A stretch of 33,766 nt of DNA from Actinomycetota bacterium (GTDB taxonomy: Bacteria > Actinomycetota > Acidimicrobiia > Acidimicrobiales > Acidimicrobiaceae), in assembly GCA_004298555.1 (NCBI GenBank), contig SCQM01000028.1:1-33766 (forward strand). Reading direction: 5' to 3'. Of the stretch, positions 1-33,766 are shown piece by piece. Each line of letters starts with the position of its first letter. Position 1 is the first letter of the stretch. The position numbers and the translations under genes were made by a program. The notes beneath the pieces were generated by a model, which saw nothing but the letters and a program-made list of their open reading frames with translations, did not search any database and was not told the DNA's origin.

Positions 1-265
1 GCGCAATATTGGGTTGGCAGAAGCTGGACCCTGTACCATCGAAGATTCGGGCAGAATCATTGAACCTGTAGCTGTTGAAACCTCCGCAGCTTGCATATGC
101 CGGTGAAGCAGCGATCGTCCTGGAGACAACGGTGCGAGATGCACTGATGGCTCCAACTGCCGCTTGCTTTTCCTCAAGCCTGTACCTGCTTTTCCAACAT
201 TTTCCCCACCTGAGCTCGATCCTGCGCTAAATATATGATTTTCTGCGGGCTGGATTCTTATCGGG
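1..265. other. Non-coding left edge, probably decayed
   Basis: No frame stays open with recognisable protein similarity. The frame leading into the ABC fragment at 266 is closed by a TGA at 236-238, and the residues between that stop and 266 still read like the stretch before an ABC Q-loop. This suggests the missing front half of the ATPase gene has been lost or scrambled. Nothing else is supported here. Confidence 0.4.
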
Positions 266-682
266 TTGAAATTCCAGATAGTCCCCGAGGATCCAGCAGT
301 ACTCGAATCGTTACTGCGCTCCAACCCAGCTATTGCAAAAGGGCACTCCAGCGATAGCGAAATGATCGCATCATTGGAGAAGGTATCACTCGCATGTCTC
401 CTGCACCGGCCTACTGGCCTCGGTCAGCTTCTTGGTGGCTTTGGCGCACAATTCTCAGGGGGTAAACGTCAGCGGCTGGCCCTGGCACGCTTCCTGCTTG
501 CCGGCTTTGGGACAGTGATTCTGGACGAACTGACCGCGTCGTTGGACCGGGATACCTCGGCAGAGGTCATGGTGGCCGTATTCGCAGCATTTTCAGATAA
601 ACAGGTTGTGGTCATAACCCACAGCAGTGCGCTTCTTGGCCTTTTTGACCAGGTGATAACGCTAAAAGCAGCCCGAGCCTGA
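266..682 (+). pseudogene. ABC transporter ATPase, C-terminal remnant (CydC/CydD-like)
   Basis: This is the back half of an ABC ATPase domain. From the N-terminus it shows a Q-loop-like segment (IVPEDPAVLESLLRSNPAIA; the usual Gln is Glu), the signature FSGGKRQRLALAR, a Walker B region ending TVILDELTASLD and the switch histidine in VVVITHSS. The order and wording resemble the C-terminal domain of CydC/CydD-type exporters. No Walker A motif, no membrane domain and no good start are present. The only available start is a TTG at 266, and an in-frame TGA lies 27 bases upstream of it. Walker B also has Leu where these families have Pro (DEPT). The best reading is a truncated, non-functional remnant. 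A short expressed protein is possible but could not bind ATP alone. It is convergent with the aldehyde dehydrogenase gene. Confidence 0.7.
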
Positions 683-784
683 GTTGATTATGCTGACGGC
701 GCCAAGCGCGAGTTCCGGTGGAATGTCGTTTTAAGGCGGTATTCAAGTTGAGCAGTACCGATATCTTTGTCAAACTTGTCAGCT

Positions 785-2239
785 CTACCAGGAAGTTGCA
801 ATGTATTTGCTCTCCGTGTATTCCAGTATCCCTTCGTGGCCGCCTTCACGGCCGAGGCCACTTTGTTTGATGCCCCCAAACGGGCCGGCGGGGTCCGATA
901 CTATACCTCTATTTAGACCAACCATCCCTGCTTCAAGACGTTCAGAAACGCGCAGGCCTTTCTTAAGATCTCCGGTGTAAAGGTATGAAACCAGTCCAAA
1001 TTCGGTGTTATTAGCCAGTGTGACCACCTCATCTTCCGTCGCGAACGACACAACTGGAGCAACCGGTCCAAAGATCTCTTCGGCTAATATCGCTGAATCC
1101 GGAGGCACGTCATCGAGGACCGTCGCCTGGTAGAAGTAGCCTTTCCGGTTGACAACGTCTCCGCCCAGGCGAACACTGGCTCCGCGGTCTACGGCATTGC
1201 CCACAAGCATCTGGACCTTTTCAATCGCCGGGAGGTTGATCAGCGGCCCCAACTGTGTGCCTTCATCCAGCCCAGGTCCAAGCTTCAGAGCGCCCATTGC
1301 TGCAGAGAGCTTTTGAACGAACTCCTTGACAACCGGTTCCTGGACATAAAACCGGTTTGCCGCGGTACAGGCCTCTCCGCCGTTTCTCATCTTTGCTATC
1401 ATGGCGCCTTCTATGGCTGCATCCATGTCGGCGTCGGCAAATACGATAAAGGGGGCATTTCCACCGAGCTCCATCGAGCTATTGATAACAAGATCTGAGG
1501 CTTCTCTGAGCAGCGAACGGCCCACAGCCGTGGAACCCGTGAAGGACAGCTTTCGCACCCGTGGATCGTGGAGCATTTCCGATACCACCTTTGAAGCGCG
1601 GTTTGACGGCAGGATGTTCACCACACCAGCGGGCACGCCTGCTTCCTCCAAAATCTGTCCGAGCAATAGTGCTGTAAGCGGGGTGTCAGAGGCCGGCTTG
1701 AGAATTACAGAACATCCCGCAGCCAGTGCAGGTCCGATCTTGCGTGTTGCCATCGCAGCCGGAAAGTTCCAAGGTGTCACCATTACTGCAACTCCGATAG
1801 CCTGTCGAAGAACTAGCATTTTGTTGGAACCACTCGGCGCTGTTTGCACCAGGCCGGACATTCGAACTGCCTCTTCCGAATACCACCTGAAGAATTCTGC
1901 GGCATAGGCCACCTCACTTCGCGCATCTGTCAGTGATTTCCCATTTTCGAGCACCATGAGCCTGGCGATTTCTCCGGAGCGCGTTGTCATGGTTTCGAAC
2001 GCCCTGCGCAGAACCTCACCGCGCTGCCTGGGAGCAGTTTGTGCCCATTCAGGCTGGGCCTCATAGGCGGCGTGGACAGCTGCTTTAGCGTCATCAACGG
2101 TTGCATTTGCGACTTCTGCGAGCGTCTCGGAAGTGGCGGGGTCGATCACCGATATTGAACCGGAGTCGCTGGACTCTCTCCAGCTTCCTCCGATCAGAAG
2201 TTTTGTGGGGACATTCTTTGGCAGTTCTGTGATGTGCAC
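785..2239 (-). CDS. gabD: NAD(P)-dependent aldehyde dehydrogenase, succinate-semialdehyde type
   Basis: This cytosolic ALDH-superfamily enzyme oxidises an aldehyde to its acid; succinate semialdehyde is the closest family match. Numbered from the GTG at 2239, it has the cofactor segment VTPWNFP, the Rossmann loop FTGSTAVGR, the general base Glu257 in MELGGNAPF and the catalytic Cys291 in NGGEACTAANR. It ends with the GGIKQSGLGREGG segment typical of GabD-like enzymes. Length (484 residues) is normal. The start at 2239 is chosen because TGAGG lies five bases upstream. A TTG at 2275 would add 12 residues but has no clear ribosome site. It stands alone on the minus strand. A role in aromatic breakdown or in a GABA/succinate-semialdehyde shunt cannot be separated from sequence alone. 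Confidence 0.85.
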   Translation of the reverse strand: MHITELPKNVPTKLLIGGSWRESSDSGSISVIDPATSETLAEVANATVDDAKAAVHAAYEAQPEWAQTAPRQRGEVLRRAFETMTTRSGEIARLMVLENGKSLTDARSEVAYAAEFFRWYSEEAVRMSGLVQTAPSGSNKMLVLRQAIGVAVMVTPWNFPAAMATRKIGPALAAGCSVILKPASDTPLTALLLGQILEEAGVPAGVVNILPSNRASKVVSEMLHDPRVRKLSFTGSTAVGRSLLREASDLVINSSMELGGNAPFIVFADADMDAAIEGAMIAKMRNGGEACTAANRFYVQEPVVKEFVQKLSAAMGALKLGPGLDEGTQLGPLINLPAIEKVQMLVGNAVDRGASVRLGGDVVNRKGYFYQATVLDDVPPDSAILAEEIFGPVAPVVSFATEDEVVTLANNTEFGLVSYLYTGDLKKGLRVSERLEAGMVGLNRGIVSDPAGPFGGIKQSGLGREGGHEGILEYTESKYIATSW

Positions 2240-2275
2240 TTTAACCTCACTTGTTAAGTCGGACGTGATTATCAA

Positions 2276-3070
2276 GCCAATTCGGCCAAAGTCGAATTAA
2301 TGATGCCGGACTGCTGTTCAATGATGAGCAGAAATCTTGAAGCAGCGCCATTAGAAAACTTTCTCGAGCGCAGGACATCGGGCGGTCCTGAAAGTTTGAA
2401 GTACCTCAGTGCTGGAAAACATTTTAATTCGAATCAGCTTCGAACTGTTTGGCGGGTCGAAGATATCGTTTCCCGGCAGCATTTACTGGTAAGCTTAGGT
2501 GGTTGTATCGCTCAACAAAGTGCGGATAATATTTCCGACGCTGGCAAATGCTGCGATGGCACCACAAGTATTGGTGGTAGTGATTGCTCCTTCGAACGCA
2601 GGTGCCCTGAGGATCTAGCCATTGCGTTGCGGTCCGTTTTGCCCCGCGTCATTCCGATCTGCAAAGGGCGGAAGAACCGGCATCCAAGGGTCGGTCCCGG
2701 TGCAAGCTGTTAACCAGTTTCTGCAGCAGCCGGACGGTCCCGGCGGCGACATATGTTCGCGAGCAGTGCAATCGGGATGGCCGGATGCTGAAGGAAGTTT
2801 TTTGAATGGGCTAGATGGGAGGACTGGGGCGCCAAGTCGTTTCGGCGCTATTTGGGCGGGGTTCACCGGAGAGTGTGTCGAAGCTTCATTCCTCACTTTC
2901 CTAAGGGTGGTTGCTGATTGCGCAGATATGCCATGCGATGGCTGGGTCAGAGGAGAAAGCGCTGCTGGCAAAGAAAGCGTTAGGGTTCGAACGGTAAAAG
3001 AGATTTGTGTTGTGGAGTTCAAAGGGCTAGTGGATATGAGGAATCAGATCAGTTCGAATTGTATTGGCGC
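2276..3070. other. About 0.8 kb without a convincing gene
   Basis: Open frames exist on both strands: plus 2300-2713 and 2622-3074, minus 2615-3022. They overlap each other, have no good ribosome sites, are rich in Cys, Arg, Gly and Pro, and match no family I recognise. The region must hold the promoters of the aldehyde dehydrogenase (minus) and the MFS exporter (plus). I see no clear sigma-70 boxes, RNA gene or repeat. Confidence 0.45.
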
Positions 3071-4450
3071 ATGAGCGGAGGAATATTAAGTGGCCAAGCA
3101 GATCCGGACCGGACGTCGCCAGGTGCGGAGATAAATTCGGCGGAAAACGGCTCTTCGGAGCCATCCCTGGTTTCCCGCCTGCGCAGCAAGGCAATGTCCA
3201 ACACATTTGAATCCCTCAAAATTCGTGATTTCAGGGTGCTCTGGTTTGGATTCATGGGATCATGGACTGGAATGCAGTTTCAGCAGGTGGCTCGGGGGTT
3301 TCTTGCCTACCGGCTTACCGGCAGCGCATTTGCAATCGGAATAGTCACGCTGGCAACAGGCCTCCCACGGATAATTCTTTCTCCTATCGGAGGTTATCTT
3401 GCCGACAGATTCAAGAAGCGCGATGTCATAGTTTGGACAAGCCTGCCGATGGCAGCACTGAGCCTGGCAACCGGCGTTTTATATGTAGATCATCTGTTGA
3501 CTATCACCTGGCTCGTCATCTTAGGTTTTTTGCAGGGAATTTGTTTCGGATTCCTTATGCCTGCCCGGCAGGCCTATGCTCCTCAGGTTGTGGGGACTGG
3601 CCACCTGTTGCCTAATGCTGTGGCACTGAACAATGCCGGCATGAACATGACCCGGATGGCTGGCCCAGCCTTAGCCGGATTACTCATTGCCACACCTCAC
3701 TTCGGCCTCAGCGGAACCTTTTTTGTTATCGCTGCCTTCTGGCTATGGGTCACATGGTCGGCATATCGTGTGCATAACCAGGGAGTACCGAGCGGGCCGC
3801 GCAGGAGGATGAGTGAAAGCATAAAAGAAGGATTCAGATATGTCCGGAGGATGCCAGGCCTGCTGGTACTAATGAGTTTGGGCTTTGTCCCGCTTGCATT
3901 GGGCATGCCATATCTGAGTCTGATGCCTGCCGTGGCCGACGGGCCGCTTCATGGGGGATCAACCCTGTTAGGAGTCTTACTGAGCATCGGAGGCGTGGGT
4001 TCTCTTGTTGGCACTTTGCTTGTGGCTTCATTCGCCCGGTATCCCAAGAAGGCCACGCTTCAGCTGATTCTGGGCATATCCTTCGGACTTTCCCTTGTAG
4101 GCTTTTCGTTTTTTGTTCAGTCGAACGAACTAGCGCTTGCCATTCCATTTCTATTCCTTACAGGGATGACCGGCGACGCATACCAGGCGCTGAATTCAAG
4201 CTTGATCATGATGAGCACCGAGCCGGGGCAGTATGGGCGGGTAATGGGAGTGTATATGATCGCCCAGTCGATCAGACCTATATCGGTGATGCCGGTTAGT
4301 GCTGTAGCCGACGATATTGGCACTCCAGTCACTTTGCTGGCGGCTGGTGCGATAGTCGCTTTATTTGTGGCTGGGGTCGCTGCCCTGTACCCTGCGTATC
4401 GGCAAATTGGACGGCCTGCCACCCCGATGATGGATGAACCGGACATCTAG
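3071..4450 (+). CDS. MFS transporter, DHA3 / enterobactin-exporter-like (MFS_3)
   Basis: This inner-membrane, proton-coupled exporter belongs to the DHA3 branch. The first membrane segment follows the motif SLKIRDFRVLWFG, typical of that branch, and the loop 2-3 motif GGYLADRFKKRDV is intact. About 12 hydrophobic segments follow, with a basic central loop (VPSGPRRRMSESIKEGFRYV). The start is uncertain. ATG 3071 gives 459 residues with a polar, Ser/Pro/Glu-rich N-terminal tail. ATG 3194 gives 418 residues and begins just before the first membrane segment. Neither has a good ribosome site; an AAGG lies only two bases before 3194. A strong GGAGG at 3077-3081 instead serves an out-of-frame GTG at 3090. 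The substrate is unknown. Next to phenolic-acid genes, export of aromatics or of toxic intermediates is a plausible inference only. Confidence 0.8.
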   Translation: MSGGILSGQADPDRTSPGAEINSAENGSSEPSLVSRLRSKAMSNTFESLKIRDFRVLWFGFMGSWTGMQFQQVARGFLAYRLTGSAFAIGIVTLATGLPRIILSPIGGYLADRFKKRDVIVWTSLPMAALSLATGVLYVDHLLTITWLVILGFLQGICFGFLMPARQAYAPQVVGTGHLLPNAVALNNAGMNMTRMAGPALAGLLIATPHFGLSGTFFVIAAFWLWVTWSAYRVHNQGVPSGPRRRMSESIKEGFRYVRRMPGLLVLMSLGFVPLALGMPYLSLMPAVADGPLHGGSTLLGVLLSIGGVGSLVGTLLVASFARYPKKATLQLILGISFGLSLVGFSFFVQSNELALAIPFLFLTGMTGDAYQALNSSLIMMSTEPGQYGRVMGVYMIAQSIRPISVMPVSAVADDIGTPVTLLAAGAIVALFVAGVAALYPAYRQIGRPATPMMDEPDI

Positions 4451-4497
4451 CTGAACAGCATCCGCGGGAAAGACCAGCCAAGGTCGCTCTGGAAAAT

Positions 4498-4511
4498 ATG
4501 GCATGTGCCAT
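4498..4511. promoter_or_regulatory. Perfect 14-bp palindrome, candidate operator
   Basis: The sequence ATGGCA-TG-TGCCAT reads the same on both strands. It lies in the gap between the MFS gene and ubiD, about 180 bases before the ubiD start. It could be a regulator binding site for ubiD or part of the MFS 3' region. A longer palindrome with the same TGGCA/TGCCA arms lies at 23432-23451. No binding protein can be named. Confidence 0.3.
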
Positions 4512-4687
4512 GATCGGAGCGCGCACGCTTAGTCGCGCACAGGTCAATTGCCCGGCGGCTCGTCACTGCCAGAATTGGCATGGATTGGCAAACGGTCTTA
4601 TAGTTACATTAATTTCAACTGTGGTAGTTTGAAAACGTCGTGATTCCGGCGCCATTTATGGTTGCCAACGTCTGGAGGGGAGATTCT

Positions 4688-6073
4688 GTGGTCAAAGATC
4701 TGCGCAGCTGGTTAGACACACTTGAAGAAAATGGAGAGCTGTTACACATAAAAAAGCCCGTGGATCCCAAATCGCAAATGGGGGCATTGCTCTATCAGTC
4801 CCGCTCAAAGGCGCTGATGTTCCATAATCTGACCGGGTCTCCAGGATGGCGTTCGGTTGGGAATGCTCCAGCCAACATGGATCACGTAGCGTTGGCATTT
4901 GGGATGAGAAAGCAAGAGGTGGTCCGCTATCTGGCCGGGAAGATGTCCGACCGGATCCCCTGGAAACGTGTGGCTACAGGTCCCGTAAAAGAGGTTCATC
5001 TGGAAGGCGACCAGATTGATTTGACGACCTGGCCGGTGCACCGTGCTGGAACAAAGGACGGTGGCGAGGTGATCGGGTCCGGAATGGTGTTTACCATAGA
5101 CCCCGAAACTGGAATGCAGAATGTCAGTATTCACAGGCTTCAGGTAAAGGGACCGCGTCAAACAGGGATTTTGATGGTTCCAAGACACACCAGGGCTATC
5201 TACTCGAAATATGAGGCTATGGGGCAGGCCATGCCCGTATCGGTGGTGATAGGGCATCATCCCCTCTACTACATGGCGGCAGCAATCAGCGGTTCTTTGG
5301 GAATGGATGAAATGGAAATTGCCGGGTCCCTGTTAGGCGAGCCGGTGCAGATGGTCAAGTCAGAGCTGAGCGATATTTACGTGCCAGCACACGGGGAGAT
5401 AGTCATCGAAGGCCACATCCCTCCGTTCCAGCGTGAAGAAGAGGGTCCTTTTAGCGAATTCCAGGACTACTACATTGCCGGAACAGGAAAGAATCCCATA
5501 ATCGTCATCGACAAAGTGACTACCAGGCAGGATCCTATTTTCAAGAACCTCCAAAACGGCAGCGAGATGGAAGGCTGCTTGTTCCACAAGTTTCCGTTTG
5601 GTGCGGCCATATACAACCATATTCAAAACGTTGGCGGCTATGTGGATTTGGCCGATCTGCTTGTTCTGCCGGGGATCTTTGGAGTCGTGATACAGATGAC
5701 TCCGCGATTTGCCGGCGAGGCCAAGAACGTCGGATTAGCAGCCTTGGGCAGTCCTGTTCTCCATCCAAAAGTCGTAATTGTTGTTGATACTGACGTCAAT
5801 ATTTACGATTATTGGGAAGTTCTCTGGGCGATCAACACCAGGGTCGATCCGGCGCGCGACGTATCGATTATCGATGGGGTGCGCATCCATCCAATGGATC
5901 CGACCGGGGTAGAGCTGAAAGGTCCGGGCGGTCCTGATTGGCAAAGGCTGGGGAGCAAAATGGTTATCGATGCCACAAAGCCGGCAACCTCATTTCCCGA
6001 AGCACGCGAGGAGTACGAGCGAATCCGCCCAGTGGGTGACGGCGAAGTGTTTCTCGCTGATTTCTTGGATTGA
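4688..6073 (+). CDS. ubiD: UbiD-family prenyl-FMN-dependent (de)carboxylase
   Basis: UbiD enzymes use prenylated FMN to decarboxylate, or sometimes carboxylate, aromatic or alpha,beta-unsaturated acids. Numbered from GTG 4688 the protein has 461 residues, close to family size. Asn145 and Arg150 (NVSIHR) and the catalytic pair Glu252/Glu257 in EGPFSE followed by FQDYY match the cofactor and active-site residues of Fdc1/UbiD enzymes, so it looks catalytically intact. GTG 4688 is chosen because GGAGG sits at 4674-4678 with nine-base spacing and the protein then begins with the family-typical KDLRSWLDTLEENGELL. A GTG at 4640 would add 16 unlikely residues. The enzyme needs the UbiX product made by the convergent neighbour. 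The co-located hydroxybenzoyl-CoA reductase suggests hydroxybenzoate, phenol or catechol-type substrates. A role in quinone biosynthesis is the main alternative. Confidence 0.9.
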   Translation: MVKDLRSWLDTLEENGELLHIKKPVDPKSQMGALLYQSRSKALMFHNLTGSPGWRSVGNAPANMDHVALAFGMRKQEVVRYLAGKMSDRIPWKRVATGPVKEVHLEGDQIDLTTWPVHRAGTKDGGEVIGSGMVFTIDPETGMQNVSIHRLQVKGPRQTGILMVPRHTRAIYSKYEAMGQAMPVSVVIGHHPLYYMAAAISGSLGMDEMEIAGSLLGEPVQMVKSELSDIYVPAHGEIVIEGHIPPFQREEEGPFSEFQDYYIAGTGKNPIIVIDKVTTRQDPIFKNLQNGSEMEGCLFHKFPFGAAIYNHIQNVGGYVDLADLLVLPGIFGVVIQMTPRFAGEAKNVGLAALGSPVLHPKVVIVVDTDVNIYDYWEVLWAINTRVDPARDVSIIDGVRIHPMDPTGVELKGPGGPDWQRLGSKMVIDATKPATSFPEAREEYERIRPVGDGEVFLADFLD

Positions 6074-6110
6074 TCCAACTTTCGCTGATCCGGTTTTGCG
6101 AACTTTGCAT

Positions 6111-6141
6111 GCGGCCTAATCAGAACCAGTGATTAGGCCGC
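6111..6141. terminator. Bidirectional hairpin terminator between ubiD and ubiX
   Basis: A perfect 12-bp stem is formed by GCGGCCTAATCA (6111-6122) and TGATTAGGCCGC (6130-6141) with a seven-base loop. It lies between two convergent genes, 37 bases after the ubiD stop. A short TTT follows on the plus strand. The position and stem strength fit a shared transcription terminator, although the U-tract is weak. Confidence 0.7.
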
Positions 6142-6192
6142 TTTGGCCCGAATTCTGGGCAGGATCAATGGCGGTCCTGAACGATCAAAACT

Positions 6193-6774
6193 CTAAATCA
6201 ACCCAGTGCCTTCCCATCTCCTGAATAGTTCATGCTTGATTCCAACCTGGTCGAGAACCTTGCCAACAGTCTGCTTCAACAGGTCATCGATCGATTTAGG
6301 CCGATGATAAAAGGCTGGAACCGGTGGCAGTATTATTCCGCCCGCGAGAGTCACGGTCTCCATATTGCGAAGGTGGATCAGGCTCAATGGTGTTTCCCGC
6401 GTGACGAGCACTAAGCGACGCCGTTCTTTCATGCAGACGTCAGCGGTGCGGGTCAGGAGGTCGGGGGTATACCCCGATGCGACAGCGGCCAGGGTGCGCA
6501 TCGAGCACGGTATCACTACCATCCCCATCGTCTCGAATGATCCGGAGGAGATTGCAGCCCCCAGGTCATCTGGGTCATAGACCACGTCTCCAAGCTCCTC
6601 GACTTCCTTGCGAGTCATGCCAAGTTCATAGGCGATGCTCTTCTCAGCTCCCCTGGAGAGAACCAGATGCACCTCTACGCTTTCAATTTCGCGAAGCGAA
6701 TTGAGCATGGTCAGTGCGAGTTGTGGAGCGCTGGAACCTGAAACCCCTACGATCAATCTGTCAGTTAGGCTCAT
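6193..6774 (-). CDS. ubiX: UbiX-type flavin prenyltransferase
   Basis: UbiX joins a dimethylallyl group to FMN to make prenyl-FMN, the cofactor of UbiD enzymes. The 193-residue protein is full length. It has the FMN-loop GSSA (13-16), PCSMRTLAAVASG (89-101), RETPLSLIHLRNM (126-138) and the C-terminal PPVPAFYHRP (150-159), all hallmark segments of the family. The first glycine-rich loop reads VSGSSAPQLA where many UbiX have GASG, as in decarboxylase-partner variants such as VdcB/Pad1-like proteins. It starts at ATG 6774, with GGAAGG some 12 bases upstream. It faces ubiD tail to tail and is divergent from the hydroxybenzoyl-CoA reductase genes. The local pairing suggests it is dedicated to the neighbouring UbiD. 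Confidence 0.9.
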   Translation of the reverse strand: MSLTDRLIVGVSGSSAPQLALTMLNSLREIESVEVHLVLSRGAEKSIAYELGMTRKEVEELGDVVYDPDDLGAAISSGSFETMGMVVIPCSMRTLAAVASGYTPDLLTRTADVCMKERRRLVLVTRETPLSLIHLRNMETVTLAGGIILPPVPAFYHRPKSIDDLLKQTVGKVLDQVGIKHELFRRWEGTGLI

Positions 6775-7535
6775 ATCCGTTTTCTTACCTTCCGTAACTC
6801 ACTCATTAGCACTACTCCAGTTCGGTACCGAATCACCAACGGGACTTTCAGAATCAAACCCGATGCGAGGCTTCCATGCATCGACTGATATCAGCTTTGT
6901 TGCTGCCGTCTGTTAATGGCTCAAGGAACTTTTCAGTAACTCTATTCATTTTTGGTCGGTTTTCCAACCGCAATGAAAATATCTTCGCAGTTGGCATCGT
7001 ACAGTTTTCGGACGCAATCAAAGCGCGCGTTTGTGCAGTGTTTAATAGACCTCCGGTCAGCTGCACACGGGCAGATTCTGACGAAACCCGCGCCAAACCG
7101 GGCTGGTGGGACCGATTACGAATTACAACCATGCGGGCGTATTATTGGGTAAGGATGGTCGGGAATGGTCAAATAAATTATGCTGTGGTCTTATTGGCTA
7201 AATAGCATATCAAGCGAGTATTTTAGGCCTAGCAGAAAAACTGTCAAATGGGTTTATTTGCGACTTATGGCACATGCTACGCTTTGCCTGTCACAAGTAG
7301 TAACGTACGGGGGGCACAAAATGCTCAGTCTGAAACGCCGAAAATGTGGATTGCCGGTCTTTGTGTGGTTTTCATGCTCATTCTCCATGCGGAATGAGAC
7401 GAGGCATATGCCATTGAGTTTCGCGAATAGTCGTTCTAACCGTATACTCCTTGAACAAATTTGAATTATTTCGCAGGTATCCGTTGCGGCCCTAAGAATT
7501 GATTCCATCGGGCTGTGGTTTTAGAGGAGGTAAGG
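6775..7535. promoter_or_regulatory. Divergent ubiX / hcrC intergenic region
   Basis: This 760-base gap separates two divergent transcripts and is more AT-rich than its neighbours. Several open frames exist on both strands, but none has a ribosome site or a recognisable product. A TATACT box at 7443-7448 is a possible -10 for the hcr genes. Only a poor -35 (TTTCGC, 7420-7425) sits at 17-base spacing, so the promoter call is weak. A strong AGAGGAGG ribosome site lies at 7523-7530 for hcrC. The unusual length leaves room for regulator binding, but I see no clear operator. Confidence 0.35.
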
Positions 7536-8018
7536 ATGAGTGACATTGGCAGTCGTGAAATTCTGAAAATATCGGTTAACGGTCAGAATAAGGAGCTGTT
7601 GGTGAAGCCCTACGCGACACTTCTGGAAATACTCCGTGAAGATCTTCGTTTGACCGGAACGAAGCATGGCTGCGAAGCTGGTGAATGCGGCGCCTGCGTG
7701 GTGCTTATCGATGGAACTCCCCAGCTGAGTTGTCTGGTATTGCCAGGTCAGATTGAAGGTTCTGAGGTGACGACAATCGAAGGGGTTTCCGACGGAGGAA
7801 AATTGCATCCGGTTCAGCAGGCTTTTATGGATCATGGGGCATTGCAGTGCGGCTACTGCACTCCGGGAATGGTCTTGTCGTCAAAAGCTTTGCTCGACGC
7901 CAACCCCAGGGCTTCCGCGGAGGAGATCAAAGAGGCATTAGCCGGCAATCTTTGCCGCTGTACCGGTTACGTGAGCATCATTGAGGCGGTTGAGGCTGCC
8001 GGGAGGGCGATGGCATGA
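7536..8018 (+). CDS. hcrC: 4-hydroxybenzoyl-CoA reductase-type small subunit, two [2Fe-2S]
   Basis: This electron-transfer subunit of a xanthine-dehydrogenase-family molybdenum enzyme has 160 residues. The N-terminal ferredoxin fold binds the first [2Fe-2S] through Cys46, Cys51, Cys54 and Cys66 (CEAGECGAC and SCL). The C-terminal helical domain binds the second through Cys105, Cys108, Cys140 and Cys142 (CGYCTPG, LCRCTGY). ATG 7536 is chosen over an upstream start at 7515 because AGAGGAGG ends five bases before it. The stop overlaps the start of the large subunit (ATGA), so the two are translationally coupled. The fold alone does not fix the substrate. The neighbours, especially the FAD subunit with its extra cysteines, point to hydroxybenzoyl-CoA reduction. 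Confidence 0.88.
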   Translation: MSDIGSREILKISVNGQNKELLVKPYATLLEILREDLRLTGTKHGCEAGECGACVVLIDGTPQLSCLVLPGQIEGSEVTTIEGVSDGGKLHPVQQAFMDHGALQCGYCTPGMVLSSKALLDANPRASAEEIKEALAGNLCRCTGYVSIIEAVEAAGRAMA

Positions 8019-10387
8019 CTACTGTAGCAAATGATCCAAACGCCGACCTGAGAGTGATTGGCAAGTCTCTGCCCCGGGTTGATGCAGCTGGGAAACTGAT
8101 CGGCCTAACTGCGTATGCCGATGATATTGAGCTACCAGGCACTTTATACTGCAAACTCCTGCGCAGCCACCTGCCTCATGCCAGGGTGTTGTCAGTTGAC
8201 ACCAGTGCGGCAAGTGCAATCAAGGGTGTAATCGCAGTTATAACCGGCGAGGATATCCCGATCAAATACGGCATTATGCCCACCAGCCAGGATGAACATG
8301 CGCTGGAATACGAGAAAGTCCGCTTTGTGGGTGATCCGGTGGCCGCTGTCGCAGCTGTGGATGAAGAGACGGCACTTGCGGCCTGCCGGGCCATTGTGGT
8401 CGAGTATGAGCCACTTGAGACTGTCGAATCGATAGAGCATGCACTGCTGCCACCTTCCGACGAGCCGATCCACGATTATGCCGGACCTGGAAATGTTCAC
8501 AGAATTGGAGCATTGGAGTTTGGTGAAGTAGATGAAGGTTTTGCCAACTCAAGCTTTATCCGCGAAGACGTGTTCTTCTACGAGGGCAATACCCATCTGC
8601 CGATGGAGCAGCACAGCGCTACTGCGACATTTGTCGGTGATCAGCTGACATTGTGGTCCTCGACCCAAGATCCCCACTATGTCCACCGCGCACTGGCCAG
8701 GGTTTTTGATATGCCAATGGGTCATATTAGGGTTGTAGCGGCACCCCATGGCGGTGGCTTCGGCGGAAAGGCCGACCCTTTCTCACATGAAATGGCTGTC
8801 TGCAAACTCGCGATGGTAACTGGCCGTCCCGTCAAATGCACGCTTACCCGCGAAGAGGTGTTTTACGTTCACCGTGGAAGACATCCCGTATTGATGTGGG
8901 TCCGAACGGGCGTTTCCCAGGACGGCAAGATCCTTGCGATGCATTTCCGGACTGCGCTGGATGGCGGCGCCTACGGTTCGTATGGTCCGGCATCGATGCT
9001 CTACACCGGCGCGCTGCAGACGACGACTTACAATATTCCTGCATACCGCTTCGAAGGCGTGCGAGTATTCACGAACAAGGCGCCATGTGGACCCAAGCGC
9101 GGACACGGGACCCCTCAGCCCCGCTTTGCTCTCGAGCTTCATATGGACAAAATTGCTGAAGCCATCGGACTTGATCCGGTGGAACTTCGCAGGCGCAATT
9201 ACGTAAAGCCCTACACCCGGACTATCAATCATCTTCGCATCACGTCATGTGGTATCGAAGAGGTGACAGATCTCGTGGTCGAGGCCTCACGCTACCACGA
9301 ACGCAAAAAGAGGCTTGGACACGGTATGGGATTTGCCGTATCAAGCTACATGAGCGGGGCCGGATTGCCGATCTATTGGAACAAGCTGCCACACAGCGAG
9401 TGCATAATCCAGGTCAACCGGGGAGGGGTTACGCTTTACTGCGGCGCCACCGATATTGGCCAGGGTTCTGACACCGTGCTCGCCACAGTAGCTGCGGAGG
9501 AACTCGGGCTTTGGCCGACTGACATTCGAATCGTCAGCGGAGATACCGGTTTGACTCCCGTGGATTTGGGCTCCTACTCGTCGCGGGTAACATTCATGGC
9601 AGGCAATGCAGCGCTCCAGGCAGCACGTGAAATGCGGGAAATCCTGGTAAGTGCAGTTGCGGAAAAAATGGAATGTAGTCCCAAGGATGTCATGGTAGGG
9701 GACGGGAAGATCGGTGAGCTTTCCTTCGAGGAAGCAGCCAACCTGGCTCAAGAGCGTCATGGCGTTCTAACGGCTAGGGGCAGCTATACGCCTCCGCGAG
9801 AAATAGGTGGCAAATATAAGGCTGCTGGCGTGGGACCAAGCCCTGCCTACAGCTACTCGGCTGCGGTTGTCGATCTCGATGCTGATCCATACAGCGGCGA
9901 AATCCAGTTGAACAAGGTGTGGATAGCTCACGATATTGGGCGCTCGATAAATGAACTGGCCGTCAAGGGTCAGGTCGAAGGTGGCGTTTACATGGGCCTT
10001 TCAGAAGCCATGATGGAAGGGCAGCTTTATCGCCACGGCCTCCATAAGCAGCCGTCGATGCTCGACTACAAGTCATTCACTTTCTTCGAAATGCCCGAAG
10101 TTGAGACCTTTTTGGTGGAAACTGTCGACCTCGAGGGTCCCTATGGAGCTAAAGAAGCCGGACAGGGTCCGCTTCTTCCAGTCATTCCAGCAGTCGTCTC
10201 GGCTGTCCACGATGCCCTTGGAGTCTGGGTTGACGAGGTTCCAATTACACCGGACAAAGTCATGAGGGCTCTCGACGCCAAGGCCAAAGGCCGTGAAGGA
10301 CGCTACGGGCCGAAGAGCTTTCCGCAAATTTCCTATCCGCCTATTGTAAAGGTGCCTCCTTTCGATGCTTCGTCTACCGCGTTTTAG
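8015..10387 (+). CDS. hcrA: 4-hydroxybenzoyl-CoA reductase-type molybdopterin subunit
   Basis: This is the catalytic Mo subunit, which in 4-hydroxybenzoyl-CoA reductase removes the para hydroxyl of the CoA-activated ring to give benzoyl-CoA. The 790-residue length is normal. Visible landmarks are the substrate-domain segment FYEGNTHLPMEQH (188-200), the cofactor loop HGGGFGGKAD (245-254), KRGHGTPQPRFALE (361-374), which replaces the RGFG motif of xanthine dehydrogenases, GATDIGQGSDT (477-487) and the catalytic glutamate Glu714 in GAKEAGQG. FYEGNTHLPMEQH and the RGHGTP variant are, from memory, closer to HcrA than to xanthine or CO dehydrogenases. It overlaps hcrC by four bases and hcrB by 23. 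Other hydroxylases of this superfamily remain possible, but the HcrB-type partner makes them less likely. Confidence 0.85.
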   Translation: MTTVANDPNADLRVIGKSLPRVDAAGKLIGLTAYADDIELPGTLYCKLLRSHLPHARVLSVDTSAASAIKGVIAVITGEDIPIKYGIMPTSQDEHALEYEKVRFVGDPVAAVAAVDEETALAACRAIVVEYEPLETVESIEHALLPPSDEPIHDYAGPGNVHRIGALEFGEVDEGFANSSFIREDVFFYEGNTHLPMEQHSATATFVGDQLTLWSSTQDPHYVHRALARVFDMPMGHIRVVAAPHGGGFGGKADPFSHEMAVCKLAMVTGRPVKCTLTREEVFYVHRGRHPVLMWVRTGVSQDGKILAMHFRTALDGGAYGSYGPASMLYTGALQTTTYNIPAYRFEGVRVFTNKAPCGPKRGHGTPQPRFALELHMDKIAEAIGLDPVELRRRNYVKPYTRTINHLRITSCGIEEVTDLVVEASRYHERKKRLGHGMGFAVSSYMSGAGLPIYWNKLPHSECIIQVNRGGVTLYCGATDIGQGSDTVLATVAAEELGLWPTDIRIVSGDTGLTPVDLGSYSSRVTFMAGNAALQAAREMREILVSAVAEKMECSPKDVMVGDGKIGELSFEEAANLAQERHGVLTARGSYTPPREIGGKYKAAGVGPSPAYSYSAAVVDLDADPYSGEIQLNKVWIAHDIGRSINELAVKGQVEGGVYMGLSEAMMEGQLYRHGLHKQPSMLDYKSFTFFEMPEVETFLVETVDLEGPYGAKEAGQGPLLPVIPAVVSAVHDALGVWVDEVPITPDKVMRALDAKAKGREGRYGPKSFPQISYPPIVKVPPFDASSTAF

Positions 10388-11351
10388 TTATCTACGGCCT
10401 GAATCTGTGGCTGAAGCCGCCCAGATTCTTTCAGAGTATGGACCCCGGGCAACGGTTGTGGCCGGGGGAACAGATCTGCTTCCAAAGATGAAGAGGGGTC
10501 AGATCGAACCTGAGGTAGTGGTAGGAATCGGTCATCTGCCTGAGCTTCGCCAAATCCGTGCTACTGGTGACGGCGGTTTCGAGATCGGGGCCTGCGTGAC
10601 CCTGACGGAAGTGGTTGCCAGCTCCGAACTGCAGGCGGCGTACAGAGGCTACACGCGCGCTGCTGCATTAGTCTCATCGCCGGCGTTGCGCAATTCGGGA
10701 ACAATTGGCGGGAACCTGTGTGTCGATACACGCTGCAACTATTACGACGAGAGCTATGAGTGGCGCAAAGCTCTGGGGTTCTGCATGAAGAAGGATGGAA
10801 ACATTTGCAGGGTTGCCCCGGCAAGCGCTACCTGCAGGGCGATTGCGTCTTCTGACACCGCTCCTGCCGCAATTTCGATGAACGCAACAGTGCTTCTCGT
10901 CGGTCCCAAAGGGGAACGCGAGGTTCCAGTGGAATCCTTGTATCAAGACGACGGTCAGTTCTATCTGACTAAAGCCGCAGATGAGATTCTGGTCAGCCTG
11001 AAGATGCCGAGTCCGGGCGCCTGGAGATCGTCATATGTCAAAGTGCGCAACCGGGGAACCATAGATTTCCCACTTGTGGGCGCAGCTGCGGCACTTAAGA
11101 TGAATGGCTCTGTGGTCGAGGACTGCCGGATCGTAATTACTGCAGTTGGGCCCCAGCCGTTGGATGTCAGTCAGGCTGCCCGGCCGCTCCTTGGGAGACC
11201 AATTGATGATGCCATCCTTGAGGAGGTAGCTACCGAGGCTGCGAAGCCTGCCAGGCCTCTCGACAACGCCGACATTTCATATGTGTGGAGGAAGCGAATG
11301 ACACGTCGTGCAATCGAGCAGGCGATAAAGGAAGCTGCAGAGGTCGCATAG
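10365..11351 (+). CDS. hcrB: 4-hydroxybenzoyl-CoA reductase-type FAD / [4Fe-4S] subunit
   Basis: This FAD-binding medium subunit carries electrons between the iron-sulphur subunit and an external donor. It has the FAD loop VVAGGTDLLP (31-40) and TIGGNLC (113-119). Directly after comes an insertion with Cys124, Cys140, Cys148 and Cys157 (TRCNYY, GFCMKKDG, NICRVA, ATCRA) that ordinary CoxM/XDH FAD subunits lack. In 4-hydroxybenzoyl-CoA reductase this insertion holds an extra [4Fe-4S] cluster, which lets the enzyme run in the reductive direction with low-potential electrons. This is the strongest single argument for the hcr assignment. The ATG at 10365 lies inside the end of hcrA. A small perfect hairpin (AAAGG-TGCCT-CCTTT) sits just upstream, in the ribosome-binding area. 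Confidence 0.88.
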   Translation: MLRLPRFSYLRPESVAEAAQILSEYGPRATVVAGGTDLLPKMKRGQIEPEVVVGIGHLPELRQIRATGDGGFEIGACVTLTEVVASSELQAAYRGYTRAAALVSSPALRNSGTIGGNLCVDTRCNYYDESYEWRKALGFCMKKDGNICRVAPASATCRAIASSDTAPAAISMNATVLLVGPKGEREVPVESLYQDDGQFYLTKAADEILVSLKMPSPGAWRSSYVKVRNRGTIDFPLVGAAAALKMNGSVVEDCRIVITAVGPQPLDVSQAARPLLGRPIDDAILEEVATEAAKPARPLDNADISYVWRKRMTRRAIEQAIKEAAEVA

Positions 11352-11871
11352 TTTTAGATGCTCGCAGTCATTGGAAAGCGGCCGCGAAAGTGTGGCTGCG
11401 GGCGCAAGGATCAAGTTAGTGGCTGAGAGTGGAAACAAGTACAGATATATGCGTTGAGTTTAAAAGTGAAATGGGTATGAGTTAGAGGCAGCGAAGGTAT
11501 CGCTACATGTTGTTGAGCGTCACGCCATCGGGTTTGATTGAGCCCGGCAGTGGGGCGGTGTCAAGTTGGCGATATCGGTCTTGGGGATGAATGGCGGCAA
11601 GGAGTCTTGGCTAGGAACCGGAACCTCGCCTGCCTGTGCCTCTTGCAAAGAGGACCTCCGGAAGTGGAGGAGATCAGTATCTTATCCACCGGTAATTACG
11701 AAAGGGAAGTTTGGGGGATGGTCAAATGTGTGTGAACTACTTAGCCATTGACGTCGATGATTCAATTATTTTGGATAGCGCAGCAGCAGCGCCAGGGTTC
11801 ATAGAGACCTTCATCTCTGGGATAACTGGTTTTTGCCAGGCTCTGTCCCTGCCGCTCGGGGCTGATGCAAA
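11352..11871. other. Intergenic gap between hcrB and the CoA ligase
   Basis: No convincing gene is present in these 520 bases. Overlapping frames at 11538-11751 lack ribosome sites and family resemblance. The sequence GAAAGCGGCCGC at 11374-11385 repeats the left arm of the hairpin at 16788-16835 and may be the remains of a terminator, but the matching right arm is missing here. The gap suggests that the ligase has its own promoter, which I cannot locate. Confidence 0.4.
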
Positions 11872-13140
11872 ATGAGCGCGGACACTATTGCTCAAGCCAA
11901 TGTCAAATCCATACAGCTGGAGAAATTACAGGCTGGCGTGGAAGAGGTTCTGGCTTCAAATGCTTTTTATCAATCACGGCTTCACAAGGTCGACACATGG
12001 AGCGATTTTTTTGACCTGCCTTTTCTGACAAAGGCGGAACTCGTCGAAGATCAAAAGAACAACTTGCCGTTTGGCACCAATCTCACCTATCCTCTCGGTG
12101 ACTATGTCCGTTTGCATCAGACCTCGGGAAGTTCAGGAGGCAGGCCACTGCGATGGCTCGATACTGCCAGGTCATGGCTGTGGTGGACTGGTCTTTGGGC
12201 TAACCATGTTTACAAGGCTGCAGGGATTACAAGTGAAGACCGGATTTTCTTCGCTTTCAGCTTCGGCCCGTTTGTAGGATTTTGGTCTGCCTATGCCGGG
12301 GCAGAAAGACTGGGCGCCATGGTCATTCCAGGCGGTTCAATGAGTTCGGAGCAGCGCGTGCTGGCGATTCGCGATCTTGAGCCAACTGTTCTTTGCAGCA
12401 CCCCAACCTATGCGCTTCGCCTTGGCGAAGTAGCCAACGAGATGGGGATCGACCTTTCGAAATCTTCGATTCGCAAGACTCTTCATGCGGGAGAGCCAGG
12501 TGCGAGCATTCCTGCCACCAAGCGCTCTATAGAGACGATGTATGGCGCTCAGGTTTATGATCACACCGGGATGACCGAATTGGGTCCAACTGGATTCACC
12601 TGCTCGGCAGGAGATGGGGTCCATTTCATTGAGTCGGAATTCATATTTGAAGTGATTCCTTTGGGCAGTGATCCGGAAAGCAATATCACCCAATCTGAAG
12701 GCAAGGGCGAATTGGTTGTCACAAACCTTGGGCGTTTCTGCTCTCCGCTGATTCGTTATCGGACAGGCGATCTTGTTGACCTTTCGCGCGAACCGTGTTC
12801 CTGCGGAAGCCCATTTGTCAAGTCCCTTGGGGGAATACAGGGTCGGGTCGATGACATGTTTACCGTGAGGGGCATAAACCTATATCCATCGCAGGTTGAG
12901 GAAGTCTTGATGCGCTACTCGGAAATCGTGAACTTCCAGATAAGGCATCAGAAGGTTCGTCAGATGGACGAAGTTGCCCTCCTGATTGAGACCAGGGATG
13001 GTACTGAGGAGGTTGTCGAAAGGGTGGTGCTTGATCTTCGCCATTCGTTTGGGGTGCGCATCGATTGCAAATCTGTGCCAATTGGCTCTTTGCCACGCGA
13101 AGAAATGAAGGCAAAGCGGGTTGTCCACGTAGAGGGATAG
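11872..13140 (+). CDS. PaaK-type (phenylacetate/aryl) CoA ligase
   Basis: This AMP-forming ligase activates a carboxylic acid to its CoA thioester with ATP. At 422 residues it matches the compact PaaK branch rather than the roughly 520-residue benzoate/4-hydroxybenzoate ligases. Visible motifs are the P-loop TSGSSGGRPL (84-93), YDHTGMTELGP (229-239), the ATP-ribose motif RYRTGD (295-300), a CxC pair at Cys309/Cys311, the hinge GRVDDMF (324-330) and the C-terminal lysine Lys413 in REEMKAKRVV. It starts at ATG 11872 with only a weak upstream ribosome site. Lying downstream of hcrCAB on the same strand, it is the obvious candidate to make the aryl-CoA substrate of the reductase. Phenylacetate or another aryl acid is equally possible. 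Confidence 0.82.
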   Translation: MSADTIAQANVKSIQLEKLQAGVEEVLASNAFYQSRLHKVDTWSDFFDLPFLTKAELVEDQKNNLPFGTNLTYPLGDYVRLHQTSGSSGGRPLRWLDTARSWLWWTGLWANHVYKAAGITSEDRIFFAFSFGPFVGFWSAYAGAERLGAMVIPGGSMSSEQRVLAIRDLEPTVLCSTPTYALRLGEVANEMGIDLSKSSIRKTLHAGEPGASIPATKRSIETMYGAQVYDHTGMTELGPTGFTCSAGDGVHFIESEFIFEVIPLGSDPESNITQSEGKGELVVTNLGRFCSPLIRYRTGDLVDLSREPCSCGSPFVKSLGGIQGRVDDMFTVRGINLYPSQVEEVLMRYSEIVNFQIRHQKVRQMDEVALLIETRDGTEEVVERVVLDLRHSFGVRIDCKSVPIGSLPREEMKAKRVVHVEG

Positions 13141-13371
13141 CGGCAGAATCTGGCAGTTTTAACTGGGCGGCTTCGAGGCTACCGGGTTAGGCTTCGAGGA
13201 CTCAGGTTCCGCAGCCCAGTCGGAGTCTTGCAGCCGCCCGTCCGTTTTGTCTTTGATTCGTCCGGCAAGTTTGGCCGCGGAAGACCCGAATTTTGTCTAA
13301 CCGGTACAGTAAATGAGCGATAATTTACCATGGGTTACGATACGATTGTCAGGTGGATCGTGCTCTAGAAA

Positions 13372-13396
13372 TATCTGGGTGATAAATACCCTGATA
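13372..13396 (+). promoter_or_regulatory. Inverted repeat in the aquaporin leader
   Basis: TATCTGGGT (13372-13380) and ACCCTGATA (13388-13396) form nine-base arms with one mismatch around a seven-base AT-rich spacer. The repeat ends 23 bases before the aquaporin ATG. It could be an operator or an mRNA hairpin just ahead of the ribosome site. No regulator can be named. Confidence 0.3.
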
Positions 13397-13419
13397 TGAG
13401 CCGAATGATGGAGTAAAGC

Positions 13420-14253
13420 ATGGCTGAAGATGAAGGCGCTGCGCCGCAGAGTTTGGGATCTGAGTCGCCGTCATTTCGTGGATCGAAGACCTCATCTGGA
13501 GCTCGAATACATTTAGAATTTCCATGGGAAATTCAGTTCAGGGACCCGGCTCTTGAGCTGAGAAGACTGTTCAGCGAATTTGTCGGGACTTTCTTTCTAG
13601 TGTTAGTTGCTTCTGGCGCACCTACCGTTGCTGCAGTGGGTGCTGGTTCGATCGGCCGTTCAGCAGCAGTGACTGCACCTGGATTGATGGTGCTGGCAAT
13701 CATTTTGTTCATGGGGACCGTGTCGGGTGCGCATCTCAATCCGGTGGTAAGCATCGCCTTTGCAATGAGGAAGGATTTTCCTTGGAGGAGGGTGCCAGGT
13801 TACATTGTCGTGCAGGCACTCGGTGCGGTGCTTGCAGGTTGGTTCCTTTACGCAATGTTTGGGAAAGTGGGCATGCTTGGTGCGACTCTTCCGGGTAAGG
13901 GAGTAACAGATCTTCAGGCGTTCCTGATGGAGGCTGTTCTAACGCTCGGATTGGTTAGCACCATTCTGGGGACTGCTTCCAAGGCACAGAACGTCGGCAC
14001 TATGTCGGCGGTGGGAGTGGGCTCGTATATCGTGTTGGCAGGCCTCTGGGCAAGTCCGATAAGCGGGGCTTCGATGAACCCTGCCCGGTCATTTGGTCCG
14101 GCAGTGGTTCTAGGCGATTATTCGCACCTCTGGGTATATATGGCAGGACCCCTTGCGGGTGCGGTGCTGGCAGTCATCGTGGCAATCTTTCTGCGAGGTC
14201 GGGGGGGACATGACCCTGCGGCGCGCATGGCAGCACAAGGCCGTATTCAGTGA
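13420..14253 (+). CDS. MIP-family aquaporin / glycerol facilitator-like channel
   Basis: This integral membrane channel carries water or small neutral solutes. It has 277 residues with about six membrane segments after a roughly 45-residue hydrophilic N-terminal tail that is longer than usual. The second pore loop has the classic NPA (220-222) followed by Arg223 (SMNPARSFGPA). The first loop reads SGAHLNPVVS, so the first NPA is NPV (107-109), a known variation that can alter selectivity. GGAG lies six bases before ATG 13420. The gene is monocistronic or leads into the next small gene 55 bases downstream. The substrate (water, glycerol, or small acids or peroxide) cannot be fixed from this alone. 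Confidence 0.85.
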   Translation: MAEDEGAAPQSLGSESPSFRGSKTSSGARIHLEFPWEIQFRDPALELRRLFSEFVGTFFLVLVASGAPTVAAVGAGSIGRSAAVTAPGLMVLAIILFMGTVSGAHLNPVVSIAFAMRKDFPWRRVPGYIVVQALGAVLAGWFLYAMFGKVGMLGATLPGKGVTDLQAFLMEAVLTLGLVSTILGTASKAQNVGTMSAVGVGSYIVLAGLWASPISGASMNPARSFGPAVVLGDYSHLWVYMAGPLAGAVLAVIVAIFLRGRGGHDPAARMAAQGRIQ

Positions 14254-14308
14254 CGGCCTCTATGTTTGGACCATTTGAGAACTACTCCTTTCAGTAGAGA
14301 GGTCACAT

Positions 14309-14716
14309 ATGGCAAAGAAAAAGCCTGCGAGGAAAGAGAAAGAGTTGTGGAAGGATTTGCCGGAAGAGCATGATTTTCCTGCGGCATTCAGCTATCTTTC
14401 GTTGATTTGCGGAGAGAGGCCGGCAGAGGCTTTAGTCAATTTGCTTAAGGATGCTCCAGTGGAAAGGCGCAAGGCGAAAGATCTTCTGAGGGCGAGCAGG
14501 CTTCCGCTGCTGCCAGAGAATGACTATCATGTGGCTCTTGATCTAAAAAAGATTGCAGACGGGGTTCCCCTGTCACCTGTTCTTCTGGTAAGAGGCAACG
14601 CGGCGAAGCTGTTGAATCTGACGGTAGCCGACGGCTATCACCGGATCTGCGCAAGTTACCATGTCGACGAAGACCAGGATGTCCGCTGCAAAATTGTGGA
14701 GCCGAAATTCGTCTAG
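14309..14716 (+). CDS. Small conserved-looking protein, function unknown
   Basis: The product is a 135-residue soluble protein with a very basic start (MAKKKPARKEKELWKDLPEE). A central helix-rich stretch is followed by segments that recall the ParB/sulfiredoxin-like nuclease fold: LSPVLLVRGN, then VADGYHRICASYHVDE. The Asp-Gly-Tyr-His-Arg core resembles the DGxHR motif of that fold, but the similarity is short. AGAGAGG lies a few bases before ATG 14309. Codon use looks coding, and on the opposite strand only a Pro/Arg/Ser-rich shadow frame is seen. It lies between the aquaporin and the SnoaL-like gene. I do not recognise a specific function. Confidence 0.65.
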   Translation: MAKKKPARKEKELWKDLPEEHDFPAAFSYLSLICGERPAEALVNLLKDAPVERRKAKDLLRASRLPLLPENDYHVALDLKKIADGVPLSPVLLVRGNAAKLLNLTVADGYHRICASYHVDEDQDVRCKIVEPKFV

Positions 14717-14812
14717 CTTTGTCTGGCTGAGATTTCCCTTCAGTCCGGTTTGCCAAGCCTGAAGGCCTTAGAGCTCCTCATTATTGCAGGCGCAGTGACC
14801 GGCGAGGATAAT

Positions 14813-15418
14813 CTATGGCTGGCTAAATCTCTGGTCGAGCCATTGCCGACCCCTGAGATACAGGGCTTGCACTTCAGGGCCATCGATGCCTGGCATGTCC
14901 GCCTTGACTTCATATCCGATTCGCGTCTGGAGGTAGGCAAGATGCCTATACCCAATCGGAAATCTATTCAAGAGTTCATCGTCAAGGTTGGGTGATTGGC
15001 CGGGCACGACCGGGTTCAGCCGGTCCATTTCGTAAATCGGCTGGCGCAATACAAGTTTCCATTCTCCGTCGTCTCTGCGCAGGAAATCATAAAATCTGCC
15101 CGTGCATATAACGTCGCAGAGCACCCCTTCCACTTCGGCTCTTTGAGTTATTGTCATCTTGGTCTGGGAAATGGCGCGATTTCCTGAAACGTCAATTGAA
15201 CTGCCACCAAGGAAATGGAGGATCCGTACCCCTTTGTTCCAGCCGTCAATGCTCGCTTGGATGAATTCTTCGGCAGTGCCTTGTTTCCATGTGGCCATCA
15301 TTGATCCATTGTCGGCCCAAAGTGTCCTGAAGCGGTCCCAGTCACCAGCATCCCGCCAAATCGCCCAGTTCTCCACGAGCTCACGGATGCGGATGCGCTC
15401 AACGATTTGATTATCCAC
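14813..15418 (-). CDS. SnoaL/NTF2-like protein
   Basis: The 201-residue cytosolic protein has the NTF2-like cone fold pattern. An N-terminal helix pair (IRELVENWAIWRDAGDWDRF) leads to RTLWADNGSMMATW, then strands ending in the FYDFLRRDDGEWKLVLRQPI region typical of SnoaL_4 proteins. Family members act as small isomerases, dehydratases or cyclases, or as subunits that resemble ring-hydroxylating dioxygenase beta chains. About 60 extra C-terminal residues after the fold are unusual. The start is GTG 15418, with AGGAAGG eight bases upstream. It is divergent from the bicupin gene, so the two may share a regulatory region and an aromatic-metabolism context. The substrate is unknown. Confidence 0.7.
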   Translation of the reverse strand: MDNQIVERIRIRELVENWAIWRDAGDWDRFRTLWADNGSMMATWKQGTAEEFIQASIDGWNKGVRILHFLGGSSIDVSGNRAISQTKMTITQRAEVEGVLCDVICTGRFYDFLRRDDGEWKLVLRQPIYEMDRLNPVVPGQSPNLDDELLNRFPIGYRHLAYLQTRIGYEVKADMPGIDGPEVQALYLRGRQWLDQRFSQP

Positions 15419-15704
15419 GGTTAGTACCTTCCTGTCGGTCTGAGTGGCTTTGGCAAAAGGGGTGTGATCTATACCGGTTATCTCCGATGAAATATTACCT
15501 GACTCACCAAGCGCGTCTCACCTGTCTATCGGGCGATAGCGTGATCGTGGTTTTGCCTAATATTATGATAGCCCTGGGCTGAATTGGCATTTATGAACAC
15601 CGTGGTCTTGCATCTGTTGTAGACCTTTGTTTTTCTCACATGTGTGGCATCAAGTGCCTATCGATGCTTCTCGGGGAGAGATTTGTATTTTGGGGGATGA
15701 CGCT

Positions 15705-16772
15705 TTGACTAATGTAACCAGGACTTCTGTGAGCCATTACGAGGTTCAAAAGAAGCGGCGCGCACAATTCATTGAGGAATGGCGCAATAACTTCAAAACA
15801 GTTATTCATCTCCAGGATGTTGAAATGCACAAAACACCTCGAGGTCTTGCCACAGGCGTCTACTTGGGCAAAGACGGGGACCGGCCGGTCCGAACAGTGG
15901 ACGCGGCTGCACATGAGATCGAGCCCGGAGCTGTTTCAACAGTTCACAGGCACTCCTGGGATGCTGTGATGCTCTGCGTCGGGGGAAACGGTTGGACCGA
16001 GATCGACCGGACCCGGATCCACTGGGGGCCTGGTGACAGTATTCATTTGCCAGCATGGTCTTGGCATCGACATGGCAATGAGGGAGAGTCTTGGGCCAGA
16101 TTCATGAGTTTTTCAAGCGAACCGTTCATTGACATTCTCGGCTTCGCCATATTGGAAGAAGGCGGTCATTCTCCCGTGTCGCAACTTGGGGGATATCCTC
16201 CCTACAGTTCTCCAGGGCCTGGCAACGACGTCTATGCCAGGAGGATTCGGCGCCTTGCGTCAGATCAGGGTGAAAATCGCAGGGGGCGGTTGCACACGAG
16301 CTGGGACGAACTCGAATTCCTGCAGTCTCCCAGAGGAACCAGAACGACTTTCCTTCTGGACCGCGCAGTGGGGTACAGGACCTCGGGACTGACTATGGCG
16401 ATGTTTGAAATCGGGCCTGGCCGAGCCCAGTCCATGCATCGCCATTCTGGTGAGGCCTGGCTCTATGTTGTTGACGGGCACGGCCACTCATTCATAGGGA
16501 GCAATGCCGACGATGGGGAGAATTATGAATGGGGAAAGGGCGATTTGATCGTCGTGGATCACTATTCCTGGCACCAGCATTTCAACGATGACAAGTCGAT
16601 GACAGCAAGAGTTGTCCGGGTCCATATTTTGGACACGCTGCTCAACACTATGAATGCGCTTTGCTATCCAATGAATTTGTTGGAAGAGCCGCCGGATCAC
16701 ATAAGAAGCAGGCAAACCGGCGATTTGACTACCATTGTTTGGCCGGCGGTGCAAAGGCCGAATTGGCCCTAG
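15705..16772 (+). CDS. Bicupin, gentisate 1,2-dioxygenase-like
   Basis: This protein has two cupin domains, each with apparently complete metal-binding residues. The first shows HRHSWDAV, WGPGDSIHLPAW and WHRHGN. The second shows HRHSGEAWLYVVDG, WGKGDLIVVDHYSW and WHQHFND. The layout and size (355 residues from TTG 15705) resemble gentisate and salicylate ring-cleaving Fe(II) dioxygenases, but the sequence looks divergent and the substrate is open. TTG 15705 is chosen because GGGGGA sits seven bases upstream. TTG 15690 (preceded by GGGGAGAG) and TTG 15627 are alternatives. It is divergent from the SnoaL-like gene and convergent with korB. If it is a dioxygenase, an oxygen-dependent step sits beside oxygen-sensitive enzymes. 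Confidence 0.72.
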   Translation: MTNVTRTSVSHYEVQKKRRAQFIEEWRNNFKTVIHLQDVEMHKTPRGLATGVYLGKDGDRPVRTVDAAAHEIEPGAVSTVHRHSWDAVMLCVGGNGWTEIDRTRIHWGPGDSIHLPAWSWHRHGNEGESWARFMSFSSEPFIDILGFAILEEGGHSPVSQLGGYPPYSSPGPGNDVYARRIRRLASDQGENRRGRLHTSWDELEFLQSPRGTRTTFLLDRAVGYRTSGLTMAMFEIGPGRAQSMHRHSGEAWLYVVDGHGHSFIGSNADDGENYEWGKGDLIVVDHYSWHQHFNDDKSMTARVVRVHILDTLLNTMNALCYPMNLLEEPPDHIRSRQTGDLTTIVWPAVQRPNWP

Positions 16773-16787
16773 GCCAAGCCAACATAT

Positions 16788-16835
16788 GAAAGCGGCCGCT
16801 GGCCACGGATGCCGACAAGCTTCCCGGCCGCTTTC
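16788..16835. terminator. Bidirectional hairpin terminator between the bicupin and korB
   Basis: Perfect 11-bp arms, GAAAGCGGCCG (16788-16798) and CGGCCGCTTTC (16825-16835), flank a 26-base loop. They lie exactly between the stops of two convergent genes. The A/T ends give AAA on one side and TTT on the other, which suits termination in both directions. The core GCGGCC is shared with the hairpin after ubiD. Confidence 0.65.
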
Positions 16836-16853
16836 CAGAATGAAACTCTCAGT

Positions 16854-17909
16854 TTAAACGAAACTTTCCTGGAACTTCATTAGTTCGTTTCTGCCTGGAC
16901 AGAGCTTCTCGAATGGCAGATTTATCAGCGGTTCTTGGGTTGTCCGGTTCAGATCATGGATGTCTGGCAATCCATGATCTACGAATAGCAAACCCGTGGG
17001 CACTTCCCCGTTTGCCTTGGCGCGGTTGACATAATTAATTGCAGCGTTTCGATCACGGGGATCGTAATTATCCGGCAAGGTTCTAAAGAGGATTTTCGAA
17101 CCGTCATGCATGGTTATGCTGACGCTGCTGTCTGCCGGCAGTTCCGCAGTGATGACCTCAGAAGGTTGGAGAAAAACCGAATCGATCTCATTTAGTTCGT
17201 GTTCTCTGATGTATTTGTAGCTCTTGGTGGAGCCCTGGTGATTGTTGAACTGTATGCAAGGAGAGATCACATCTATCAGGGCAAATCCGTGGTGCTCCAC
17301 TGCCGCTTTGAGAATGGGGATGAGCTGCTTCTTGTCGCCGGAAAAGCCTCGGGCTACGAACGAAGCCCCAAGGCTAAGGGCGAGTTCGACAGGGTCGATC
17401 GGAGGGACGTCATTTGGAATTCCCCGCTTGGTCGTGGATCCAATATCAGCAGTAGGTGAGAACTGGCCCTTTGTAAGGCCGTAGACTCCGTTGTTTTCGA
17501 TGATGTAGACCATGTTGACGTTCTTGCGGATAGCGTGGACGAGGTGTCCGGTTCCGATTGACAGTGAGTCGCCATCGCCGGAAATGCCAATGTGGATGTT
17601 AGCCCTGTTTGCCGCATTGGCACCCGTAACTATTGGTGGCATACGCCCATGGACGGAGTTGAAGCCGTGGGCTCCTGCTACAAAATAGGTTGGCGTTTTA
17701 GATGAACATCCGATGCCGCTCAGCTTGGCTATCAACTCCGGAGGGGTATCCAACTCGAAAAAGGTCTGGACGATCGCCGCCGTAATCGAATCATGTCCGC
17801 ATCCGGCACAAAGCGTGGACATCGATCCTTCGTAGTCTCTAACGGTCAGTCCTAAGGAGTTGGTGGCATGCGGGGCGAGTGGGATCAGTGGTTTGCGTAT
17901 CGATGGCAT
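16854..17909 (-). CDS. korB: 2-oxoacid:ferredoxin oxidoreductase beta subunit (2-oxoglutarate type)
   Basis: This is the ThDP-binding subunit of an enzyme that oxidatively decarboxylates a 2-oxoacid, probably 2-oxoglutarate, to acyl-CoA while reducing ferredoxin. It has 351 residues. The [4Fe-4S] ligands are likely Cys34, Cys37 (CAGCGH), Cys68 (GIGCSSK) and Cys218 (ISPCIQFNN). The ThDP motif starts GDGDSLSIG (111-119) and closes with NNGVYGLTKGQFSPT (139-153). The size and pattern match actinobacterial KorB. ATG 17909 lies two bases after the korA stop, with AAGGA just inside korA, so translation is coupled. Pyruvate as substrate cannot be excluded without alignment. Confidence 0.88.
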   Translation of the reverse strand: MPSIRKPLIPLAPHATNSLGLTVRDYEGSMSTLCAGCGHDSITAAIVQTFFELDTPPELIAKLSGIGCSSKTPTYFVAGAHGFNSVHGRMPPIVTGANAANRANIHIGISGDGDSLSIGTGHLVHAIRKNVNMVYIIENNGVYGLTKGQFSPTADIGSTTKRGIPNDVPPIDPVELALSLGASFVARGFSGDKKQLIPILKAAVEHHGFALIDVISPCIQFNNHQGSTKSYKYIREHELNEIDSVFLQPSEVITAELPADSSVSITMHDGSKILFRTLPDNYDPRDRNAAINYVNRAKANGEVPTGLLFVDHGLPDIHDLNRTTQEPLINLPFEKLCPGRNELMKFQESFV

Positions 17910-17911
17910 TT

Positions 17912-19798
17912 TCAGTCCTTTAACTGGTTCAGAAGTCCGTCAACAACGAGATCTGCGCTAATCGGGAATCCCCCATAAGACAGTACCGAGCGAAGTTGAT
18001 CTGGAGATGATCCGGTTTCTAGAATCAGAAGTGAACGCAGTTGAGCGTCCCTGTTTTGCTCTACAACCACGGTCATCTCATGAGAGTCGATGAAATTTTT
18101 CACTTCATCAGGGAACGGGAAGCCGCAGACCCGCATGTAATCTAGCGGCAGGCCGTCTTGGTCCAGATTGTAAATGGCTTCTTTGACGGCCATTTCGCAG
18201 CTTCCAAGGGTTATAACCCCAAATCTGGCTCCGGGCCTTGTCTCAACTATCGGCTTCGGGATGTATTTAGCTGATGCCTGGTGTTTTTTGACCAGCCTGT
18301 CAACAACCTGAATATAGGAGTCTGAGCTTTCCGTGTAGCCGCCAAACCGGTCGTGCCCGGATCCGCGGTTGAAATAAGCGCCTTTTGTTGAGATGCCAGG
18401 CAGTGTGCGAGGAGTTACGAAGTCGGCGTCCTCATCCGAGTAGCGGTAAAATTTTGGAATTGCTTCCAAGTCTTCAGCGCTCAGGACTCTTCCCCGGTCC
18501 CAGTTGTAATTGTCATCCCAGTCAAACTTGGACGCCACCCAGTCGTTCATACCAATGTCAAGGTCCGACAGGACAATTACCGGAGTTTGGAAGTGCTCGG
18601 CAAGATCGAAAGCCTTGGCTGTGAAACGGAAGCATTCTTCCGGGTCAGCCGGGAAAAGCAATATATGCTTGGTGTCTCCATGAGATGCGTATGCGCATTC
18701 CATAATGTCTGCCTGTTGCACTCTGGTTGGCATGCCGGTGGAGGGGCCGGTACGTTGAACGTCAATGATCACAGCTGGAATCTCGGTGTAGTAGGCAAGG
18801 CCCAAAATTTCGTTCATCAATGAAATCCCAGGTCCCGACGTAGAGGTGAATGCCCTTGCGCCAGCCCAGGAAGCCCCGACAACCATTCCAAGAGCTGCCA
18901 GCTCATCCTCTGCCTGGAGAACTATGTAGTTGTTCCTAACCTCGGTGGTTCCGTCTTCCAAAGTGATGGTTTCACGGCGATAGCGCGAGCAGAGCTTCGT
19001 GAAGTTTTCTGCGACCGAGGTAGCAGGCGTGATCGGATACCAAGCCGCCACCGTGGCGCCTGCATAAATGCATCCGAGCGCCGTGGCGGTATTCCCGTCG
19101 ATCAGTATCTTGTCCTTATTGGCGTCGATATGCTCCAAGCGTATTGGCAATGGGCAGCTGAAGTTTTCCATTGCATAGTTGTAACCTAGCTGCAGTGCCC
19201 GGTGATTTGAATTTCGCAGCCTCTCATTGCTGGAGTAGGTCTCGTCAAGCAGCTCCGCCAGCACGTTTGTATCCAGTGCAATCGCTGCAGCCACGGCACC
19301 CGCATAGCCTATGTTCCGCATTAGGATCCGCTCACGTGACTCAGAGAACTCCTCGGCAAACAGGGTCGAAAATGGTATGCCAAGGAAGTTGATGTCATCC
19401 CGCAACAGCTTGGTGGGAATAAACCAGCTCGAGTCATAGATGAGGTACCCGCCAGGCCGCACCGAGGCAATATCGGTCTCATAAGTCTGAGTGTTCATGG
19501 CAACGACAAGATCGAAAGCTGTTGCGCGGGAGGTAAATCCGGAGCCATTGACCCTGATTTCATACCAGGTTGGCAGTCCCTGGATATTTGACGGGAAAAG
19601 GTTCTTCCCCGACACCGGAACACCCATGCGGAAGATGGCCTTGAGCAGCAGGTTATTGGCACTTGCTGAGCCGGTCCCGTTCACCGTCGCAAAGCGTATG
19701 GCGAAATCGTTTACCTTATTGGAAAGTTTGTGAGAGCCATTTTTGGACTTCGTCGGATCGGGATTGTCCAACCCTTTTTGATCGATTTGTTGATTCAT
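17912..19798 (-). CDS. korA: 2-oxoacid:ferredoxin oxidoreductase, fused gamma-alpha subunit
   Basis: This is the partner of KorB. The 628-residue chain fuses the gamma domain (about 32-215, starting with NGTGSASANN) to the alpha domain (from about 245), which has AWYPITPATSV, TSTSGPGISLMNE and QRTGPSTGMPTRVQQAD, followed by the C-terminal transketolase-like domain (GVITLGSCEMAVKEA). The fused form is the usual arrangement for actinobacterial KorA. The start ATG 19798 overlaps the korC stop by one base (TAATG). An upstream start at 19891 would run 94 bases into korC and adds no conserved sequence. The gene order korC-korA-korB on one strand, with near-zero spacing, indicates one operon and one complex. 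Confidence 0.88.
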   Translation of the reverse strand: MNQQIDQKGLDNPDPTKSKNGSHKLSNKVNDFAIRFATVNGTGSASANNLLLKAIFRMGVPVSGKNLFPSNIQGLPTWYEIRVNGSGFTSRATAFDLVVAMNTQTYETDIASVRPGGYLIYDSSWFIPTKLLRDDINFLGIPFSTLFAEEFSESRERILMRNIGYAGAVAAAIALDTNVLAELLDETYSSNERLRNSNHRALQLGYNYAMENFSCPLPIRLEHIDANKDKILIDGNTATALGCIYAGATVAAWYPITPATSVAENFTKLCSRYRRETITLEDGTTEVRNNYIVLQAEDELAALGMVVGASWAGARAFTSTSGPGISLMNEILGLAYYTEIPAVIIDVQRTGPSTGMPTRVQQADIMECAYASHGDTKHILLFPADPEECFRFTAKAFDLAEHFQTPVIVLSDLDIGMNDWVASKFDWDDNYNWDRGRVLSAEDLEAIPKFYRYSDEDADFVTPRTLPGISTKGAYFNRGSGHDRFGGYTESSDSYIQVVDRLVKKHQASAKYIPKPIVETRPGARFGVITLGSCEMAVKEAIYNLDQDGLPLDYMRVCGFPFPDEVKNFIDSHEMTVVVEQNRDAQLRSLLILETGSSPDQLRSVLSYGGFPISADLVVDGLLNQLKD

Positions 19799-21582
19799 TA
19801 GTGGCCTTTGTGGGTAGAAGTTCCGGCATAGCTCAGCTGGAGGACAAACTTTTCCATGTTCCAGGCTGCCGTCGGACAGCGTTCGGCGCAAAGGCCACAG
19901 TGAACACAGATGTTTTCGTCCTTAACCATGATTCTTCCAGTTTGAGCCAGCGTTGAAGAAACGTACAGGAGTTTGTCGAGGGCTTCAGCAGGGGCTGTGA
20001 GGTGCATTCGCAGGTCCAGTTCGTCCTCACGGTTTTCCGTGATTGTCAAGCACTGAACAGGACAGACATCGATGCATGCGTCGCACTCAATGCACAGCTG
20101 GGCACGAAATACCGGCTCGACATCGCAGTTCAGGCAGCGCTCGACTTCCCGGGCCGTCTGCTCGGGGCTGAATCCAAGCTCGACTTCGAGACTGAGATCT
20201 TCGAATCGCTTCGTCAGATCCACGTGGGTCATCTGCTGGCGTGGTGATGGGTTGAAGTCGTTGTGGTAACTCCATTCTGTCAAGCCCATCTTCTGATTTA
20301 TCAGATTCATTCCGACCGGTGGGCGGTCGCTAACCGGTATGCCTTGGCATTGGTTATCTATGGAGATAGCTGCCTCGTGGCCGTGGGCCACTGCCCAAAT
20401 GATGTTCTTGGGTCCAAATGCTGCGTCACCACCGAAATAGATTTGGGGGTGAGTTGACTGCATCGTCACTTCATCCACAACTGGCATGTCCCATTTGCCG
20501 AACTCAATTCCGATATCCCGTTCAATCCACGTAAAGGCATTTTCCTGGCCAATGGCAAGGATGACGTCATCGCAGGGGATTATTACGGTATCGAGCACCT
20601 GGGAACGCGTGGCGCTTTCATCCCATTTGACAATGTCGAACTCCATACCAACGAGCTGCCCGTCGTCGATAACGAAGCGCTTTGGGGCATGGTTGACGAT
20701 AATCTCGATGCCTTCCTCTTCGGCGTCTTCCAGCTCCCAGGGCGAAGCCTTGAAGTATTCGCGGGGGCGGCGGGCCATAATCTTAACATCTTTGCCGCCG
20801 AGGCGCCTAGCAGTCCGGCAACAGTCCATAGCTGTGTTTCCAACACCTATGACAAGGACGCGCTTCCCGATTTCGGTCACGTGGCCAAAGGCGACTGACT
20901 GGAGCCAGTCGATTCCTATGTGGATGCGGCTTTCGCCCCCATCCCTTCGGCCCTCGAGTTCCAGGTCTTTTCCTCTGGGAGCTCCGCTCCCGACGAATAT
21001 CGAATCGAAGCCATTGTCGAGGAGCTGTTTCATGCTGGCGATCTCAGTGCCATAGTGCATCTGGGCGCCCATGGAGACTATTGCTTCAATTTCCGAATCG
21101 AGAACTTCTTCAGGGAGGCGGAAAGACGGGATGTTGGTGCGCATCAAGCCACCCGGTTTGAGTGCGGTTTCAAATATGTGCACTTCATAGCCCAGAGGCA
21201 GCAGATCATTCGCAACTGTCAACGATGCGGGACCGGCACCTACGCATGCCACCTTTTTGCCGTTGGCTGTTTCGGCGCCTTTGGGCAGTCGCTGGGTAAT
21301 GTCACCTTTCAAGTCCGCAGCTACGCGCTTGAGCCTGCAGATTGCCACCGGTGTGCCATCGACACGCTCTCGACGGCAGGCCGGCTCGCACGGACGATCG
21401 CATGTACGGCCAAGAATCCCTGGAAATACGTTTGAAGTCCGATTGACCATATAAGCATCGTCATATCGACCTTGTGCGATGAGTCGAATGTATTCAGGTA
21501 CGTTGGTGTGAGCGGGACAAGCCCACTGGCAGTCAACCACTCTGTGGAAAAAATTCGGATTATTGATATCGGTTGGTTTCAC
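19798..21582 (-). CDS. korC: FAD/NAD(P)H oxidoreductase with multiple [4Fe-4S], KorC-type gamma subunit
   Basis: This GltD-like flavoprotein is predicted to move electrons between ferredoxin or KorAB and NAD(P)H. Numbered from GTG 21582 (594 residues), it has an N-terminal cysteine domain as in dihydropyrimidine dehydrogenase/GltD (Cys18, Cys22, Cys61, Cys65, Cys69; ACPAHTNVPEY). It also has the FAD loop GAGPAS (115-120), a second nucleotide loop GVGNTAMDCC (246-255), YFGGDAAFG (382-390), and at the C-terminus CLNC (483-486) and two [4Fe-4S] motifs, CIECDACIDVCP (497-508) and CVHCGLCAERCP (559-570). GTG 21582 is preferred because GGAGG lies nine bases upstream; TTG 21588 leaves only three. 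Placement ahead of korAB matches the three-subunit 2-oxoglutarate:NADP+ oxidoreductase described in Azoarcus evansii. Confidence 0.85.
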   Translation of the reverse strand: MKPTDINNPNFFHRVVDCQWACPAHTNVPEYIRLIAQGRYDDAYMVNRTSNVFPGILGRTCDRPCEPACRRERVDGTPVAICRLKRVAADLKGDITQRLPKGAETANGKKVACVGAGPASLTVANDLLPLGYEVHIFETALKPGGLMRTNIPSFRLPEEVLDSEIEAIVSMGAQMHYGTEIASMKQLLDNGFDSIFVGSGAPRGKDLELEGRRDGGESRIHIGIDWLQSVAFGHVTEIGKRVLVIGVGNTAMDCCRTARRLGGKDVKIMARRPREYFKASPWELEDAEEEGIEIIVNHAPKRFVIDDGQLVGMEFDIVKWDESATRSQVLDTVIIPCDDVILAIGQENAFTWIERDIGIEFGKWDMPVVDEVTMQSTHPQIYFGGDAAFGPKNIIWAVAHGHEAAISIDNQCQGIPVSDRPPVGMNLINQKMGLTEWSYHNDFNPSPRQQMTHVDLTKRFEDLSLEVELGFSPEQTAREVERCLNCDVEPVFRAQLCIECDACIDVCPVQCLTITENREDELDLRMHLTAPAEALDKLLYVSSTLAQTGRIMVKDENICVHCGLCAERCPTAAWNMEKFVLQLSYAGTSTHKGH

Positions 21583-22176
21583 GCCCAACTGCCTCCAAAG
21601 ATAGATCGGCTAGCAGGCACTAAACATTGGACTTCCAATGCGTCGCGAGTGGTTCCGAACTATCTGTTCTCTCTAAATGAGCCATTTGCTGACTAGGTGG
21701 TTTAAGATAACCGTTCTACCTAAAACCTACCTTTTTAATTTTACATTCTGCGGGTTTATAGTAAAAATCTGTCCTATAAAGTCCTTGTCTTTGCTCCAGT
21801 TGTTCAGTGGTGAGTAAATCGTTAGGTTAATAATTCCAGCATGTTGAGGGTATGTCAAAAGCCGTACGGGCGCGGCGAATTCCGTCTTGGATATCCAAGG
21901 TCTTAGGAGACCGCGGTTCATGATTCTGGCAGCAGATTTCTTCAACCCGGGGTTTTGGTTCCGTGAGCAGGCCAATAATACTTGGCCGTGGATGGGGAGC
22001 GATGCACAGCGACTTTGGTATGCATCAACTGCTCAAAGACGGCTCACATATGATCATGGCCAACTTGGAGTGCCCCCGCCCTAACTGCCAGGGGAGTCTT
22101 TCTGCGGCAGTGCTAAAGAAAACCCGATGTTATGATTCTGTAGTTAGCACTACGGTTGCGACTGGTGGTGAGGTTA
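21583..22176. promoter_or_regulatory. Divergent korC / marR control region
   Basis: This gap of nearly 600 bases separates two divergent genes and is clearly AT-rich around 21700-21790, unlike the genes beside it. On the minus strand a TATCTT box (about 21708-21713) could serve korC as a -10. No strong -35 is seen. Near the MarR gene, GTAGT-TAGC-ACTAC (22140-22153) is a perfect five-base inverted repeat, a possible autoregulatory site. Frames within the gap (such as 21887-22084 and 21963-22229 plus, 21727-21975 minus) look random. Confidence 0.35.
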
Positions 22177-22674
22177 GTGGAGCCAAACTCGGAGAGCACC
22201 AGGCCATTTCTGGATGGAAGGCGCTCTGAAGCGAATTCACTCGAGGAGGGGTTCGGATTTCGCATCGGGCGCCTTCACAGGATCCTGCGCGATGCTTGGG
22301 GAGACAAGATTGCGAATCTCGGTTTAAGCCCGCCGCAGGCAGCGATGCTGCGGGCCGTCTGTGAGCGGACGGATTCGGGGGTGCGGGAACTTGCCCGTTG
22401 GACCCGTACCGATGCGACGAATGCTAAGCGGCTGGCAGATTACCTTGAGCATCTTGAGCTCATTTATTCTTCTGCAGACCCGTCCCACCGCCAGCGCCGG
22501 CTCCTTTGCCCCACCGAACATGGAGTTAAGCTTGCCAACGAAGTTTCCGAGCGGTCTGCGGAATGGAACCGTGAGTTGACCGAGATGATCGGAGCCGATG
22601 AGTTTCGTCAGTTGGAGTCTTTGCTGGAACTAGTCGAGCAAGTTTTGGAGTTTAAATACTTCTCGGAACTGTAA
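22177..22674 (+). CDS. MarR-family transcriptional regulator
   Basis: This winged helix-turn-helix repressor or activator, about 165 residues, often responds to aromatic acids or their CoA esters. The dimerisation helix (EEGFGFRIGRLHRILRDAW) is followed by the DNA-binding part: LSPPQAAMLRAV, VRELARWTRTDATNAKRLADYLEHLELI (recognition helix) and the wing SSADPSHRQRRLLCPTEHG. A C-terminal helix closes the dimer. The start is uncertain. GTG 22177 has GTGAGG three bases upstream; TTG 22156 and GTG 22168 are alternatives. The gene is divergent from korC and upstream of the methyltransferase, so it is the natural candidate regulator of the kor operon and itself. Confidence 0.8.
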   Translation: MEPNSESTRPFLDGRRSEANSLEEGFGFRIGRLHRILRDAWGDKIANLGLSPPQAAMLRAVCERTDSGVRELARWTRTDATNAKRLADYLEHLELIYSSADPSHRQRRLLCPTEHGVKLANEVSERSAEWNRELTEMIGADEFRQLESLLELVEQVLEFKYFSEL

Positions 22675-22707
22675 ATTGGCCTAGAGGCCACGATAAGGAG
22701 CGTAGAC

Positions 22708-23343
22708 ATGGCAGACAACCATCACCATGAGCATCACGGGCACGATCAAGGCCATTGGAACGACCGCTATGCCAGTACAGCCAGGCTTTTCAATGCTGAG
22801 CCTGACGAATCACTTGTCGAGTTGGCGGGAGATCTCCCACCTGGAAGGGCTGTTGACCTTGGGGCAGGCGAAGGACGCAACAGCCTGTGGCTCGCCAAAA
22901 GGAAATGGCAGGTGACCGCGGTTGATCTGTCTGACATCGCTCTCGGACGATTGGCCTCGGCGGCGGCGGAAGAGAATCTTTCAATCAAGACAGTTGTTGG
23001 CGACATGCTGGAGTACCTCGATAAAGGCGAGAAATTTGATCTGGTGGTTCTGGCGTACATCCAGTGGATGCCGGAAGAGCGCGCAAAGCTGCTGGCTGCT
23101 GCTGCTGGTGCAGTCGCTCCGGGTGGATATCTGCTTTTAGTGGGCCACCACTTGGAGTCACTTGGAAAGGGTGGCCCGCCTCAGCCTGAGCGCCTTTACA
23201 CGGAAGACTCATTGAAGGATGCATTTCCGGGTCTCGACTTGATACACATGGAGCGCAGGGAGCGCGCGGCCGGTGACATTGGTCTTCCGCTGGTGGATGC
23301 TGTTGTTTGGGCAGTACGGCCCAAGAACCAGCAGAAGCCTTGA
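22708..23343 (+). CDS. Class I SAM-dependent methyltransferase, TehB/UbiE-like, His-rich N-terminus
   Basis: The 211-residue soluble protein has the SAM motif I VDLGAGEGRNSLWLA (49-63), an acidic end of strand 2 (VTAVDLSDIAL) and motif II/III regions FDLVVLAYIQWM and GGYLLLVGHH. The overall pattern is closest to TehB-like or thiopurine-type small-molecule methyltransferases; the substrate is unknown. The first 16 residues contain eight histidines in a HHHEHHGHDQGH run, a likely metal-binding tail. AAGGAG lies eight bases before ATG 22708. It begins 33 bases after the marR stop and is probably co-transcribed with it, so control of this gene may be the regulator's task. Confidence 0.82.
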   Translation: MADNHHHEHHGHDQGHWNDRYASTARLFNAEPDESLVELAGDLPPGRAVDLGAGEGRNSLWLAKRKWQVTAVDLSDIALGRLASAAAEENLSIKTVVGDMLEYLDKGEKFDLVVLAYIQWMPEERAKLLAAAAGAVAPGGYLLLVGHHLESLGKGGPPQPERLYTEDSLKDAFPGLDLIHMERRERAAGDIGLPLVDAVVWAVRPKNQQKP

Positions 23344-23431
23344 TGTGAAGCACTATCAGATCAGCTGAAGCTGCTGTCATTCTAAGACTTCGGACTTGGA
23401 TCCAGAAGTGCTTCCAAGGGGGCTTCTAATG

Positions 23432-23451
23432 TGGCAATATTAATAGTGCCA
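23432..23451. promoter_or_regulatory. 20-bp near-perfect palindrome, candidate operator
   Basis: The arms TGGCA and TGCCA flank a palindromic TATTAATA core with a single mismatched pair (A against G) between arm and core. It lies in the gap between the methyltransferase and the SDR gene, 125 bases before the SDR start. This is the clearest palindrome in the non-coding DNA of the window apart from the terminator hairpins, and its size suits a dimeric regulator. Confidence 0.4.
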
Positions 23452-23576
23452 TGTAAGCGGTTGAAATCGAGCTTTGCGTTACGTGCTTGGCCTTCAGCAC
23501 GCTTTCGCAGGAAGGTTCCGTGGCTTTGCAAGCGTGAATACTTTAGGGGATTTGCCATGACTGGGAAATTAAGCAA

Positions 23577-24395
23577 ATGACATCACCGAACCTGCCACTG
23601 GTTGAAAGGGTTGCTGTCGTCACCGGAGCAGGACGCGGTCTGGGCCGTGCAATGTCGATTGCGCTGGCAAACGCAGGAGCCTCCGTTATTGCTGTGGATC
23701 GCGACAAAGAGACGGTGGATGACCTTGCCAGCAGGGCCGGTGGTCAGGTCATTCCTGCAGGTGCAGATGTGTCAATTCAGGAGGATATGGAAGGAATTGT
23801 CAATCTGAGTCTTGCCCGGTTTGGCCGCGTCGATGTTGTGGTCTCCAACGCCGCGATGGGTTTGATCTCGATCAGGAAGACCTACCATAGTGACCCGATC
23901 AGGTTTTGGGAGGTTGAGCCGGAAACTCTGCGGCGGTTTCTAGATGTGAATACGGTTGCGTTTTTCCGTTTAGGCAGGTTAGTGGCTCCATTGATGATTG
24001 AGCAGGGATGGGGAAGAATCGTTAGTGTCACGACGAGCCTTTCGACGATGATTCGCAGCGGTATGTTTCCTTATGGTGCGTCAAAGGCTGGCAACGAGGC
24101 AATAGCCTCGGCAATGGCGGGAGATCTGCGGGGAACTGGAGTTACCGTCAACGTTCTTGTCCCAGGTGGGGCGGCCGATACCGGTTTTGTGCCTGATGAC
24201 AAAGGCGTTGACAGATCCAAGCTGGTGCCGCCTGATGTAATGGGTCCGCCCATGGTTTGGCTGGCTTCAACAGAGTCTGACGGTGTGACCGCAAGACGGT
24301 TTATAGCAAAAGAATGGGATGTCTCATTGCCTGGCAGTGAGGCCGCTCGGCTGTGCAGCGCTCCAATAGCCTGGGGCAAGGACGATCAAGAGTAG
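23577..24395 (+). CDS. Short-chain dehydrogenase/reductase
   Basis: This NAD(P)-dependent oxidoreductase has 272 residues. The classical SDR pattern is complete: cofactor loop TGAGRGLG (16-23), NAAMG (91-95), catalytic Ser154, Tyr166 and Lys170 (YGASK), and VPGGAADTGF after the active site. Asp41 at the end of the second strand (IAVDRD) suggests NAD(H) preference. ATG 23577 has only a weak upstream purine stretch. The gene is followed after 32 bases by the hydrolase, so the two are probably one transcript. The substrate is unknown; a beta-hydroxyacyl or cyclic alcohol step in a catabolic route is possible but not shown. Confidence 0.82.
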   Translation: MTSPNLPLVERVAVVTGAGRGLGRAMSIALANAGASVIAVDRDKETVDDLASRAGGQVIPAGADVSIQEDMEGIVNLSLARFGRVDVVVSNAAMGLISIRKTYHSDPIRFWEVEPETLRRFLDVNTVAFFRLGRLVAPLMIEQGWGRIVSVTTSLSTMIRSGMFPYGASKAGNEAIASAMAGDLRGTGVTVNVLVPGGAADTGFVPDDKGVDRSKLVPPDVMGPPMVWLASTESDGVTARRFIAKEWDVSLPGSEAARLCSAPIAWGKDDQE

Positions 24396-24427
24396 CTAGC
24401 AAGGGGATTCAACGAGGTGATGAATTA

Positions 24428-25321
24428 ATGGAACTGCAGGATTATCTTCGAGACGAAATACTAGAGGAAGCTGAGTTGGGCTATATCACTTTGGAAGAAA
24501 GAGATAGGCGCCTTTCGGTTTTTGACGACGCGTTAGGCAATGCTCAGGGTCTTCATTCCGCCAGCGCGGTGTTGAGCGCCCAAAATCCAATAAGTGAAGT
24601 TCAAGTGGAAGAATTGGAAGGCGATATCATCGCCTGGAGAGATCGCGCTGCGGGCAGTGAGTCGGACGTTCTTGTCTATGCGGCAAAGCCCAAGGAAGGC
24701 AAATCTCATCCGGGCGTGATTGTTATACATGAGAACAAGGGCCTGGTGCCTTATGTGGAAGACGTTGCACGACGTTTTGCACGTGAAGGCTATGTTGCGG
24801 TGGCTCCCGATCTGCTTTCGCGGCGGGGTGGGACCGGTTCATTCTCGGACCCTTCAGAGGCGACGACAGCTCTTGGAACCATTGGACGGGATGAGCTTGT
24901 CGAGGACCTGATATCGGCGGTGACGTTTCTTGCTTCAGACGAATCTGTATCGCCGCAACGCATAGGTGTGGTCGGTTTTTGTTTCGGTGGAGGAATGGCG
25001 TGGAGGCTGATCACCAAAGATGCCAGGATCAAAGCAGCCGTGCCCTTTTATGGTCCAAATCCTCCTCTTGAGGATGTGCCAGACATCAATGCCAGTGTTC
25101 TTGGAATCTACGGTGGCTTGGATGACAGAATTAATGCAGGAATTGATGATATTGAAGCCGCCATGTCGGAAAATAACAAAGTATTTGAAAAGATCATTTA
25201 TCCCGGCGCTCAACACGCATTTCACAATGACACCAATCCGGACCGCTATCATCCGGAGGCCTCTATTGATGCGTGGCAGCGTGCTCTTGAATGGCTAAGC
25301 CGCTGGTTGCCGGAATCCTGA
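24428..25321 (+). CDS. Dienelactone hydrolase-family alpha/beta hydrolase
   Basis: This cytosolic hydrolase carries the DLH triad: Cys185 in VGFCFGGG, an Asp in GGLDDRIN (232/233) and His263 in GAQHAFHND, plus Glu102 in HENKGL, which activates the cysteine in DLH. In ortho-cleavage routes such enzymes open dienelactone, but the family is broad. At 297 residues it is longer than the roughly 235-residue classic enzymes because of about 60 N-terminal residues with a charged helical stretch (DEILEEAELGYITLEERDRR). ATG 24428 is chosen because GAGGTGA lies about ten bases upstream. The longer frame from 24353 would overlap the SDR gene. Confidence 0.83.
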   Translation: MELQDYLRDEILEEAELGYITLEERDRRLSVFDDALGNAQGLHSASAVLSAQNPISEVQVEELEGDIIAWRDRAAGSESDVLVYAAKPKEGKSHPGVIVIHENKGLVPYVEDVARRFAREGYVAVAPDLLSRRGGTGSFSDPSEATTALGTIGRDELVEDLISAVTFLASDESVSPQRIGVVGFCFGGGMAWRLITKDARIKAAVPFYGPNPPLEDVPDINASVLGIYGGLDDRINAGIDDIEAAMSENNKVFEKIIYPGAQHAFHNDTNPDRYHPEASIDAWQRALEWLSRWLPES

Positions 25322-25375
25322 AATAATTCAGCGTCCTAGCCGGTTTTGGGCTCAGATAGCGTTGCGGCCCTCAAG

Positions 25376-25390
25376 CAGCAAGTATTGCTG
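25376..25390. promoter_or_regulatory. Short perfect inverted repeat upstream of the transporter
   Basis: CAGCAA-GTA-TTGCTG lies 53 bases before the transporter start and about 55 bases after the hydrolase stop. It could be a weak hairpin or an operator half-site pair. It is short enough to occur by chance. Confidence 0.2.
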
Positions 25391-25443
25391 AATGCAGACA
25401 ACACTGAACGATAAATGGCAAACTCCCCCGATCTGAGGTAGCA

Positions 25444-26355
25444 ATGTCTGACGAGCAATTCAGGTCCTATATCAAGGGACGCGGAAGAGAACGCCCTCCA
25501 GTCGGTTCCGATCCTGCCTTAGTGGAGGCTGTAGCTGAAATTGAGGTTGAAGATACCTTTCTGCGGGCAGTGGATGAGGGACGCAGACGGATTTCACGGA
25601 GGCTGATTCCTCTTATCGCAACGGGGCTGGTCGGCGGCATTGATGTTGGCACAGGAGTTCTTGCGCTGCTGTTGGTGGAAAATGCCACACACTCGATGCT
25701 CCTTGGCGGCATAGCATTTTCCGTAGGTTTCATCGCCTTAGCCTTGGCACGGAGCGAGTTGTTCACGGAAGACTTTTTGATCCCGGTATCGACAGTGATT
25801 GCCAGGCAGGCGAAAGTCCGAGGGCTGGTGCGGTTATGGGTTGGCACTTTAGCGGGCAATTTGGCTGGAGGTTGGCTTTTTACCTGGTTGATCATCGTGG
25901 GTTTTCCAGAGCTGTCTGGACAGGCGGTTGAGTCTGGCTCTTATTATGTGCACCTAGGTATTACTATGAAGGCCTTTGCGCTTGCCGTCATTGGCGGAGC
26001 CGTGATCACACTTATGACCTGGATGCAGCATGGGAGTGAGTCGGCTGCCTCCAAGATCATCCCGGCGATCACGGCAGCCTTTCTGCTTGCAGCTGGACAG
26101 CTCAATCACACGATTGTGAATTCGCTACTGATGTTTACCGCTCTGCACACGTCAAATGCCACTTTCGGTTACCTGCAATGGGCCGAGACTGCTGGATGGG
26201 CGGCACTTGGCAATGTTGTCGGCGGGGTCGGCCTTGTCACCTTGCTTCGAATTGTCCAGGTGCCGCACGCGGTCAAGGCAGAACGGGAGAATCCTGCTCC
26301 GGGAGTTGTGCGGGGCGATGACAGAGAATCTGAGTTGCCAGAAGACTTGGATTAG
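25444..26355 (+). CDS. Formate/nitrite transporter family channel (FNT, YfdC-like)
   Basis: This integral membrane protein of 303 residues has six hydrophobic segments after a charged N-terminal tail. The pore-loop segments LARSELFTEDFLIPV and the late segment FTALHTSNATFGYL match the FNT fold, in which small monocarboxylates such as formate, nitrite, lactate or acetate pass. The sequence resembles the YfdC-like branch more than FocA or NirC. GAGG lies five bases before ATG 25444. It follows the SDR-hydrolase pair with a 122-base gap. Movement of a small acid made by the neighbouring catabolic genes is plausible but unproven. Confidence 0.8.
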   Translation: MSDEQFRSYIKGRGRERPPVGSDPALVEAVAEIEVEDTFLRAVDEGRRRISRRLIPLIATGLVGGIDVGTGVLALLLVENATHSMLLGGIAFSVGFIALALARSELFTEDFLIPVSTVIARQAKVRGLVRLWVGTLAGNLAGGWLFTWLIIVGFPELSGQAVESGSYYVHLGITMKAFALAVIGGAVITLMTWMQHGSESAASKIIPAITAAFLLAAGQLNHTIVNSLLMFTALHTSNATFGYLQWAETAGWAALGNVVGGVGLVTLLRIVQVPHAVKAERENPAPGVVRGDDRESELPEDLD

Positions 26356-26847
26356 CCTGCTGGGACTTTGGGTCGCGTGACTGGCGGACGGTATGCGCAA
26401 AGCCAGTTTTAGCTGCGGCCATTCGTCTGGTCCGTATTGGTCTGCAGGCATTTCCAGTTGCCTCATGGGCAGGGAAGCTTGGGACAACGATGCGGACTGG
26501 CCAGCCTGAGCCGACAGTTGCAAGATTAGTTAATTGGTAATTGGGCGTGGATCCGTGGAAATAACCCAGGCATCCTTGCCGTTGTTCATTCTGGCATCGG
26601 CTTCGCAGTGATCTTCTCCGGGGCGCTGCTCCGGGTCAGGCGGACAGAACCTCGCAGCTGAGTCATTTCGATGGTTAGCTGCCTCTGCCAAGTGGCAGAT
26701 GGCGGCGATGAGGCCGAGTCTGATGACGCGGGTCAATGCATGCCCGATTCAACTCATGAAAACCTGATTCGAGCATCGTCGTAATGCTCTATCCATCGGA
26801 TCCTTGCCGACCGGCAAAAGCTCCATCTAGCCCAGAGATCCCTTGTT
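26356..26847. other. Convergent intergenic region without a gene
   Basis: This region between the FNT gene (plus) and an MFS gene (minus) holds only short, unconvincing frames, such as minus 26530-26736. TTGCCG-AC-CGGCAA at 26804-26817 is a short perfect hairpin 31 bases past the MFS stop and might help end that transcript, but no U-tract follows. Confidence 0.4.
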
Positions 26848-28179
26848 TCAGGTAGCTTCATCGTCTCCGAAGGGTTCTGCGATTTCAAGCGCTTCGTCAT
26901 CGACCGCTTGCGCTTTCGTAATGACCAGTTCTGTATGCCCGAAGAATTTTCGATAGAGAAGCGCACTCAGTACCTGGAAGCCGGCGCCAAGGAAGAACGG
27001 AACATCGAGGTATCCAAGTTCGAACAGGCCCCCGGCAATAGGTGGGCTTGCAGATGCTGATAGCCTCCGGACCACCCCGGTCAAGCCTGAAGCCGAACCC
27101 CTTTCCTCGGAGGGAAAGAGGCCCATCGTAAATGACTGGCGGACGGGCGCTGCCATCATTGTGGAAGCTGTGCGCAAAATCTGAAATATTATCGCGATCA
27201 GGAAGGTAGGGGATAGCGCCGTTGCAACCATGAACAGGGCCGCCAGGACCCGTGTGTATACGATTGTGCGGACAGATCCGATTCGACCTGCCATCATTGA
27301 TGCAAGCCAGACGCTGGCTGCAGAGAGCAGATAGCTCGCGGTGAATACAGGGCCGATGTATCCCTGACCGACGCCAAAGCGGAGATGCAGCCAGATCACG
27401 AAAAGCGAGTTGACAAAGCTTATTCCGAATGCATTTGACGCACCCATGATTGAGAGTTGAATAACAGTCTTGGTTGATTTGCCGCTAAGAATTCTTTTGT
27501 TCGTCTTATTGCGGGCTTTTCTGGGCGGTTCATGAACGGTGATTAGCATGAAAAGGGAAACTGCAGCAAGGGCGACAGTGAGAACGAACAGGCCCTCATT
27601 GGAACTGAGCAGGGCCAGATGATATTTTTTGAGAAGCACCGGCAGACCTGCTAGAGCGGCACCGGCGGCTGCCATCAATGACGAAGCCACGCCATTCCAT
27701 GAGAATACTTTTCTTCGCTCGGATTCTGGAGCCAGATCAGCCAATAGAGCGGACTCAGCCGGTGCGAATGGCCCGGCTTGGCCGCCTCCCATCCCTCCAC
27801 CGCCCCGTCCAATACCCGAAATAACACTGACGATGATCATTAGCGGCAGATTGGTTGTGAATGTGAAGACGATACCCCAGAGAAGCATCAGAATTGTGAA
27901 TGAAATAAGGAAGGGCTTGCGTCCCCAGCGGTCAGCGAATACGCCGACAGGCACCGACATAAATGCCCCGATGAGGAACGAGAGTGTGAAAAACACCCCA
28001 AGCTCTCCGGCAGATACCCCTCTGCTCAACAGGTAAAGAGGGGTGACGATATTTAGAAAGGCCTGGGTGAAGCTGCGAATTGCCCGAACGGATACTACGC
28101 GCCAGGCTGCCCTAAGGTTAGGCTCTGGTTGCGGGTTGGCAGTATCAGGCTCCGTCGTCTTCAATAGTTCGTCTCTCAA
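26848..28179 (-). CDS. MFS transporter
   Basis: This inner-membrane transporter of 443 residues has about 12 hydrophobic segments and the loop 2-3 motif GVFADRWGRKPFLI. It carries an unusual glycine-rich stretch, GIGRGGGGMGGGQAGPFAP, around the fourth segment where most relatives are shorter and less glycine-rich. The C-terminal tail is acidic (DDEALEIAEPFGDDEA). The start is uncertain: TTG 28179 has no clear ribosome site, and a TTG five codons further in is similar. The substrate is unknown; the sequence looks like a general drug or metabolite exporter. It is convergent with the FNT gene. Confidence 0.8.
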   Translation of the reverse strand: MRDELLKTTEPDTANPQPEPNLRAAWRVVSVRAIRSFTQAFLNIVTPLYLLSRGVSAGELGVFFTLSFLIGAFMSVPVGVFADRWGRKPFLISFTILMLLWGIVFTFTTNLPLMIIVSVISGIGRGGGGMGGGQAGPFAPAESALLADLAPESERRKVFSWNGVASSLMAAAGAALAGLPVLLKKYHLALLSSNEGLFVLTVALAAVSLFMLITVHEPPRKARNKTNKRILSGKSTKTVIQLSIMGASNAFGISFVNSLFVIWLHLRFGVGQGYIGPVFTASYLLSAASVWLASMMAGRIGSVRTIVYTRVLAALFMVATALSPTFLIAIIFQILRTASTMMAAPVRQSFTMGLFPSEERGSASGLTGVVRRLSASASPPIAGGLFELGYLDVPFFLGAGFQVLSALLYRKFFGHTELVITKAQAVDDEALEIAEPFGDDEAT

Positions 28180-28761
28180 TTATCACAGTCTCAATGGCCT
28201 AGAAGGGTCACTTGGCGTCATGCCATCCACGGCCTGGCAGATATTTTCAATCCAAAGGGCAAGTCTTCAGGTTGAGTCAGTTCCGGCTGGTCTCGATTGA
28301 AGAAGGTTGGAACCAAACCTTGAACCCGCTGATGCCATCACATCCGACTTGCCCGGGTCAGAGAATAGTGGCGGATATAACTTACCACGTCATATGCATG
28401 GCCGCTAAAAATATTGAGCTAGCCGGGTCGGATGGGATTTGCGGTCGATGTATAGAAAAAGTCAGGAATTCAATTCGTGGCTGAGCCTTTCCGCAGCTGC
28501 AAATCAGGAGAATTCAGTTCGGCTTTGCGAAAGGTGAGACAATGAATCTGGGACCCGTTGTCCCGACAGAATTGGAGCCTGGGTTCGAAGACGCAATAAG
28601 GAGGAGCTTACATTCACCTTTGAGTGGATCCGAAAGAGAAGCGTCGCTGGCTAAAGGTGAACTCGTCAGGAAAACGAGCAAATATTCCCCAGGCAAAAAA
28701 ATAGTTGTAGATTACAAATGTATGTATCTACGGGGTATCAGTTCTGCGTGGAGGTTAGTTA
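28180..28761. other. Intergenic region with one doubtful small frame
   Basis: This gap lies between divergent MFS and lipoprotein genes. A 101-codon frame at 28542-28847 has an AAGGTGAG ribosome-like site before its ATG. However, it overlaps the lipoprotein gene by 86 bases in another frame and resembles nothing known, so it is not called. A 29-codon frame ending at 28484 carries a CxxC pair but is too short to support. No promoter is clear. Confidence 0.35.
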
Positions 28762-29235
28762 ATGGAAAAATATTTGGCAGGAAAAGCCAGCATAGGCATT
28801 TGCACATTGTTGTCACTTACGCTGGGGCTTTCAGCCTGCGGAAGTAGTTCGACTTCCAATACGGCCAACGACAGCGCAGCGGTGAAACAGGCATGGACCG
28901 GTTTCTTTTCCGGCAGCACGTCTGCTGCGGACAAGATAAGCCTGCTCCAGAATGGCCAGGAATTCTCGCAGGTGATTAATGAGGCTTCTGGTTTGGCAAT
29001 CTCGAAGACTTCCTCGGCGACGGTGAGCAACGTAGTTATCAACTCCCCGACGACCGCAACTGTCAGCTACTCCATCGATCTTGGCGGAAAGCCGGCGTTG
29101 CAGAACCAGACTGGCACGGCTGTCAAGGTTGGCGGCAAATGGCTTGTTGGAGACTCAAGTTTTTGTGCACTTCTTGCACTCGAGGGTCAGAGTGTTCCTG
29201 CTTGCTCCAGTTCTACCTCGACTTCGGCCGGTTGA
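28762..29235 (+). CDS. Secreted lipoprotein, function unknown
   Basis: The 157-residue protein has a signal peptide (basic start, hydrophobic core IGICTLLSLTLGL) and the lipobox LSAC, so Cys26 is the predicted lipid-anchored residue. A Ser/Thr/Asn-rich linker follows. The rest looks like a small beta-rich domain of the low-molecular-weight antigen / NTF2-like type found in actinobacterial lipoproteins (AVKQAWTGFFSGSTSAADKI, TAVKVGGKWLVGDSSFCALL). GGAGG lies seven bases before ATG 28762. It precedes the DHA2 transporter by 53 bases on the same strand, and the two may be co-transcribed. The role is unknown. Confidence 0.8.
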   Translation: MEKYLAGKASIGICTLLSLTLGLSACGSSSTSNTANDSAAVKQAWTGFFSGSTSAADKISLLQNGQEFSQVINEASGLAISKTSSATVSNVVINSPTTATVSYSIDLGGKPALQNQTGTAVKVGGKWLVGDSSFCALLALEGQSVPACSSSTSTSAG

Positions 29236-29288
29236 ATCTCTTAAGGTCACTATGAAACTTTCGGGGTTGACATCATCGGGTCCGTGCT

Positions 29289-30842
29289 GTGAAGGCTAGC
29301 CGAACGTCCAATCGCTCTTTGGCTGTGCTGACGTTAGTACTTTTTCTAACATTCCTGGATACTACTATTGTGGCGGTTGCCCTCGCCAGTGTGCAGTCAC
29401 TGCTGCATGCCGGGGTTGCTCAGTTGCAGTGGGTTGTTGGAGGGTATGCCCTTGTATTTGCCGCTCTGATGCTCATCTTTGGCAAGCTTGGCGACCGGTT
29501 TGGCCGGCGCAGAATTCTGGTCGGCGGAATGGCTGTCTTTGTCGCGGGTTCTCTGATTTCGGCATTGGCGATCAACCCGACAATGCTCATAATTGGCCGA
29601 GGGGTGATGGGGCTGGGAGCGGCAGCATCGGAGCCTGGAACATTGTCGATGTTGCGCCAGCTCTTTCCTGACGAATCACAGCGCGCGAAAGCTCTCGGGG
29701 TCTGGGCTGCAATAGCGGGTTTGGCGATCGCGGTTGGGCCGGTATTCGGTGGTGTTCTCGTTGGGATTGGCGAATTCAGGGCCATATTCTGGTTCAATGT
29801 CGCTGCCGGGGCGGCGGTGACGGTTCTGGCAGCGAAGATGCTTCCGGAGAGCCTCGATGTCAATCCAAGTGGGCTCGACATGAAAGGTGCCATAACGGGC
29901 GCGGTTTCACTGGCCCTGATAGTTGTGGCAATAATCCAGGGGGAAAGCCAGGGTTATGCCTCTGCGTTCGTTATCTCGCTATTCGTCGTAGGAATAGCGA
30001 GTGGGGCGGCCTTTGTGTTGGTAGAACTAAATGCGTCTGATCCGCTCATAAACCTGCGGTATCTGCGGACTCCAAGGTTCGCAGTATCATTGACGACAGC
30101 ATTCACGGTTTATTTCACCGTCATTGCCGTCTTTTTCTTCACTGCCCTATACCTGCAGCTGGTAGAGGGTTATTCGGGTTACCGGATAGCTCTGATTTTT
30201 CTTCCCATGACTCTCGGCATGGTGTTTGCCTCTTTGTTTGCCGGGGGCTGGGTTGCCAGAACCGGACCAAGAGTGCCCATGACTCTTGGTGCAATGGCCG
30301 GGGGTGCAGGAGTGCTATTGGCGGATATCGCGTTAGGCGGAAATATCCACGTTCTGATGCTTACGTTGTCATTGACACTCGCCGGCCTGGGATTTGGTAT
30401 CACGGTTGTTCCTGTGACTTCCGTGGCCTTGTCGGTCATACCCTCAAGGCATTCTGGAATGGCTGCGGCTACAACCAACACTGCCCGTGCTCTAGGCGTA
30501 ATTGTAAGCGTCTCCGTTCTTGGCTCCCTTCTCAACGGCGAGCTTACCAACAGCCTCGCGAGGCGTCTTGAACTACTCGGCGTGCCAGCCAACTTTCGCG
30601 ATATCGTAATTTCGGCAGTGGAGACAGGGAGCATGCCAACCGGTGGTTCAAGTGGAATCAGCCAGATTGAGAAGGCCTATGGACCTTTGGTGCTGAAGGT
30701 GATCAACGCGGCTTACGAGGCTTTTCATAACGGGTTGACGATCGCATTGATGGTCGCCGGATTGCTAATGCTGGTTTCGGCGCTTGTAACCGCGATTGGT
30801 TTTCGCCGGGAAAACGGGATCAGCATGATAAATCAGGATTAA
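29289..30842 (+). CDS. DHA2-family MFS multidrug exporter (EmrB/QacA-like)
   Basis: This proton-coupled inner-membrane exporter has 517 residues and about 14 membrane segments, the DHA2 size. Near the N-terminus it has the family motif LDTTIVAVAL, then GKLGDRFGRRRILV (loop 2-3 motif) and a motif C-like stretch GLAIAVGPVFGGVL. The GTG at 29289 has no strong ribosome site, so coupling to the lipoprotein gene upstream is possible. The likely role is export of hydrophobic toxic compounds or antibiotics. It is convergent with a broken ABC ATPase gene whose last bases overlap its end by four bases. Confidence 0.86.
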   Translation: MKASRTSNRSLAVLTLVLFLTFLDTTIVAVALASVQSLLHAGVAQLQWVVGGYALVFAALMLIFGKLGDRFGRRRILVGGMAVFVAGSLISALAINPTMLIIGRGVMGLGAAASEPGTLSMLRQLFPDESQRAKALGVWAAIAGLAIAVGPVFGGVLVGIGEFRAIFWFNVAAGAAVTVLAAKMLPESLDVNPSGLDMKGAITGAVSLALIVVAIIQGESQGYASAFVISLFVVGIASGAAFVLVELNASDPLINLRYLRTPRFAVSLTTAFTVYFTVIAVFFFTALYLQLVEGYSGYRIALIFLPMTLGMVFASLFAGGWVARTGPRVPMTLGAMAGGAGVLLADIALGGNIHVLMLTLSLTLAGLGFGITVVPVTSVALSVIPSRHSGMAAATTNTARALGVIVSVSVLGSLLNGELTNSLARRLELLGVPANFRDIVISAVETGSMPTGGSSGISQIEKAYGPLVLKVINAAYEAFHNGLTIALMVAGLLMLVSALVTAIGFRRENGISMINQD

Positions 30843-31084
30843 TGGTCACTTCGAAGCGTGCTGCGCTCCTGTTCACGATGCGTGTCTATGCGCTGGCCCT
30901 CGAAGTAGACCTCGCCTGAATCGGGAACGAGGATGCCGGCGAGGCATTGGAGCACCGTCGGCTTTCCCGAGCCGTTTGGTCCCATCACGGCAACAATCTC
31001 TTCCTGCCTAACCGAAAGGCTTGCAGCTAGAAGTGCAGGCATCTCGACGAAAGAGAGTACGACGTCCTTTGCCTCGATCTGCAC
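30839..31084 (-). pseudogene. Truncated ABC transporter ATPase (N-terminal part, broken Walker A)
   Basis: The frame encodes only the first third of an ABC ATPase of the FtsE/LolD/MacB type. It begins VQIEAKDVVLSF and contains the Walker A region GPNGSGKPT, then LAGILVPDSGEVYFEGQRID. It stops before the Q-loop, at the end of the DHA2 gene. In Walker A the usual Ser/Thr after Lys is Pro, which should abolish ATP binding. The frame extends upstream to 31237, but those residues resemble nothing and the likely original start is near 31084. It is a decayed remnant. It is not the missing half of the fragment at 266-682, which belongs to another ABC subfamily. Confidence 0.75.
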
Positions 31085-31232
31085 CTGCGTGCGGCTCGCC
31101 GCAACCGGTTGCAAGGCGACGCAGTTCACGGGGCCACATTCTTGGCCAGTGCCGACAGGCGCGCCAAACATTATCGGTCGGAAGTGCGCCTGTGCATCCG
31201 GGTGGTTTGTTGTTCGAGGGGGCTTTGTGGCA

Positions 31233-31268
31233 CCCATTATGTACGGCAGTTGGAGGTCACATAATGGG
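31233..31268. terminator. Perfect 10-bp inverted repeat after the acetoacetyl-CoA synthetase gene
   Basis: CCCATTATGT (31233-31242) and ACATAATGGG (31259-31268) are exact inverse repeats around a 16-base spacer. The repeat begins 11 bases after the stop of the minus-strand acetoacetyl-CoA synthetase gene, so it may end that transcript. No U-tract follows. It could also be the ends of a small inserted or lost element beside the broken ABC gene. Confidence 0.4.
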
Positions 31269-31279
31269 AGAAATTCGAG

Positions 31280-33289
31280 TCAACCATCATTCAGACATTT
31301 GGCGACCGTTTCAAGCGCTTCGGGATTTGCGATGGCTCCCAGGGATACAACTTTCGCCAGTGGCTCGCCGAGAAGGATTTTCCGCACCGGGATTTCGACT
31401 TTTTTGCCGTTAAGGGTGCGTGGGATCTGTGGCACCGGGATCCAACGATCTGGAACGTGCCGCGGTGAGAGCTTGGTCCGAATTTCATTTTTGAGCCGGC
31501 CTATTAGCTCATCGTCCAGCTGTGAGCCTTCACCAAGGACGACGAACACAATCAGTTGGCCCTCTTTGCCCAGCGCAGACGTGTCGACGATCAGCGAATC
31601 CGTAATCTCGTCGAAACCTTCAATCAGCCTGTAAAACTCCGCCGTGCCCATCCGCACGCCGCCACGGTTCAATGTCGAATCTGAACGGCCGTATATTACC
31701 GACGATCCGTCCGCGTCTATTCGTATCCAGTCCCCGTGGCTCCAAACACCGGGAAATGTTTCGAAGTATGACGAGCGCAGGCGGGATCCGTTGCGATCAT
31801 TCCAAAGGAAGATCGGCATAGAAGGCATCGGCTTTACAATGACCAGCTCGCCAAACTTTCCGTACTGGGCAGTTGCCTCTGGCGAAAACGATTCAACCGC
31901 TGCGCCGAGAGCCCTTTCTGATAGCTTGCCTGCGTAGGTGACGCTGATCGGCGAAGAAGTGAGAAACGCCGTGCACACATCAGTGCCTCCGCTGAGCGAG
32001 ATTATCTGGACTTTGGGGCCAAGACTCTCATGGAGCCATTCGAAGCCTTCAAGGGACAGCGGAGCGCCAGTTGAACCGAGTGCTGTCAGTTTTGGGAAGC
32101 CGTCGTCTTGTAACTCGATGCCTGCTTTCATGCAGCTCGCAATGTAAGGGGCCGATGTTCCAAAAGTTGTGACTTCCAGCTCTTGGACCAGCTTCCACAA
32201 GACCGAGAGATCAGGGTAGGCGGGGCTTCCGTCAAACAGAACTACGTCCGAGCCCACCAACAGGGCGCTGATGAGAAAATTCCACATCATCCAGCCGGTG
32301 GTGGTAAACCAAAAAAAGCGCGACCCGTTATGCAGATCGTGTTGAAGGGCGAGCTCCTTGATCATTTCCAAGGTAATTCCGCCATGACCATGGACAATTG
32401 GTTTGGGCAAGCCGGTCGTACCGGAGGAGTACAGAATCCAGAGAGGATCGGAAAACTCCATGCGTTCAAAGACAAGCGGCTGGCCGTCGCGACCAAAATC
32501 GCGCCAGTTTCGCTTGAGAGGCGAGGTGACGTCGATGCTGTCCGTGGTTCCCATGTAGTCGATGAGCACCACTGTCTCCAATGACGGAATTCTCGCAGCG
32601 ATTTCTTCGATGACCTCTTTTCGCGATTGCACTTCGCCCGCGTAAATGTAGCCGTCAATAGCAAACAGCACCTTTGGTTCGATCTGGGCAAATCTGTCGA
32701 TAACTGCACTAGGTCCGAACTCCGGCGCACAGCATGACCAGATGGCTCCGAGAGATACCGCTGCCAGGAAGGCCACTAGCGCCTCTTCGATATTTGGAAG
32801 ATATCCCACAACCCTGTCACCCCGGGAAACGCCGATGCTTCTAAGGCCCTGGGCGATTTTAGAAACCTCTGCCCAAAGCTGTGAGGCGGAGATTACTCTG
32901 GCTTCCGGCCGCGTTTCAGAAACGGCCACAACGTTGGCCCCGCCCTGAAAGCTTCGGTATGCGTTCTCGGCAAAGTTGATCATGGAATTTTCAAAGAATC
33001 GAAATCCCGGCATTTCATGGTTTGTAAGGACGAGCGGGTAGAGCTCTCTGGCAATGGGCGGCTGGGCATTAGAGAGGGCCGAAGGGCGATTTCCAACAAT
33101 GTCGAAATAGCGCCAACAAAGATCCCAGAAGGTTTCGGTCTCGGCCACTGAGAACTTCCATAGCTCCGAATAATTGTTGAAGTAGAGTCCGCTGTCCTGT
33201 TTCAAATAGTCGATGAACCGGTCGATTTCTGTATTCCTGGGAGGTCGCGGTTCAGGCGTCCATATAGGTGATCCTTCACTTAATGTCAC
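31280..33289 (-). CDS. aacS: Acetoacetyl-CoA synthetase
   Basis: This ANL-superfamily enzyme activates acetoacetate to acetoacetyl-CoA with ATP in the cytosol, feeding ketone or polyhydroxybutyrate-type metabolism. It has 669 residues, the usual AacS length. An N-terminal AcsA-like cap (LYFNNYSELWKFSVAETETFW) is followed by the P-loop WILYSSGTTGLPKPIVHGHGG, the A5-like motif SLSGGTDVCTAF, WSHGDWIRID and the C-terminal catalytic lysine in LNGKKVEIPVRKIL. GTG 33289 has AAGGAG five bases upstream. No other ketone-body or acyl-CoA genes lie beside it; the neighbours are two gene remnants. Confidence 0.9.
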   Translation of the reverse strand: MTLSEGSPIWTPEPRPPRNTEIDRFIDYLKQDSGLYFNNYSELWKFSVAETETFWDLCWRYFDIVGNRPSALSNAQPPIARELYPLVLTNHEMPGFRFFENSMINFAENAYRSFQGGANVVAVSETRPEARVISASQLWAEVSKIAQGLRSIGVSRGDRVVGYLPNIEEALVAFLAAVSLGAIWSCCAPEFGPSAVIDRFAQIEPKVLFAIDGYIYAGEVQSRKEVIEEIAARIPSLETVVLIDYMGTTDSIDVTSPLKRNWRDFGRDGQPLVFERMEFSDPLWILYSSGTTGLPKPIVHGHGGITLEMIKELALQHDLHNGSRFFWFTTTGWMMWNFLISALLVGSDVVLFDGSPAYPDLSVLWKLVQELEVTTFGTSAPYIASCMKAGIELQDDGFPKLTALGSTGAPLSLEGFEWLHESLGPKVQIISLSGGTDVCTAFLTSSPISVTYAGKLSERALGAAVESFSPEATAQYGKFGELVIVKPMPSMPIFLWNDRNGSRLRSSYFETFPGVWSHGDWIRIDADGSSVIYGRSDSTLNRGGVRMGTAEFYRLIEGFDEITDSLIVDTSALGKEGQLIVFVVLGEGSQLDDELIGRLKNEIRTKLSPRHVPDRWIPVPQIPRTLNGKKVEIPVRKILLGEPLAKVVSLGAIANPEALETVAKCLNDG

Positions 33290-33405
33290 CGCCGCTCCTT
33301 TCCTGATGTTCGATGCCCGGCAGGTTCACCAAATTTCCACATGCTGCCAGGATCGCAAAGTGTTTTGGGTCACTGCGAAACAATGTACCAAAATAATCAT
33401 GACCA

Positions 33406-33576
33406 TTAGGGCTCGAACGTCGGGCCGGTCTCGAGCGTAACGACACGAAAATTGTGATCCGGCGATTCGGGCCGGGGAATAACGTCATTCAGAATTTCGC
33501 CAAGGTCCTTAACGGTGGTGATACGGTGGGTGGTGCAGCCGAATCCATCGGCCAGCCTGCAAATGTCGATGGAGTC
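33406..33576 (-). pseudogene. ThDP-dependent decarboxylase/synthase, C-terminal remnant
   Basis: An open stretch of 56 codons ends with TAA at 33406-33408. It reads like the last part of an acetolactate synthase / benzoylformate decarboxylase-type enzyme: DICRLADGFGC, then RITTVKDLGEIL and RVVTLETGP, matching the final helix-strand pattern of that fold. An in-frame TAA at 33577-33579 closes it upstream, immediately next to sequence that looks like the end of an insertion element. The body of the gene is missing or lies beyond the element outside the window. The remnant cannot be functional. Confidence 0.6.
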
Positions 33577-33593
33577 TTATGCTGATCTAGCCT

Positions 33594-33766
33594 GAGTCGA
33601 ATATCCTGACTCCTCAGCCAGCCGGACCCGGTTCCAGGCAGTCCCGTTTTGAACCTACCGAGGCCGCAATCCCCTTCCGTGAGGGAGGGGTCAAGGCCGC
33701 TTACCTTTGCGTGGACGACCCGGACGGTTGGGGGACTGCTGGTTCTCGATGTAGGTCTTGATCACC
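33594..33766 (-). mobile_element. Right-end part of an IS200/IS605-type element (partial)
   Basis: The segment holds the 3' end of a transposase-like frame followed by two hairpins. One is an 8-bp stem (CCCCTTCC at 33671-33678 with GGGAGGGG at 33683-33690, one G-T pair, loop GTGA) abutting the stop codon. The other is GAGTC/GACTC (33594-33598 and 33608-33612). Terminal hairpins rather than inverted repeats are the rule for this IS family. The exact outer end cannot be fixed. The element continues past the window. Confidence 0.5.
33691..33765 (-). CDS. tnpA: IS200/IS605-type transposase TnpA, C-terminal end (partial)
   Basis: Only the last 24 codons are inside the window; they begin VIKTYIENQ, end in a basic tail (RPGRPRKGKRP) and stop with TGA at 33691-33693. 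The VxxYIENQ ending is typical of single-strand Y1 transposases of this family, which cut DNA with a tyrosine and recognise terminal hairpins. The rest of the gene lies beyond the right edge, so completeness cannot be judged. Confidence 0.5.
   Translation of the reverse strand: MIKTYIENQQSPNRPGRPRKGKRP

Follow-up and report, generated by a model that had tools for sequence, protein, structure and literature searches.

The korC-korA-korB operon of an Acidimicrobiaceae genome probably encodes a general 2-oxoacid oxidoreductase rather than a dedicated electron donor for aromatic ring reduction

The korC-korA-korB (korCAB) operon of this actinobacterial genome probably encodes an autonomous and widespread soluble three-subunit 2-oxoacid (probably 2-oxoglutarate):NAD(P)+/ferredoxin oxidoreductase that is not tied to aromatic degradation, i.e. 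a general metabolic enzyme and not a dedicated donor for ring reduction. It is a 2-oxoacid:ferredoxin oxidoreductase (OFOR) with an NfnB-like NAD(P) subunit, a kind of enzyme that is already known. The window analysed here, 33,766 nucleotides in length, is an entire contig of a metagenome-assembled genome (MAG; 2.5 Mb, 92% complete). The original prediction had taken the operon for the electron source of a nearby hydroxybenzoyl-CoA reductase (HCR) and of a ring reductase, an aromatic interpretation that was, as a whole, partly supported by the present analysis.

All three genes are located on the minus strand. The first, korC (19798..21582; 594 aa, GTG start), encodes an Fe-S flavoprotein subunit with an NfnB/GltD-like FAD-NAD(P) core, and a ribosome-binding site, GGAGG, can be read in the sequence of the same strand at 21592..21596, 9 nt before the GTG at 21582. 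It is followed by korA (17912..19798; 628 aa), which encodes the OFOR gamma-alpha fusion subunit (TIGR03710, PF01558 and PF01855), and by korB (16854..17909; 351 aa), which encodes the OFOR beta subunit with thiamine diphosphate (TPP) and one [4Fe-4S] cluster (PF02775). The predicted coupling of the three genes was confirmed, with the last base of the korC stop codon (19798) serving as the first base of the korA ATG, a one-base overlap, and a two-base gap between the end of korA at 17912 and the start of korB at 17909. The assignment of korC is based on orthologues of 55-88% identity within the same operon, and on its N-terminal cysteine domain and C-terminal 2[4Fe-4S] ferredoxin domain. Related loci drawn from many phyla show korA after korC without exception (94 of 94) and korB next in all 68 testable cases, a constancy of gene order which indicates a real operon rather than a chance arrangement. 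A scan of the locus for promoters and terminators returned no more sites than shuffled sequence, and no gene family common to most korCAB neighbourhoods was found that could serve as a hint to function. An apparent KorC-KorA fusion in one related locus (a 1201-aa frame in L064) was rejected as an artefact, as the frame contains an X residue and, just after it, a shifted reading within KorC.

As predicted, the enzyme is an OFOR of the KorAB type whose third subunit resembles GltD. KorA passed the curated cut-off of TIGR03710 (551.3 bits against 482.75) and contains both POR gamma and POR_N domains, and its YPITP motif, Arg349, Thr354 and Ser70 are invariant in 81 sequences. KorB contains a TPP domain (PF02775, TPP_enzyme_C) and the four cysteine ligands of the proximal [4Fe-4S] cluster (Cys34, 37, 68 and 218), which align with cysteines conserved in StOFOR and MmOGOR and which, along with Lys71 and Leu145, are invariant in 74 sequences; against TIGR02177 it scored 214 bits, below the curated cut-off of 261.9, as a divergent relative. 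Most of the length of both subunits can be aligned with MmOGOR (6n2n) and StOFOR1/2 (5b48, 5b46), including KorB with 6n2n_B and 5b48_B, and the TPP and cluster residues are kept, whereas these enzymes have no flavoprotein subunit corresponding to KorC.

The residues lining the substrate pocket allow 2-oxoglutarate as the substrate of KorAB, short of proof, and judged from sequence it is the most likely one. Four of five StOFOR pocket positions are kept in KorAB (the equivalents of Ser41a, Thr349a, Lys49b and Leu123b, the last two being invariant), and, besides the pocket Thr, KorA keeps the carboxylate-binding Arg. The fifth position, Asp468a, which is required for 2-oxoglutarate use in StOFOR (PMC5020499), is Ser480 in KorA, and this counts against the 2-oxoglutarate part of the preferred explanation. 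The serine, the otherwise close match to the pocket of dual-specificity StOFOR and the membership of KorA in TIGR03710, a generic 2-oxoacid family, would all fit a KorAB that uses pyruvate or several 2-oxoacids rather than 2-oxoglutarate. That alternative is nevertheless considered somewhat unlikely, as the equivalent of Lys49b, the exchange of which for Ile in StOFOR1 abolishes 2-oxoglutarate use, is invariant, and the acidic Asp468a is also missing in the 2-oxoglutarate-specific KorAB of H. thermophilus (PMC5020499); in MmOGOR (6n2n), a Leu is aligned at this position. An NADH-dependent phenylglyoxylate dehydrogenase (PadEFGHI) was rejected as a candidate, with the PadG model NF045764 at 49 bits against a cut-off of 700.

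KorC has the predicted composition of a GltD-like FAD protein with an N-terminal cysteine domain and two C-terminal [4Fe-4S] motifs, for which the Pfam domains Fer4_20 (residues 17-91), Pyr_redox_2 (110-401) and Fer4_7 dicluster (497-573) were found. Six cysteines of the N-terminal domain are invariant (18, 22, 61, 65, 69 and 82), as are Cys483/486/511 of the C-terminal domain in addition to its two CxxCxxCxxxC motifs. This invariant cysteine set is unusual, and His13 in the N-terminal domain is near-invariant. KorC scored below the cut-offs of the curated NfnB/GltD families of NCBIfam, both for the best match, PRK12771 (381.6 bits, cut-off 516), and for TIGR01316 and others. In the AlphaFold model, the core is confident and resembles those of NfnB, GltD and DPD, with Nfn and Stn as the best structural matches; the Fe-S domains are mostly at pLDDT < 50, and the geometry of the clusters is therefore not readable from the model. 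The domain layout is shared with DsrL, an NAD(P)H:acceptor oxidoreductase composed of an N-terminal Fe-S domain, an FAD-NAD(P) core, a linker and a C-terminal 2[4Fe-4S] domain (PMC7596348), from which KorC differs in the extra invariant Cys82, in the linkage to korAB instead of dsrAB, and in H13, which appears to occupy the position aligning with one of the NfnB distal-cluster ligands. The NAD(P) motif of KorC, ARRPR at 270-274 (R271 in 40 of 40 sequences, R or K at position 272 in 38 of 40), shares two of three letters with YRR, the motif by which NADP(H) use is recognised in DsrL-2 (PMC7596348), a likeness that would favour NADP(H) as the coenzyme.

Under the proposed mechanism, KorAB would bind thiamine diphosphate and decarboxylate a 2-oxoacid, most likely 2-oxoglutarate, with CoA. 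Electrons would then leave the KorB [4Fe-4S] cluster singly, enter KorC at its ferredoxin-like domain and reach the FAD, where NADP+ would be reduced, with reduced ferredoxin as a possible side product. OFORs are reversible in principle, and this reversibility, together with the NADP(H)-type motif of KorC, could be consistent with an enzyme running in reverse, using NADPH for ferredoxin reduction or for the carboxylation of succinyl-CoA. Such a direction is very unlikely, however, given that the transfer from NADPH to ferredoxin is uphill and that KorC has a single FAD-NAD(P) core, resembling the NfnB-type flavoprotein only, within an operon from which a partner flavin subunit is absent; the same composition makes bifurcation unlikely. 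The korCAB enzyme differs in this respect from NfnB/NfnABC, StnABC and AadN, having KorAB in place of an NfnA-type partner flavin subunit, and AadN, an Nfn homologue, is the likely donor of benzoyl-CoA reductase (BCR) in R. palustris (PMC9973337).

Phylogenetically, KorC of the window falls within an Actinomycetota clade, together with those of two other members of its genus (G292 and G311); among relatives that bear names, the nearest are Acidimicrobiaceae MAGs. Another genome of the order (G346, locus L106) and an Actinomycetes MAG (L023) have identical KorC proteins. The 2-oxoglutarate:NADP+ oxidoreductase KorABC of Azoarcus (Aromatoleum) evansii reportedly consists of two OFOR subunits and a flavoprotein third subunit and is NADP-linked, and the window resembles it in encoding a GltD-like FAD-NAD(P) subunit with korAB. 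The sequence comparison with Aromatoleum concerns the operon on plasmid 2 of A. aromaticum EbN1 only, which is 51-56% identical, and the window's korCAB family, unlike A. evansii KorABC, shows no aromatic association. Gene order on EbN1 plasmid 2 and on Variovorax plasmids is identical to that of the window, at identities of 55.5-58.7% for KorC, 51% for KorA and 53-54% for KorB, but the KorC proteins of these plasmids form a separate branch of the tree and have RSG as the coenzyme motif where the window has RRPR. Further, a CBS-domain gene adjoins korCAB in both EbN1 and Variovorax (annotated at L005:4389-4853 in EbN1, and read from an open frame at about 14,700-15,163 of L006 in Variovorax), while there is none beside the korCAB genes of the window.

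The aromatic genes named in the original prediction were found. The 4-hydroxybenzoyl-CoA-reductase-like genes hcrC-hcrA-hcrB are located at 7515..11351 on the plus strand, as neighbours outside the korCAB operon at a distance of 5.5 kb from korB, with TIGR03194 and TIGR03195 as the top matches of the two larger subunits and TIGR03193 among the near-equal best matches of the small subunit, all below the curated cut-offs. A PaaK-like CoA ligase (11872..13140, plus strand; TIGR02155 at 205 bits, below cut-off; 83-86% identical in G292 and G311) and a gene for a UbiD-type decarboxylase are also present in the window. The ring reductase was right in kind and is located away from the window, in a class I BCR-type operon, oah-bcrC-bcrB-bcrA-bcrD, on contig C156 (L019 9282-14556). 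The best NCBIfam matches of this operon are mostly BCR subunits, below curated cut-offs, and those of BcrA and BcrD are to the wider activase family. The operon is divergent in this actinobacterial MAG, and a hemerythrin-like gene follows the BCR genes, as one is also present near BCR in several relatives. A second bcrB adjoins a PaaK-like ligase on contig C115 (L020:3025-4377), and a profile search of the genome returned no class II BCR (BamB, PF01314).

The claim that HCR and the ring reductase draw on korCAB as their dedicated electron source follows the reported precedent of A. evansii KorABC, and is favoured by the presence of the BCR operon in the same genome and by the proximity of HCR within a block conserved across three species of the genus. 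In Thauera, BCR receives electrons from OFORs of the KorAB type, and some R. palustris strains carry the genes of such enzymes in their benzoate cluster (PMC9973337), which adds to the case. Synteny in the block, at 54-88% identity, extends from the ligase to korCAB and covers aquaporin, SnoaL and cupin genes, and the distance between korCAB and HCR stays at about 10 kb or less in each of the three genus members, an observation that counts against independence from aromatic metabolism. However, within the order sample this synteny is confined to the window's genus (the window genome itself, G292 and G311), it takes in unrelated genes (aquaporin, SnoaL, methyltransferase), and it lasts in G292, where BCR was not found.

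At least 579 confirmed KorC relatives came from a scan that covered 85,000 species genomes, and the best 80 of them are spread over many phyla. BcrB was present in 3 of 51 KorC-bearing genomes (the window genome, L053 and L064), a set made up of close relatives of the window KorC rather than a random draw, and mostly of MAGs. Across the 298 genomes of the window's order, KorC was found in 10, BcrB in 11 and an HcrA-like protein in 14. With the window genome left out and relatedness ignored, KorC coincided with BCR in one of nine genomes (expected 0.3, p=0.27) and with HCR in two (p=0.054), both of the window's genus, while HCR and BCR were tightly coupled in the order (10/10, p=2e-16, relatedness likewise ignored). 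Two genomes from other genera of the family (G224 and G249) contain korCAB in the absence of HCR and BCR. Both at the order level and across phyla, KorC showed no association with ring-reduction genes, the outcome set to refute the original prediction, and the wide, aromatic-independent distribution of korCAB makes a general metabolic role likelier than one dedicated to ring reduction. With the link to HCR restricted to a single genus, and with another pair of OFORs tracking HCR and BCR, a dedicated role of korCAB, as originally predicted, is unlikely. In this organism, korCAB may still add to the electron pool feeding HCR and BCR, and a local contribution to ring reduction may exist in the window's genus, where HCR is nearby.

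The dedicated low-potential source for HCR and BCR is more likely to be OorABG/IorAB than korCAB. The window genome holds these two further OFORs, OorABG on contig C188 and IorA on contig C144. Ten further genomes of the order have an OorA at >=50% identity; all 10 contain HCR, nine BCR and none KorC, and in eight of the 10 OorA and HCR share a contig, at a spacing of about 6-25 kb judged from the listed coordinates. The gene order in G110 is FdxA-LeuC-LeuD-HcrCAB-LeuA-IorA-IorB-OorA-OorB-OorG-CaiB-ECH-SDR-thiolase-PrpF-PaaK-BcrDABC, pieces of which also occur in G081, G316 and others, and a module of this type, except for HCR, is present in the window genome. The location of OorABG/IorAB within the HCR/BCR cluster of relatives is a further argument against korCAB as the dedicated donor. 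The full alternative, in which OorABG and/or IorAB would supply HCR and BCR via an FdxA-type ferredoxin and korCAB would be unrelated to the pathway, has about an even chance of being correct. Against it, HCR is no longer part of that cluster in the window genome, and FdxA was not found in its assembly, where only weak matches inside larger proteins were returned and contig C144 ends near the expected place. Further, G311 contains both BCR and HCR, yet its OorA is only 46% identical and occurs in a different context. In G292, which has no OorA match, korCAB is the sole one of these OFORs found beside HCR, which counts against the preferred reading of korCAB as independent of aromatic degradation. 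The IorAB/OorABG/LeuACD set may also serve a carbon pathway instead of electron supply.

A module of LeuA-like synthase, LeuC/LeuD-like, IorAB, OorABG, CaiB, ECH, thiolase and PrpF genes is conserved in HCR/BCR clusters (L140, L147 and L148; the window genome's own copies in L144 and L145), and it looks like a 2-oxoacid pathway. In G311, a second OorABG-type OFOR (L146:6579-9390 and on) adjoins a GltD-like gene 30% identical to KorC, a possible sign that an OFOR and a flavoprotein became paired independently. In G136, G089 and G093 (L131, L132 and L137), BoxB and BoxC, of aerobic benzoyl-CoA epoxidation, are encoded next to BCR (in L132 with TIGR03225 and TIGR03222 over cut-off), placing both benzoyl-CoA routes in one cluster, and bcrBC together with boxBC have been reported in related UBA5794 actinobacteria (PMC12008989).

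The E1 component of 2-oxoglutarate dehydrogenase was over cut-off in 44 of the 51 KorC-bearing genomes, including the window genome (1020 bits in a 1279-aa frame), which rules out korCAB as a replacement for that dehydrogenase. The same distribution leaves unexplained why a second enzyme that oxidises 2-oxoglutarate would be needed, and to that extent counts against the preferred explanation of korCAB as a general 2-oxoacid oxidoreductase. Tentatively, NADP-linked 2-oxoacid oxidoreductases of the korCAB type could form a large and so far uncharacterised family with an unusual six-cysteine N-terminal Fe-S domain, acting as a redox valve or low-oxygen TCA-cycle bypass beside the classical 2-oxoglutarate dehydrogenase. 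The phyla in which the korCAB family occurs include Actinomycetota, Gemmatimonadota, Pseudomonadota, Acidobacteriota and others. If this reading is true, 2-oxoacid oxidation of this form, described chiefly in anaerobes and in a single degrader of aromatics, would be common across many phyla beside the usual dehydrogenase, and korC would be a misleading annotation marker of aromatic ring reduction. For ring reduction itself, the comparison yields a testable donor in these actinobacterial genomes, namely OorABG/IorAB with FdxA.
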